Shown here: piece after piece, positions 1-64,000 of the stretch
Layout of the letters: every line of letters begins with the position of its first letter
How positions within the stretch are numbered: position 1 is the first letter of the stretch
Origin: Cordylochernes scorpioides
Taxonomy: Eukaryota > Arthropoda > Arachnida > Pseudoscorpiones > Chernetidae
Direction of reading: 5' to 3'
DNA length: 64,000 nucleotides
NCBI GenBank assembly: GCA_030710605.1
Contig: CP092874.1
Location: 71,762,555-71,826,554 of the forward strand
Made by a program: the position numbers and the translations under genes
The notes under the pieces: model-generated
Told to the model about the DNA's origin: nothing
The model's input: the letters and a program-made list of their open reading frames with translations, nothing else
Database searches by the model: none

Positions 1-135
1 TTTAAAACAGGCTGTGGTAAAATTTCTCATTCAGTACTTTTGTCTGCAGATGGTAACAATTCTGTTACCGAAACGTCACATACTATTTATTTAACTGGAT
101 TTGGTCTTATTACCTTATGTTTAAAAACCCTGGTA
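1..135 (+). mobile_element. P-family fold-back element, right arm (copy A)
   Basis: Right arm of the commonest repeat here (family P). It runs from the 'cagtacttttgtctg' segment through a stem-loop and GAAACGTC to the typical end 'ggtcttattacctt'. The hammerhead-like core is damaged: the CTGAAGA expected near position 44 reads CTGCAGA. The element is cut by the window edge. Its copy B counterpart lies at about 16693-16990. Confidence 0.6.
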
Positions 136-422
136 CTAGTGTGGTCTACTGTGGCAAGCTGATGTTTCAGAAAGATATCTAGTAAATAAAATGATCATAT
201 TGAATAATATATTTGTTTGGCAAAACTCACATGGGGCAAAGCCAGGTCAATGGCTAGTACTTGACAATGTCCTTAGATTATTGAATATGTTTTTATCTCA
301 GAAAGATTCCTTCGATATTTAAGACATTCTTTCTTTTAACACCTTAGTGATTACTTCTAGAATTGGAATAGTGAGGTGTATGATGTTTTGAATACAGTGT
401 GATGTATTCTTGGTTGAACTGG

Positions 423-717
423 TGTCTTTTGTTGTTTCTTATTCCCTTGTGTAAAGATTACAACAATTCCATGAGTTTATGCTCCTCGAGCTGTTTTATG
501 ATAAGCAGTGACCTCTCCCAAAGGTCCTGTTTAGTGCATCTAATGCAAGCCAAAATGTGTTCTGGAAGCTGCAGGTGCCAAGCTACATTTTGGGCAAGTG
601 GGGTAGATTTTGTTATTATTTTCTATCTACAATGGCTTGAGATGGCCTGTTCTAAATCTTGTTAGTGTTGTTTGATGCTGTCTATTTCTGAGGTTCAGAG
701 CTCCTCCTGGGTCCACT
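423..717 (-). pseudogene. LINE 3'-end relic with C-C-H-C zinc motif (copy A)
   Basis: On the minus strand this encodes the extreme C-terminus of a non-LTR retrotransposon polyprotein. It is the copy A counterpart of 17327-17584, where the frame is open and shows 'GHLKPLKIENNNKIYPTCPKC' style residues followed by a His and a Cys. Here the frame is broken. A (CAA)n-like tail follows the stop on the minus strand. The insertion is 5'-truncated, as most LINE copies are. Confidence 0.55.
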
Positions 718-814
718 CCACTGTACCAACTGTGCTTAGGTGGGATCCTCCAGTTCTTGTTTATTTTGGTTGAAAGCTGGACCTATATTTTTAGGAACTA
801 ATTCATTTATTAAG

Positions 815-1010
815 AAAAAATATATTTCCTGATCGTGGAACTGAAAGTTGCTGATGGCTTGCGCCATCTATCGGAATAAATATCAACTAATTGTTGATTT
901 TTAATAATTCCAGAATTGGCCAAATACCATTTCTTGATTAATCAAGAAAAGCTAACCACATGTGCATTTCGGGCTGTTGGCCCTCCTCAACATGGTGCAA
1001 GCTGTACCTC
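815..1010. repeat. Q-family repeat (copy A)
   Basis: Partial copy of a repeat seen most completely at 11160-11462. It contains 'gaactgaaagttgctgatgg', 'aaatatcaactaat' and 'cgggctgttggccctc'. The last of these, read on the minus strand, is a GGGC/GCCC stem followed by GAAA, resembling the stem II and GAAA half of a hammerhead ribozyme, but the CTGA half is degraded. Confidence 0.5.
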
Positions 1011-1155
1011 AACGACCAAAAAGGCTGGTCTTTCGGGCATCCTGAAAAACCATGAAACAGGTATTTAGGCCAGAAGGGCGTGTTTATTTATGTAAGGCCT
1101 CTTTAAACCCAATGAAAGGTTTCTTTGTAGATGAGCTAGAGAACATGTGTTGTAG

Positions 1156-1245
1156 GATCTACTGGCTCTGGACTCTCAAGAGCTTGGACAACTCCTTCTG
1201 GTCCACTTTGAGGATAACCTCCAGGACCTTGTCACCAACTCAAAG
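1156..1245 (+). CDS. VPS8: VPS8 exon 8, duplicate copy A (out of order)
   Basis: A 90-bp exon in phase 0, starting GATCTACTGG after acceptor 'tgttgtag' and ending at donor 'gtaagc'. It reads DLLALDSQELGQ..., the same 30 residues as the exon at 18025-18114 except Lys instead of Gln at the last codon. Four base differences are visible in the exon. In the family's collinear order this segment belongs after the exon at 15553-15651, so its position upstream of 7978 marks it as part of a duplicated block rather than part of the same open gene. The longer open frame over this stretch (1052-1249) is not the coding frame. Confidence 0.75.
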
Positions 1246-1492
1246 GTAAGCTGGAACTTCTATCTGATATTTCTTAACAGCCCAACTCCTAGGTTTCTTA
1301 ATATGTTCCCAGCACACAATGTCAAGCAAATTCTGGTTCGTTCCCAAGGTGACTAATGTGACAATGTCACCCATTTTCCAAATTGCTGCTGCTGTGATAG
1401 AGATGCATGGAGACATCTTGAGGCTCTTCATTGGGCACGACAACAACACAATGCCTGTTATCTACATTCAATAACAGACATTTCTTATATGT

Positions 1493-1705
1493 AACAAGCA
1501 TACAAGAAAATAAGACCTAATCCAAATAATACAATAGTGTGTGACGTTTCAGTAACAGCATTGTTACTATCATCAGAAAAATAATAAATTATTATTTTGT
1601 TTGATGATGGTAATAAATGCTGTTACTGAAACATCACACACTATTAATTTATTTGGGTTAGGTCTTATTTTCTTGTATCTATAATCCAAATTGTGCTTTA
1701 TATAA
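1493..1705. mobile_element. P-family fold-back element
   Basis: Inverted arms, each with the P-family stem-loop (a diverged version reading 'gatgatggtaataaatgctg' in the right arm). The ends are 'caagaaaataagacc' and 'ccaaattgtgcttta'. The flanks share 'taacaagca' as a probable target-site duplication. Counterpart in copy B at 18366-18570. Confidence 0.65.
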
Positions 1706-1768
1706 CAAGCAGTTAACGCCAGACATTGCATTAGCTAGCTCAACTAACAATCCTTCTGTGTGCTACAG

Positions 1769-1818
1769 CTGCCCCCAGAGAAACTCTACAAACTTCTGAA
1801 GCACCTCTTCCTTGCTAG
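1769..1818 (+). CDS. VPS8: VPS8 exon 9, duplicate copy A
   Basis: A 50-bp exon after acceptor 'gtgctacag', reading LPPEKLYKLLKHLFLA plus two bases (phase 2). It is identical in coding sequence to 18970-19019. The donor is 'gtaggt' here but 'gtcagt' in copy B. The phase joins exactly to the 121-bp exon at 4790. Confidence 0.7.
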
Positions 1819-1924
1819 GTAGGTTCTCTCTCATTTGTATCATTTGATCAAAATAACACAAATATGCTCCCCTGTTCAATTTTATAGCTCAACATTGGAT
1901 TCTAGGTAAGAATCACAAGTTATA

Positions 1925-2101
1925 CAGTTAAATCTGTCTATATCGCCTCCTCTAAATACTGCTTTCCTCTCTATAGAACCTGATTTTAAACATTAAAATG
2001 TAAACATTTTACATTAAAAGTGACCTGTCTATAGCACCCACTCTCTATAGCACCCTATTTCGGTGAGTCACAAGAGTGGGCGCTATAGACAGGTTTAACT
2101 G
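1925..2101. repeat. Short TIR element, T family (pogo/Tigger-type MITE)
   Basis: Bounded by TA on both sides with inverted ends 'cagttaaatctgtctata' and 'tatagacaggtttaactg'. About 175 bp, no coding capacity. Other copies lie at 15013-15174, 19126-19300 and 32799-32930. TA targets and a CAGT start are typical of pogo/Tigger derivatives. Confidence 0.7.
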
Positions 2102-2137
2102 TATATAAAAAAAGTGAAACCAAATTTGTATTCACAA

Positions 2138-2340
2138 GGTAATAAGACCAAATCCAAATAAATAAATAGTGTGTGACATTTCGGTAACAGCGTTGTTACC
2201 ATCTTCAGACAAAAGTACTGAATCTATGGTAACATAAGATGGTAACAACGCTGTTACCGAAACGTCACACACTATTTATTTGGATTTGGTCTTATTACCT
2301 TGTGTTTATAATCAATAATCCAAATTGTGCCTTATCAAAT
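2138..2340. mobile_element. P-family hammerhead fold-back element
   Basis: Fold-back element flanked by 'caaatttgta' on both sides (10-bp target-site duplication). The left arm, read on the minus strand, has an intact-looking hammerhead core: CTGAAGA, a long stem II, then GAAATGTC. The right arm has lost the CTGA part. The ends match the family: 'cacaaggtaataag' and 'aattgtgccttat'. Confidence 0.7.
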
Positions 2341-2604
2341 TTGTAATATTTACCTGATGTTTCTGCATTGCTACAGATATGTCACACCTATAAAATACTT
2401 TTCAAAATATATATAATAATAATTGTTGAAATCATTCTTGTACACTATATTTGTTTGTATATTGCAGCTCACATAAAACATTTTCCAGATCTCTCCAATT
2501 TTTCATACGTCAACAGTAATAAAATATTATCATAAATTTAGTGCCCTCTATCACTGAAAATTATAACTATATTTTAATCTTCTTCTTCTTCTTTCTTATC
2601 TCCA

Positions 2605-3035
2605 CTCAATCACACTAAGGTATCAAGCTTGTAAAGCTTGAGATTTTTGATGGTGTCTGTCGGGGAAGAGTAGAGCTCATCAATTGATGAGTCAATACAG
2701 TCAATAATATGTCTTGGGGTTGCAGGCTGAGAATTGCACTTAGTACATAGTGGGAAAACCTTGCAACCATTCTGGAAAGTCATTGTCCGTAGATGACCAG
2801 ATTTAAGTCTGGAAATCAAAGACTGTTGTTCTCTTGGGAGGACAGAACCGGTGCTTGTTTCTCCTGCTCTGTACCAGTCATGTGCAGCATCAGATTTCCA
2901 TTCCTGCAGGCATTGGGTTTTGATGGTACGACTATATTTTAATGCTTTTCTTTTATTTATAAATGTTATGAAAGAAGTAAGACAATGTCCCTGTTTGCCA
3001 TAGAAGGAGAAACACAAGTCGAAGGGAGATCCCCG
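2605..3035 (-). pseudogene. LINE 3'-end relic (RNase H-like tail plus zinc motif)
   Basis: Minus-strand open frame of about 140 codons ending at the natural LINE stop. It shows 'SRLKSGHLRTMTFQNG', then CTKC, a His and DCID, i.e. C-x2-C...H...C. The 3' tail on the minus strand is 'gattgagtggagataagaaagaagaag', a simple GAA-rich end. Such C-terminal zinc motifs follow the RT/RNase H region in jockey/R1-like and related LINEs. The RT domain is absent, so this is a 5'-truncated dead copy. Confidence 0.65.
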
Positions 3036-3036
3036 C

Positions 3037-3239
3037 ATTGGGCACTTTTTTTCTGATTAAAAAAAAAAATGCTTAAATGGCCACCGATTCTTGCAAAAGT
3101 CCAACCCCACCAGCAAGTGCAAGTAATCAAACGGGGCTCTGGCACATTTGTAAAGGCAAAGTTGAACTGCTTTTCACATGTGTAGACATGTTTCACAAGT
3201 AGTTGCCTACTTCTACCCACCATAATTATCATGGCCTGT
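3037..3239 (+). mobile_element. SINE-A, 5'-truncated copy
   Basis: Body of the tRNA-derived SINE-A family: 'gcattgggcacttttt', an A-rich spacer, 'ccaccagcaagtgcaagtaa', 'ctctggcacatttgtaa' and 'catgattatcatggcctgta'. The tRNA-like head present in full copies (27984, 9372, 15724) is missing. It abuts the LINE relic. Confidence 0.65.
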
Positions 3240-3276
3240 ATTTACTATATTCACTGTAATTGCTATTTATACACAT

Positions 3277-4089
3277 TTGGTGTCCAAAGGGTCAACTTTA
3301 TTTGAAAGGGGTAATACTTGGAGAGTGATATCAAACAAGGTACGAGAAACATTTCTTCAAGTAAATGCAGTATTATATGATAAGGATGTTCTAAAATACT
3401 TTTATAACTTTGAATATCTATTTAATAAAGCTCTGCTTAGGATTTGTCTTAATTTTTAAATTAGACATAGATGTACATGTATGCTAATGATAAGAAGAAC
3501 CTATTATCAAATGACTTCTTTTGATATTCAGCATTAATATAAGGAAATTGGTCAATTAAAGGAATTAAAACAAAGTGATCATTATTAAGTGGCTGCCTTT
3601 TCCTGTGTTCATGTCTGTCCTTTAATTATATGGTCTAAAATTTTTGAAAAGTTAAAAAAAAATAGCCAAACCGTGGCTATAGTGAACCAAAAGCTCTGTC
3701 CCATTAGGGTTCACTATAGAGGGGTTTTACTGTAATATGATAAAGATGTTTTAAAATACTCTTATATTTTAATGTATAATTTTAAAAAGCTTTGCCTAGG
3801 ATTTGTCTTAATTTTTAAATTATACATAGAGGTGCACATATGTATGCTAATAAGAACCTATTATCAAATGACTTCTTTTGAAATTCAGAAATATTGTAAG
3901 GAAATCCGTAAAATTAGGGAATTAAAACAAAGTGGCCATTATTAAGTGGCTGCCTTTTCTTGTGTGCCTAGCGGTCCTTCAATTATAAGGTCTAACATTA
4001 TTGAAAAGTAAAAAAGAAATAAACCAAACTATGGCTATATTGAACCAAAAGCTCTGTCCCATTGGGGTTCACTATAGATGGTTTTACTG
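3277..4089. repeat. Two adjacent Tigger-like element halves (copy A)
   Basis: Two related segments each end with 'ctatagaggggttttactg' (near 3732) or 'ctatagatggttttactg' (4089) followed by TA. They contain 'gtgaaccaaaagctctgtcc', which recurs at 20977, 27901, 28499 and 48544. The ends match the CAGTAAAACCCCTCTATAG inverted terminus of a pogo/Tigger-like family. No open reading frame of note. Confidence 0.55.
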
Positions 4090-4225
4090 TATATATTGTT
4101 TTTTAAATAAAAGAAATATCTAATGCGCTTACTATGAGAATTTAGACTTCAAATTTCTATTTTACCTTAATTATATTATAAGATTATAAACTCAGCTTCT
4201 TCTATAGAACATGTTTATTTTGCTA

Positions 4226-4634
4226 CTAGCCGAATGACCCGGGCAAGGCCCGTGTTTTACCCGATTGAATGTTTTGTTTCATATACTATTTGTTACAATT
4301 ATAAATTGGCGCCTTAAATAAATGCATATGTTAGTTAATAACTATAGCCTATGTGCTTTATCTGTCTATGTACTGTTGGCTTCCGTAGGCGTCTCTTACT
4401 GGGAAAAAGAAAGAGAGGATTCCATTTGGTTATTATCTAATATATGCATTTATTTAGGGAGCGACCCGCTCCAACACAATAGTTACAAAGACGAAATAGC
4501 GAGTGGGGGGGGCATGATATGGGGGCAAAGGTGGCGTGATCGTAGCCAACCAATAGGAGGGCGCCATTCCAAAAAAAAAAGCAAACGGTGACAGAGATGA
4601 CTGATGAAGAATGACGCTCATAACTGTATATAGA
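4226..4634 (-). mobile_element. Non-autonomous Helitron
   Basis: On the minus strand the element begins TCTATATACAG (4634) and ends in a GC hairpin (ACGGGCCTTGCCCGGGT type) followed by 'cattcggCTAG' at 4226, with T after it. TC start, 3' hairpin about 11 nt from the end and CTAG terminus are the Helitron signature. 409 bp, no Rep/helicase. Close copies at 16085-16480, 28627-29035 and 37661-38922. The open frame beginning MHMLVNNYSLC recurs in all four simply because they are recent copies. Confidence 0.75.
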
Positions 4635-4789
4635 ATAATATTACTATGAGAATTACAATGAGAAATATATTGGGAGTACCTGGCTATCAGTGGTGAACCC
4701 TTCCAAAAGTTACACTGTGTATTCACTAGGATTGTGATGCTTCTATCTATAGTTTTGTGATGTTGCAGTGACTCCAGTTGTTTCTGCAG

Positions 4790-4910
4790 CCAGGGACTCC
4801 AATCCCAAGTCCTGGAGCACTACATTGATCTAATGTGTCAGTTTGAGCCTACACTGGTGGAGCCCTTCCTTCGCTCCATAGAAGGATACCGGCTGGAGCC
4901 CACACTGAAG
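4790..4910 (+). CDS. VPS8: VPS8 exon 10, duplicate copy A
   Basis: A 121-bp exon (one base, then 40 codons) after acceptor 'gtttctgcag' and before donor 'gtaccta'. It reads QGLQSQVLEHYIDLMCQFEP..., with SIEGYRLEPTLK at its end, which aligns to the conserved VPS8 helical segment with LLCQYEP and AYRLEET. It differs from 29281-29401 at one synonymous site (gag/gaa). Confidence 0.8.
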
Positions 4911-5228
4911 GTACCTATCCCTGTCATATCTCCTGGTGTTAGGTGTATTTTATTTGGAATCACCAGATATGGGAATGTAATTTATCCCTCATATGGGATC
5001 TGCTAACATTCTAAATTATTGAGTTCTGCCAACTTGTTCAGAGAAGGCAACTAAGGATTTTAAAGATCTCTTCATCCTCTTTTCTCATCTCAGCTTAGGC
5101 CCAACTATGACAGGGTCGATGCAAGGGAGCCCACACTGAAGATATATCTTGCAACTATCCCTTTCACATCTCATGGTGTTGAGTATATTTTGTTGATCAC
5201 CAAATACTGGAAATGTAATTTATCCCTC

Positions 5229-5588
5229 ACAAGGTAATAAGACCAAATAAATAAATAATGTGTGACGTTTCGGTAACAGCGTTTTTACCATCTTCAGACA
5301 AAAGTACTGAATGATAAATTTTACTATAGCATGTTTTAAATAGTTACTGTTATCAAGTGTGTAAACAAGATAGCAGATAAGAAGAAGATAGTTTTCTTAT
5401 CTGCTATCTTGTTTACACACTTGATAACAAAACCTATTTAAAACATGCTGTGGTAAAATTTCTTTATTCAGTACTTTTGTCTGAAGATGGTAACAACACT
5501 GTTACTTAAACGTCACACACTATTTATTTATTTGGATTTGGTCTTATTACCTTGTGTTTATTATCTATAATCCAAATTGTGCCTTATC
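5229..5588. mobile_element. P-family element, long palindrome form
   Basis: A 360-bp fold-back element flanked by a 14-bp target-site duplication, GTAATTTATCCCTC, at 5215-5228 and 5589-5602. It starts 'acaaggtaataagacc' and ends 'aattgtgccttatc'. The arms pair over about 150 bp, with the apex around 'ctatcttcttcttatc'. Both hammerhead cores carry substitutions (right arm GAAA reads TAAA). Copy B counterpart at about 29717-30082. Confidence 0.8.
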
Positions 5589-5895
5589 GTAATTTATCCC
5601 TCTTATAGGATCTGCTCACATTCCATTCTTTCAAAAATTCTAAATTATTGAGTGCTACCAACTTGTTCAAAGAAGACAACTAAGGATTTTAAAGATCTCT
5701 TCATCCTCTTTTCTCATCTCAGCTTGGGCCCAACTATGACAGGGTCGATGCAATTTTGCAGGAACTTGGAGAGATGATACTGTTCAAGTGGTTCGATCTC
5801 AAGGTTTTATAAATTTTACAGGGATTTGATGAGGCACAATTTGGATTGTAGATTATAAACACAAGGTAATAAGACCAAATTCAAATAAATAAATA

Positions 5896-5941
5896 GTGTG
5901 TGACGTTTCGGTAACAGCGTTGTTACCATCTTCAGACTTTT
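5896..5941 (-). ncRNA. Hammerhead ribozyme motif, P family left arm
   Basis: Minus strand: CTGAAGA at 5935-5929, stem II of GGTAACA pairing with TGTTACC, GAAA at 5909-5906 and GTC ending at 5902, so cleavage would fall between 5902 and 5901. Stem III can only form in a dimer through the palindrome ACGT (5903-5906). One base (U) before stem II is unpaired relative to the textbook core. All core residues C3-U4-G5-A6-N-G8-A9 and G12-A13-A14 are present. Activity is inferred. Confidence 0.6.
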
Positions 5942-5949
5942 GTACTGAC

Positions 5950-5995
5950 TTTTGACTGAAGATGGTAACAACGCTGTTACCGAAACGTCACACAC
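5950..5995 (+). ncRNA. Hammerhead ribozyme motif, P family right arm
   Basis: Plus strand mirror of the preceding motif: CTGAAGA 5956-5962, the same 7-bp stem II, GAAA 5982-5985, palindromic ACGT 5985-5988 and C17 at 5989, with predicted cleavage at 5989/5990. Stem I is short (TGT-like strand against ACA). The two outward-facing ribozymes in one small element resemble the inverted arrangement in Penelope-like elements. Confidence 0.6.
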
Positions 5996-6170
5996 TATTT
6001 ATTTATTTGGATTTGGTCTTATTACCTTGTGTTTACAGGGATTTCACAAGCCAATTTTTATATTTTTGATCTCACGCCTAAAAAAGTGAAATCAATTAAA
6101 ATTTATATTAGTGAATTATATTGTTATGTAAAACCTAGAAGCCATAATGGAATGTGAAAGAATATCTACA

Positions 6171-7240
6171 GTAAAACCCGCTAATATGAACCCCGGATAT
6201 AGCGAACCTAAGATAATTCCCAATTCCATTCCATTGAAAATACCATCGTTATAACAAACTTTGCGATTTTTAATATAACGAAATACCCCTATAATGAACC
6301 TATTTTAGGTCCCAAAATAATAAAATCTATTTAAAATACTATGTTTATATTGAACTTGAAATTGGAAATTAAAAAAAATTAAAAATAAGAAAATTTTGTA
6401 CATGTTTCAGCTCGCGGAAAGCGATTTCAAAACAATAACTTTAGTGGCATAGTTTGTTTTGATTTACATTCTATTTTTGCTGTATGTTGTATACATTTTT
6501 ACACATTATAGTTATTATTAAATAGAATAGCTCTGCAACCAACAAATTTTAAATAGAAAAAAATGCAAATGGCTTCCAAAATAAAGAAAATAAAGGCATT
6601 CTAAAAAAAAAAATAAACAAATTTATTACTTATTTTAAAAAAAACCCGGCATTTTCAAAATTTTTCAAAGTGAAACAACATTGGGAAAATTTCTGAGAAC
6701 ATGTCAAAATAAGAAAATATAACTTTTCTATTATAAGAGATAAAATAGAAGATTATCAAAAATTGTCTACAAAAAGGAATCAACCTCAACTTTGCTAAGA
6801 TCGTACATGTTAGGACTAAAAAAAAAAAGTCCAAATAAACGGGCCTGTGATGCAACAAAAATATTTTTATGCCATGAACTATGGTTATTCAATGGTTTGA
6901 ATGACAGGTTCAAAACAAAACAAAATCTAAAATTTTTAAAAAAATAAAAGTTTTCTGGATTTATGGGCCACCCTGTATATAATTACACTTTCATGATTAT
7001 TATACAAAGTGTGGAAATATTGACCAAAATATGTAATACAAACATATAAATATATACAGATCCAATCAAATACTATGGAAGAAAGGAAGCAAATTCTAAT
7101 AGGTGACCTGGACCAGTACATTTTTTTTTCTAAGCTATATTGCTAAACCTATTATACAAAGTGTGGAAATATTGACCAAAATATGTAATACAAACATATA
7201 AATATATTCAAATCCAATCATATACTATGGAAGGAAAGAA
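6171..7240. mobile_element. Tigger-like relics (copy A)
   Basis: Starts TA-CAGTAAAACCCGCTAATATG with internal repeats of the same end motif (cgttataac...). This is the left part of the second pogo/Tigger-like family also found at 25288-26310, 30404-31470 and 31973-32345. Near 6960 is the end of another element, 'tatgggccaccctgtata', a mariner/Tc-type terminus. In copy B the related reading frame shows GPVTQEKYFY and LNDRFKTKS, which resemble the CENP-B-type DNA-binding part of a Tigger transposase. Heavily decayed. Confidence 0.45.
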
Positions 7241-7371
7241 ACAAGTACACAAGGTAATAAGACCAAAGCCAAAGAAATAAGTGTAAGAGAAAAAAATTTA
7301 AATAGGTGTCCAGGATTAGTACAAAATTTGTCTATATATATCTGGCAATTCTATCTTTCTATTAATACTAT

Positions 7372-7471
7372 NNNNNNNNNNNNNNNNNNNNNNNNNNNNN
7401 NNNNNNNNNNNNNNNNNNNNNNNNNNNNNNNNNNNNNNNNNNNNNNNNNNNNNNNNNNNNNNNNNNNNNNN
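7372..7471. other. Assembly gap (100 N)
   Basis: Exactly 100 N, the usual placeholder for a gap of unknown size. It ends the duplicated block copy A and precedes single-copy VPS8 exons, so the join is unverified. Confidence 0.98.
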
Positions 7472-7977
7472 CATATCCAAAACACAATCATTAACAAAAG
7501 AATAGACATTCCAGAAATGTATAATATTCTATTCTCTGAACCCACCCCATAACCTCTAAATGAATATACCTCCTCTGAATAGCAAAACTCGAAAGCACCC
7601 GCAATAGAGGACCGCGTTGATTCTGCATTGAAACAACTGTACACACACAAAGCATTTTATTTAATTTTAAATCTTATTGGCGTTTTAATGTAAAATATTT
7701 TCCCCCGTAGAAGGGCTTTCTTGCCCGAAAGCTAGAGAGATTTGTAAATAAAAATATATAAAAAAGAAACTTTTCCTTAGAGGCTTACTGTTCTTATTTT
7801 AATATTGATTCAAGGGATTGTTTTATCGAATATTAGTCAATATAGGGTAAAATACTTTTTGATATATTAGGAGAAGTCAACAATATAATGTCACCAGCAA
7901 TGTTCCGTTTCATGTTTAGAATAGTTTTTTTGTCAATTTAATTTTGATCCTCTGTACTCTGTCCTCATGTTTGATAG
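7472..7977. other. Intron sequence, no feature recognised
   Basis: AT-rich sequence between the gap and VPS8 exon 1. A GGGC-loop-GCCC stem followed by CGAAAGCTAG lies near 7717-7735 and recalls the 3' half of a hammerhead, but the CTGANGA half is missing. Nothing else is supported. Confidence 0.4.
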
Positions 7978-8105
7978 CTCCCTTTGTGTTGATGGCATTC
8001 ATTCTCCTGAGTTTAACAAAGTGTCCAGGTGATCCCATCATCTATCCAGTGCTCCGGACCCTGATCCAGTTTGACATCCGGGAGTTCCTCAATGTTATAG
8101 CACTG
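7978..8105 (+). CDS. VPS8: VPS8 exon 1 of window
   Basis: Acceptor 'tttgatag', donor 'gtgagt'. Two bases, then 42 codons, ending ...TLIQFDIREFLNVIAL. The IREFLNV block matches the conserved REFLNVLAL segment of VPS8. The acceptor is inferred from phase and the protein match, so the first few residues are less certain. Confidence 0.85.
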
Positions 8106-11100
8106 GTGAGTCAGAAATACAAGTATTAGGAGTTGAACCATTGATGGATATTTTTTATTCCTGACAGGCCTTTGAAGAAGAAGCCTTTTCTGGTCCCCTA
8201 GGGTAAGTTGCTAGGTATAGCCATTGTTGGATTGTTTTTTTTTCTGCTTATTCCTAGTACACATGGTACAGGCCATTATAATAATGATTGGTAGAAGTTG
8301 GCGACTGCTTTTACCGTAAGTACACCACATGTCTACACATGTGAAAAGCAGTTTGACTTTTGCACCTACAAATGTGTCAGAGCCCCGTTTGGTTACTTGC
8401 ACTCGTTGGTGGGGTTGGACGTTTGCAAGAATCGGGGGCCATTGTAGCATTTTTATGCTCTGTTGTAAATCCAATGCTTTGTGTATCTGAGGGGATTTAG
8501 AAATAAATAATCTTAAACAAGCTAATCTATTCCAACAAAGTAAACACACAAAGAAACCATCATCTAGTGATTATGAAGTCTTTGAAAAATAATTCTTTCT
8601 TTGAGGTCTTAACTTCGATTATAGACTTGCATTTGGTCTGTTCAAGAGGTTAGTAGCACCTGTTCTGTCCTCCCAAGAGAATAACAGTCTTTGATTTCCA
8701 GACTTAAGTCTGGTCATCTACGGACAATGACTTTCCAGAATGGTTGCAAGGTTTTCCCACTATGTACTAAGTGTCAACCTGCAACAACCCCAAAACACAT
8801 TATTGACTGTATTGACTCATTCATTGATGAGCTCTACTCTTCCCCGGCAAACACATCAAAAGTCTCAAGCTTTACAAGCTTGATACCTTAGTGTGATTGA
8901 GTGGAGATAAGAAAGAAGAGGTTAGTATTCAAGACCATGTTTATAATGGCCAATCTTCATATAGGACATGGCACACACTATATGATGATGATGATGATGT
9001 TGTTGCATTGTATGGTGTGAAAGGATGATGTTCATATGGATAAAAGGCACTCCTCCATTTTTATAAATCAATTACAAATCTTCAATAATATTGTTACGTC
9101 ATACCCAAACGCTATTCATGTACTTTGTCTATTCAGGATGCCACAAAGATACACACGTGAGTTCAAAGGGATGCAGAAAAAGTTAGCGCTTTATTATGTC
9201 TCAATTAACAGAAGGAATACAATGAGTGGGACTTGCTTGCCTTCAACTTCCCCGTCAGAAGGATCCTTGGAGCCATGGATGTTACTCTTGGGAAATGTTC
9301 CGCTCCACACTATATAGGTCCATCTTCAAATTGAATTCCACTTTTGGTGACTATATGGAAAAAATGGGGGGGGTCGGTGGAAGGATGGTCTAAACCGTTG
9401 GTTTTCGACGGCTACGACCCGGGTTCATTTCTCACATTGGGCACTTTTTTTCTGATTTAAAAAAAAAAATGCTCCAATGGCCCCTGATTCTTGCAAAATT
9501 CCAACCCCACCAGCGAGTGCAAGTAACCAAATGGAGCTCTGGCACATTTGTAAGTGCAAAGTCGAACTGCTTTTCACATATGTAGACATGTGGTGCACTT
9601 ACAGTAAAAGCAGTCGCTAACTACCCACCATGATTATCATGGCCTGTACCACGTGTACTAGGGATAAGCAAACAACAAATATGGAAAACATTCTCCAATT
9701 TTATCTGTTAGTTCCCATTATTCACAGCTCATCTAGTGACCTTCTAATATCTTTCTCGACCCCTTCTAGCCAGCTCATTGCAGGTCTTCCTATATTCCTT
9801 CAATTTTTCTTAATAACGAAATCTCTTCAAAACCATGTGCTCATATTTGTATCTGTAATAAGTCACTCTTTGTTTACAAATTTGGGATTATAGGGTTATA
9901 ATAGAATACATTTTATTTAAGATTAAAATATGTATTCTTTCATCTGTCCATGACTTCCATCTGTTCCACATTGAAGCTACTTTTTGGCCTATTGTGATTT
10001 TATTTTATACCAGGAGTTGTTAAAACATATAAACTTTTTTATTTTCAATTTGTTCCACAGATTTTGTGGCTTTTATTCAACTTGTAAAAAAAACAGTAGA
10101 GAGAAGGGCACTTAAAAAAATAGGCAAAATCTTCCCACCCAATAACTAGATTGATCTGCAGACAATGCTATATCAGCAGCATGGATATTGTCTAGACAAT
10201 TTTTTTTTTTGACAATTAAAATAATTTTATTGACATCTTGTCAATACATGCAAAAGTACACAGTCTTCACTATTTAAAACAAGATAATTATATATATACT
10301 AGCCGAATGACCCGGGCAACGCCCGTGTTTTACCCGATTGAATGTTTTTATTCAAATACTATTTGTTACAATTATAAATTGGAGCCGTGGATGTCACTCT
10401 TGTGAAACGTCCCGCTCCAAACTTTACATGTACATTAGGTCAGCTGGTATTACCCCCCATTTTCACCGCTAGAGGCGCGAGCGAATTGACTTTTTGTAAA
10501 TATACATAATTATAAAGATAGAAGCTTCTATAGAAGATAATGATCATAATGATGATGCGCGCGCATCCGTGACAGCGATGAGGAATTGAGGAAAGACGGT
10601 CTCGTGACTATATATGTTGATTAATTAATAATAAAATAATAATAATAATATAATAATAATTATTATTATTATTATCATTAGATAATGATAATGATCATAA
10701 TGATGATGCGCGCGCATCCGTGACAGCGATGAGGAATTGAGGAAAGACAGTCGTGACTATATATATATATATATATATATGCATCATACTATGTACAAAG
10801 AACATGGCGCCTCTGCCAGCGCTTCAGAGTTTGGTGGAGAGAAATATTGTGTTTAGGTCCCAACAGAGACAACGGCTGGTCAGTGCCCTCATACAGATCA
10901 TGTTGGAGAATGAGGTGTTCTCAGTAAGTTGACTCTCCATTGTCTCTAGGCCATTTTCTTCACATTTGGTTGTTCTCAGCCCTCCCAGGTTGGAGCTCTT
11001 TTTACCTTCCTAGCTCGTCAGCTGTCCCACCGCCGTATTGAGGTCAGCCCTGAACTCTTCCAGCAGGTAAGTCACCAGCGGGGTTACTTAGCTTAAATAA

Positions 11101-14100
11101 GCTTTGACATATTTGAAAAATAGTACAAAGGGGTATTTGTACTTGGATCAAGTAGATAAATTAAGAAAAAAGGTATTTCCTGATCGTGTAACTGAAAGTT
11201 GCTGATTGCTTGCTCCATCTATAGGAATAAATATCAACTAATCATTGATTTTTAATTATTTCAGAATTGGCCAAATATGACGAGGGCCAACAGCCCGAAA
11301 CACATTCGTGGTTAGCTTTTCTTGATTAATCAAGAAACAGTATTTGGCCAATTCTGGAATAATAAAAAAAATCAACAACTAGTTAATATTTATTCTGATA
11401 GATGGCGCAAGCCATCAGCAACTTTCAGTTGCACGATAAGGAGATGCCTTTTTCTTAATATATATAAACAGTTATAACAAACCGTTATAACTCCACCGTT
11501 GGTTCCATGTCCAGATAAAACGTAATAGATCTATCCTGGAGGCTAGATTTTCGTTTACAGTTTTAATTAACTCAAGTTTGGGACTTATATTAAGTCATTG
11601 TGTTACCCCCTTCGAAGGGCTCATAGTACCGAAAGCTGGAGTTATGCAATAAAAACTGATAAAAAAAACTTATCCATAAATGGATTTTCAATTTATTTAA
11701 TCGAGAACAGAGGATTAATATATATTACATTGAAAATTTGCATCAATTTTCTATGTATTTTTCTTATAATTTGACATATTCATTATACTATTGCTGCCAT
11801 CTTAAAACCAGAGTAATGGATGGGATGAACTTGTTCAGTCTTGGCTGGGTGACATTTAAATGGTTGTGACATTTTTGCTACTGCTGTTGCACCTGCTCTC
11901 ATAGTCTCCTCTAGACATTGGTTAACAGTAGATACAATATTGTATTGAGTATCACATGCTTAGCTTCAATACAAAGCATTTTGATGTCGTGAATTCCTTG
12001 AGAGAAAATTTTAAATGTGGAAATAATAAGGCACAATTTGGATTATTAATATATACAGTTATCAGTGTCATAATTAAGCAACAATTCTTAATCAATTCTG
12101 TCACCGTTTGCTTTGTGAATGGAATAAATACCCAAATATGGCCATTTCTCATAACCATCGGTGGTTCAGTGGTAGAATGCTCGCCTACCACGCGGGCGGC
12201 CCGGGTTCGATTCCCGGCCGATGCATTTTTTTTTTTACAATTTTCAAAACTCATTTATATATTATACAAGAATGACATCCATGGCGCCAATTTATAATTG
12301 TAACGAATAGTATTTGAATAAAAGCATTTAATCGAATAAAACCCGGGCGTTGCCCGGGTCATTCGGCTAGTAGATTATAAACACAAGGTAATAAGACCAA
12401 ATCCAAAAAAATAAATAATAAATAAATATATACAGTAGAACCTCCCTGTAAAGGACATCTAATTGCAGAGCCAAAGTGTCCTTTAGAGAGAGGTGTCCTC
12501 TTACCAGAGTGTTGCTAAATTGTAAAAATGGTAATTTTGCAAATGAAAACTGTCCTTTGTAGAGAGGTGTCCGCTAGGTGTTTGCTAAAGGGAGGTTCTA
12601 CTGTATATATAATAAAAGCATATCTGTAAATAACTACAAGAAAATAAGCCCAAACCAAATAAATTAATAGTGTGACATTTCTGTAACAACGCTGTTACCA
12701 AAATGTCAAACACTTAATTTATTTGGATTTGGTCTTTTTACCTTGTGTACAGAGGGTATTCCATTTTTAAAATAATGATTTTAGTGCTTTACAAACAGTA
12801 ATAAATTATTTTTAATAAAGCACTAAAATCGTTATTTTAAAAATGGGACACCCTCATCAAGGCTTACACTTTTTAAAAAAAATATTATCCCATTGTATAA
12901 TTATACAAGGTCATGGAGACTATATTCATTGATCAAATTCACAATCTTGGTAGAATAAAGGTCCTGTCTTGAGGCTCCCATACATTCCAAGAGGTGGTCT
13001 GGTGAGGCCTCTCTGGTCTTGCAGATGGTGCAATCCATAAGTCTCCATGATAGGTTAAAAGAGCTGCTGCTGTTGTTGAGTATCCAGGGGGCTCCACATG
13101 GAGGTGACAGTCAGACTTTGCCCCCCTAATCAAGACTTTCACATAGAAAACAATAAGTTGTACAAACATAAGTTTACTATGTGTAAGCCTTGACATTTAG
13201 CAACAGCCCTGCTTTGATGTTTGCAGGAAATAAGGATTGTGGTCTTAGTATATTTTGATCAAGACCATCCCAACAGTCTTTAACAACTTTCTATAGACCT
13301 TCTAGCCTCTTCACTTTTCTAGATCTAAGAGCAGTTCTCAGCAAGCCAAAAACACAAAAATCTTGAAGATGCTTTTCTTTCGCTGTAATGTCTGGTTTAT
13401 TTTATCTTTAAAAATGTAAATATTGATGTTTGATAATTTACCAAAGGCAGTGCAATCAATTTTAAAATTAAAAATCTATGCTTTTGCATCTTCTCTTTTC
13501 AATTGTAATTTTACCATATTGAATCTCAAAAATTTCTTTTATCTGATTCTGAAACAAATAATTTCCAATTATTTATAGTAAGAGAGAGTTATGAACCATT
13601 TAAAATAGATCATCTTTCTGGTCTGAGCTGTATAATGAAGCGTGTAAGAGAATCAGAGGCTGGATCTCAGAAATTATTGTTTTATTAACAATAACATTAG
13701 ATTAAGATGACAAAGAACAAAAGAGGCAAAGAGACAAACGTAGTAGCAGTAACCAAAATACAGGTACAGTCAGTGTGCCGCCAGGTCACGTGATGTCTGG
13801 TAGGAAAGGTGGCGCAGCAGCTGATGTGCGAAGTTACTCTCCAACAAAACGTCATTTGATAAAATGCCATCTTGATTGCTCTTTTGACAATTTCTCTATT
13901 GATATAACCTGACAGAACAAGTCTTCATTGAGCCTTGTCATCCATGTGTTATGTTCAAATCTGTTGTTGTTGTTTCTTATCTCCTTGTACAAAGAATATA
14001 TGAATTCCATGAGTGATATAATGGAATGGGGTGCAGCTTTCATTGATCATGGTACCATGATCCAGGCACGCTTTGGTGAAAGTCTGACTTTGCCTGTTGT

Positions 14101-17100
14101 TTGAGGCTGTTCCTAACATGGAAGCCTTTGCTGCCGACTCTAACATTTGTTTAAACAGACAAGGGTTGCCTCTTCCGTCAAAATAGACGTCAAAACCAGA
14201 TGCCATCTGGCTACTAGTTTGCGGCGATGGTCAATAGATGGCATCTGGTTTTGACATCTATTTTGACAGGAGAGGTGACCCTTGTCTGTTTAGATCAATA
14301 TCCTCCCAGCAAAATTTCAATCTATATTTTAGCCATAGATTTGGCCTAGCCACTTTGCCAGCTAAACACCTCTTTGGCAGATTGTCAAGATTCCATTAGA
14401 TTCCGTGTGGATCTAATGGAATAAAGTCCACCCTAGGCTGACGAGGGCCATTAGCCCAAAACCATGATCTCTAGGTGGACACTTCTCAGTTTGCCAAAGC
14501 TGGTGTTGTGGCTTTGTCACCGACCCGAGGCCGCAAGTTTGCAGCGACGGTTAATAGATGGCATCTGGTTTTGATGTCTATTTTGACGGGAGAGGCGACC
14601 CATGTCTGTTTAGATCAATATCCTCCCAGCAAAATTTCCATCTAACATTTGTAGTTGCACAGGACTACACCAATATAAATATTCTGTCTGTGTAGATCCT
14701 GGAATTCCTCACAGCACCGTCGGATGGACTCCCGCTCCGAGGAGAGACAACAGACTCTGCTGGAGCTCTACCAATCCGGATGTCTTGAGTCTGTAGTAGA
14801 CTACGACAAACTGCTCCAGATGGCCAAGAAAGCCAAGTTGTGGGTACCCTCTTTCTTAATTTCTTTTGTTTTAGTTTGCCTGAAGCCATATAAGAAGTTG
14901 AAAACTCCTTGACATAGTTGTGGCAGTATATTTACAACATAGAAATGTAGTAGGAAATGCTATTTTGTCAATCGCCAATTTTGCCAAATATTTGATTCCA
15001 CATTTCTATATACAGTTAAACCTGTCTATAGCGCTACCTCTTGGGACTCACCAAAATAAGGTGCTTCAGAGAGGGGGTACTATAGATAGGTCACTTTTAA
15101 TGTAAATATTGCATTGTACTACATATTTAAAATCGGGCGCTATTTAGAGGGGGCGCTATAGACAGATTTAACTGTATAATGCGTTGATGGAAGGCTAGTA
15201 AAATGGCTTTATTCTAATTGATGTCACGTTAGTTTTGATCAATACTATTTTGAGCTAAAATTAAACTTTTACAATTTTTTTTTAAATAGCTGTGCTGGCC
15301 AAGCTTAAGATACCTTTAGAACTATTATAATTTTTCCCTAACATCAAATGTTGGAAGAAAATTCTAGTGTGGAGATAATTGAGCCAACAAGAAAGTGTAT
15401 GTATGTTGCAGTTACCAGATGTGTGAGATCCTGTATGAAGTCACTAGAAAGTTTGACCAGATTCTGCTTTGTAACTTGAAAGATGAATCTCGGAGGGTAA
15501 GGATGAAACTCCTCAATGTCCCAATGTTGTTTGCTGATGTTGGACTGACCAGAATCATGCCTTTGGCTTCATCAATCACATCCTATCAAGCTCAGAGTAT
15601 TCAACTGAGGAGAAGTTAGCAGTCAAGACTGTTATGCTCCAAGAAATTTCAGTAAGTTCTTTGTTTACCTATGAGAGATTTTTGTTGGAAGGTGAATTCT
15701 TGAAATTTATAACTAGAGGGAACGGGGTCGGTGGAAGGATGGTCTAAACCGTTGGTTTTCGACCCGCTACGACCCAGGTTCGATTTCCGCATTAGGCACT
15801 TTTTTCTGATTTAAAAAAAATGCTCCAATGGCCCTCTATTCTTGCAAAAGTTCAAACCCACCAGCGAGTGCAAGTAACCAAACGGGGCTCTGGCACATTT
15901 GTAAGTGCAAAGTCGAACTGCTTTTCACATGTGTAGATATGTGGTGCACTCACAGTAAAAGCAGTCGCCTACTTCTACCCACCATGATTATTATGTCCTA
16001 TACCACATGTAATAGGGATAAGCAAAAAAAAAAAATAACTAGAGGAATGACTGTCACTGTTACTGCCGATGGTAGAAACCGTTACTAGCCGAATGACCCG
16101 GGCAACGCCCGTGTTTTACCCGATTGAATGTTTTGATTCAAATACTATTTGTTACAATTATAATTTGGCGCCTTAATTAAATGCATATGTTAGTTAATAA
16201 CTATAGCCTATGTGCTTCATCTGTCTATGTACTGTTGGCTTCCGTAGGCGTCTCTTACTGGGAAAAAGAAAGAGAGGATTCCATTTGGTTATTAACTAAT
16301 ATATGCATTTATTTAAGGAGCGACCCGCTCCAAAACAATAGTTACAAAAACGAAAATGCGAGTGGGGGGGGGGGCAAAGGTGGCGTGATCGTAGCCAACC
16401 AATAGGAGGGCGCCATTCCAAAAAAAAAAAGCAAACCGTGACAGAGGCGACGAAGAATGACGCTCGTAACTATATATAGAATAAATGATTTTGGCATTGC
16501 CAGAGTTTTTCAATGAGTGGATTTCTAGAGGAATGAAGGTCAAGGATATCTGGCATAAAAAAGTGGAAAAATATACCTAGATGTTAAACTGAATGTTAGC
16601 ATTTACACATACTGAAACTAGCAGTGTTAGATGTTTTTTTTAATTGTTAAAGTAGCTAGGTTAGATCAGCCTGAACTCTACTGATGAGGAAACAAATAAT
16701 CAAGGCACAATTTGGATTATAGATAATAAACACAAGGTAATAAGACCAAATCCAAATAAATAAATAGTGTGTGACCTTTCGGTAACAGCGTTGTTACCAT
16801 CTTCAGACAAAAGTACTGAATGAGTAATTTGACCACAGCAGTTTAAACACTTGATAAACAGTAACTATTTAAAACAGGCTGTGGTAAAATTTCTCATTCA
16901 GTACTTTTGTCTGAAGATGGTAACAATGCTGTTACCGAAATGTCGCACACTATTTATTTATTTGGATTTGGTCTTATTACCTTATGTTCAAATACCCTGG
17001 TACTAGTGTGGTCTACTGTGGCAAGCTAATGTTTCAGAAAGATATCTAGATTAATAAAATGATCATATTGAATAATATATTTGTTTGGCAACACTCACTT

Positions 17101-20100
17101 GGGCAAAGCCAGGTCAATGGCTAGTACTTGACAATGTCCTTAGATTATTGAATATATTTTATCTCAGAAAGATTCCTTCGATATTTAGGTCATTCTTTCT
17201 TTTAACACCATAGTGATTACTTCTAGAATTGTCATAGTGAGGTGTATGATGTTTTGAATACAGTGTGATGTATTCCTGGTTGAACTGGTGTCTTTTGTTG
17301 TTGTTTCTTATTCACTTGTGTAAAGATTACACAAATTCCATGAGTTCATGCTCCTCGAGCTGTTTTATGATAAGCAGTGGCCTCTCCCAAAGGTCCTGTT
17401 TAGTGCATCTAATGCAAGCCAAAATGTGTTCTGGAGCTGCAGGTGCCAAGCTACATTTTGGGCAAGTGGGGTAGATTTTGTTATTATTTTCTATCTTCAA
17501 TGGCTTGAGATGGCCTGTTCTAAATCTTGTTAGTGTTGTTTGATAATGTCTATTTCTGCGGTTCAGAGCTCCTCCTGGGTTCACTCCACTGTACCAAAAT
17601 GTGCTTAGGTGGGATCCTCCAGTTCTTGTTTATTTTGGTTGAAACCTGGACCTTTATTTTTAGGAACTAATTCATTTATTAAGAAAAAAGATATTTCCTG
17701 ATCGTGGAACTGAAAGTTGCTGATTGCTTGCGCCATCTATCGGAATTAATATCAACTAATCGTTGATTTTTAATTATTCCAGAATTGGCCAAATACCGTT
17801 TCTTGATTAATTAAGAAAAGCTAACCATGTACGCATTTCGGGCTGTTGGCCCTCCTCAACATGGTGCAAGCTGTACCTCAACAATCAAAAAGGCTGGTCT
17901 TTGGGGCATCCTGAAAAACCATGAAACAGGTATTTAGGCCAGAAGGGCGTGTTCATTTATGTAAGGCCTCTTTAAACCCAATGAAAGGTTTCTTTGTAGA
18001 TGAGCTAGAGAACATGTGTTGTAGGATCTACTGGCTCTGGACTCTCAAGAGCTGGGACAACTCCTTCTGGTCCACTTTGAGGACAACCTCCAGGACCTTG
18101 TCACCAACTCCCAGGTAAGCTGGAACTTCTATCTGATATTTCTTAACAGCCCAACTCCTGGGTTTTTCAATATGTACCCAGCACACAATGCCTACCAAAT
18201 TCTGGTTCGTTCCCAAGGTGACTAATGTGACAATGTCACCCATTTTCCAAATTGCTGCTGCTGTGATAGAGATGCATGGAGACATCTGAGGCTCTTCATT
18301 GGACACGACAACAACACAATGCCTATGTTATCTACATTCAATAACAGACATTTCTTATATGTAACAAGCATACAAGAAAATAAGACCTAATCCAAATAAT
18401 ACAATAGTGTGTGACGTTTCAGTAACAGCATTGTTACCATCATCAGAAAAAGTACAAATTATTATTTTGCCTGATGATGGTAATAAATGCTGTTACCGAA
18501 ACATCACACACTATTAATTTATTTAGGTTAGGTCTTATTTTCTTGTATCTATAATCCAAATTGTGCTTTATGTAACAAGCAGTTAACGCCAGACATTGCA
18601 TTAGCTAGCTCAACTAACAATCCTTTTTTTTTTTTTTGCTTATCCCTAGTACACGTGGTACAAGCCATGATAATCATGGTGGGTAGTTAGCGACTGCTTT
18701 TTACTGTAAGCGCACCACATGTCTACACATGTGAAAGCAGTTCGACTTTGCACTTACAAATGTGCCAGAGCCCCGTTTGGTTTCTTGCACTCGCTGGTGG
18801 GGTTGGACTTTTGCAAGAATCGGGGGGCCATTGGAGCATTTTTTTTTTTTTTTTAAACAGAAAAAAGTGTCCAATGCAGGGATCGAACCCGGGTCGTAGT
18901 GGTCGTAAACCAAACGGTTTAACCAGCCTTCCACCGACCCCCCACTAACAATCCTTCTGTGTGCTACAGCTGCCCCCAGAGAAACTCTACAAACTTCTGA
19001 AGCACCTCTTCCTTGCTAGGTCAGTTCTCTCTCATTTGTATCATTTGATCAAAATAACACAAATATGCTCCCCTGTTCAATTTTATAGCTCAACATTGGA
19101 TTCTAGGTAAGAATCACAAGTTATACAGTTAAATCTGTCTATATCACCTCCTCTAAATAGTGCTTTCCTCTCTATAGCACCTGATTTTAAACATTAAAAT
19201 GTAAACATTTTACATTAAAAGTGACCTGTCTATAGCACCCACTCTCTATAGCACCCTATTTTGGTGAATTCCAAGAGTGGGCGCTATAGACAGGTTTAAC
19301 TACAGAAATCCCTCGTTATCACGAACTCGGATTATACGAACTCTCGGTTTGCGCGAACCGTTTCTTTTCCCCCGTTAAATTTCAATGCTTTCCAAAGAGA
19401 TTTTGCCGGTTAAGACGAAATATTCGGTTATGATGAAATACGAATTAAATTCAGCCCCCAGCAGAACTAATCAATCGGTTAAAACGAATTCTAATATGTT
19501 ATAATATGTAATATAAATAATTAAAATATATTATGTGAATAATAATCTGTGTAAATCGAGCTCTCAGAAGAAAAAGGACTTATTTCTATTTGTTATATCT
19601 TTTTTATAACCGATTAATTGATTGTATTATAAAATAATGCGCTTGAAATAAAAATTATTAAATTCTAAATAATCGAAGTGTGAATTGTTTGAGCTTCCAT
19701 AAAAAAAACTACATAAACATGTCATCTAAACCGCGAAAAAAAGCGCCATTAATCTTGCCTTAAAAAGGAAAATTTTGGACGAAGTTGCACGTGGAGTGTT
19801 ATCTAAGTCGCAAATTGCCGAAATTTTTCAAATTGCGAAATCCACATTATCAACCATTCTAAAAAACAAAGAAAAAATAGATGCGGCTGTTGCCTCAGGG
19901 TCTTCGATCTATTCAAAACGACTTCGAAAAGCATCCCATCAAGATGTGGAAGATGAGCTTTTAAAATGGTTTAAAAAAAGTAGACAAAATAATATTCCTG
20001 TATCCGGCGCGCTTGTCAAAGAAAAGGCTAAAGAAATAAGTGTCTCATTGGGTGTGGAAAAAACAGCTGATTCGTTTTCACTTCCAGAAACAATGCTTGA

Positions 20101-23100
20101 TGAGCCTGAAGAATGGACCAAACTCCTTTCAGCTACAAACCCAGCTGAGACTTTGACTTTCCTGGAGTATTTTGCCCTGGATGAAGGATTGGAAATTTGC
20201 GGTTCACCCGAATTAGAAGAAAGGAAGAAACAGAAGACGATGAGGTGAAAGAAGAGATAATGATGCCTACTAGAGGGGAAGTAATCGCGGCCCTCGAAAC
20301 CCTCCAGAAGCTGTCCAAAACCTCTGCGGATATTGATGTTCATTTTGAAGATGACCAGGATGAAATAAGAAGGGAGTGTCTGAAACAGTGCCCAATCAAA
20401 TACCACCAAAAAACTATAACAGACTTTCTGAAGCCTGCAGAGAAAACCCAGATATAGGATACTATATGCATACTGCATATGCTGCATACACATAAACATT
20501 GTATGTACCAAGTATATTATGTAAGTTGTTTCTTTTGTTGTTCTTTTTTATTTGTTTTTTAAATAAACTTATATTCTCATGTTATTGCCTTACATTGTGA
20601 TTATATTATCCATATTGTCTTTTAAAATAAAATACTTTATGTACATACATATACATAATTGTTGTTCCTTAAAATTATAAAATATTTTCATTAATATTGT
20701 TTTCAAATAAATTTATTCATTATTCCTCAGAAATGTAGTTTTCGTACTCATCAGTAGTACATAAGTACAACCCCCGGATACCACGAATTCAATTCGTCTA
20801 ATACGAATTCGGTATATATTCTTTTAAGACGAAAAGGGTATTTCGTTCTCCCGTTGAGTTCGTCTTAACGAGGATTACTGTATATAAAAAAGTGAAACCA
20901 AATTTGTATTCTTTATCTGATTTTTCTGCATTGCTGCAGATATGTCACACCTATAAAATACTTTTCAAAATATATACAGTAAAACCCCTCTATAGTGAAC
21001 CCCAATAGGACAGAGCTTTTGTTTCACTATAGCCACGGTTTGGCCATTTTTTTTTACTTTCAAAATTTTTAGACCGTATAATTAAAGGACAGCCATACAC
21101 ACTGGAAGAGGCTTCCTCTTAATAGTGGTCACTTTGTTTTAATCCCCTTAATTGACCAATTTCCTTACATTAATACTGAATAATAATAGAAATCATTAGA
21201 TGATAGGTTCTTCTTATCATTAATGTTAAAAGTCATGACATATAGTATGTAAATATCTTTTTTAATGTATGACTAGGAATGTAGATTTCTATTGAATGTA
21301 TAAATTATTATGTAAATTTCCTTTTGAATGTATATAACTTAGCCGTGTTGTTTAAACAAAGAGTTTTTTTAGTAGAGCAGAAGAGCTTTACAGGTGTAGC
21401 CGCTAGTTTTGTCTTCCTTATTTCTTTCTTGCTTGATCACCCGAGGGCAGCCCAAACAATATCAAGACTTTGGGTAAAAGTTTTACTTGTTAAAGGAGGT
21501 TTCTTTAATTTGACCTCTCATACCTTAACATTTGTGGCGTCCCCGGGTGGGCTGCGTGGGCTGGTCAAGCAGAGGAAGTATTGGAGCCTGCCGAGTAGCA
21601 GAGGAAGTATTAGCCTGCCGAGTAGCAGAGGAAGTATTAGCCTGCCGAGTAGCAGAGGAAGTATTAGCCTGCCGAGTAGCAGAGGAAGTATTAGCCTGCC
21701 GAGTAGCAGAGGAAGTATTAGCCTGCCGAGTAGCAGAGGAAGTATTAGCCTGCCGAGTAGCAGAGAAGTATTAGACTGCCGAGTAGCAGAGGAAGTATTA
21801 GCCTGCCGAGTAGCAGAGGAAGTATTGGCCTGCCGAGTAGCAGAGGAAAGTATTACCTTGCCGAGTAGCAGAGGAAGTATTGGAGCCTGCCGAGTAGCAG
21901 AGGAAGTATTAGCCTGCCGAGTAGCAGAGGAAGTATTAGCCTGCCGAGTAGCAGAGGAAGTATTAGAGCCTGCCGAGTAGCAGAGGAAGTATTGGAGCCT
22001 GCCGAGTAGCAGAGGAAGTATTAGAGCCTGCCGAGTAGCAGAGGAAGTATTAGCCTGCCGAGTAGCAGAGGAAGTATTAGCCTGCCGAGTAGCAGAGGAA
22101 GTTTAGCCTGCCGAGTAGCAGAGGAAGTATTAGCCTGCCGAGTAGCAGAGGAAGTATTAGAGCCTGCCGAGTAGCAGAGGAAGTATTAGCCTGCCGAGTA
22201 GCAGAGGAAGTATTAGCCTGCCGAGTAGCAGAGGAAGTATTGGCCTGCCGAGTAGCAGAGGAAGTATTAGAGCCTGCCGAGTAGCAGAGTAAGTATTAGA
22301 GCCTGCCGAGTAGCAGAGGAAGTAGGAGAGCCTGCCGAGTAGCAGAGTGAGAGTGAGAATCTGTGGAGCTCAAGGGAAAAGTGAAGCTCAAGGTTTAAAG
22401 GAGCTCAAAAAGCCCTTTGTTAAAGGTTTAAAGGAGCTCAAAAAAGCCCTTTGTTAAAGGTTTAAAGGAGCTCAAAAAACCCTTTGTTAAAGGTTAAAAG
22501 GAGCTCAAAGGAAAAGTGAAGCTCAAGGTTTAAAGAAGCTCAAAAAGCCCTTTGTTAAAGGTTTAAAGGAGCTCAAAAAGCCCTTTGTTAAAGGTTAAAA
22601 AGGAGCTCAAAGGAAAATGAAGCTCAAGGTTTAAAGGAGCTCAAATAGCCCTTTGTTAAAGGTTAAAGGGAGCTCAAGGGAAAAGTGAAGCTCAAGGTTT
22701 AAAGGAGCTCAAAAAGCCCTTTGTTAAAGGTTAAAGGGAGCTCAAGGGAAAAGTGAAGCTCAAGTAAGGTTAAAGAATTCTAAGAGGTTAAAGGAAAATC
22801 TAAAGAACTCAAGGAAGCTAAGATAAATCTAGGGGGACAAGGCTAAAGGCTACCTACAAGGTGAAAGGATATCTACAAGGTGAAAGGATATCTACAAAGT
22901 GAAAGGATACCTACAAGGTGAAAGGATACCTACAAGGTGAAAGGATAACTACAAGGTGAAAGGCTACCTACAAGGTGAAAGGCTACCTACAAGGTGAAAG
23001 GATACCTACAAGGTGAAAGGCTACCTACAAGGTGAAAGGATACTTACAAGGTGAAAGGATACCTACAAGGTGAAAGGATAACTACAAGGTGAAAAGCTAC

Positions 23101-26100
23101 CTACAAGGTGAAAGGATACCTACAAGGTGAAAGGATAACTACAAGGTGAAAGGATACCTACAAGGTGAAAGGATACCTACAAGGTGAAAGGATACTTACA
23201 AGGTGAAAGGATACCTACAAGGTGAAAGGATAACTACAAGGTGAAATGGAGGAGTTGAGCAAAATAAGAGAGGCTGCCAGAGGTAGATTTGCTGAGCAAG
23301 TCAATGGTTTAAATGCGGAGTTAAAGGATCCTTCCATTGATAGGAGTGGCATATATGCAGCGTATGATAGGTTGGAATCTCTCCATTTGGAGCTGGTGGC
23401 ATTGAATGAACAATGCCAGGGAATTTTATTGGCCCAAGAGGCTATTAGCGATGATGAGATAGATAGGGAATTTGGGGAGTGTGAAACCTATATAATGGAA
23501 AGATTTTATTTAGAGGCTAGAATTTGCGTAATGCGTGAGCAGGATAGGGATGCTCTTTCTACTGATGGTATGAATGGAGTTGAATTTAAAGAAGCAAATA
23601 TAAAGGGAGACAAAGTCTCAAGTGATGAATATATATTAGAAATGGACTTTAATAGGGAAGAGTTGGAGCAAGAGGAAATTGCTAGTGAAAAATGTGAATA
23701 TGCAAATTTAAAGAATAAGGAAGATTCTGAAGCTGAGTCCAAAGGCGATAGAATAGGGGATTCGGAAGCTGAAACCAAGGGTAATGGAGTAAAGGATTCT
23801 GGAACAGCAATTAAAGGTTATGAATCGGTGAACAATTCTAGAGCGGTAGCTGAAGGTGCTGATCAAGTGAAGATTTCAGATGATGAAACTAAATCGATTG
23901 ATGATAATGAGGAAAGAGTTGTCAAAGTTCAAGCATCGAGGAAATTGGTGGAAGCAAGACCAACTGGAGATATGGAATTTAAAATAAAGGATAATTATAA
24001 GGAAACAGAATCCCAAGATTTGAAAATCATAAATAAATCTGATTATGCAGAGAATAAGGACGATAAATACAACGGGGAAAAGATCATGATGGAAATGAAG
24101 CGAAAAATATAGACGCAGACAAGGTACTGATTCAAAGGTGGAAGAAAAGCTAGATGCAGAACAGGGTACTGATTCAAAGGTGGAAGAAAAGCTAGATGCA
24201 GAACAGGGTACTGATTCAAAGGTGGAAGAAAAGCTAGATGCAGGACAGGGTACTGATTCAAAGGTGGAAGAAAAGCTAGATGCAGAACAGGGTACTGATT
24301 CAAAGGTGGAAGAAAAGCTAGATGTAGAACAGGGTACTGATTCAAAGGTGGAAGAAAGGCTAGATGTAGAACAGGGTACTGATTCAAAGGTGGAAGAAAA
24401 GCTAGATGCAGAACAGGGTACTGATTCAAAGGTGGGAGAAAAAATTATTGATCCAAAGGATTGGTTGAATGAGGGGTTCATCGAAGGAGTTAATGAGATC
24501 CACCTGAGGTAAAAGGACACTATTTGCCCCGTCACTTTTTGTTTAAGAGTGGGTCCAAAACGACGCCTATACGGCCAGTATTTGATGACGCTTCCTGTCG
24601 GGGATATAACGGACTTTCCTTGAAACGATATTTAAGGAGGGGACCCATTCTGCTGAGAAGAATCCCGGAAATAGGGATAAAACTTCGGGAAAATAAGTTC
24701 GGAGTTTTGGCCGACATGAGGAGATATTTCCAGGTGATGGCCATCAAGGAAAATGATTGGGACTACCTCCGATTTCTTTGGAAGAAGAAGATGGACGCTT
24801 ATGGGGCAATCTCCGGTGGTGTGTATGGAGAGGGTGCTGCAGTGTGCCGAGGAGAAGATGGTTTTCCTGGATAAGAGCCTGGGCTCCCTGCAACGGTGTC
24901 CCACCTACCAGGATCCCCCATCACGGTGGAACGGATTTTTTCTTTCTTGTTTTACAAAAAAGAAAGGTGGGGTATGTTAAAAGTCATGACATATAGTATG
25001 TAAATATCTTTTTGAATGTATGACTAGGAATTTAGATTTCTATTGAATGTATAAATTATTATGTAAATTTCCTTTTGAATGTATATAACTTAGCCGTGTT
25101 GTTTAAATAAAGAGTTTTTTAGTAGAGCAGAAGAGCTTTACAGGTGTAGCCGCTGGTTTTGTCTTCCTTATTTTCTTTCTTGCTTGATCACCCGAGGCAG
25201 CCCAAACAATATCAAGACTTTGGGTAAAAGTTTTTATATGTTAAAGGAGGTTTCTTTAATTTGACCCTCTTATACCTTAACAATTAACATACATGTACCT
25301 CTATGTCTAATTTAGAAATCAGAACAAATCCTAGGCAAAGTTTTATTAAATATATATTCAAAGATATAAAATGATTTTAAAACATCATTATCACATTAAA
25401 TAATACATTGTTTACTTGGAAAAATGGCTCTAACACCTTGTTGCTTCAAAGCATTCTTCAAGCATTACACCATTCAAATAAAGTTGATGTTTTTCTTCCA
25501 TTTCATTTTCCCACATATTCTTCTAAGTCTAGATTCGTCTTTTTTAAACCTGCCATGCAAAACATTGCTGACTTTAAAATCACCATAGTTAATGGCATAA
25601 AAATAGTTTTGTTTGATCACGGGACCATTTATTTGGATTTTTTTTTTAGCCCTAAAACGTACGATCGCGATCGCGGCAAAAGTTGAGGTTGATTCCTCTT
25701 TGTAACAAATTTTAATAGCTTTATATTTTATCTTTTATAATAGAAAAGTTATATTATCTTATTTTAATATGTTCTTAACATTTAGCCTGTGTTGTTTCAC
25801 TTTGAAAAGTTCTGAAAAATGGCCTTTTTTTTTTAAAGAAATAACGCTTTTGTTTTTAAAATGCCTTTGTTTTCTTCATTTTGGAAGCCATTTGTATTTT
25901 TATATTTCAAATTTAATGGATGAAAATATATTCTATTTAATGAAAAGTATAATGTGTTAAAATTTATACAACATACAGCAAAAAAAAAAGTGCAAAATTT
26001 AAAATAAACAATGCCGCTAAATTTATTGTTTTGAAATCGCGATCCGCGAGCTGAAACATGCTCAAAATTTGGTTGTTTTAATTTTTTTTTAAATTGCAAT

Positions 26101-29100
26101 TCTAAGTTCGTTATAAGCATAGTATTTTAAATAGATTTTATTATTTTGGGACCGAAAATAGGTTCGTTATAGGGGTAGTTCGTTATTCTAAAAATCGCAA
26201 AGTTCGTTATAACGATGGTATTTTCAATGGAATGGAATTGGGAATCGGCGTGGGTTCATTATAAGGGAAGGTTCGTTATATCCAGGGTTCGTATTAGCGG
26301 GGTTTTACTGTATAATAATAATTGTTGAAATCATTCTTGTACACTATATTTGTTTGTGGGTGTATGTTGCAGCTCACATAAAACATTTTCCAGATCTCTC
26401 CAATTTTTCATACGTCAACAGTAATAAAATATTATCATAAATTTAGCGCCCTCTAGCACTGAAAATTATAAGTATATTTTAATCTTCTTCTTCTTTCTTA
26501 TCTCCACTCAATCACACTAAGGTATCAAGCTTGTAAAGCTTGAGATTTTTGATGGTGTCTGCCGGGGAAGAGTTGTTATTGTTGTTGTTTCTTATCCCCT
26601 TGTGTAAAGATTACACGAATTCCATGAGTTCATGCTCCTCGAGCTGTTTTATGATGAGCAGCGGCCTCTCCCAAAGGTCCTGTTTAGTGCATCTAATGCA
26701 AGCCAAAATGTGTTCTGGAGCTGCAGGTACCAAACTACATTTTGGGCAAGTGGGATAAATTTTGTTATTATTTTCTATCTTCAATGGCTTGAGATGGCCT
26801 GTTCTAAAGCCTGTTGTAAAGCTTGAGATTTTTGATGGTGTCTGCCGGGGAAGAGTAGAGCTCATCAATGGATGAATCAATACAGTCAATAATATGTCTT
26901 GGGGTTGCAGGCTGAGAATTGCACTTAGTACATAGTGGGAAAACCTTGCAACCATTCTGGAAAGTCATTGTCCGTAGATGACCAGACTTAAGTCTGGAAA
27001 TCAAAGACTGTTGTTCTCTTGGGAGGACAGAACCGGTGCTTGTCCCTGCTCTGTACCAGTCATGTGCAGCATCAGATTTCCATTCTTGCAGGCATTGGGT
27101 TTTGATGGTACGACTATATTTGAATGCATTTATTTATAAATGTTATGAAAGAAGTAAGACAATATAATTTCCCTATTTGCCATAGAAGGAGAAACACAAG
27201 TCGAAGGGAGATCCCCGCATTGGGCACTTTTTTTCTGATTAAAAAAAAAACATGCTTAAATGGCCACCGTTTCTTGCAAAAGTACAAACCCACCAGCAAG
27301 TGCAAGTAATCAAACGGGGCTCTGGCACATTTGTAAGGGCAAAGTCGAACTGCTTTTCACATGTGTAGACATGTAGTGCACTTAGAGTAAAAGTAGTTGC
27401 CAACATCTACCCACCATGATTATCATGGCCTGTATTTACTGTATTCATTGTAATTGCTATTTAGACACATTTGGTGTCCAAAGGGTCAACTTTATTTGAA
27501 AGGGGTAATACTGGGAGAGTGATATCAAACAAGGTACTAGAAACATTTCTTCAAGTAAATGCAGTATTATATGTTAAGGATCTTCTAAAATACTTTTATA
27601 TCTTTGAATATATATTTAATAAAGCTTTGCTTAGGATTTGTCTTAATTTTTAAATTAGACATAGATGTACATATGTATGCTAATGATAAGAAGAATCTAT
27701 TATCAAATGACTTCTTTTGATATTCAGCATTAATATAAGGAAATTGGTCAATTAAAGGAATTAAAACAAAGTGACCATTATTAAGTGGCTGACTTTTCCT
27801 GTGTTCATGTCTGTCCTTTAATTATACGGTCTAAAATATTTGAAAAGTAAAAAAAATTGCCAAACCATGGCTATAATGAACCAAAAGCTCTGTCCCATTA
27901 GGATTCACTATAGAGGGGTTTTACTGTAATATGATAAAGATGTTTTAAAATACTCTTATATTTTAATGTATAATTTTAAAAGTGGGGGTCGGTGGAAGGC
28001 TGGTTAAACCGTTTGGTTTTCCACCACTACGACCCGGTTTCGATTCCCGCATTGGACACTTTTTTCTGTTTAAAAAAAAAAAATGCTCCAATGGCCCCCC
28101 GATTCTTGCAAAAGTCCAACCCCACCAGCGAGTGCAAGTAACCAAACGGGGCTCTGGCACATTTGTAAGTGCAAAGTCGAACTGCTTTCACATGTGTAGA
28201 CATGTGGTGCGCTTACAGTAAAAAGCAGTCGCTAACTTCCCACCATGATTATCATGGCCTGTACCACGTGTACTAGGGATAAGCAAAAAAAAAAAAAGAA
28301 TTAATGTAAGGAAATCCGTCAAATTAGAGAATTAAAACAAAGTGGCCATTATTAAGTGGCTGCCTTTTCTTGTGTGCCTAGCGGGCCTTCAATTATAAGG
28401 TCTAACATTATTGAAAAGTAAAAAGAAATAAACCAAACTGTGGCTATATTGAACCAAAAGCTCTGTCCCATTGGGGTTCACTATAGAAGGTTTTACTGTA
28501 TATATTGTTTTTTAAATAGAAGAATATCTAATGCGCTTACTATGAGAATTTTTTGATTACCGTAACTATATTGTAAGATTATAAACTCAAAAAGAGCTTC
28601 TTCTATAGAACATGTTTATTTTGCTACTAGCCGAATGACCCGGGCAACGCCCGTGTTTTACCCGATTGAATGTTTTGATTCAAATACTATTTGTTACAAT
28701 TATAAATTGGCACCTTAAATAATTGCATATGTTAGTTAATAACTATAGCCTATGTGCTTTATCTGTCTATGTACTGTTGGCTTCCGTAGGCGTCTCTTAC
28801 TGGGAAAAAGAAAGAGAGGATTCCATTTGGTTATTATCTAATATATGCCTTCATTTAGGGAGCGGCCCGCTCCAACACAATAGTTGCAAAGACGAAATAG
28901 CGAGTGGGGGGGCAAAGGTGGCGTGATCGTAGCCAACCAATAGGAGGGCGCCATTCCAAAAAAAAAAAAGCAAACGGTGACAGAGGTGAATGATTAAGAG
29001 ATGAAGAATTGATGACGCTCGTAACTGTATATAGAATGCCTGTTTATGCCTGTTGAAGAATGATGTCCTTCGAAAGCTAGCGAAATAAACATGTTTAATA

Positions 29101-32100
29101 GAAGATGCTTCTTTTGTGTTTATAATCTTACAATATTACTATGAGAATTACAATGAGAAATATATTGGAGTACCTGGCTATCAGTGGTAAACCCTTCCAA
29201 AAGTTACACTGTGTATTCACTAGGATTGTGATGCTATCTAGAGTTTTGTGATGTTGCAGTGACTCCAGTTGTTTCTGCAGCCAGGGACTCCAATCCCAAG
29301 TCCTGGAGCACTACATTGATCTAATGTGTCAGTTTGAGCCTACACTGGTGGAACCCTTCCTTCGCTCCATAGAAGGATACCGGCTGGAGCCCACACTGAA
29401 GGTACCTATCCCTGTCATATCTCCTGGTGTTAGGTGTATTTTATTTGGAATCACCAGATATGGGAATGTAATTTATCCCTCCTATGGGATCTGCTAACAT
29501 TCTAAATTATTGAGTTCTGCCAACTTGTTCAGAGAAGGCAACTAAGGATTTGAAAGATCTCTTCATCCTCTTTTCTCATCTCAACTTGGGCCCAACTATG
29601 ACAGGGTCGATGCAAGGGAGCCCACACTGAAGATATCTTGCAACTATCCCTTTCACATCTCATGGTGTTGAGTGTATTTTGTTGATCACCAAATACTGGA
29701 AATGTAATTTATCCCTCACAAGGTAATAACACCAAATCCAAATAAATAAATAATGTGTGACGTTTCGGTAACAGCATTTTTACCATCTTCAGACAAAAGT
29801 ACTGAATGAGAAATTTTACCATAGCATGTTTTAAATAGTTACTGTTATCAAGTGTGTAAACAAGATAGCAGATAAGAAGAAGATAGTTTTCTTATCTGCT
29901 ATCTTGTTTACACACTTGATAACAAAACCTATTTAAAACATGCTGTGGTAAAATTTCTCATTCAGTACTTTTGTCTGAAGATGGTAACCACACTTTTACT
30001 TAAATGTCACACACTATTTATTTATTTGGATTTGGTCTTATTACCTTGTGTTTATTATCTATAATCCAAATTGTGCCTTATCGTCATTTATCCCTCTTAT
30101 AGGATCTGCTCACTTTCAATTCTTTCAAAAATTCTAAATTATTGAGTGCTACCAACTTGTTCAGAGAAGACAACTAAGGATTTAAAGATCTCTTCATCCT
30201 CGTTTCTCATCTCAGCTTGGGCCCAACTATGACAGGGTTGATGAAATTTTGCAGGAACTTGGAGAGATGATACTGTTCACAAGCCAATTTTTATATTTTT
30301 GATCTCACGCCTAAAAAAGTGAAATCAATTAAAATTTATATTGGTGAATTATATTGTTATGTAAAACCTAGAAGCCATAATGGAATGTGAAAGAATATCT
30401 ACAGTAAAACCCGCTAATATGAACCCCGGATATAGCGAACCTAATGTAATTCCCAATTCCATTCCATTGAAAATACCATCGTTATAACAAACTTTGCGAT
30501 TTTTAATATAACGAAATACCCCTATAATGAACCTATTTTAGGTCCCAAAATAATAAAATCTATTTAAAATACTATGTTTATAACGAACTTGAAATTGGAA
30601 ATTAAAAAAAAAATTAAAAATAAGAAAATTTTGTACATGTTTCAACTCGCGGAATGCGATTTCAAAACAATAAATTTAGTGGCATAGTTTGTTTTGATTT
30701 ACATTCTATTTTTGCTGTATGTTGTATACATTTTTACACATTATACACCTGTCCCCCGATTTACACGGTATATACGTTCCTGAGAAAAACATGTAAATCG
30801 GGGGATAGGTGTACACAGAAATAAAAATAAAATGCATTGACAGGTTAAACTATGTAGTCAGCACATAAGCTCGGGATTCCTCGTGAGATGTGTACACAGC
30901 GCATGTGTTCAATCACAGTAGCATTTAGTATAGTGCGATAAAAAAAAAAAAAAAAAAAAAAAAAAACTTATTTGGAAAACCTTGTAAAAGCGAAAACGTG
31001 TAAAACAAGTACCGTGTAAATCGGGGGATAGGTGTACTTATTATTAAATAGAATATCTTTGCAACCAACAAATTTTAAATAGAAAAAAATGCAAATGGCT
31101 TCCAAAATCAAGAAAATAAAGGCATTCTAAAAATAAAAAAGTTATTACTTATTAAAAAAAAACCCCAGCATTTTCAAAATTTTTCAAAGTGGAACAAGAT
31201 AGGCAAAATTTCAGAGAACATGTCAAAATAAGAAAATATAACTTTTCTATTATAAAAGATAAAATAGAAGATTATCAAAAATTGTCTACAAAGAGGAATC
31301 AACCTCAACTTTTGCTGAGATCTTACGTGTTAGGACTAAAAAAAAAAGTCCAAATAAACGGGCCTGTGACGCAAGAAAAATATTTTTATGCCATGAACTA
31401 TGGTTATTCAATAGTTTGAATGATAGGTTCAAAACAAAATCTAGACTTAAATCTAGACATATGAAATGGAAGAAAAAAATTTATTAACTTTATTTGAAAG
31501 GTGCAATGCTAGAAGAGTTTTATTCTAGTTTGCATTTTCAATTTTTAATTTAAAAAATAAAAGTTTTCTGGACTTATGGGCCACCCTGTATATTTTTACA
31601 CTATCATGATTATTATACAAAGTGTGGAAATATTGACCAAAATATGTAATACAAACATATAAATATATACAGATCCAATCAAATACTATGGAAGAAAGGA
31701 AACAAATATAAAAGAGACAAATTCTAATAGGTGACCTGGACCAGTACATTTTTTTTTTTCTAAGCTATATTGCTAAACCTATTATACAAAGTGTGGAAAT
31801 ATTGACAAAATATTTATAGTGCAAATATATAAATATATTCAAATCCAATCATATACTATGGAAGGAAAGAAACAAGTACACAAGGTAAAAAGACCAAATC
31901 CAAAGAAATAAGTGTAAGAGAAAAAAATTCAAATAGGTGTCCCAGGATTAGTACAAAATTTGTCTATATATACAGTGAAACCCCGCTAATACGAACCCTG
32001 GATATAGCGAACCTTCCCTTATAACGAACCCACGGCGATTCCCAATTCCATTAAAAATACCATCGTTATAACGAACTTTGCGATTTTTAGAATAACGAAC

Positions 32101-35100
32101 TACCCCTAATACGAACCTATTTTCGGTCCCAAAATAAAATCTATTTAAAATACTATGCTTATAACGAACTTAGAATTGTAATTTAAAAAAAAAAATAATT
32201 AAAACAACAAAATTTTGAGCATGTTTCAGCTCGCGGATCGCGATTTCAAAACAATGAATTTAGCGGCATTGTTTGTTTTGATTTTTGCACTTTATTTTTG
32301 CTGTATGTTGTATAAATTTTAACACATTATACTTTTTATTAAATAGAATATCTTCGCATCCATTTAATTTGAAGAAAAAGCATCTTTTTATGCTTATGCG
32401 TTTAAACCAATTATTAAGAGTTCCTAATCGTTTAATTACTATGAAGTTTGTTGGATACTCTTGCTTCCAACACCAATCTTTGGTGTAGGATTGGAATATG
32501 CTCATAGTAGCATTACATTGCCTGCAGGAGACCGAGTAGACCATGCAGGATTTGTTAAGTGGTGTGCTGGGTTTGGTTATTGGATGTCTGAGAAGGATGG
32601 ATTCTCAAGAGAAGGAGTTATTATCAAAAGATATTATTTTAAGGATTTAATATTGGATGCCCTTGAAAAATGTCCACAAGCAATGAATGTTGTGATTAAC
32701 ATCTAACCCACTTTAATTCAACTTAAACCTCTGATCCCTCACGGTATTAAGTTAAATAAGACTAATATTTTAATGAGCATGATGATAAAATAATGATACA
32801 GTTAAACCTGTCTATAGCGCTCCCTCTTGGGACTCACTAAAATAGGGTGCTATAGACAGGTCACTTTTAATGTAAATCACATCATACTACGTATTTAAAA
32901 TCGCGGGCGCTATAGACAGATTTAACTATAGTTATTCATCTATTATGATAAGTTAATCATCTAACTTTATATATATATATATAACAACCCTTATCTTTTC
33001 ACAGATCTGCCAGGACCATAATGTAATGGATGCAACGGCCTACCTGCTGGAGAAGACTGGAAACATAAAAGGAGCCTTTGACATCTTTCTGCAGGTAGGA
33101 ATTCAACATTTTTCAAAAATCTTTGGGTATGCGAGGCGGAAAGCGACCTTAATACTCTACATGCTATAAAAATTATATTAGTGCGGCACACTCTGTGATA
33201 AATTTGATCTTTATTTTTTTTTAGTTACTTTCCTTGTGAAAGACTCTGGTAACATATTCCATCATTTTATTTGAAAAGAATTTTATGACCATTCAAGAAA
33301 ATAAGACCTAATCCAAACATATTATTGACTGTATTGACTCATCCATTGATGAGCTCTACTCATCCCTAGGAGACACCAAAAGTCTCAAGCTTGACACCCT
33401 GATATGATTAAGTGGAGATAAGAAAGAAGAAGACCTAATCTAAATAATTTAATAGTTTGTGACATTTCGGCAACAGCTTTGTCACCATCATCAGACAAAA
33501 GAATAAATGCTAAAAATGATAAAGGACAATTTGAATTATAGATACAAGAAAATAAGACCTAATCCAAATAATTTAATAGTGTGTGATATTTTTTCTCATT
33601 TATTCTTTTGTTTGATGAGGGTGACAATGTTGTTACCAAAACGTCCCACACTATTATATTATTTGGATTAGGTCGTATTACCTTGTATTATAATCAATAA
33701 TCCAAATTGTGCCATATCAATTTTATGACCATTTCAGTTTCGCTCATGATTGATATTTACTTATTTGCACAAATGGGGATGGATCACTTGATTCAACCTT
33801 ACTTAGGTCGCGAGTTTCAAGTTTTTCTAAAAGTTCCTCTTTTGGAAGATGTAATGTACAAATATTTGATAAAACACAATTTTATAAATATATCCTAGGA
33901 AATTATTTGTTACTCAACTACTTCAAACCATACTTGAACAGTTCCTGAGAAGAAAAAAAAAAAAAAACATTTTCCAGGCACATTAAATCATCCCAGAAAT
34001 TGTAGAATGAGAAGCGATGGAAATTTTAAAACCATTTCTCAGGGTTCAGATTGGGCTTTCCAGTGAAAATAGAAGGTCTTCTGAAGGGTTTAAAGTGGTA
34101 CCATTTCTCAGGGTTCTGATTGTGTTTTCCAGTGAAAATAGAAGGGCTTCTGAAGGGTTGAAAGTGGTACCATTTCTCAGGGTTCTGAGTGTGCTTTCCA
34201 GCGAAAATAGAAAGGCTTCTGAAGGGTTTAAAGTGGTACCATTTCTCAGGGTTCTGATTGTGCTTTCCAGTGAAAATAGAAGGGCTTCTGAAGTGTTGAA
34301 AGTGGTACCATTTCTCAGGGTTCTGATTGAGCTTTCCAGTGAAAATTGAAGGGTTTCTGAAGGGTTGAAAGTGGTACCATTTCTCAGGGTTCTGATGGGA
34401 CTTTCTTATGAAAATAGAATGGCTTCTGAAGGCTTGAAAGTGGTACCATTTCTCAGGGTTCTGATTGTGCTTTCCAGTGAAAATTGAAGGGCTTCTGAAG
34501 GGTTGAAAGTGGTACCATTTCTCAGGGTTCTGATTGTGCTTTCCAGTGAAAATAGAATGGCTTCTGAAGTGTTGAAAGTGGTACGTGCCCTTTTGGTCTC
34601 TGTCTCTTGTTTTTTATCATAGTACAATATTCTTGAGATTCTATTCCCTTGGAGTCTTTGGCTTTTCTAATGGCTTGGGTGGCATTCGGCTTCTCCACCA
34701 GTTGTCACAGTAGTGATGACATCGTTTAATTAAGATAAACAAAATATTTATGTTTTTATATTATTTATCAATAAGACAACATTGGTTATACAATGATGCA
34801 TTAGCATGCCATCTGTTATGAAAATTCGTAACTATTATAGACATGTATGATTCTTTAAAAAATAAAATAATTTCTACTGTCCTTACTGCATTGGAAAAAT
34901 TAGCCCTCCCATTATTTTTTCCAATGCAATAAGGGCAGTAGAAATTATTTTATTTTTAAAAGAACCATACACATCTATAATATCTAAAGAGACAAAGGTC
35001 GCCTCTCCTTTCAAAATAGACGTCAAAACTAGACGCCATCTATTGACCGTCGCCGCAACTAGCGGCCTCTGGTCAGTGACAAAGCCACAACACCAGCTTT

Positions 35101-38100
35101 GGCAACCTGAAAAACGTCCACCTAGAGACCATGGTTTCGGGCTAATTGCCCTCGTCAGTCTAGGGCGGACTTTGCGGCGACGGTCAATAGATGGCGTCTA
35201 GTTTTGACGTCTATTTTGACGGGAGAGGCGACCTTTGTCTCTTTAGATCAATATCCTCCCGGCAAAATTTTCATCTATAATAGTTTTGAAATAGTTATAC
35301 ACCCCCCCTCAATGTACAAGGTAAATAAAACAGAAGTGGGGCCAATTCATTAGCAGGTTAATTTTTTTAATCAATGATAAAAAATCGATATATATATAAA
35401 ATTGAATGTCTGTCTGTCTGTGTGTACTCTATAGATTCAAAAATCATACATCCAATCGCCGTGAAATTTTGGGATATTATTAGGTATATCCCCGGGAAGG
35501 TTTTTGAAAAATAATTTCTTGAATATCTTGAATATCCTTAGAGTTATTTGTAGATTTAACTAAATGATGATGATTATTTATCAAAAGTAAGATTTTCTAC
35601 CTATTAATTGCGCACAAGTCAAAGTTAGTTTTATCATTTATCTACAACATATATATTGGGAGAATAGATAAAATGATGATTTTGTAATGTAGAAAATTAG
35701 GAAAGACAAAATTCAGGATGACACGGCAATTTATTTGAGACAAGAATAATGATACAATTCCAAGGCAAGATACTATTCCTTTAACTTCCAATTACCGAGG
35801 GAACTAATTAATATTGATTTTATTCAACTTATTGAGTATTTTTCAATGGACCGGGAAAAAATTTTCACTAGATAAAATGATGATTTTGTAATGTAGAAAA
35901 TTAGGAAAGACAAAATTCAGGATGACACGGCAATTTATTTGAGACAAGAATAATGATAATTAATATTGATTTTATTCAACTTATCGAGTATTTTTCAAGG
36001 GACCGGGGAAAAAATGTTCACTTTCTCGAGATTCAAATTTACGAGTTTCAAATTATCAAAATAATCTATTATTTCTTTTTATAAGTTTATAGAGAATTGT
36101 TTTAACAAATTTTCGTTAGACAAACCTTTACTCGGGTAAAACCCGGGCGAAGCCGGGTACATCCGCTAGTTATTTAATAAATTATCAATTGACAAATCAA
36201 CTTGAATATATCAAACTTATGTATCTGAACAAACATGTACAATTTAGTATATACATTAGAGTCTCTCATGAGTGACTCATCCCATGAGCAACCATCTCTC
36301 ATGAACAACCACCTTGTAAGGCACGAACGAATTTCCCCAGATTTACTACTATAGCGAATCTCCCATGAGAGTGTAGTATAATCAGGGGACCATTGAAGTT
36401 ACACCAAGTTGTACAGTGTAGTTTACTGTGGTGGTTAGTTACCACAAATCCTTTGTGACCAGGAGTTGCAGGAGTGTATGAAGTCAGTGACAGAAGAACT
36501 CCACCAGGAAGGCCGACTGGATCACAGTCCATCCTGGCAGAGACTTCACTCCCAGCTCTCCCGCACCATTCAACTCTGTCAGCGCCACTCCGGTCAGCTG
36601 GCTGAGGATGACAAGAGGGTATGGCATTCTCTTTGTATGACAGAAGCCTGCTCACGGGGGATTGGTCAATTCCTTGTAAGGGGCGTAACATAAGACTTAA
36701 AATGTAATATAGAAATTTGTTTATTCCTGGCCACTCCGACCATCCAGAAGTCTAAAAATTGCATTGCATTGTTCATTGGACTGAATGAGTGTTAAAAGTT
36801 TCATACAAGTCAAAACAGATATTAAACACAGCCCCATCTATTAACCATCTCCACAAACAGGATGACTAAGGTCAGTGACAAAGCTATGGCACCAACTTGG
36901 TGTTGTTATTGGTTTTTTTTTTGCTTATCCCTAGTACACGTGGTACAAGCCATGATAATCATGGTGGGCAGAAGTAGGCGACTGCTACGACTGTAAGTGC
37001 ACCACATGTCTCTACACATGTGAAAAGCAGTTTGACTTTGCACTTACAAATGTGCCAGAGCCCCATTTGGTTACTTGCACTCGCTGGTGGGGTTGGACTT
37101 TTGCAAGAATCGGGGGCAATTGGAGCATTTTTTTTTTTTTATTAGAAAAAAGTGCTCAATGCGGGAATTGAACCTAGGTCGTAGCAGTCGAAAACCAATG
37201 GTTTAGACCATCCTTCCACCGACTCCCCGTGTTGTTATAGCAAAGTTCAACTGCAGTTTTATATAATAATTTAATTGTGTGTGACGTTTCAGCAACAGCA
37301 TTATCGCCATCATCAGACAAAAGAATAAATCCATGATTGATTTATTTAATTATTTATTATTAATATTAAATAATATTTATTATTGATTGATTGATTTATT
37401 CTTTTGTCTGATGATGGTGAGAATGCTGTTGCCGAAAGTCAAACATTCTTCTTCTTCTTTCTTATCTCCACTCAATCATATTAGGGTATCAAGTTGTGAC
37501 CCTTGATGGTGTCTGTTTGACAACCATCATGACTGGGTGAAGTAGAATGTCTTTGTCATTAAGACTGGGTGCACTACTCAGTGGCAGGCCGACTTAGTTC
37601 CAAAAGAAATGGCCGCCTCTTACATGAGGAATAGACACCAAGTACAGCCGCTCCTAACATTCTATATACAGTTACGAGCGTCATTCCTCATCTCCTAATC
37701 AACAATCAGTCATCAGTTTTCATCTCTGTCACCGTTTGCTTTTTTTTTGGAATGGCACCCTCCTATTGGTTGGCTACGGTCACGCCACCTTTGCCCCCCC
37801 CCCACTCGCCTTTTCGTTTATGTAATTACTAGACGAATGACCCGGGCAATGCCCGGGTTTACCCGATTAAATGTTTTATTCAAACACTATTCGTTACAAT
37901 TATAAATTGGCGCCGTGGATGTCACTCTTGTGAAACGTCCCGCTCCAAACTTTACAGTCAGATTAGTTACGATATAAATCTTCAAATCGAGCGAGCGTCT
38001 ATAAATATTTCGATTTAGATCAAGTATTCTAATTATTAAGCGAACTATTATTAATAAAATTTTGAGAAGATTTCGATTTTAAACGTATTTATAACCTTGA

Positions 38101-41001
38101 TAGAGGGCGCTGTTCGTGAGCTAAGTAGAATAATTTGAATATATAGTTTTAATATTTAATTTATATATAATTTAAAATAGCCTATCGTTTTCCTCGTATT
38201 TTTTTACCTATGTATGGAAATTTTGGTTTGAATTAGTGAACTACTGCGAATTTGTATACCGGACATACAAACCAACAAACAAACAAACATACAAACATTC
38301 ATTTTTATATATATAGAAGATATAATATAAAAATGAGTTTTAAAAATTAAAAAAAAAAAATGCATCGGCCGGGAATCGAACCCGGGGCCACCCGCGTGGC
38401 AGGCGAGCATTCTACCACTAAGCCACCGATGCGTATACAAAATGGCCATATTTAGGTATTCATTCCATTCCGGATTAGTCCGCGTAAAAAAATAGTTCTT
38501 CAAATTAAAAAAAGAAATAGCCAAAAATAATAAGCAAAATGTAGCCAAAAATTTTCCTCAGGTTTATAAAAAGCGACATGCAAAATTTGGAACCAATTGG
38601 TTCAGTAGTTTTTGAGTTTATCGCGAAACAGACAGACAGACAGGAATTGACTTTTATATATATAGAGATTGTGTTGGAGCGGGTCGCTCCTTAAATAAAT
38701 GCATATATTAGTTAATAACCAAATGGAATCCTCTCTTTCTTTTTCCCTGTAAGAGACGCCAATGGAAGCCAACAGTACATAGACAGATAAAGCACATAGG
38801 CTATAGTTATTAACTAACATATGCATTTATTTAAGGCGCCAATTTATAATTGTAACAAATAGTATTTGAATCAAAACATTCAATTGGGTAAAACACGGGC
38901 GTTGCCCGGGTCATTCGGCTAGTAGAGTCCTGTATACCTGGATACAGGTACTAGCCCTTACATGGTACTATCAGCCGGGCCAGCTGAGCCCAGGTTTTTT
39001 AGTGAGCTTGTTACTGCTTCCCTCCTCCTTTTTCATTCGGGCTTGCGACTGGCAAAGGCGGAGTTCATTATTAAATTACACTGTATAACAAAAAAATTGA
39101 CGCACCAAGAAGGAGTTGTCAGATTAGGACAAAAATTGGTGTATGTAAAGAGCATGTATAGGGGAAAAACGATTAAAATTTCAGAACAATTAATTGTTTC
39201 ATTTCAGAGTTTGATCGTCACAAATTGAGAATGTCAATATGTCTTTGGACCCCCACTGGCCTAGATGCAGGCTGCTACCCGGCGTGTCATGGACTGATAA
39301 AGATTCTGGATGGTGTGCTGCGGGATTTCTTGCCAAATTGTCTTCAACTGTCGGGCTAAATAGTCAACATTCTGGGATGGTTGCAATCGCCTTCCCATCA
39401 TGTCCCAGATGTGCTCTATGGGCGAGAGATCAGGTGACCTTGCTGGCCACGGAAGAGTTCGGCAAGATTGAGGACAATCCATAGTAACACGTGCCGTGTG
39501 TGGCCGGGCATTATCTTGTTGAAAAGTAACCCCGGGGTGATGTGAGAGATACGACAACAAAACAGGCCATAGAATGTCATCTACGTACCGTTGTGCTGTC
39601 AGGGTGCCAGGAATGACTACCAATGGGGTCCTGCTATCAAATGAAATGGCACCCCAGATCATAAGCACCGTTGTGGACCTGTGTGGTGTACTACTGTAAG
39701 GCCAGGATCCACACGCTGCCCAAGACGTCTTCAAACACGTTTGCGACGGTCGTCATGACACAGTAAGAAACGGGACTTATCACTAAAGACTATACGTCCT
39801 CAGTCAGCGCAGTTCCAAGTTGATCGCTCCCGACACCACTGTAGTCGGACTTGTCGGTGCACGGGTATGAGGGGTAGGCATTAGATTCCGCTCTCTCAGT
39901 CGCCTGTTGATGGTCATTTTGGACACTTGTGTGCCAGTCACACGTTGGATGGTATATAACGTGGATTCCGGTGCTGCGACAGCCATTCTGTCAATTGCTC
40001 TGTCCTCCCGTTCTGTTGTTGCCCTTGGTCGACCGCTGCCGTCCTGACGTTGCAATCTTCCATTGTTGACCCACTTTTGCCAACATCGCCTAATAGCCGC
40101 ATCACTTCAACACAGATGTCGCGCGATTAGTCGATTAGACCAACCAGCCTCTTTCAATACAATGGCACGACCAGTTTCAAACTCTGAAATATGTTCGTAA
40201 TGAGTACGAATCTTTCGGCGAGGCATTGATACATTAGAAATAGGCGTACTGCTAAAATATTAAACAGATATTCTGAAAATCAGCTCATGCCGCGCCAAAT
40301 ATTGAGTCTAGAATGCTCGTGCTGGATGCGCAGTTCAGATGCGCTGGAGCTCTTGCTTTGCATAATTCGGCCACCAAATTTCAATCATTTGCATGTTTGG
40401 TCGAAACCTCTTTGTATACGTATTTTCATATAAATCGGACAACTGCTTCTTGGTTCATCCATTTTTTTGTTATAGAGTATATTTGGATTAGGTCTTATTT
40501 TTTTACTTGTATTATAAAACGACACTTGAAGTTACACCGCATGAGTTTCTTTTCAACGAAAAATAAAAAACAATTTTTTTTTTCGATTCCCATCCCTGGA
40601 CACTTTTATTTTTCCGTTCATCATTACTTTTCATAATTCATCCTTTCATACCTCATCCAAAAAGGTTAGAAATAGTCGATATTTCACCTTGAAATACAAA
40701 TTTGATTTTTCGTTGAAAAGAACTCATGCGGTGTAACTTCAAGTGTCGTTTTACAATCACAGGCCGCAGTATATTATATTACTTGTATTATAATCTATAA
40801 TCCAAATTGTGCTTTAACAGAAAAACACCAAGTGTTGTGTAGATACTGGGATGGTGTTTGTGATGCCATACTCTTCAATGGTTGGTGGTTTATTTAGCAA
40901 ATGTGGGTTGTGTTGTCAGGCCCTGTGGTTCCCCATCCTGGAGATTCTACTCCATCCTCAGAGACAACACCGAGATCTCATGAAGCCTGAGGACAAAGAG
41001 G
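7978..41001 (+). CDS. VPS8: VPS8, CORVET complex subunit (13 internal exons)
   Basis: VPS8 is the CORVET-specific subunit that, with the class C core, tethers early endosomes through Rab5. Thirteen exons (1,234 bp, about 411 codons) at 7978-8105, 8168-8202, 10857-10923, 10980-11066, 14696-14839, 15412-15496, 15553-15651, 18025-18114, 18970-19019, 29281-29401, 33005-33094, 36463-36618 and 40920-41001 encode part of the alpha-solenoid. Hallmark stretches collinear with animal VPS8: TLIQFDIREFLNVIAL, VGALFTFLARQL, YQMCEILYEV, FINHILSSSEYSTEEK, LMCQFEPTLVEPFL, TAYLLEKTGNIKGAFDI, RTIQLCQRHSGQL and ALWFPILEILL. All introns are GT-AG. Phases agree at every junction; the only break is one extra base inside exon 5. 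The N-terminal propeller and C-terminal RING lie outside the window. Introns are full of young mobile elements, and one intron exceeds 10 kb. Confidence 0.9.
8168..8202 (+). CDS. VPS8: VPS8 exon 2 of window (35-bp microexon)
   Basis: A very short exon after acceptor 'ttcctgacag' with donor 'gtaagt'. It reads AFEEEAFSGPL plus two bases and continues the LNVIAL segment as the 'FED' part of the family does. Phase 0 in, phase 2 out. Confidence 0.8.
8231..8457 (-). mobile_element. SINE-A, partial minus-strand copy
   Basis: Poly-T start, then 'cttattcctagtacacatgg' and the rest of the SINE-A body in reverse to 'gggggccattg'. It lies 28 bp after the exon 2 donor. The tRNA head is missing. Confidence 0.65.
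8655..8935 (+). pseudogene. LINE 3'-end relic, plus strand
   Basis: Encodes SRLKSGHLRTMTFQNGCK..., CTKC, KHIIDCID and ends with the GAA-rich tail 'gtggagataagaaagaagag'. Same family as 2605-3035, opposite strand. A base-level difference disrupts the part between the two Cys pairs. 5'-truncated. Confidence 0.65.
9372..9671 (+). mobile_element. SINE-A, near full length
   Basis: tRNA-like head 'ggggtcggtggaagg' with a pol III B box-like 'cccgggttcatttc', then the family body and the tail 'tagggataagcaaac'. The head-to-tail length of about 300 bp sets the family's full size. Confidence 0.75.
9672..10290. other. Intron, nothing recognised
   Basis: AT-rich intronic sequence of VPS8 with short A and T runs. 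No coding, RNA or repeat match inside the window could be supported. Confidence 0.5.
10299..10615 (-). mobile_element. Non-autonomous Helitron, second subfamily
   Basis: CTAG at 10299-10302 with the GC hairpin of a Helitron 3' end on the minus strand, then a body different from the 4226 type after about 80 bp. The 5' end is placed near 'gactatatatg' by similarity and is not exact. A block of about 90 bp around 'gatgatgcgcgcgcatcc' is repeated at 10681-10760, separated by an AAT/ATT microsatellite. Confidence 0.6.
10621..10785. repeat. AAT/ATT and TA microsatellites
   Basis: (AAT)n then (ATT)n at 10621-10680 form a perfect inverted simple repeat, and a (TA) run lies at about 10758-10783. Between them is the duplicated 'gatgcgcgcgcatccgtgac' block. 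Confidence 0.8.
10857..10923 (+). CDS. VPS8: VPS8 exon 3 of window
   Basis: Acceptor 'tgtgtttag', donor 'gtaagt'. One base completing a Gly codon, then SQQRQRLVSALIQIMLENEV and two more residues, aligning to the family's QQRIVDILLKVMVEN. Confidence 0.85.
10980..11066 (+). CDS. VPS8: VPS8 exon 4 of window
   Basis: Follows a 56-bp intron. 29 codons: PSQVGALFTFLARQLSHRR and onward to SPELFQQ. SQVGxLFTFLARQL is one of the best conserved VPS8 stretches. Phase 0 at both ends. Confidence 0.9.
11160..11462. mobile_element. Q-family fold-back element
   Basis: Inverted arms 'aagaaaaaggtatttcctga' at the left against 'gagatgcctttttctta' at the right, with paired 'ctgaaagttgctg' / 'cagcaactttcag'. The centre carries TGACGA, GGGC-loop-GCCC and GAAA (11276-11303), a hammerhead-like core whose first C is A here. 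I could not place a target-site duplication. Confidence 0.6.
11470..12030. other. Intron, no clear feature
   Basis: Contains the segment 'cttcgaagggctcatagtac' followed by CGAAAGCTGG and an AATAAA-like run at 11610-11660, similar to 7715-7760 and 29050-29090. Probably ends of a shared element family, not resolved further. Confidence 0.4.
12046..12370 (+). mobile_element. Helitron-type element carrying a tRNA-Gly-like gene
   Basis: The 5' side 'atatacagttatcagtgtca' matches the 5' end of the 37661 Helitron (TCTATATACAG...). The 3' end has the GC hairpin CCCGGGCGTTGCCCGGG and then 'tcattcggCTAG' at 12367-12370, followed by T. It holds a tRNA-Gly-like sequence in the same orientation. The 5' boundary is approximate. 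Confidence 0.65.
12155..12225 (+). tRNA. tRNA-Gly-like (anticodon ACC), probably a pseudo-tRNA
   Basis: Cloverleaf closely matching eukaryotic tRNA-Gly-GCC: D arm 'ggttcagtggtaga', anticodon stem CTCGC/GCGGG with loop CTACCAC, T arm 'ccgggttcgattcccgg', then a T-run terminator. The anticodon reads ACC instead of GCC, and the first acceptor pair is C-C instead of G-C. Gly-ACC tRNAs are essentially absent from eukaryotes, so this is probably a transposon-borne variant or pseudogene. Confidence 0.6.
12386..12750. mobile_element. P-family element, interrupted
   Basis: The left end 'acacaaggtaataagacc' at 12380 and the right end 'ggtctttttaccttgtg' at 12732-12748 belong to one P-family copy. The MITE at 12433-12603 sits inside. 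The hammerhead cores are reduced to 'acaacgctgttaccaaaatg'. Confidence 0.5.
12433..12603. repeat. Short TIR element (TA-flanked MITE)
   Basis: TA-CAGTAGAACCTCCCTGTAAA at the left and 'aaagggaggttctactg'-TA at the right, 171 bp. The inverted ends and TA target fit a pogo/Tigger-type MITE. Single copy in this window. Confidence 0.75.
12752..12855. repeat. Perfect-armed hairpin
   Basis: Inverted repeat with arms of about 40 bp: 'gagggtattccatttttaaa' to 'tttaaaaatgggacaccctc'. A short fold-back element or MITE, no coding capacity. Confidence 0.7.
12897..13196 (-). pseudogene. LINE 3'-end relic, second LINE lineage
   Basis: Read on the minus strand in the right frame: CTICKTREASPDHLLECMG, then DLYSTKIVNLINEYSLHDLV and a stop. 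This is again C-x2-C...H...C at the C-terminus of a LINE polyprotein. The automatically longest frame here (to 12939) is shifted. 5'-truncated. Confidence 0.6.
13200..13950. other. Intron, nothing recognised
   Basis: VPS8 intronic sequence of moderate complexity. I found no coding frame, RNA gene or repeat shared with the rest of the window. Confidence 0.5.
13955..14138 (-). pseudogene. LINE 3'-end relic
   Basis: Minus strand shows remnants of the zinc-motif C-terminus (CLDHGTMINES...) and a 3' tail 'aagaaacaacaacaacag'. Similar in layout to 17327-17584. It directly precedes the R-family element. Confidence 0.45.
14151..14640. mobile_element. R-family hammerhead element, partial dimer
   Basis: A 490-bp element flanked by 12-bp duplications TCTAACATTTGT at 14139-14150 and 14641-14652. 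The sequence from 'gatggcatctggttttgac' to 'cctcccagcaaaatttc' occurs twice (ending near 14325 and 14637), so it is a dimeric or 1.5-mer copy. Between the repeats lies a hammerhead-type segment (14426-14480). Dimers with single long target-site duplications are expected for circular or rolling-circle RNA templates. Confidence 0.75.
14426..14480 (+). ncRNA. Hammerhead ribozyme motif, inactivated
   Basis: Stem I strand GTCCACC with CTAGG, core CTGACGA, stem II GGGC-CATTA-GCCC, but then AAAA instead of GAAA: the catalytic G12 is A. The stem III palindrome ACCATGGT is also changed to ACCATGAT. The returning stem I strand CTAGGTGGAC is intact. Homologous to the intact copy at 35116-35170. Confidence 0.65.
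14696..14839 (+). CDS. VPS8: VPS8 exon 5 of window, carrying a +1 frameshift
   Basis: Acceptor 'tctgtgtag' gives ILEFLTAPSD, matching the family's VLEFLCSPDD. From about 14726 the match continues one base out of frame as DSRSEERQQTLLELYQSG... to MAKKAK plus two bases, with donor 'gtgggt'. Length is 144 where 143 (or 146) is needed to meet exon 6 in phase, so there is one extra base, most likely G at 14726. A second acceptor, 'ttcctcacag' ending at 14714, would give an in-frame 125-bp exon that loses the ILEFL part. Confidence 0.8.
15013..15174. repeat. T-family MITE
   Basis: TA-CAGTTAAACCTGTCTATAGC at the left and 'gctatagacagatttaactg'-TA at the right. Same family as 1925-2101. Confidence 0.7.
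15412..15496 (+). CDS. VPS8: VPS8 exon 6 of window
   Basis: One base completing Phe, then YQMCEILYEVTRKFDQILLC and NLKDESRR. Aligns to the family's FYQICEFMYERE segment. Acceptor 'atgttgcag', donor 'gtaagg'. Confidence 0.9.
15553..15651 (+). CDS. VPS8: VPS8 exon 7 of window
   Basis: 33 codons: NHAFGFINHILSSSEYSTEE and onward to VMLQEIS, matching FNYIHNIL...SAEEK of the family. Acceptor 'ggactgaccag' after a 56-bp intron, donor 'gtaagt'. Phase 0 out, which joins exactly to the 90-bp exon at 18025. Confidence 0.9.
15724..16035 (+). mobile_element. SINE-A, full length
   Basis: tRNA-like head 'gggtcggtggaaggatgg', B box-like 'ccaggttcgatttcc', body and poly-A tail 'gggataagcaaaaaaaaaa'. Followed within 50 bp by a Helitron. 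Confidence 0.8.
16085..16480 (-). mobile_element. Non-autonomous Helitron
   Basis: CTAG 16085-16088, GC hairpin next to it, and 5' end TCTATATATAG at 16480 on the minus strand. Over 90 percent similar by eye to 4226-4634. Confidence 0.75.
16693..16990. mobile_element. P-family hammerhead element (copy B)
   Basis: Starts 'aaggcacaatttggattata' and ends 'ggtcttattaccttatg'. The right arm (+) has CTGAAGA near 16911, stem II and GAAATGTC, an intact core with a G-U pair possible in stem III. The left arm (-) ends GAAAGGTC. Copy A begins inside this element. Confidence 0.65.
17327..17584 (-). pseudogene. LINE 3'-end relic with open zinc-motif frame
   Basis: 85 codons open on the minus strand: TRFRTGHLKPLKIENNNK, then C-P-x-C, HILACI and a natural stop, followed by a (CAA)n tail. 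This C-terminal block is common in arthropod, especially arachnid, LINE polyproteins. No RT is present. Confidence 0.65.
17680..17870. repeat. Q-family repeat (copy B)
   Basis: Counterpart of 815-1010 with the same GGGC/GCCC stem and GAAA on the minus strand (about 17838-17860). The core position C3 is U (TTGAGGA). Confidence 0.5.
18025..18114 (+). CDS. VPS8: VPS8 exon 8 of window (copy B, in order)
   Basis: 30 codons, DLLALDSQELGQLLLVHFED then NLQDLVTNSQ. Acceptor 'gtgttgtag', donor 'gtaagc'. Phase joins exons 7 and 9 exactly, so this copy, not 1156-1245, is the one collinear with the rest of the gene. Confidence 0.85.
18366..18570. mobile_element. P-family fold-back element (copy B)
   Basis: Flanked by a duplicated 'atgtaacaagca' (12 bp) on both sides. 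Right arm: CTGATGA core, stem II and GAAACATC. Confidence 0.65.
18624..18943 (-). mobile_element. SINE-A insertion present only in copy B
   Basis: Full SINE-A on the minus strand: poly-T at 18624, head ending at 'ccttccaccgaccccc'. Flanked by an 11-bp target-site duplication ACTAACAATCC at 18613-18623 and 18944-18954. Copy A has a single empty site near 1742-1755. This defines the element ends and proves target-primed retroposition. Confidence 0.9.
18970..19019 (+). CDS. VPS8: VPS8 exon 9 of window
   Basis: 50 bp, LPPEKLYKLLKHLFLA plus two bases. The SINE-A insertion ends only 26 bp before it, just upstream of the acceptor tract. Donor 'gtcagt'. Confidence 0.8.
19126..19300. repeat. T-family MITE (copy B)
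   Basis: Same element as 1925-2101, with the pogo-type insertion directly at its right end. Confidence 0.65.
19775..20248 (+). pseudogene. Tigger/pogo transposase, N-terminal DNA-binding part
   Basis: About 157 codons. Residues 1-45 (SKSQIAEIFQIAKSTLSTIL) form a psq/CENP-B-type helix-turn-helix. Residues 50-90 (QDVEDELLKWFKKSRQNNIP, then SGALVKEKAKEIS) are the second CENP-B-type domain. The DDE catalytic domain is missing: after VEKTADSF the frame joins sequence (LDEPEEWTKLL...) that reads like a transposase C-terminus. A stop lies upstream in frame near 19760, between a plausible start and this frame. Non-autonomous; would need a transposase in trans. Confidence 0.7.
20197..20457 (+). pseudogene. 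Tigger transposase C-terminal tail
   Basis: Acidic tail frame overlapping the previous one in another phase (RRKEETEDDEVKEEI..., ending FLKPAEKTQI). An acidic C-terminus ending in a K/P motif before the 3' end fits the Tigger family. A frameshift separates it from the N-terminal frame. Confidence 0.5.
21224..21530 (+). repeat. BEL/Pao 5' LTR
   Basis: 307 bp, TG...CA termini, nearly identical to 24975-25282. Contains 'tttaaacaaagag' where the 3' copy has AATAAAG. Confidence 0.9.
21535..21551 (+). promoter_or_regulatory. Primer-binding site (tRNA-Asn type)
   Basis: TGGCGTCCCCGGGTGGG, four bases after the 5' LTR. It is complementary to the 3' end of eukaryotic tRNA-Asn (CCCACCC-GGGACGCCA type) with at most one mismatch depending on species. 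Confidence 0.65.
21577..22350 (+). repeat. 27-bp tandem array in BEL/Pao element
   Basis: About 28 copies of a unit containing 'agcctgccgagtagcagagg'. Most are 27 bp (9 codons); some carry a 2-3 bp insertion ('agagcctg', 'ggagcctg'). The open frames over it (e.g. 21324-21980) are a by-product of unit length. Confidence 0.9.
22360..22790 (+). repeat. 'ggagctcaa' tandem array in BEL/Pao element
   Basis: Irregular repeats of 'ggtttaaaggagctcaaaaa' plus 'gccctttgttaaa', alternating with 'gggaaaagtgaagctcaagg'. About ten units of two types form a higher-order pattern. Confidence 0.85.
22840..23248 (+). repeat. 19-bp tandem array in BEL/Pao element
   Basis: About 21 copies of 'aaggatacctacaaggtga' with C/T and A variants, running directly into the ATG of the gag-like ORF (last copy 'ctacaaggtgaaATGGAGG'). 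Confidence 0.9.
23246..24112 (+). CDS. BEL/Pao gag-like protein
   Basis: 288 codons, intact. The N-terminal 90 residues (MEELSKIREAARGRFAEQVN..., YDRLESLHLELVALNEQCQ, then YIMERFYLEAR) form alpha-helical coiled coil and resemble the N-terminal gag domain of BEL/Pao elements (DUF1759-like: a helix pair ending with an E-x-Y/F motif). Residues 100-288 are acidic, low complexity (KEDSEAESKGDRIGDSEAET). No zinc knuckle. The ATG is formed at the end of the 19-bp array. Assignment rests on the N-terminal pattern and the RT fragment downstream. Confidence 0.6.
   Translation: MEELSKIREAARGRFAEQVNGLNAELKDPSIDRSGIYAAYDRLESLHLELVALNEQCQGILLAQEAISDDEIDREFGECETYIMERFYLEARICVMREQDRDALSTDGMNGVEFKEANIKGDKVSSDEYILEMDFNREELEQEEIASEKCEYANLKNKEDSEAESKGDRIGDSEAETKGNGVKDSGTAIKGYESVNNSRAVAEGADQVKISDDETKSIDDNEERVVKVQASRKLVEARPTGDMEFKIKDNYKETESQDLKIINKSDYAENKDDKYNGEKIMMEMKRKI
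24118..24440 (+). repeat. 42-bp coding-type tandem array
   Basis: About eight copies of a 42-bp unit encoding EEKLDAEQGTDSKV (14 residues) in an open frame (24138-24512) that differs from the gag frame. Units vary by single residues (AEQ, AGQ, VEQ). The frame is open through the array and for 24 codons beyond, so a frameshift or a separate protein is possible. Confidence 0.8.
24524..24874 (+). pseudogene. BEL/Pao reverse transcriptase, N-terminal fragment
   Basis: Reads HFLFKSGSKTTPIRPVFDDAS, then NGLSLKRYLRRGPIL, KFGVLADMRRYFQVMAI and DYLRFLWKKK. This is the first part of the BEL/Pao RT (conserved TTPxRPVFDAS, NxxSLNxxLxxGPxL, ADIxKAFLQI, RFLW). The active-site YxDD and everything after are deleted, with a short unrelated tail to the stop. 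Confidence 0.8.
24975..25282 (+). repeat. BEL/Pao 3' LTR
   Basis: 308 bp, preceded by the polypurine tract 'aagaaaggtgggg'. Contains AATAAAG near 25110. Confidence 0.9.
26490..27175 (-). pseudogene. Older LINE 3'-end relic (copy B), split by a younger LINE
   Basis: Counterpart of 2605-3035: SRLKSGHLRTMTFQNGCK, CTKC, RHIIDCID on the minus strand at 26804-27004. Interrupted by the insertion at 26573-26813. Confidence 0.65.
26573..26813 (-). mobile_element. 5'-truncated LINE insertion with 42-bp target-site duplication
   Basis: 241 bp of the (CAA)n-tailed LINE family inserted, relative to copy A, into an older LINE relic. The 42-bp target sequence starting 'ttgtaaagcttgagattttt' is present on both sides (26531-26572 and 26814-26855). 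The encoded end reads TGHLKPLKIENNNKIYPTC... . Confidence 0.85.
27212..27445 (+). mobile_element. SINE-A, truncated (copy B)
   Basis: Counterpart of 3037-3239, again without the tRNA head. Confidence 0.6.
27984..28296 (+). mobile_element. SINE-A, full length, copy B only
   Basis: Head 'gggggtcggtggaaggctgg', B box-like 'cccggtttcgattcccgc', body and tail 'agggataagcaaaaaaaa'. Copy A has about 110 bp of other sequence here, so the insertion came with a small deletion or copy A was changed later. Confidence 0.8.
28627..29035 (-). mobile_element. Non-autonomous Helitron (copy B)
   Basis: Allele or paralogue of 4226-4634: CTAG end at 28627, TCTATATACAG 5' end at 29035. About 95 bp downstream (to about 29130, including 'cttcgaaagctagcgaaataaa') are absent from copy A. 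Confidence 0.75.
29281..29401 (+). CDS. VPS8: VPS8 exon 10 of window (copy B, in order)
   Basis: 121 bp, QGLQSQVLEHYIDLMCQFEP and onward to EGYRLEPTLK. Joins exon 9 by completing a Ser codon (AG+C) and exon 11 in phase 0. Confidence 0.9.
29717..30082. mobile_element. P-family long palindrome (copy B)
   Basis: Counterpart of 5229-5588, with the same long arms and damaged ribozyme cores ('cttttacttaaatgtc'). Confidence 0.7.
30404..31970. mobile_element. Tigger-like relics (copy B)
   Basis: Counterpart of 6171-7340. Frames near 31320-31480 read NGPVTQEKYFYAMNYG and LNDRFKTKSRLKSRHMKWKK, like the second helix-turn-helix of pogo/Tigger transposases (GPxxQEKA...WLxRFKxRH). Decayed. Confidence 0.45.
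30746..31034. repeat. TA-flanked MITE with long A-tract, copy B only
   Basis: Inserted at a TA in the Tigger-like relic, with inverted ends CACCTGTCCCCCGATTTAC and 'gtaaatcgggggataggtg'. It holds a 26-28 bp A-run. Copy A has the empty site near 6502. Confidence 0.8.
31973..32345. mobile_element. Tigger-like element, left half
   Basis: TA-CAGTGAAACCCCGCTAATACG, with subterminal repeats 'cgttataacgaac'. No matching right end found. Marks the end of the copy A / copy B similarity. Confidence 0.6.
32461..32706 (+). other. Unidentified coding-like segment in VPS8 intron
   Basis: 81 open codons with protein-like composition: ITLPAGDRVDHAGFVKWC, GYWMSEKDGFSREGVIIK, DLILDALEKCPQAMNVVINI and stop. 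No ATG at the start (frame is open upstream to about 32440). I do not recognise the family. It lies in the intron between VPS8 exons 10 and 11, beside Tigger-like sequence, so it may be a processed gene fragment or captured exon. Confidence 0.4.
32799..32930. repeat. T-family MITE, short form
   Basis: CAGTTAAACCTGTCTATAGC at the left and 'gctatagacagatttaact' at the right. Confidence 0.65.
33005..33094 (+). CDS. VPS8: VPS8 exon 11 of window
   Basis: 30 codons: ICQDHNVMDATAYLLEKTGN then IKGAFDIFLQ, matching VTAYLLEKKGDIHGAF of the family. Acceptor 'cttttcacag', donor 'gtagga'. Confidence 0.9.
33298..33715. mobile_element. P-family elements with inserted LINE tail
   Basis: Diverged P-family copies (CTGATGA, stem II, GAAATGTC on the minus strand near 33460-33505). 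A 3'-terminal LINE fragment, 'catattattgactgtattga' to the GAA tail (33318-33432), is inserted with a probable 14-bp duplication of 'agacctaatccaaa' (one mismatch). Confidence 0.6.
34026..34586 (+). repeat. 69-bp tandem repeat
   Basis: About eight units of 69 bp (23 codons), each with 'tttctcagggttctgattg' and 'tttccagtgaaaatagaagg'. The open frame at 34017-34349 (LRVLIVLSSENRRASEGLKV repeats) follows from unit length being divisible by three. A stop ends it within the array, so coding is unlikely. Confidence 0.85.
34836..34985. repeat. Long hairpin (about 68-bp arms)
   Basis: Inverted repeat from 'tattatagacatgtatgatt' to 'ccatacacatctataata' with a loop 'ttagccctcccattat'. Short fold-back element. 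The R-family element is inserted at its right end. Confidence 0.75.
34983..35271. mobile_element. R-family hammerhead element, complete
   Basis: 289 bp, flanked by 11-bp duplications CATCTATAATA (34972-34982 and 35272-35282). Arms of about 70 bp pair ('agacaaaggtcgcctctcc' with 'gggagaggcgacctttgtct'). The loop region holds an intact hammerhead ribozyme on the minus strand. On the plus strand an unpaired tail 'caatatcctcccggcaaaat' ends the element. No coding capacity. Confidence 0.85.
35116..35170 (-). ncRNA. Type I hammerhead ribozyme, complete
   Basis: Minus strand order: stem I strand GTCCGCCCTAGA (35170-35159), core CTGACGA (35158-35152), stem II GGGC-AATTA-GCCC (35151-35139), GAAA (35138-35135), stem III palindrome ACCATGGT (35135-35128), C17 (35127), then stem I strand TCTAGGTGGAC (35126-35116). 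Stem I pairs over about 11 bp with one G-U and one bulge. All catalytic residues (G5, G8, G12 and the UH cleavage site) are present. Stem III has no loop, so a dimeric 'double hammerhead' is the likely active form. Predicted cleavage between 35127 and 35126. Confidence 0.85.
35385..36169 (+). mobile_element. Non-autonomous Helitron with canonical ends
   Basis: 785 bp. A|TCGATATATATATAAAATTG at the 5' end, and at the 3' end hairpin ACCCGG-GCGAAG-CCGGGT (36141-36158), then 'acatccgCTAG' and T. An 85-bp internal direct repeat ('gataaaatgatgattttgta' onward) occurs at about 35672 and 35872. Different subfamily from the CCCGGGC Helitrons. Confidence 0.85.
36463..36618 (+). CDS. VPS8: VPS8 exon 12 of window
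   Basis: 52 codons, ELQECMKSVTEELHQEGRLD, then SRTIQLCQRHSGQLAEDDKR. TIQLCQRxSGxL is nearly invariant in animal VPS8. Acceptor 'tttgtgaccag', donor 'gtatgg'. Confidence 0.92.
36912..37229 (-). mobile_element. SINE-A, full length, minus strand
   Basis: Poly-T, 'gcttatccctagtacacgtg', body and tRNA-like head ending 'tccttccaccgactcccc'. An R-family remnant ('cagtgacaaagctatggc') precedes it. Confidence 0.8.
37255..37440. mobile_element. P-family fold-back element, diverged
   Basis: Arms 'gtgtgacgtttcagcaacag' and 'gatgatggtgagaatgctg' with core CTGATGA on the plus strand. GAAAGTC lacks one base, so the ribozyme is damaged. Confidence 0.55.
37444..37655 (-). pseudogene. LINE 3'-end remnant
   Basis: GAA-type tail on the minus strand ('gagataagaaagaagaag') preceded by sequence shared with 63445-63688. 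The coding part is decayed. Confidence 0.5.
37829..38668 (-). mobile_element. Helitron (inner) carrying a tRNA-Gly gene
   Basis: 840 bp on the minus strand. Begins TCTCTATATATATAAAAGTC (38668), ends with hairpin CCCGGGC-ATT-GCCCGGG then 'tcattcgtCTAG' (37829). Flanked by A at the 5' side and T at the 3' side, so inserted into an AT dinucleotide exactly as Helitrons do. Carries a tRNA-Gly gene in its own orientation. No Rep/helicase. Confidence 0.85.
38362..38432 (-). tRNA. tRNA-Gly (GCC), Helitron-borne
   Basis: 71 nt on the minus strand. Acceptor GCATCGG/CCGATGC, D arm 'gcttagtggtaga', anticodon stem CTCGC/GCGGG with loop CTGCCAC (anticodon GCC), T arm 'ccgggttcgattcccgg', discriminator A and a T12 terminator immediately downstream. 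All paired regions are intact apart from small changes in the D arm and variable loop, so it could be transcribed by pol III through its internal promoter. Confidence 0.85.
39079..40477 (-). mobile_element. Tc1-like transposon, inactive
   Basis: 1,399 bp between TA dinucleotides. Terminal inverted repeats share 'tataacaaaaaaat' and 'accaagaag' with 'agttgtc' (both ends). Inserted next to a P-family fragment. Encodes one broken transposase on the minus strand. Confidence 0.8.
39261..40226 (-). pseudogene. Tc1-like transposase pseudogene
   Basis: Starts MPRRKIRTHYEHISEFETGR at 40226. N-terminal paired-like HTH, then SGRPRATTEREDRAIDRMA (the GRPR AT-hook-like linker) and second HTH (SKMTINRRLRERNLM). 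A stop follows RHLC. After 39804 the frame shifts; the first catalytic Asp lies in VFSDKSRF, the second in QQDNARPHTA and the third residue (Glu) in PDLSPIEHIWD. At least one in-frame stop and one or two frameshifts make it non-functional. Confidence 0.85.
40480..40830. mobile_element. P-family fragment hosting SINE-B
   Basis: 'ggattaggtcttattt' and 'tataatccaaattgtgcttt' are the P-family end, split by the SINE-B insertion. Confidence 0.5.
40517..40765 (+). mobile_element. SINE-B, fold-back (head-to-head) copy
   Basis: Flanked by 13-bp duplications TACTTGTATTATA (40505-40517 region and about 40779). The left edge is an inverted copy of the SINE tail ('aaaacgacacttgaagttac'), then a fragment of the tRNA-like head 'cgattcccatccctgg', body, and the tail in the forward direction. 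The ends are therefore inverted repeats of about 45 bp. Confidence 0.7.
40920..41001 (+). CDS. VPS8: VPS8 exon 13 of window
   Basis: 27 codons plus one base: ALWFPILEILLHPQRQHRDL then MKPEDKE. ALWFPLLE follows directly after the exon 12 segment in animal VPS8. Acceptor 'gttgtcag', donor 'gtaagt'. No later VPS8 exon was found in the remaining 23 kb. Confidence 0.88.
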
Positions 41002-41048
41002 GTAAGTCCTCCATTGCAACAGTACCATATGACTTGACTTGAAATCAG

Positions 41049-41176
41049 TTTTTTTTGCCTATCCCTAGTACACATGGTACAGGCCATGATGGTGGGTAGA
41101 AGTAGGCGACTGCTTTTACTGTAAGCGCACCATATGGCTACACATGGGAAAATCAGTTCGACTTTACACTTACAAA
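41049..41176 (-). mobile_element. SINE-A fragment, minus strand
   Basis: 'tgcctatccctagtacacat' through 'ttacacttacaaatg', the 3' part of SINE-A. Lies just after VPS8 exon 13. Confidence 0.6.
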
Positions 41177-41499
41177 TGATATCAGTATGAAAGTGTTGAG
41201 TAAAGTATTTAGTTTGGGGGCTGGTATAAATGTGTCAGGTGGAGTGTCAGTAATAAAACTGACCCCAACATAAGAGGAATTCTTCTTCTATTCTCAACCT
41301 TTCTTATTTATTTGGATTAGGTCTTATTGCCTTGTGTATATAATCTATAATCCAAATTGTGCCTTATCATTTAGAGATAGGTAAAAATTTTCATTTTTTC
41401 GGATATCCCCTATTGTTCAAATTCTCAGATAATATTTTGTCTCCAATAAAATTGTTAGGGGCCATGTCTATATAGAAATTTAAAAATTATATCCAAGGA

Positions 41500-41768
41500 T
41501 CTAAAGAGACTAGGGTCGCCTCTCCCATCAAAATAGATGTCAAAACCAGATGCCATCTATTGACCATCGCCACAAACTAGTGACCTCGGGGGCAGTGACA
41601 AAGCCACATCTCCAGCTTTGGCAAACTGAAAAGCGTCTACCTAGAGACCATGGTTTCAGGCTAATGGCCCTCAGTGATAGATGGCGTCGGGTTTTGACGT
41701 CTATTTTGATGGGAGAGGTGACCCTTGTCTCTTTAGATCAATATCCTCCTGGCAAAATTTCCATCTAT
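41500..41768. mobile_element. R-family element, ribozyme degraded
   Basis: 269 bp, flanked by 11-bp duplications ATATCCAAGGA (41489-41499 and 41769-41779). Same arms and same tail 'caatatcctcctggcaaaat' as 34983-35271. On the minus strand the palindrome ACCATGGT and GAAA survive (about 41650-41660) but the CTGACGA core and part of stem I are deleted. Confidence 0.8.
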
Positions 41769-41829
41769 ATATCCAAGGAGTTATCGCAATTTTTCTTGAT
41801 GTTTTTCACATAAAATCCTTTTCCCAGTA

Positions 41830-42180
41830 AAACTTCATTATGTATTTGTATCATTTATCAGGGTAGGTATCCTTATGGAAGTTTTAAAGAAATAGTTGAA
41901 CCACTGTATTACGTCCAACTAAGCCTGTACTATGGACCAACAACTGTGCTATGGCCCAACTATGTCCACCACCTCTATACTATATCCAAGTACTCCTAGC
42001 TACTGTATGGCCCAACCAAAGTATCTCACTAGATAGTTACCTTCTCCTTGCACGTCTGTTGGTAACTGGCATTCTTTGGTAGGATCGGGGCGGAGCAAGT
42101 CAACTGACGGCCAATCTCTTCCCAGACAACGGCTCTAGGGTTGTTTCTCTTCTCCCTGTGTAAATAGACACTTCTATTCA
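41830..42180. other. No feature recognised
   Basis: A run of short 'actatggcccaacta'-like repeats (about 41920-42020), otherwise unremarkable. Confidence 0.4.
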
Positions 42181-42204
42181 CCTCTGAAATTTCCTTATTT
42201 AGTT

Positions 42205-42650
42205 CTTAAATAAAATCTTTCTTTCTAACTCAGGGTTTGCTTCTAGTTGTACACATTTCTGTGTGGCTTTGTTACTTGGCTTTATCTTTCTACCTGATGA
42301 CAGATATTTCCTCCCTGTTTGTGGCCGGTATGATTTTTGTGTGTGAAATATGTCTTTAAAATCTTTCTTTCTAACTCAGGGTTTGCTTCTAGTTGTACAC
42401 ATTTCTGTGTGGCTTTGTTACTTGGCTTTATCTTTCTACCTGCTGACAGATTTTTTCTCCCTGTTTGTGGCCAGTATGATTTTTGTGCGTGAAATATGTC
42501 TTTAAAAGCTTTCTTTCTAACTCAGGGTTTGCTTCTAGTTGCACACATTTCTGTGTGACTTTGTTACTTGGCTCTATCTTTCTACCCTGCTGACAGATTT
42601 TTTCTCCCTGTTTGTGGCCAGTATGATTTTTGTGTGTGAAATATGTCATT
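42205..42650. repeat. About 148-bp tandem repeat, three units
   Basis: 'ctttctttctaactcagggt' starts at about 42217, 42362 and 42509. Each unit includes 'tgtgtggctttgttacttgg' and 'tgtttgtggcc'. Confidence 0.85.
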
Positions 42651-42869
42651 CAGTTAGCTATGCTTAATTAATCTTAAGGCTTGAGTCTAGTGAGTAAAGT
42701 TATGGCTTTATGTAAAATAAAAATTAATATCTTGTAAACATAAGGTAATAAGACTAAATCCAAATAAGTAAGTGTGTGACATTTCAATAACAACGGTGTT
42801 ACCGAAACCTCCAAATTTTACCTTATAATGCCTTGTGAAATGAATATTTTTATTTGTTTTTAAAACTTT

Positions 42870-43115
42870 TTTTAGATGGAACCAGATGAAAATCTGGTCA
42901 CCTGCGCCCCTCTAGTCTATAAAGAGGGAGCCAAAAGCTTCCCCATGTGCACTAGGTGCAAAACCGAAGAGGCCACTCCCCAACATATACTAAATTGTAT
43001 TGGAAAGGACAAAGGATCCCTGTACAGAGAACCAAGAAGAGTTCTTGAACTTCTTTATGAGTACAACCTCTAAGATCTTGTCTAATTTAGACTAATAAAA
43101 GGATAAGTAAAAAAA
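42870..43115 (+). pseudogene. LINE 3'-end relic, third lineage
   Basis: GAKSFPMCTRCKTEEATPQH, ILNCIG, LYREPRRVLELLYEYNL and stop, then 'ggataagtaaaaaaaaa' as the tail. Same C-x2-C...H...C arrangement. Open frame of 65 codons, no RT. Confidence 0.65.
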
Positions 43116-43349
43116 AAAAAAAACCTTTTTTTATTTTAAATCTTATTTTTTCCTATTGAATTAATTTAGCCTAAGGCCTCTAAGGAAGCTAAGTCACTTT
43201 AATTACAATGGACCTAAAACTTTAAACCAAAATTGGCTGGTCTAGGTTTGTAACCTGACTGCAATTCTACCCCCTAATTCTATCCTTTGGTTGATAAAAA
43301 GGACCATCATGGTAAACATTGAGTTCTGCCTTGATTCATTTTCATGATA

Positions 43350-43757
43350 AAGCACAATTTGGATTATAGATTATAATACAAAAAAATAAGACCTAATCCA
43401 AATAATTTAATAGTGTGTGACATTTCGGCAACAGCATTGTCACCATCATCAGACAAAAGGATAAATGTGAAAAAAATATAACAGCAAATTTTTAAATAGT
43501 ACTGTTATCAAGTGTTTAAACAAGGTAACAAATAAGGAAAAATAGTTTTTTTAAGACAACTTTAATTCTAAGAAGAATATTTCAAGTTGTCTTGAAAAAC
43601 TATTTTTCCTTATCTGTTATCTAGTTTAAACACTTGATAACAGTACTATTTAAGAACTTTCTGTGATATTTTTTTCTCATTTATTCTTTTGTCTGATGAT
43701 GGTGACAATGCTGTTGCCAAAACGTCACACGCTATTAAATTATCTGTAAAACGACAC
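43350..43757. mobile_element. P-family element (large), split by SINE-B dimer
   Basis: Starts 'aaagcacaatttggattata' and its end 'gggtcttattttcttgga' lies after the SINE-B dimer at about 44285. Arms carry CTGATGA cores, with GAAATGTC (left, minus) and AAAACGTC (right, G12 lost). Confidence 0.65.
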
Positions 43758-44269
43758 TTGAAGTTACACCGCATGAGTTTCTTTTAAACGAAAAATCAAA
43801 ATTTTATTTCAAGGTGAAATATCAACTATTTCTATCCTTTTTGGATGAGGTATGAAAGGGTGAATTATGAAGAGTAATGACGAACGGAAAAATAAAAGTG
43901 TCCAGGGATGGGAATCGAACCCACAACGTTCCGCTTACCGGGGAGATGCCATGTCCACTAGGCTACCCTGGACGTATTTTTCCGTTCGTAAATGATACAT
44001 AAAGTAACTTTAAAATACAATATAATACACTGCGGCTTGTGATTGCAAAACGACACTTGAAGTTACACCGCATGAGTTTCTTTTAAACGAAAAATCAAAA
44101 TTTTATTTCAAGGTGAAATATCAACTATTTCTATCCTTTTTGGATGAGGTATGAAAGGGTGAATTATGAAAAGTAATGACGAACGGAAAAATAAAAGTGT
44201 CCAGGGATGGGAATCGAACCCACAACGTTCCGTTTACCGGGCAGATGCCATGTCCACTAGGCTAAATTA
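43758..44269 (-). mobile_element. SINE-B tandem dimer
   Basis: Two SINE-B units in the same (minus) orientation, flanked by a 12-bp duplication TAAATTATCTGT (43746-43757 region and 44264-44275 region). Each unit: tRNA-Thr-like head, body ('cacttttatttttccgttc', 'catcctttcatacctc' type) and tail 'acttcaagtgtcgttttgc'. A linker 'cacaagccgcagtgtattat' joins them. Confidence 0.75.
43909..43982 (-). other. tRNA-Thr-like SINE-B head
   Basis: Minus strand: acceptor GTCCAGG/CCTGGAC, D arm 'gtagcctagtggacatggc', T arm 'gtgggttcgattcccat'. The copy at 59562-59635 has an anticodon loop CTGGTAA, i.e. anticodon GGT (Thr). Acts as the pol III promoter of the SINE, not as a working tRNA. Confidence 0.6.
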
Positions 44270-44624
44270 TCTGTGTTGGGTCTTATTTTCTTGGATTCAT
44301 TTTTCAGTTATGATAGATAATTGAACTTTACCTGTACTTGTCCAACCTCACCAAATATCTTTATTTACCGGGGCTGCTAACCAGAATGGATGATTTTTGA
44401 GCCCCAATGGACGCATAAAGCGGAATATATACAAAGCACTATATACATTGCACTGTTGGAGGGGCCTGGGGATGGGTGGCCAGGGGATTATCGCCAGGTG
44501 AGGCCAGGAGAGCCGGGATGTAGAGGAGGATCAGGGGGGCAAGGTGGTGATCCGCGGAGATCAGGGGGAGGCAGAGACAAAAACCTCATCAGTGAATGCA
44601 ATTTTCCAAACAGGGTTCTAACAC

Positions 44625-44735
44625 TTTTAAGTGTAAAGTCAAATTGTTCACTACACACAGGTGGTATACTTGCAGTATAAACAGTTTCTATTCACCTTAT
44701 TATCATGGCCTGTAAAATGTGTATATTTGGAAAAA
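44625..44735 (+). mobile_element. Degenerate SINE-A fragment
   Basis: 'aagtgtaaagtcaaattgtt', 'cacaggtggtatacttgcag' and 'ttatcatggcctgta' match the SINE-A 3' half with many substitutions, so it is an old copy. Confidence 0.5.
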
Positions 44736-44949
44736 TAGTGGTTAACTGATGGCATACTTTTCTGTGGATGTTGATGCTTCATCCAGAATTTTTGGCAACA
44801 TCTCAAATATCATCTTACCACACTCCCTGTTGTTGAAAGTTGTAACAAATTCCTAGTCAAGTTCCACAATTGATGAACCATGCCCTCCCATTTCAATTTT
44901 ATCTTTGCAGGTCTATAGAAATAATTATATTGAAAAGTTATGTTAATAA

Positions 44950-45200
44950 TGATAAGGCACAATTTGGATTATAGATTATAAACACAAGGTAATAAGACCA
45001 AATCCAAATAAATAATTAGTGTGTGAGATTTCAGTAACAACGTTATTACCATCTTCAGACAAAAGTACTGAATGTCTGAAACATGTACTGAAGTACTGAA
45101 AGTACTTTTGTCTGAAGATGGTAACAATGCTGTTACTGATACGTCACATACTAATTATTTATTTGGATTTGTTCTTATTACCTTGTGTTTATAATGTTAA
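44950..45200. mobile_element. P-family fold-back element
   Basis: 'aaggcacaatttggattata' start, 'gttcttattaccttgtg' end. Right arm CTGAAGA present; GAAA reads TGATA, so it is damaged. Confidence 0.6.
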
Positions 45201-45301
45201 TAATGTGTAAACTTTTTTAAATTTATGTTATGCTATGTTTACATTCATGCTTTTTTTTTCCCTTTTCAAGTTCAAGATATAGAATTGTTAACTCTAAATG
45301 A

Positions 45302-45512
45302 TAGGCACAATTTGGATTATAGGATATAAACACAAGGTAATCAGACCAAATCCAATAAATAAATAGTGTGTGACGTTTCAGCGTTGTTATCATCTTCAGA
45401 CAAAAAAAAATTCTCATTCAGTACTTTTGTCTGAAGATGGTAACAACGCTGTTACTGAAATGTCACACACTATTTATTTATTTGGATTTGGTCTTATTAC
45501 CTTGTGTTTGCA
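45302..45512. mobile_element. P-family fold-back element
   Basis: Start 'aggcacaatttggattatag', end 'ggtcttattaccttgtg'. The right arm (+, about 45432-45472) keeps CTGAAGA, stem II (last pair weakened) and GAAATGTC. Confidence 0.65.
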
Positions 45513-45747
45513 AACTCTAAAATTTAATGATTATTTTCAAAGCTTCTATATGAAGAGTACTCTTTGGCCCTCTCAAACTTCTCAATCAGAATTGAAGGTT
45601 CTTTAAGTAGAAGTGATATAAACCAGGACAGATTGCCTTGAACTTGTATAAAATTAGGCAACTTCAGTCCAAACCTGTACCTGGTATGAGAGGAACTCAC
45701 GAAAATGTTTGTTTTTACTACATGTTTACTTAGTTTAGGTGTGATTT

Positions 45748-45899
45748 GGGAACCTATGGACATAAGCTTATAGGTCTGAAGAGATGCATACATATAATTA
45801 CAAGCAAATGCATCAAACAATTGCAGAAGAGCATTACTCAATGCATTCCTCTTGTAATTATAAATATACACATCTGCAGACATATGTCCATAGGTTCCC
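45748..45899. repeat. Inverted-repeat element next to minisatellite
   Basis: Arms GGGAACCTATGGACATAAG and 'catatgtccataggttccc' with further pairing inward ('aattacaag' / 'cttgtaatt'). Confidence 0.65.
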
Positions 45900-45923
45900 T
45901 AAATGCCCCTAAGCTATACCTTC

Positions 45924-48424
45924 CATAGTAACTGCATGGTGTATTTAAGAGAAAAATAATCCAATAATAGAATCCATAGTAACTGCATGGTGTATTTAAG
46001 AGAAAATAATCCAATAATAGAATCCATAGTAAGTGCATGGTGTATTTAAGAGAAAAATAATCCAATAATAGAATCCATAGTAACTGCATGGTGTATTTAA
46101 GAGAGAAAAATAATCCAATAATAGAATCCATAGTAACTACATGGTGTATTTAAGAGAAAAATAATCCAATAATAGAATCCATAGTAACTGCATGGTGTAT
46201 TCAAGAGAAAAATAATCCAATAATAGAATCTATAGTAACTGCATGGTGTATTTAAAAGAAAAATAATCCAATAATAGAATCCATAGTAACTGCATGGTGT
46301 ATTTAAGAGAAAAATAATTTAATAATAGAATCCATAGTAACTGCATGGTGTATTTAAGAGAAAATAATCCAATAATAGAATCCATAGTAACTGCATGGTG
46401 TATTTAAGAGAGAAAAATAATCCAATAATAGAATCCATAGTAACTGCATGGTGTATTTAAGAGAAAAATAATCCAATAATAGAATCCATAGTAACTGCAT
46501 GGTGTATTTAAGAGAAAAATAATTTAATAATAGAATCCATAGTAACTGGATGGTGTATTTAAGAGAAAAATAATTTAATAATAGAATCCATAGTAACTGC
46601 ATGGTGTATTTAAGAGAAAAATAATCCAATTATAGAATCCATAGTAACTGCATGGTGTATTTAAGAGAAAAATAATCCAATTATAGAATCCATAGTAACT
46701 GCATGGTGTATTCAAGAGAAAAATAATCCAATAATAGAATCCATAGTAACTGCATGGTGTATTTAAGAGAAAAATAATCCAATTATAGAATCCATAGTAA
46801 CTGCATGGTGTATTTAAGAGAAAAATAATCCAATAATAGAATCCATAGTAACTGCATGGTGTATTTAAGAGAAAAATAATTTAATAATAGAATCCATAGT
46901 AACTGCATGGTGTATTTAAGAGAGAAAAATAATCCAAAAATAGAATCCATAGTAACTGCATGGTGTATTCAAGAGAAAAATAATCCAATTATAGAATCCA
47001 TAGTAACTGCATGGTGTATTCAAGAGAAAAATAATCCAATTATAGAATCCATAGTAACTGCATGGTGTATTTAAGAGAAAAATAATCCAATAATAGAATC
47101 CATAGTAACTGCATGGTGTATTTAAGAGAAAAATAATTTAATAATAGAATCCATAGTAACTGCATGGTGTATTTAAGAGAAAAATAATCCAATAATAGAA
47201 TCCATAGTAACTGCATGGTGTATTTAAGAGAAAAATAATCCAATAATAGAATCCATAGTAACTGCATGGTGTATTTAAGAGAAAAATAATCCAATAATAG
47301 AATCCATAGTAACTGCATGGTGTATTTAAGAGAAAAATAATCCAATAATAGAATCCATAGTAACTGCATGGTGTATTTAAGAGAGAAAAATAATCCAATA
47401 ATAGAATCCATAGTAACTGCATGGTGTATTTAAGAGAGAAAAATAATCCAATAATAGAATCCATAGTAACTGCATGGTGTATTTAAGAGAAAAATAATCC
47501 AATAATAGAATCCATAGTAACTGCATGGTGTATTTAAGAGAAAAATAATCAATAATAGAATCCATAGTAACTGCATGGTGTATTTAAGAGAAAAATAATC
47601 CAATAATAAAATCCATAGGAACTGCATGGTGTATTAATGAGAAAAATAATCCAATAATAAAATCCATAGTAACTGCATGGTGTATTTAAGAGAAAAATAA
47701 TCCAATAATAGAATCCATAGTAACTGCATGGTGTATTTAAGAGAGAAAAATAATCCAATAATAAAATCCATAGTAACTGCATGGTGTATTTAAGAGAAAA
47801 ATAATCCAATAATAGAATCCATAGTAACTGCATGGTGTATTTAAGAGAAAAATAATCCAATAATAGAATCCATAGTAACTGCATGGTGTATTAATGAGAA
47901 AAATAATCCAATAATAAAATCCATAGTAACTGCATGGTGTATTTAAGAGAAAAATAATCCAATAATAGAATCCATAGTAACTGCATGGTGTATTAATGAG
48001 AAAAATAATCCAATAATAGAATCCATAGTAACTGCATGGTGTATTTAAGAGAGAAAAATAATCCAATAATAAAATCCATAGTAACTGCATGGTGTATTTA
48101 AGAGAAAAATAATCCAATAATAGAATCCATAGTAACTACATGGTGTATTTAAGAGAAAAATAATCCAATAATAGAATCCATTGTAACTGCATGGTGTATT
48201 AATGAGAAAAATAATCCAATAATAAAATCCATAGTAACTGCATGGTGTATTTAAGAGAAAAATAATTTAATAATAGAATCCATAGTAACTGCATGGTGTA
48301 TTTAAGAGAGAAAAATAATCCAATAATAGAATCCATAGTAACTGCATGGTGTATTTAAGAGAAAAATAATCCAATTATAGAATCCATAGTAACTGCATGG
48401 TGTATTAAGAGAAAAATAATTTAT
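45924..48424. repeat. 51-bp minisatellite, about 49 units
   Basis: Unit 'ccatagtaactgcatggtgt' + 'atttaagagaaaaataatcc' + 'aataatagaat', 51 bp (17 codons). Variants (ttaataatag, ccaattatag, attaatgag and a 2-bp 'ag' insertion making 53 bp) recur in blocks, indicating higher-order duplication. The long minus-strand open frames (YFSLKYTMQLLWILLLD repeats) arise only because 51 is divisible by three. They switch frame at each 53-bp unit. Confidence 0.95.
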
Positions 48425-48543
48425 TAATATCATTGCAGTAAAGTCTGTGTGTGTGTAGAGATAATATTTAATAAAAAAATATCACAAGAAACACATTGCC
48501 AAAAAAATCCCAAATTTAAAAAGCAGATTATATAATATAAATA

Positions 48544-49577
48544 CAGTAAAACCCCTCTATAGTGAACCCCCAATGGGACAGAGCTTTTGGTTCACTATAG
48601 CCACGGTTTGGCCATTTTTTAAAACTTTTCTAAATTTTTAGACCGTATAATTAAAAAACAGCCATACAAACAGGAAAAGGCAGACACTTAATAATGGTCA
48701 CTTTGTTTTAATTCCCTAAATTGACCTATTTCTTTACAGTAATGCTGAATATCAAAAGAAGTCATTTGATAATAGGTTCTTATCATTAGCATACATGTTT
48801 ATATATAAACCTATGTATTATTTAAAAATTAGGCCAAATCCCCTAGGCAAAACACTATTAATTATATATTTAAAAGGTATAAGAGTATTTTAGAATACTT
48901 TCTCAAATAATATAATACTATATTTATTTGAAAAAATGCCTCTAATACCTTGTTGTTTGAAAGTGAAAAGTGAAATTTGAAAATCAGAATTGTCTAAAAA
49001 TATCGTTATTTCCATCAAAGGAAAAGAGCTCCGTGTATTCTGAATCAATTGAGGATGAATCAAAAGTATCCAATTCAGAAAAATCGGACGCGAAACATGT
49101 TGATACGATAGCGCGATCGGTAAAATTGCGAATAAAAAACGCCAATTTACAAACACAAAATCGGTGGTAAAACGGCCGGCCAGGGGGAATATTCCGAACC
49201 CTGAATGAGTCATATACCTAACAATAATTCTATTCTAAAAATAGAACTGTAGTAGTAGTTTTTGAGAATTTATAAGTCGATTTGTTTGTGGCTCATGGAG
49301 ACACGGGGAACTTGGGGAACTGTTTTTTTTTTTGCTTCTTTCAATTCCAGTTTCCACATATTCTTCTGAAGTGTATATTAAATTTTGTTTTTAACCGTTA
49401 TACAAACCATTTCTGGCTTTAAAATTATTTGGAATTATTTTTTTAGCCTAGGTTAAACTTGATATAGAACGCTTCTAAAAGGGCATGCTGCCACTGTTTT
49501 TTTTTTTAGAACACCATTCTTTGTTTCTTTTCTTTAATTTGAAAGCCATTTGTATTTCTCTTCTATTTCGAAATGTC
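48544..49577. mobile_element. Tigger-like element, left part, running to the gap
   Basis: TA-CAGTAAAACCCCTCTATAG, then the family's 'gtgaacccccaatgggac'. A frame at 48970-49170 (SVYSESIEDESKVSNSEKSD) has protein-like composition but is not recognised. The right end is lost in the N gap. Confidence 0.5.
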
Positions 49578-49677
49578 NNNNNNNNNNNNNNNNNNNNNNN
49601 NNNNNNNNNNNNNNNNNNNNNNNNNNNNNNNNNNNNNNNNNNNNNNNNNNNNNNNNNNNNNNNNNNNNNNNNNNNNN
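49578..49677. other. Assembly gap (100 N)
   Basis: 100 N. It removes the 5' LTR, gag and protease of the gypsy element that starts on its right. Confidence 0.98.
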
Positions 49678-50543
49678 ACAACAGAATGATTCAAACAAAT
49701 GGCCTTCGATTGGCAAGAAGTTTGCTTACTGTCACGGATAGGAAAACTCATATCTGGATAACGAACCCTTATCCTCGACCTTTAAAAATCATGAAAGACC
49801 AAACATTGGCTTATGGAAGCCTTCCTGTAGAGGTAAAGTTCATAGAGAAGTTAGAGCAAATTAATAATGACGAAATCCAATTTCAGATAAACAAAAATCT
49901 ATCACCTAAAGAACAAGAGGATTTGAAACAAATTTTGATTAAGTATGCTGATTTGTTTTCGCCGAGGTTAGGCAGGACCAATTTGGCAAAACACCGGATC
50001 GATACAGAAGATGCAAAACCGATAAAGCACAAGCCATATAGGGTGAACCCCAAAGAACGGGACATTATAAAAGATCAAATTGATGAAATGCTCAAAGAAG
50101 GCATAATTAGACCATCTTCAAGTCCCTGGTCTTTCCCTGTAATACTGGTCAAGAAGAGAGATGGTAAGTTCAGATTTTGTGTAGACTATAGAAAATTGAA
50201 TGAGGTAAAAGTAAAGGATGTTTATCCAATCCCAAGAATTGATGACGTAATGGATACTCTCCAAGGATCGAAGTACTTCTCAGCAATAGACCTTAGATCG
50301 GGATATTGGCAAGTCGAAATTGAAGAGAAAGACAAGGAGAAGACAGCTTTCACTACCACCCACGGTTTATATGAATTCAACGGCATGCCCTTTGGACTAT
50401 GCAACGCCCCTGCTACTTTCGAGAGGAATATGGACAATGTGCTTAGATATCTAAGATGGCAGATTTGCCTTTGTTATCTGGACGACGTTATTATATACAG
50501 CTCAGACTTTCCAACCCACCTTAAAGACTTGAAGCTGTCTTAA
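49678..50543 (+). pseudogene. Gypsy reverse transcriptase
   Basis: Order of motifs: HRIDTEDAKPIKHKPYRVNP, LKEGIIRPSSSPWSFPVILV, DGKFRFCVDYRKLNEV, YFSAIDLRSGYWQVEI (first catalytic Asp), FGLCNAPATFERNMD and CYLDDVIIYS (YxDD). All three catalytic Asp are present. The frame ends in a stop at 50541 where the family continues with the ESNLKLNDKKC segment in another frame. Confidence 0.9.
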
Positions 50544-50564
50544 AATGTTTTTAGTGAATCTAAT

Positions 50565-51350
50565 TTGAAACTGAACGACAAGAAATGCAGATTTGCTTTT
50601 GAAGAACTTGAGATCCTTGGTCATATAACCAACCAACAGGGTATAAAACCGGCCGAATATAATATCAAAGCCGTTAGGGATTTTCCTCAGCCAAAGAATG
50701 TCAAAGAAGTACAATCATTCCTAGGAATGTGTTCCTATTATAGAAAATTCATTAAAGATTTCTCATTAATTGCTGACCCATTGACAGGACTCATCAGGAA
50801 AAATGCGCAATTTACCTGGACAGAAAATCAAGAGGAAGCATTTCAAAACCTTAAAAAAGCTCTGATAAATCCGCCAATTTTAGGTCACTTTGATCCAAAT
50901 GCAGCCACCTACATTCACACAGACGCCTCTAACATCGGCTTAGGTGCAACACTGGTCCAAATTATCTGTGGGGAAGAGAAGGTGATATCATATTTGAGTC
51001 GAACTCTAAGTAAATCTGAGCAAAATTACTCAACCACCGAAAAGGAATGTTTGGCTGTGGTGTGGGCGATATCAAAATTACGACCCTACCTATATGGAAG
51101 ACACTTCAAGATAATTACAGACCATCACGCATTGTGCTGGCTGAAAAATCTTAAAGATCCAACAGGTAGACTTGCAAGGTGGGCACTGAAAATTCAGGAA
51201 TACGATTTTGACATAATACACAAATCGGGTAAAAAACATATGGATGCTGATGGCTTATCTAGAGGACCCCTACCTGAAACGGATTGGGTCGAAGATTATG
51301 AACGACTATTTTTGAATCAGATAATAAATGAAGAGGATGAATTCATATAA
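50565..51350 (+). pseudogene. Gypsy RT thumb and RNase H
   Basis: KLNDKKCRFAFEELEILGHI, then FLGMCSYYRKFIKDFS, and RNase H with YIHTDASNIGLGATL (D), YSTTEKECLAVVWAI (E) and ITDHHALCWL (D). Catalytic residues intact. Stop at 51348 before the integrase frame. Confidence 0.9.
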
Positions 51351-51458
51351 AATGTTAAGAAAAGCCTTAAAGGAAGCAAACGAGCAATCACACAGAATTT
51401 TAAAGAGGAAAATGGATGTCTATATAAGAAGAACCCAAACCCTGAAGGCAGAGCATGG

Positions 51459-52361
51459 TTGCTGGTAGTGCCGAAGAAGAGAAGGAAAGAAATCATGAGT
51501 GAATTCCACAACCATATGCTGAATGGCCATCTAGGCGTCGCCAGAACCACATACCGTTTGAAGAATAAATATCATTGGCCTTCCATGCTGAAAGATGTTT
51601 CCGAATTTGTAAAGACGTGCCATCTTTGCCAAAGTCGGAAAGGTTCAAATCAGTCGCCCTCTGGACTTTTGCAACCCATTCCCCGAGCTTACTACCCTTT
51701 TGAAAGAATCGGGATTGACTTTGTTGGTCCCTTGCCATCAACGAAAAGAAGAAGGAAGTGGATAATTGTGTTGACTGATTATTATACCAGGTACGCTGAA
51801 ACAAAGGCAGTATCAGAAGCAACAGTGAAAGAAGTCTCTACATTTTTAATCGAACAAATTTTTTTACGTCACGGGGCCCCAAGGTTTCTTATTAGTGACA
51901 GAGGTTCACAGTTCACTAGCAATTTGATGAAGGAGGTTATGAAAATGTGCAAAGTTAAACACTGCTTCACGACGAGCTACCATCCCCAGACTAACGGACT
52001 AACGGAACGGCTAAATAGAACTCTAATCAACATGATAAGCATGTATGTAAATACAGACCAGAAGAACTGGGACGAAATCCTCCCTTTCGTCACCCACGCG
52101 TACAATACCACGATTCAAGAAACCACAGGCTACTCTCCATTTTTCCTGTTATTTGGGAGGGAACCCATGTCCCTCTTAGACGACGATAATATCCCAATTG
52201 ACAGTAACATGAACGATTATGACGAATATATAGAAAATTACTTAGATAAAATAGCAAGGACGAGACAGGTAGTCATTAACAACACAGAGAAGACTCAGGA
52301 AAGAATGAAAAGAAACTATGACAAAAACACAACGAGAGAATCTATGAACCAGGACATTTAG
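51459..52361 (+). pseudogene. Gypsy integrase core
   Basis: HHCC zinc domain (NHMLNGHLGVARTTY ... TCHLCQSRKG). Core DDE: IGIDFVGPLP (D), LISDRGSQFTS (D), GLTERLNRTLINM (E). 300 codons open. Confidence 0.9.
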
Positions 52362-52609
52362 TGGCAGTTTGGACACCAGTCAGGAAAATCGGAAAATGTG
52401 AAAAACTATTGAGAAAATATTTTGGTCCATATCGAATATTAAAGGAGCTGTCCAATGTAAATTACTTAATTGAACCGAAAGATAATCCTGGCCAAGACCC
52501 ATTGATTGTCCATGTCTCAAGACTCAAACCTTATTTTGAAAGAATTGATGAGGTCACTCACGAGGACGTGACGACCTCTGGAGAGGGGGAAGTGTTGCAT
52601 CATGATTAA
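52361..52609 (+). pseudogene. Gypsy integrase C-terminus (GPY/F)
   Basis: RKYFGPYRILKELSNVNYLI is the GPY/F module, then a tail ending GEGEVLHHD and stop. One base off the core frame. Confidence 0.85.
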
Positions 52610-52889
52610 TGCGCGTATTTTAAAAATTATTTATAATATTATTTTTAGGATATTTAAAATTTAAATTATATATTTATTTATTTTTATTTAAAACAGAATA
52701 TTTAGATTATCATCATTCCTTTTTATAGTTTCATTCCTTTTGTAATATTTTATTGTACATATATCTTTATTGCTTATTGGAAGACTGCGGATCGGGACGG
52801 GAGAGCAAGACAAGAATAAATAAACCCAATAACTTGAAAAGGTAATTTATTTTTATTTAATTTTATTTATTTACTTTTATTCATTTGAT

Positions 52890-53099
52890 TTGAATATGGA
52901 AACCCGTTCGGGAAACGTGTATAACACCAAGGAGGAAGAAACCAAGGTCGACGACCCTGCAAAGCTGCAACTTGGTGCAACAATATTGCTTATTGTACAT
53001 ATTGCCAGACACTTCTTTCTTTTGTACACAGTTCTTTTTCTCGTTTTTTTCTTTCTTTCTCATTGTTTATATCATATGACTATTATATTCACGGCCTAA
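52890..53099 (+). other. Short ORF after gypsy element, unassigned
   Basis: MNMETRSGNVYNTKEEETKV then a hydrophobic stretch (LLIVHIARHFFLLYTVLFLV). Not recognised. It could be a relic of a gag start or an LTR-internal frame. Confidence 0.25.
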
Positions 53100-53539
53100 T
53101 ATTATTGTATATATATATGTATAGACAAATATAAAGGCATACATGTATGACAGCGCAAGTGTCCCTAGGGGGACATAGCGCTTTAAATTGAAATAAAATT
53201 AAAAAATACTAAAATTGTTGTTGTTGTTATAATTTGGCCATTGGCCCAAAACTTTTTGCATATAAGTAAATATTTAATTCAATTTTTTGTTTTCTTCATT
53301 CTTACGCCTTATATATAAATCGGGTATTACTTTTATCAAATTATGTATTATATATTTTCATCACAATTAAAGTAAATTTTTATTCAAATTGATTCTATTG
53401 TATTTTATTAAAAAGATCACGTCTGCAAACTATTGGCATAAATGCTCATGTATTCAAAACCAGAAGCTAATTTCTATATCTTTAGAAAAATTGTGTATAT
53501 ATATATTCATTGTAGAACGATGTTTGACAATTATACCGC

Positions 53540-53701
53540 GAATATCTAAATTTATTTTAAGGAGAAATAACGATTATTTCTATCCTTAGGGATGAAGTAT
53601 AAAAGGATGAATTGTGAAGAGTAATGATGAACGGAAAAATAAAGTGTCCAGGGATGGGAATCGAACCCACAGTGTTCCGCTTACCGGGAAGATACCATGT
53701 C
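53540..53701 (-). mobile_element. SINE-B, left half of a head-to-head pair
   Basis: Minus-strand unit: body 'atccttagggatgaagtata', then head 'cgaacccacagtgttccgc' up to 'ccatgtcc'. Its partner in the opposite direction is at 59562-59690. The two were adjacent before a copia element split them. Confidence 0.7.
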
Positions 53702-53706
53702 CAGGG

Positions 53707-53998
53707 TGTTGGAAAAAAAAGAAGAATAGTAAATCAATGATCTTGAAATACCTTTAGACTGACAACACTGTAATATAAAAACGAGAACAAAGGAGTGTTT
53801 TGTTTTGTTTTACAAAATTAGTAATTGTAATGTAAATTGTTAAATGTTCTTTACTTAAATGTTCTTAACTCTTTGAAAATAATAAATTTAAAATACTTTC
53901 TTAAAAGGTAAAATCGCCTAATTCTTTAAAACCACTTCAGCTGTAAGTAAACTTGTTAATTATTGTTTCATTGTCTGAACCATAAGAGATTCCCAACA
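53707..53998 (+). repeat. Copia 5' LTR
   Basis: 292 bp, TGTTGGAAAA...GATTCCCAACA. Small indels relative to the 3' LTR. Confidence 0.9.
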
Positions 53999-54010
53999 TG
54001 GTAGCAGAGC
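53999..54010 (+). promoter_or_regulatory. Copia primer-binding site
   Basis: TGGTAGCAGAGC directly after the LTR. Complementary to the 3' part or internal segment of initiator tRNA-Met, as in most copia elements. Confidence 0.8.
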
Positions 54011-54073
54011 GTGGTTTTTGAATCGCGGTAAAATATATATAAAATATAGGATAAAATATAAATAAACACAAAA

Positions 54074-54900
54074 ATGGCTGTCAGCGAAAATATCGCAAAT
54101 ATTGTGAGACTTAATTTTGATTTATGGAATTTTCAGATAACAATTATTTTCAAAGCAAATGACCTTCTAGATATTGTAAATGGAAAATCGTTGTTTGAAA
54201 ACTTGAAAGATGAAACTGGAAAAGATAAATGGAGCCTAAAAGACGCCAAAGCACAAAAATACATAATGTTAACCATTGAAAAGAATGTTTTAACACATAT
54301 TCTTAATTGCAAAACTTCAAAAGAAATGTAGGAAAACTTAGTAGCTATTTATCAAAGAGAAGATGAGCAATAAAAATGCAAATTACTACAAGAATTTAAT
54401 GGATTCAAATTTGCCAAAAATACAGATATGGCAACAAATATAAGCAGAATGCAAAATTTAGTATTCAAACTAAATAATGTAAAACAATAAATTGAGGAAA
54501 GCTTTGTAATTTCTAAAATACTGAGCATTTTGCCAGACTACTTTAATTACTTCAGCACAGCATGGGACTCGACACCAAAAAGTGAGAAAACGTTAACAAA
54601 CTTAATATCAAGACTATCACTTGAAGAAACTAAACAAAAAGTAAAGCCTGAAGAGGGAATAGCCATAAGTGCTACTAAAGTAAAGCAGTGTTTAACTGCA
54701 AAAAGAGCGGGCACTTAGCAAAAAACTGTAGATTAAATAAAAAAATGGTGTACCATCTGTAAAAAGACAAATCATACTCAAGACCAATGCTTCTTTAAGA
54801 AATCTCAAAATAAATTCCAGGAAAATATTCCTTGCCGAATTTGTAAAAAGATAAATCATAAAGAAAAGGATTGCTTTTTCAGAAACAAAAATGAAGAAAA
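54074..54900 (+). pseudogene. Copia gag
   Basis: MAVSENIANIVRLNFDLWNF... typical UBN2/gag start (F-D-x-x-N-F/W), then KAQKYIMLTIEKNVLTHI and SILPDYFNYF. Two CCHC-like knuckles near 54745-54880 (CTICK...H...C and CRICKKINHKEKDC). At least three in-frame stops (54329, 54371, 54488) and a frameshift. Confidence 0.8.
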
Positions 54901-54901
54901 A

Positions 54902-56056
54902 TTGTCCTTTTTTGCAGGAGAGACTTTAAAATGTAAAAATGAGGAATTGCTAGAATTCATTGTAGACAGTGGCTCAACAAGCCTTATGATAAATAGTAAA
55001 AAGGTTTTACTAGATGAAGTAGATTGCAACTCAAAAATATCAATAGCAAAAAAGGAAGAAACTCTAATAGCAAAATCAGTCGGAAAAATTCAAAGGAAGA
55101 AATGTGATCTCAAGGAGGTGATGTTTGTATCAAACTTGACAAATAATTTACTATCTGTAAGTTCCATTACCAGAAATAAAGGCAAAGTCGTCTTTGAAGA
55201 TGAAAAGGTATTTGTCGTAAAAAATGGAAAAAAAGTTTTAGAAGGAGAAAAACAGGAAAATGGACTCTATACAATAAATATAGAAACAGAAAATCCCGAA
55301 ATTGAAGAATCTCACCTAACAGCTAACCAAAATGAAGAAATGCTAAAATGGCACAGAAAAATGGGTCACATAAGTTTTCCAAGTTTAAAACAATTAAAAT
55401 CTATGGTTAATGGAATAAACATAGAAAAAATAAGTCAAGATGAAATTTGTGAAACATGCATTAAAGCTAAACAGGTAAGAAAGCCATTTAATTCTATTAG
55501 AACAAAATCAAAAAGGCCTTTAGAAATATTCCATACAGATGTTTGTGGACCTTTAGATCCCACTACCCATGACAACAAAAACTATTTTCTAACATTTCTT
55601 GATGACTACGCACATTTTTGTCATGTGTATTTGTTACAAAATAAATATGAAGTAAAAGGATATCTAAAAGAATTTATTACAGAAGCAGAAAACCAAATGA
55701 ATCTAAAAGTTTCAAAAATAAGATGTGACAATGGCGGAGAATATGTAAATGAAGATATAAAATCCTGGTGCAAAGCTAACGGAATCATTATGGATCTCAT
55801 CATACCTCACTCACCTCAGCTAAACGGCAAAGCCGAAAGATTAAATAGAACCCTGATGGAGACAACAAGAGCTCTTTTGATTGATTCTGGTGTAGAAAAA
55901 TACATGTGGGGAGAAGCTGTAAGGGTTTCAGCCTATTTGCTGAACCGAAGCCCTACTCAAGAATTAGAGAAAACCCCTGCAGAACTTTGGTTCAAAAAAA
56001 GACCAATTTGTCAAACTTACAACTTTTTGGTTGTGAAGCTTATGTCACAACCCTAA
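54902..56056 (+). pseudogene. Copia protease and integrase
   Basis: Protease FIVDSGSTSLMINS (D-S-G). GAG-pre-integrase WHRKMGHISFPSL with CETCIKAKQ. Integrase core: FHTDVCGPLD (D), IRCDNGGEYVN (D), NGKAERLNRTLMETTRAL (E). 384 codons open; frame then shifts near 56040 (family continues LFGCEAYVTTLKHVKKLED in the next frame). Confidence 0.9.
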
Positions 56057-56946
56057 AACACGTAAAGAAATTGGAAGACAGAAGTAAAAAATATACCTTT
56101 ATAGGTTATGTACCAAATGGTTATCGCCTTTGGGATGAACAAAGCAAACAAATCTTTACAGCTAGAGATGTAATATTTTTAGATAAAGGATGTATAAATA
56201 AAGAAGAAAAAATACCTATTGTCGAACCAGAAGAAGAATCTGAAGATGAACTAGAATTAAATGAAGAACCAAGTCCACCAGAAGTCTCTGAAGACAAAGA
56301 TGATATCCCTACAAAACCAAGTACTTCAAAATATAATATTAGACAAAGAAGTAGTTTACAAACATCATTAAGATATGAAGACTTCTATTTAGAGCGGGAT
56401 GGAACAACAGAATCAGCTCTTCTAACTTACTCGGAAGCTATATCTGGTCCAAATCAAGAAAAATGGAAAAAGGCAATAAAAGAAGAAAAAGAGTCTCTTG
56501 CCAAAAATGAAGTTTGGGAAATAGTAAAAGAAAATGAAGCGTTAAACAAGAAGATTCTGACCTCTAAATGGCTCTTTAAAGTGAAAGAAGATGGCCGCTA
56601 CAAAGCAAGACTAGTTGTAAGAGGCTTTGAACAAGAAGTAGGCATTGATTATGATGAGACATTCAGTCCAGTTATAAGCACTGTCTCTTTAAGGATATAC
56701 TTTGCTCTAATGGTTAAGAAAAGGTTTGTTTTTAAAACATTTGACATAAAAACAGCTTTTCTAGATGGGATTTTGGATGAAGAAATATATGTTCAATTGC
56801 CAGAAGGTTATAAAGGGAATATATGTAGGTTAAGAAGGGCATTGTATGGTTTAAAGCAAGCCCCATTAAAATGGAATGAAAGATTAAAAACCTTTCTCAA
56901 ATCCCAAGATATCATACAACTAAAATCAGAGCCATGTCTTTTTTAA
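55906..56946 (+). pseudogene. Copia reverse transcriptase
   Basis: LFGCEAYV, FIGYVPNGYRLWD, acidic linker, WKKAIKEEKESLAKNEVWEI, TSKWLFKVKEDGRYKARLVV, FKTFDIKTAFLDGILDEEIY (first Asp) and RRALYGLKQAPLKWNERLK. Stop at 56944. The YVDDG active site follows at about 56980 in a shifted frame. Confidence 0.9.
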
Positions 56947-56999
56947 AACCAACAAAGGAAATATGTACCTTGCTATATATGTAGATGATGGTATCTTAA

Positions 57000-57895
57000 T
57001 GGGAGATAATGAAGAAGAATGAAATAATATTTTAGAAAAACTATCCCAAGAGTTTGAAGTTAAAATAAACAATGATCCAAGAATATTTTTGGGAATAAAT
57101 TTGTGTTTTGAGGAAAAAAATAAAATTTTACTTTCACAAGAAAATTATGCAAAATCAGTTCTTGAAAGATATAATATGCAAAACTCAAAACCAGTACCCT
57201 CTCCCATTACAGATGTAGTAAAAGAATTAGACAAAAACTTAGAAATATCAAATGATAACAAATTTCCCTACAGACAAGCAATTGGAAGCCTTTTATATTT
57301 GACAAACAAAACTAGACCAGACATGACCTTTGCCACAAATTTTGAAAGCAGGTCAATGCATGATCTAAAAAATTCAAGATATTATAAATATCAAAAGAAC
57401 CCTAAGATATTTAAATCACACCACCAATTTAGGCATATCATATGATAGAGAGATGCCATTTGAATTAAATGTGTATTGTGATTCTGACTTTGCTGGAGAT
57501 ATTAAAACTAGAAAAAGTACCACAGGATATGTAGTTTACTTATGTGGAGGTTCCATAAGTTAGTGCTCCAGAAAGCAACCTGTAATTGCCCTTTCCAGCA
57601 TTGAAGCAGAGTTCATTGCTGCAGCAAATGCATGCAAAGAAGTGTCATACATAAGATCCCTATTAGAAGAATTAATTCCAGATAATTTTGATATAAATCT
57701 CTATGTTGATAACAAAGCACTATAAAAATTATAAAATCAGGCCGATTCACCACTAAAACTAAACATATTGATGTCAAATATCATTTTGTGAAAGTTCAAG
57801 CTCAAAAGTTTAACCTGATATATTGTCCAACAGAACACCAAATTGCAGACATCTTAACAAAACCTCTAGCCAGACCAAAGTTTGACAAATTCTAA
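57000..57895 (+). pseudogene. Copia RT end and RNase H
   Basis: FLGINLCFEEKNKILLSQENY, YRQAIGSLLYLTNKTRPDMT, then in other frames DSDFAGDIKTRKSTTGYVVY, SSIEAEFIAAANACKEVSYI and HIDVKYHFVK...LTKPLARPKFDKF. Several stops (57561, 57724, 57733) and a frameshift near 57440. Confidence 0.85.
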
Positions 57896-58149
57896 TCCCT
57901 TCTTATGACAACCATTTAAAACATAAGTCAAGTGAAGAAACTGTTGAATGTGATAAGATCACTGATTTAAGAGGGAATGTTGGAAAAAAATAAGAATAGT
58001 AATGATCTTGAAATACTTTTAGACTGACAACACTGTAATATAAAAACGAGAACAAAGGAGTGTTAGTTTTGTTTACAAAATTAGTAATTGTAATGTAAAT
58101 TGTTAAATGTTCTTTTCTCTCTCTCTTTGAAAATAATAAATTTAAAATA

Positions 58150-59456
58150 CAAGGTATGTCCCATATGTTCCCGGACTGGGTCCATAAAAAAATAAATAAA
58201 TGAAAAATGTAAATGAATTTGACTGTTTATTATAGAAAAAATATCTGGCTACACGGTGGTACCAATATCGAGGCGGTACTTGCGCGCGCGCTAAGGTTAT
58301 TCTAATTTATTTAAAGGTCACACCTAGCGCTGCGGCGATTTTACGATGGAACAAAAATTGAAGCAGAGGATTTGCATAGAATTTTGTGTGAAACTTCAAA
58401 TATCAGCAACCGAAACTTTTGAAATGCTTAATAAAGCATTCCCCAATGACGCCCCAAAGAGAACAACTGTTTTTGAATGGCATTCTAGATTTAAAGCTGG
58501 CCGAATTTCCATTGAAGATGATCCTCGTCAAGGACGCCCAAAATTTCAAAGGACTGATGAAAATGTGCAAAAAATCACCGATTTGATAAAAGAAAATCCT
58601 CGAACCACTTTGCTGGAGCTAGAGCAAGACACAGGCATCTCTAAAACAACGATTGGAAGGATCGTAACCGAAGATTTGAAGCTCAAAAAGACTCCTGCAA
58701 AATTCATCCCAAGATTCCTCACCAATGAGCAAAAACTGTGTCGGCTTGCAACCTGTGAGGACATGATGGAAATGACAAAAACGGATCCAGAATGGAAAGA
58801 CAAGATAATCACAGGCGACGAGACATGGGTCTATGGCTATGACCCTGAAACCAAACCTCAATCTGCCGAGTGGAGAGGTTAGGGTGAGCCTAGACCCAAA
58901 AAATCCAGAAACAAGGTGTTGCTGGTCGCTTTTTCGGATAACAAGGGCATTGTTCATCACGAGTATCTTCCTGCAGGCCAAACAGTTATTAAGGAAATGT
59001 ATTTGGGCATTCTTCGCCGTCTAAGGGAAGCGATTCGAAAAAAAAGGCCAGAAAATGGACTAATGGTGGCTGGATCCTACACCATGACAATGCTCGCCCT
59101 CACACAGCGCACTTGATGACTAGCTTTTTGGCGAAAAACGGGACACAAATCCTACTTCAACCACCCTATTTCCCAGACATCGCACCAAATGACTTTTTCC
59201 TGTTCCCCAAACTTAAAGCAGTTCTAAAAGGAAGACATTTTGACACCAGGGATGACATAATAGAAAAGTCGCTGTTAGCATTGAAGAGCATTCCAAAAGA
59301 GGCTTATAAAAACTGTTTCGACAATTGGGAGAAACGATGGCACTGGTGCGTTGAAGCAAGGGGGGATTACTTTGAAAAGTTTTAATAAAAAAAAATTTAA
59401 AAAATCTTACCTTTTTTTTTATGGACCCAGTCCGGGAACTTATGGGACATACCTTG
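58150..59456 (+). mobile_element. mariner transposon in copia LTR
   Basis: 1,307 bp flanked by duplicated TA. Terminal inverted repeats start CAAGGTATGTCCCATATG at the left, with the mirror image 'cttatgggacataccttg' at the right, extending about 34 bp. Younger than the copia it interrupts. Confidence 0.92.
58346..59385 (+). pseudogene. mariner transposase (SETMAR-like), disrupted
   Basis: MEQKLKQRICIEFCVKLQIS with two HTH motifs (TTVFEWHSRFKAGR, then LELEQDTGISKTTIGRIV) and the DD34D triad: ITGDETWVYGYDPETK, ILHHDNARPHTAH and DIAPNDFF. An in-frame TAG follows SAEWRG (58879-58881) and a frameshift sits near 59070. Catalytic Asp residues are kept. About 345 residues expected, as for the family. 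Confidence 0.9.
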
Positions 59457-59561
59457 TACTTTCATAAAAGGTAAAATCGCCTAATTCTTTAAAACCACTT
59501 CAGCTGCAAGTAAACTTGTTATTTGTTGTCTCATTGTCTGAACCATAAGAGATTCCCAACA

Positions 59562-59690
59562 CAGGGTAGCCTAGTATACATGGCATCTGCCTGGTAAGCG
59601 GAACACTGTGGGTTCGATTCCCATCCCTGGACACTTTATTTTTCCGTTTATCATTACTCTTCACAATTCATCCTTATAATACAAATATTA
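59562..59690 (+). mobile_element. SINE-B, right half of head-to-head pair
   Basis: Plus-strand head 'agggtagcctagtatacatgg' to 'ctggtaagcgg', B box 'gtgggttcgattcccat', then 'cactttatttttccgtttat'. Anticodon loop CTGGTAA (GGT). Partner of 53540-53701. Confidence 0.7.
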
Positions 59691-61610
59691 GTTTTTAATT
59701 CATTTCTAATGTTATATTAGGTATATATATTATAGTTAAAATACGTATATCGATTCCTTCATAAATATTTATTTTATTTTTTTTAGTGTTGAAAGAGAAA
59801 GAGAGCACGATAACTTGGAAGCGTATTTGATGAAATTTAAATGCCCTTGTATTAAAAAACTCGAATTACTCTAACATTTTATTTAATTCAAGAGAAAAAG
59901 TTTTATTTATATATTTTTATCGTCATTATAGCAACAATGGATACAATTTTAAAGTTATATTTGAGAACTCTCATTTCAAATTAGAAGTATATTTGAATTT
60001 TGCTCATCTCGAGAAATAATTAATCCAATTTTATAAAATATATGAGAAGCATTGTCTCAAGATCTAACTCTAAATTTGCGGTGCAAAAGCTTTTAAAATA
60101 TATAAATTCGTTTTTGATTTAATTTGGAGCTGTTTTGCGAAATGATGAACGCCGGATTAAAAATTACAACAATTAAATTTTGGATCTGATTGCCTTGTTG
60201 CTCAAGTAACGTCGCAGTGACTCAAATTTTCTAAATTTTCATCAGAAGAATTTTGCAAACCATCCGACTCAAGGCCAAGAAACATCAACAGAGATGAAAG
60301 CGATTTGTAAACCATATTTGTTTCGCGATTCCGATGTCAAAACATCAGCACGGATGAATAGATGAACTGCCATGGACACCAAATTACTTTTCCATGTAGC
60401 AATCATGATATTAGCGGTGTTGAAAAACACCAATCTTTGTTATTATTACAACGTGTGTGGTCAATTATTATTTGACGATATATTACCAGACGTCTTATTC
60501 ATAACTCAAATAACTTCTGCAAATCCATATGTTTACCCTTTCCATGTCAGATTATCAGCGCTAATTGAAAATAAGATTAGGATGTATTTCGCTATCTAAG
60601 AAGCTAATAAGAACTTACTTTCTGTGCCGATATGCGCAGCACTATATGTGGGAAAATATTCTGAAAGTTTTTAACTTCCAAGCAAGAACTTTACATTATC
60701 AAGCCACGATTGTATTATGATGTTCAAATTATGTCATTTGAGAAACAAATCGAATCAACAGGGAGAGCCAATGTAAGGAAAGATTTTGCTCATTCTTCGC
60801 TGGTTATAATGGTCCCGCGAAATCAAATATATGACGCTGCCTACAATATACAACGCTGATATCAAGCGAAGAACCCGAATTTAAAATAAATGTTCAATAA
60901 GAATGGAATTATATGATACCAGTACATGAGAAGAATATATGTCGCAAGAATAACATTAAGCCGCGAGGGGTGCAAAATCTGGCCCTCGCATCGAAACCTC
61001 TATGGCGAGTCTAGAGCTGCAAAATATGGCTTTTGGCATAAGTCTGTTGGAATCACACACACAAGCCTTTATTAAGACAGTCCGTCTTATACAGACGATT
61101 CTCCTGTGAGAAATGAATCTTAAAAGAAATGAGAAGCAGGGGAAGAAAAGAGAAAAAGAAGAAAAGGTTGAAGGAGATTTTAAATTGAAAAAGAAAACAA
61201 GGAAAGAATATCAATTAGGGAATTTGAGATTATATACATCGTTTTGCGTGCATAGAGTCTGGGGAAATCATTTTGAGCGACACCAGGGCTGTAATATACG
61301 GACCTGGACATAAATCCTGAACGATAAGTTGGTGAAAAAGATTTTAGGTCCGATTCTTGGCATGGGACCCTTTTGGAATGGATATGTGCTGAAAAATATT
61401 TCCCTTGACAGTTTACCACGGGGATATATCTATGGAGGTTCAAAACGCCACAAAAATTAAAAATAAACCTATTGAGGCCTGAAGATAAGTATTTATTCAA
61501 AACCTTTATTCCATACTTGTGTAAACATGTTGATGGCTGTTTATTCTCAGATAGAAAACTCACCAATGATGCGCTCTGTTAAAGTTTCCTTATTGCTTTT
61601 CGTTAAAATC
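59691..61610. other. No recognised feature
   Basis: About 1.9 kb of AT-rich sequence with open frames at 60372-60599 (MDTKLLFHVAIMILAVL...), 61113-61313 (lysine-rich) and 61180-61566 (minus). None matches a family I know and codon patterns are not persuasive. Confidence 0.4.
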
Positions 61611-61660
61611 AAGAACTAAATAATCTAATAAAGATACTTCGGCCTGTAAATATTTTTATT

Positions 61661-61708
61661 ACCTCGACGTTTCGACAAAAATCTTTTGTCCTCGTCAGGA
61701 GCAAACAA
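61661..61708 (-). ncRNA. Hammerhead ribozyme motif, S family left arm
   Basis: Minus strand: CTGACGA (61698-61692), stem II GACAAAA/TTTTGTC with a bulged G, GAAA, ACGT palindrome and C17 (GAAACGTC at 61673-61666). Downstream GAGGTAA pairs in part with the upstream TTTGCTC. All core residues present. Confidence 0.75.
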
Positions 61709-61920
61709 AAATTAAAAAATATTGATGCGTTGTTCGTTGACAAAGAATAACTTCCGTGGGTACAAAGGATCTTTAGGACTTTATTTAAGCCAAATCGATA
61801 AAAAAAAAAATTACAGAAGAGTGCAAAAATGAAACAACAATAAAGAAAACAGCAGTTACAAACTCACCAACTGCAGAACGGTGAGGGAAAGCAGGAGCAG
61901 AACAGGAGACAGAGGTTCGT

Positions 61921-61946
61921 AGAACCTTCTAGAATCTTCCAGGAAG
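61921..61946. promoter_or_regulatory. Heat-shock-element array
   Basis: Four alternating GAA/TTC units with 2-bp spacing, GAACCTTCTAGAATCTTC (61922-61939), then a GGAA (61942-61945). This matches the HSF-binding consensus nGAAn/nTTCn repeats. Function inferred. Confidence 0.6.
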
Positions 61947-62053
61947 TACACCGGCGTCGGCGGTAAGCAGCAGTCCGATCTCTTGAGACAGCAGCTTGCT
62001 TGGAGCACACCACGTAGCTTCGTTCTTCGACCTCTCTTCATGAGTTCCTCATC

Positions 62054-62064
62054 CCTATATATAC
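62054..62064 (-). promoter_or_regulatory. TATA-box-like sequence
   Basis: TATATATA with GC-rich flanks ('ccggtatatatagggatg' on the minus strand). About 25-60 bp upstream of CCAAT-like and HSE-like motifs on that strand, which gives a normal promoter spacing. Confidence 0.5.
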
Positions 62065-62071
62065 CGGAGTA

Positions 62072-62218
62072 GATCTTTCCAGAACGGTCATGGTTGGTTA
62101 ACCAATCAGAAAGCCACCAGGCTTGAGCATTGCGCAATCGCTACTGATTGGCCAATCCGTTGTTCACCGATTTTTCTACATTTTTCTAGAACGTTCTAAA
62201 ACATTTTCTTCTGGAATG
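62072..62218 (-). promoter_or_regulatory. HSE and CCAAT-box cluster
   Basis: TTCTAGAACGTTCT (62184-62197, three perfect nGAAn units), TTCTGGAA (62210-62217) and TTCCAGAAC (62075-62083), with GATTGG/CCAAT boxes near 62096-62106 and 62145-62156. All upstream of the minus-strand TATA box. Arrangement is that of a heat-shock promoter; heat response is an inference. Confidence 0.55.
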
Positions 62219-62251
62219 CGCCATTTTTCATTTTACGTAACAATATATATA

Positions 62252-62300
62252 TTTGCTCCTGACGAGTACAAAAGATTTTTGTCGAAACGTCGAGGTAATA
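62252..62300 (+). ncRNA. Hammerhead ribozyme motif, S family right arm
   Basis: CTGACGA (62259-62265), stem II ACAAAA/TTTTGT closed by G-C, GAAA (62284-62287), ACGT palindrome and C17 at 62291, with predicted cleavage 62291/62292. Stem I CTC/GAG, then a 2-nt internal loop and ATT/AAT. Confidence 0.75.
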
Positions 62301-62442
62301 AAAAGATTTACTGGCTGAAGTATCTTTATTTTTAAGAAATATGAATGCCGGCTATCTTTACGATAAATAATCTAAAGTCCGATTTTTTTTACATACGCGA
62401 TTTTTAAAAGTTAACCTTTGTTGCTATTTCTGCATCATACAT

Positions 62443-63470
62443 TCAGTTTAGAACAAGAGGGCTCATATAAAGGTTAATTTGAATATGATAATCAAAAAGA
62501 GTATCCAACAAAGATGCCTTACTTTGGACGTAAGCCTTAAATCCAGAGATTCTCATAGATTTAAAAAAATTTGGAGTTATACTATTCCACAATTCATATG
62601 GCGTTTTTGTGAGCTTTCTGGTAGGAAGACTGTTTTGCAAATAATCATCAGTTAAAATTGACTCACCCCAATATTTAAAAACTAAGCCAGAGTTAGTTAG
62701 TATTGCCATTTCAACTAGAGATCTATTTTTTCTTTCAGCTACTCCATTCTGTTGTGGGCAATATGGCGCAGAAGTTTGTTGACAAATACTTTCATTTATA
62801 ATATAATATAATGCGGCTTATAATTGTAAAACGACATTTGAAAAGTTTTACCGCATATGTTTCTATTAAACGAAAAATCATAATTTATTTTAAGAAGAAA
62901 TAACGACTTTTTCTATCCTTAGGGATGAAGTATGAAAGGATGAATGGGGAAGAGTAATGGTGAACGGAAAAATAAATTCCCATCCCTGGACACTTTTATT
63001 TTTCAGTTTATCATCACTCTTCATAAACAAAGGATAGAAATAGTTGTTATTTCTTCTTAAAATAAATTACGATTTTTCGTTCAAAAGAAACATTGGCGAT
63101 AAAACTTGTCAAATATCATTTTACAAATGTTTTCATGCTTTAAAAATTCTTGCATTGCGCGTTGATAGATATTCACCTCCATTATCTAACCTAAGTATTT
63201 TAATTTTTGTTTTAAACTTGTTTGTACAAATTCAGAGTAGTCCTTTAATTTATTGAAAACTTCGTTCTTATTTTTCAAAAGAAAAAGTGTTGTGTATCTG
63301 GAAAAATCATCAATAAAAGTTAGAAGATATCTATTTTTTTCGGGGAGTTATTGCCTACATAGGTCCGCATAAATCAGTATGTACTAAATCCAAAAGTTTT
63401 GTAGATTCATATATTGTTTCTTTTGGAAATGGCTGTCTAGTTAATTTGGACTTTATACAGATTAAGAGAG
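62443..63470 (-). pseudogene. Second copia integrase relic
   Basis: Minus strand fragments in several frames: DLVHTDLCGPM (D), YLLTFIDDFSRYTTLFLLKN, LDNGGEYLSTRN (D), CPQQNGVAERKNRSLVEMAI (E), YWGESILTDDYLQNSLPTRK and PYELWN. This is the copia integrase core. It differs from the 54-kb copia, so it is a separate family. Split by a SINE-B at about 62800-63115. Confidence 0.85.
62800..63115. mobile_element. SINE-B, fold-back (head-to-head) copy
   Basis: Left half minus ('tgcggcttataattgtaaaa', 'ctttttctatccttagggatg'), a tRNA-head remnant 'ttcccatccctggacac' near 62988, right half plus, ending 'tcaaatatcattttacaa'. Arms pair over about 150 bp. Same architecture as at 40517 and at 53540/59562. 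Confidence 0.7.
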
Positions 63471-63688
63471 CAACGTCTGTACTTCATGTTAGGAGTGGTT
63501 GCAAATGCCGTCTGTTCCTCATGTCAGAGGTGGCCATTTCATATTGGAGTTAAGTCGGCCTGCCACTAAGTAGTGATCCCAGTCTTAATGACAAAGGCAG
63601 ATGCAATCTACTTCACCCACACCATCAAAAGTCTCAAGCTCTACAAGCTTGATATCATAATATGATTGAGTGGAGATAAGAAAGAAGA
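63445..63688 (+). pseudogene. LINE 3'-end remnant
   Basis: Ends with 'ccatcaaaagtctcaagctc', 'gattgagtggagataagaaa' and 'gaagag', the GAA-type LINE tail. The upstream part is shared with 37444-37655 in reverse. Confidence 0.55.
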
Positions 63689-63689
63689 G

Positions 63690-64000
63690 ACAAAAGATAT
63701 CCCAATGGAAAAAGAAAGGCTACATACCCTCATATATTTTAATGTATCATTCTACTTCAAGTTGAAAAAACCAATCAGAAACCAAAGGTTGAGTTGAAGT
63801 ACCAAAGAAACGAGCAAGGAGTGAAGCGAGCGACCGAGCAAGCATCAAGTGCGGTGGGGCCATGAAAGGAAAGATTAAGTCCGGAGATAACGGTGTTTGA
63901 CGTCTAAATATTGTTGTCGCTCGGCCTGGCCTGGATATCTCTTCGCCTTGGCGCAACCTTCGCCTACCTGCCTTGTTCTACCTGACGTCTTCGCTGATCC
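63690..64000. other. No recognised feature
   Basis: Somewhat GC-richer sequence to the window end. It includes 'cgagcaaggagtgaagcgag', but no gene could be supported. Confidence 0.4.

What the first reader, a model, noticed from the sequence alone, without database searches (positions are those of the whole stretch)
35116..35170. Complete type I hammerhead ribozyme in a small retro-inserted element
Every core position is present (CTGACGA, GAAA, UH cleavage site). Stem II is perfect (GGGC/GCCC), stem I pairs over about 11 bp, and stem III is a loopless palindrome ACCATGGT that would form a double hammerhead in a dimer. The host element is only 289 bp, non-coding and flanked by 11-bp duplications. 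Hammerheads are known from Penelope-like elements, retrozymes and some satellites; this R family has none of their coding sequence.
Basis: partly seen in the sequence, partly recalled or inferred. Interest (0 to 1): 0.85.

Follow-up and report, generated by a model that had tools for sequence, protein, structure and literature searches.

The report
Hammerhead retrozyme with Penelope-type insertion scar
A tiny non-coding mobile element in an animal genome carries an intact-looking self-cutting RNA, and the scar left by its insertion looks like that of Penelope-type retrotransposons, which may be the machinery that moves such elements.

Summary
The hammerhead at 35116-35170 (minus strand) is real: 0 of 200 shuffled windows match at its stem lengths, though Rfam does not report it. 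In 67 related segments the core is intact in 53. The 289-bp element is a truncated, folded-back insertion of a ~320-nt non-coding unit that also lies in partial tandem at window 14151-14640 and fivefold in L063. That is a metazoan retrozyme, a known kind.

The new point is the scar. One end carries a fixed 3' tail; in 60 of 68 tailed copies the other end is an inverted arm of the same unit, starting 21-32 nt inside that tail in 58 of the 60. Autonomous Penelope-like elements (PLEs; RT plus GIY-YIG) of the same genome show the same anatomy: ~32-nt tail, inverted partner, ~10-bp duplication, own hammerheads. One lies in the window. A purified PLE enzyme cuts and extends both strands from two adjacent RNA sites that bound the tail (PMC11167929).

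Best reading: a retrozyme moved by PLE machinery, perhaps from circular RNA. There are no RNA data, and no significant sequence is shared with the PLEs examined.

The parts
35116..35170 (-). type I hammerhead ribozyme, core intact; predicted cut between 35127 and 35126
   Evidence: intact (row WIN_35020)
34983..35173 (-). inverted (antisense) arm of the retrozyme unit, unit positions about 298 to 106; holds the hammerhead
35171..35275 (+). sense arm, unit position about 221 to the 3' tail; 77 nt complementary to the other arm (97%)
35249..35275 (+). one-sided 3' tail (27 nt beyond the end of the inverted arm)
   Evidence: row L048
34972..34982 (.). left copy of the 11-bp flanking duplication
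35272..35282 (.). right copy of the 11-bp flanking duplication; its first 4-5 bases may be element sequence
14151..14640 (+). second retrozyme insertion: short inverted arm, partial unit, full 320-bp unit in direct repeat; hammerhead broken (GAAA reads AAAA); flanked by TCTAACATTTGT twice
41500..41767 (+). third retrozyme insertion, inverted and sense arms, 5' half of the hammerhead lost; flanked by TATATCCAAGGA twice (read by eye)
61627..62363 (.). degraded PLE insertion with hammerhead-bearing inverted arms (cores at 61698 - and 62259 +), a 33-nt tail on the right and TAAATAATCT duplication

Best explanation
The element is one insertion of a metazoan retrozyme, a non-coding retroelement of ~320 nt with one type I hammerhead per unit. 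Multimeric transcripts cut themselves at the hammerhead and monomers are probably closed into circles (inferred from the family). A Penelope-like RT/GIY-YIG enzyme then cuts both strands of an AT-rich target roughly 10-15 bp apart and starts reverse transcription of the retrozyme RNA at two fixed sites about 30 nt apart, one for each target strand. The two cDNAs meet at a variable junction, leaving an inverted arm, a sense arm, a one-sided tail and a target-site duplication. Shown here: hammerhead sequence, 320-nt unit, fixed ends, inverted arms, duplications, and the same anatomy in RT+GIY-YIG elements of this genome. Inferred: cleavage, circularisation, and which enzyme acts.
For: Unit: direct repeat of period 320 in the window and five near-identical full units in L063; no frame over 53 aa in 4-mers of five copies. 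Scar: 68 of 70 copies end in the tail; 60 of 68 have an inverted arm, 58 of 60 with the offset at 21-32 nt. In the set found with a non-inverted query: 22 of 30 inverted, 20 of 22 at that offset. Inner junctions differ: 22 distinct of 23 in that set. TSD-like score >=10 in 30 of 68 against 3.0% of shuffled pairings. PLEs of the same genome: inverted pairs with RVT_1 and GIY-YIG; 40 of 40 best places stop at query 161-176 and six inverted partners at 129-134. Published: a PLE protein cuts and extends both strands and starts at two adjacent sites that bound the tail (PMC11167929, main text read); inverted pLTR, 31-bp tail and 8-10-bp TSDs in rotifer PLEs (PMC3846280, passages).
Against: No RNA or protein data. 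No significant sequence shared between the unit and the PLE loci compared; the similar stem-loop at the start sites is a single-sequence prediction. The PLE copies found are 97-100% identical to each other while retrozyme copies are 94% on average, so the PLE family seen may not be the partner. 8 of 68 tailed copies show no inverted arm at the threshold, and L081 and L082 have an outer end elsewhere. Short TSDs in AT-rich flanks are weak: the 95th percentile of the null is a score of 8, equal to the observed median. Copies are the best hits only, set B was found with an inverted query, and a few rows share flanks (L030/L031/L036; L076/L079). Rfam reports no hammerhead.
Confidence: 0.7

Rival explanations
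1. Same element and same enzyme, but the template is a linear uncut multimeric transcript and not a circle; the hammerhead is dispensable for insertion.
For: PMC11167929 (main text): hammerhead mutants did not affect insertion by the anole PLE in vitro. Sense parts longer than one unit, 23 of 30, are allowed by either template. L072 and L075 have two full units only 93% and 96% alike.
Against: All five full units of L063 are 99-100% alike against a mean of 94% between loci. Non-CpG core positions vary less than the rest (0.7% against 3.0%, nine positions), though stems do not (3.2%).
Confidence: 0.35
2. LINE-type retrotransposition with twin priming made the inverted arms, independent of PLEs.
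For: Twin priming also gives an inverted 5' part, a variable inner junction and TSDs (general knowledge). PMC7229834 leaves LINEs open as mobiliser.
Against: Here the outer end of the inverted arm is fixed, 58 of 60 within 12 nt, and the inversion is the rule (60 of 68), whereas LINE second-priming sites vary (general knowledge). PLEs of the same genome have the same offset.
Confidence: 0.12
3. A fold-back DNA transposon (MITE): the 77-bp inverted repeat is a terminal inverted repeat moved by a transposase and the hammerhead is a passenger.
For: The element looks like one in isolation: 77-nt arms, 97% complementary.
Against: The two ends differ by the one-sided tail; junctions and arm lengths differ between copies; TSD length varies; full units occur in tandem without inversion of each other (L063, L075).
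Confidence: 0.03
4. Not a retrozyme in its own right but the reduced pLTR of a PLE family of this genome whose coding copies were not found.
For: Order hammerhead, then RT start sites, then tail is the order of a PLE pLTR. PMC11722881 (passages) proposes that retrozymes arose from reduced PLEs.
Against: No PLE coding match in 43 retrozyme loci tested with three PLE proteins; direct unit-to-unit joints without an ORF (L063, L075).
Confidence: 0.2

Closest known systems
Metazoan non-LTR retrozymes (Cervera & de la Pena 2020, PMC7229834; Results part 1, Discussion and passages read)
   Same: Non-coding units of 170-400 nt, low G+C, type I hammerhead with a very short helix III, tandem units, TSDs longer than 4 bp.
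   Different: Most copies here are fold-back insertions with a fixed one-sided tail; the parts of that paper I read do not mention it (its main text has no word beginning with 'inverted'). Expression as circles untested here.
Penelope-like elements (PMC11167929, main text; PMC3846280, passages)
   Same: Inverted terminal copies, tail of about 30-40 bp on one side, TSD of about 8-15 bp, minimal type I hammerheads, AT-rich targets.
   Different: No RT or GIY-YIG coding sequence; no significant sequence shared with the PLEs of this genome that were compared.
Plant LTR retrozymes (PMC4918200; seen only in search listings and as described in PMC7761336)
   Same: Small, non-coding, hammerhead-bearing, circular RNA intermediates.
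   Different: LTRs, PBS, PPT, 4-bp TSDs and type III hammerheads; none of these seen here.

Membership tests
Metazoan retrozyme | Type I hammerhead | tested here: met
   Sequence and stems; activity not testable; Rfam silent.
Metazoan retrozyme | Non-coding unit of 170-400 nt with G+C under 50% | tested here: met
   Unit 320 nt, G+C 0.46; median of 35 full units 0.47; longest frame 53 aa in 4-mers of five copies.
Metazoan retrozyme | Tandem units | tested here: met
   Period 320 at window 14218-14637; L063 five full units, L075 two. Most copies hold less than three units.
Metazoan retrozyme | Expressed as linear and circular RNA | not testable with these tools
   No RNA data.
Penelope-like element | RT plus GIY-YIG coding sequence | tested here: not met
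   No frame in the unit and no PLE protein match in 43 loci.
Penelope-like element | Inverted end, one-sided tail of about 30 nt, TSD | tested here: met
   compared with PLEs of the same genome.
MITE / DNA transposon | Matching inverted termini and constant inner structure | tested here: not met
   One-sided tail and variable junctions.

The most novel reading that the evidence does not exclude
Animal retrozymes are trans-mobilised by Penelope-like elements, and this is written in their insertion scars: one circular RNA is copied from both cut target strands at two fixed start sites about 30 nt apart. Fold-back mini-elements such as this one are then the normal product and not debris, and the retrozyme imitates the shape of the PLE's priming stem-loop without sharing its sequence.
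Probability: 0.5. Interest if true: 0.72.

Novelty: new variant of a known kind. Interest (0 to 1): 0.6.

Why it matters
The mobiliser of animal retrozymes was left open: PMC7761336 (section 9 read) says that their repeats show no conserved motif from which the autonomous partner could be deduced, and PMC7229834 (Discussion read) calls PLEs a strong candidate on the ground of shared features and co-occurrence. A recurrent two-site scar offers a sequence test that can be run on any genome with retrozymes, and it ties the in vitro PLE data of 2024 (PMC11167929) to natural insertions of a non-coding parasite. It also warns that small fold-back repeats of this kind could be taken for MITEs.

Tried and rejected
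MITE reading: dropped after the asymmetric ends and variable junctions. An apparent fixed break at unit position 271 was dropped: the same places read from fetched loci continue into inverted arms, so it probably reflects padding in the search tool. An apparent constant total arm length in set B was not claimed, because those copies were selected with an inverted query. Sequence link to a PLE: none with E below 0.07 among L084, L086, L089, L090 and L099-L104. L099 lies in a larger palindrome running past the fetched ends, so its ends say nothing. Rfam as a test of the hammerhead failed. Paper searches for a report of tails or inverted arms in retrozymes: none recognised in the listings shown; only the sections and passages named in this report were read, no supplement, and PMC4209133 and PMC2377424 are not held, so it may be in print elsewhere.

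Full report
What is there. The minus strand of 35116-35170 holds a complete type I hammerhead. A descriptor with core, stems I and II and a two-pair stem III finds only this site in the window; at stem I >=6 and stem II >=4 it is never matched in 200 shuffles. The minimum-energy fold of the minus strand of the element places stems I and II at the tip of a long hairpin, but also pairs core bases GAC with GUC at the cut site, which is not the active fold. Rfam reports no hammerhead, and only a weak HH9 match in one of four related copies tried, L055. The very short helix III may be the reason; that was not tested. PMC7229834 (passages) describes a helix III of two pairs capped by a tetraloop as similar to invertebrate hammerheads.

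The family. The window carries three insertions, at 34983-35275, 14151-14640 and 41500-41767, each with an 11-12-bp duplication (the third read by eye), and a degraded match at 36810-36898. At 14218-14637 the same 100-bp 3' region recurs 320 bp apart, which shows the unit length. On the RNA strand the unit is: an upstream part, the hammerhead, about 170 nt, then the 3' tail ending ...AAATTTCCATC(TATA). Two sets were read: set B, the 40 scored places nearest the window element, one of them the element itself; and set A, 30 of the 40 scored places nearest the full sense unit, one of them the window's own. In 67 segments that span the hammerhead region the core is intact in 53, and in 45 of 67 all of stems I, II and III pair as well. 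Nine non-CpG core positions vary in 0.7% of cells on average, against 3.0% outside core and stems and 3.2% in stems; one core position (G12, in a CpG) varies in 7 of 67. The commonest shared variant in the ribozyme, A to G at the base of stem I in 23 of 67, keeps the pair as G-U. This suggests that the ribozyme is kept, but it is not strong alone.

The insertion scar. 68 of 70 copies end in the tail; the two without, L043 and L044, are left out of later counts. In 60 of the 68 the other end is an inverted piece of the same unit (alignment score 18 or more). Comparing each copy's two arms, the outer end of the inverted arm lies 21-32 nt inside the CCATC end in 58 of 60; the exceptions are L059 (39) and L081 (-4). 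AT-rich flanks can lengthen such matches by chance, which explains part of the spread. In set A, found with a non-inverted query, the numbers are 22 inverted of 30 and 20 of 22 at that offset; L057 and L068 show short inverted pieces below the threshold. L076/L079 and L030/L031/L036 share flanks, so a few rows are not independent. The inner junction differs between copies (22 distinct pairs of 23 in set A, 36 of 40 in set B). TSD-like matches score 10 or more in 30 of 68 copies against 3.0% of shuffled flank pairings, but the observed median (8) only equals the 95th percentile of that null. Arms of one copy resemble each other somewhat more than they resemble other copies (94.5% against 92.5%; higher in 37 of 48).

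The same scar in Penelope-like elements of this genome. GIY-YIG matches are abundant (146 rows; 150 candidates of 17015 scored). L100 and L102 hold inverted pairs of frames with RVT_1 and GIY-YIG domains. In L100 the arms are identical over 2402 bp, a hammerhead lies near each outer end, and the right side runs about 32 nt further than the left before a 10-bp repeat, GATTCAGGTA (read from the ends printed). A genome search with that end region gave 40 best places that stop at query 161-176 (the query's own place at 176) and six inverted partners that stop at 129-134. In the window, 61627-62363 is a fragment of this kind with a 33-nt tail. Another family, 17 of the 25 rows of a loose core scan, forms close inverted pairs too: of five such pairs tested, four have long arms and one of these an exact 13-bp repeat behind a ~20-nt tail. 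PMC11167929 (main text read) shows that a purified PLE protein cuts and extends both strands, starts at two adjacent internal RNA sites, and that the tail is the stretch between them; its hammerhead was not needed for insertion in vitro. PMC3846280 (passages) describes an inverted pLTR, a 31-bp tail and TSDs of 8-10 bp in rotifer PLEs. The retrozyme and the PLEs compared share no significant sequence. In predicted folds of both, the second start site lies inside a stem-loop and the tail runs through its 3' strand; this is a resemblance and was not tested by covariation.

Template. L063 holds five full units, four in one direction and one in the other, 99-100% identical, against a mean of 94% between loci. 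Copying round one circle explains this simply; a very young tandem source would too. L072 and L075 do not show it (93% and 96%).

Judgement. The hammerhead and the retrozyme class are known kinds. The PLE-type scar is the part that I did not find described for retrozymes in the searches made or in the sections and passages read; it makes the open question of the mobiliser testable. Confidence is limited by the lack of RNA data, by the lack of shared sequence with the PLEs examined, and by the use of best hits only. On recounting for this report I lowered the probability of the boldest reading from 0.55 to 0.5, because the circular template rests mainly on one locus.

Noticed in passing
window 5856-6035, 16729-16988, 18370-18548, 45328-45509 and other places: A repeat with a hammerhead-like core CTGA(A/T)GATGGTAACA...GTTACCGAAACGTC with an extra base between core and stem II, 17 of 25 rows of a loose scan, often in close inverted pairs with a one-sided tail CTATAATCCAAATTGTGC: probably another PLE-type family.
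   Followed up: partly
L060 2128-3317 (+): Tandem array of 11 U6 snRNA matches, 108-bp period for most, beside a retrozyme copy.
   Followed up: no
L100 875-929 (-): Twister-P1-like match, 49 bits, E 2.5e-8, below the gathering score of 67.2, in the flank of a PLE.
   Followed up: no
L099 251-2734 (-); also L084, L089: Long frames with GIY-YIG near the N-terminus (residues 34-114 of 828 in L099), reminiscent of PLEs with permuted domains (recalled, not tested).
   Followed up: no
window 45922-48420; 21568-24442: A 51-bp satellite of about 49 copies, and arrays of 27-, 19- and 42-bp units.
   Followed up: no
window 34833-34982: A separate fold-back repeat (70-nt arms, 90% complementary, 10-nt spacer) that abuts the retrozyme insertion.
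   Followed up: no
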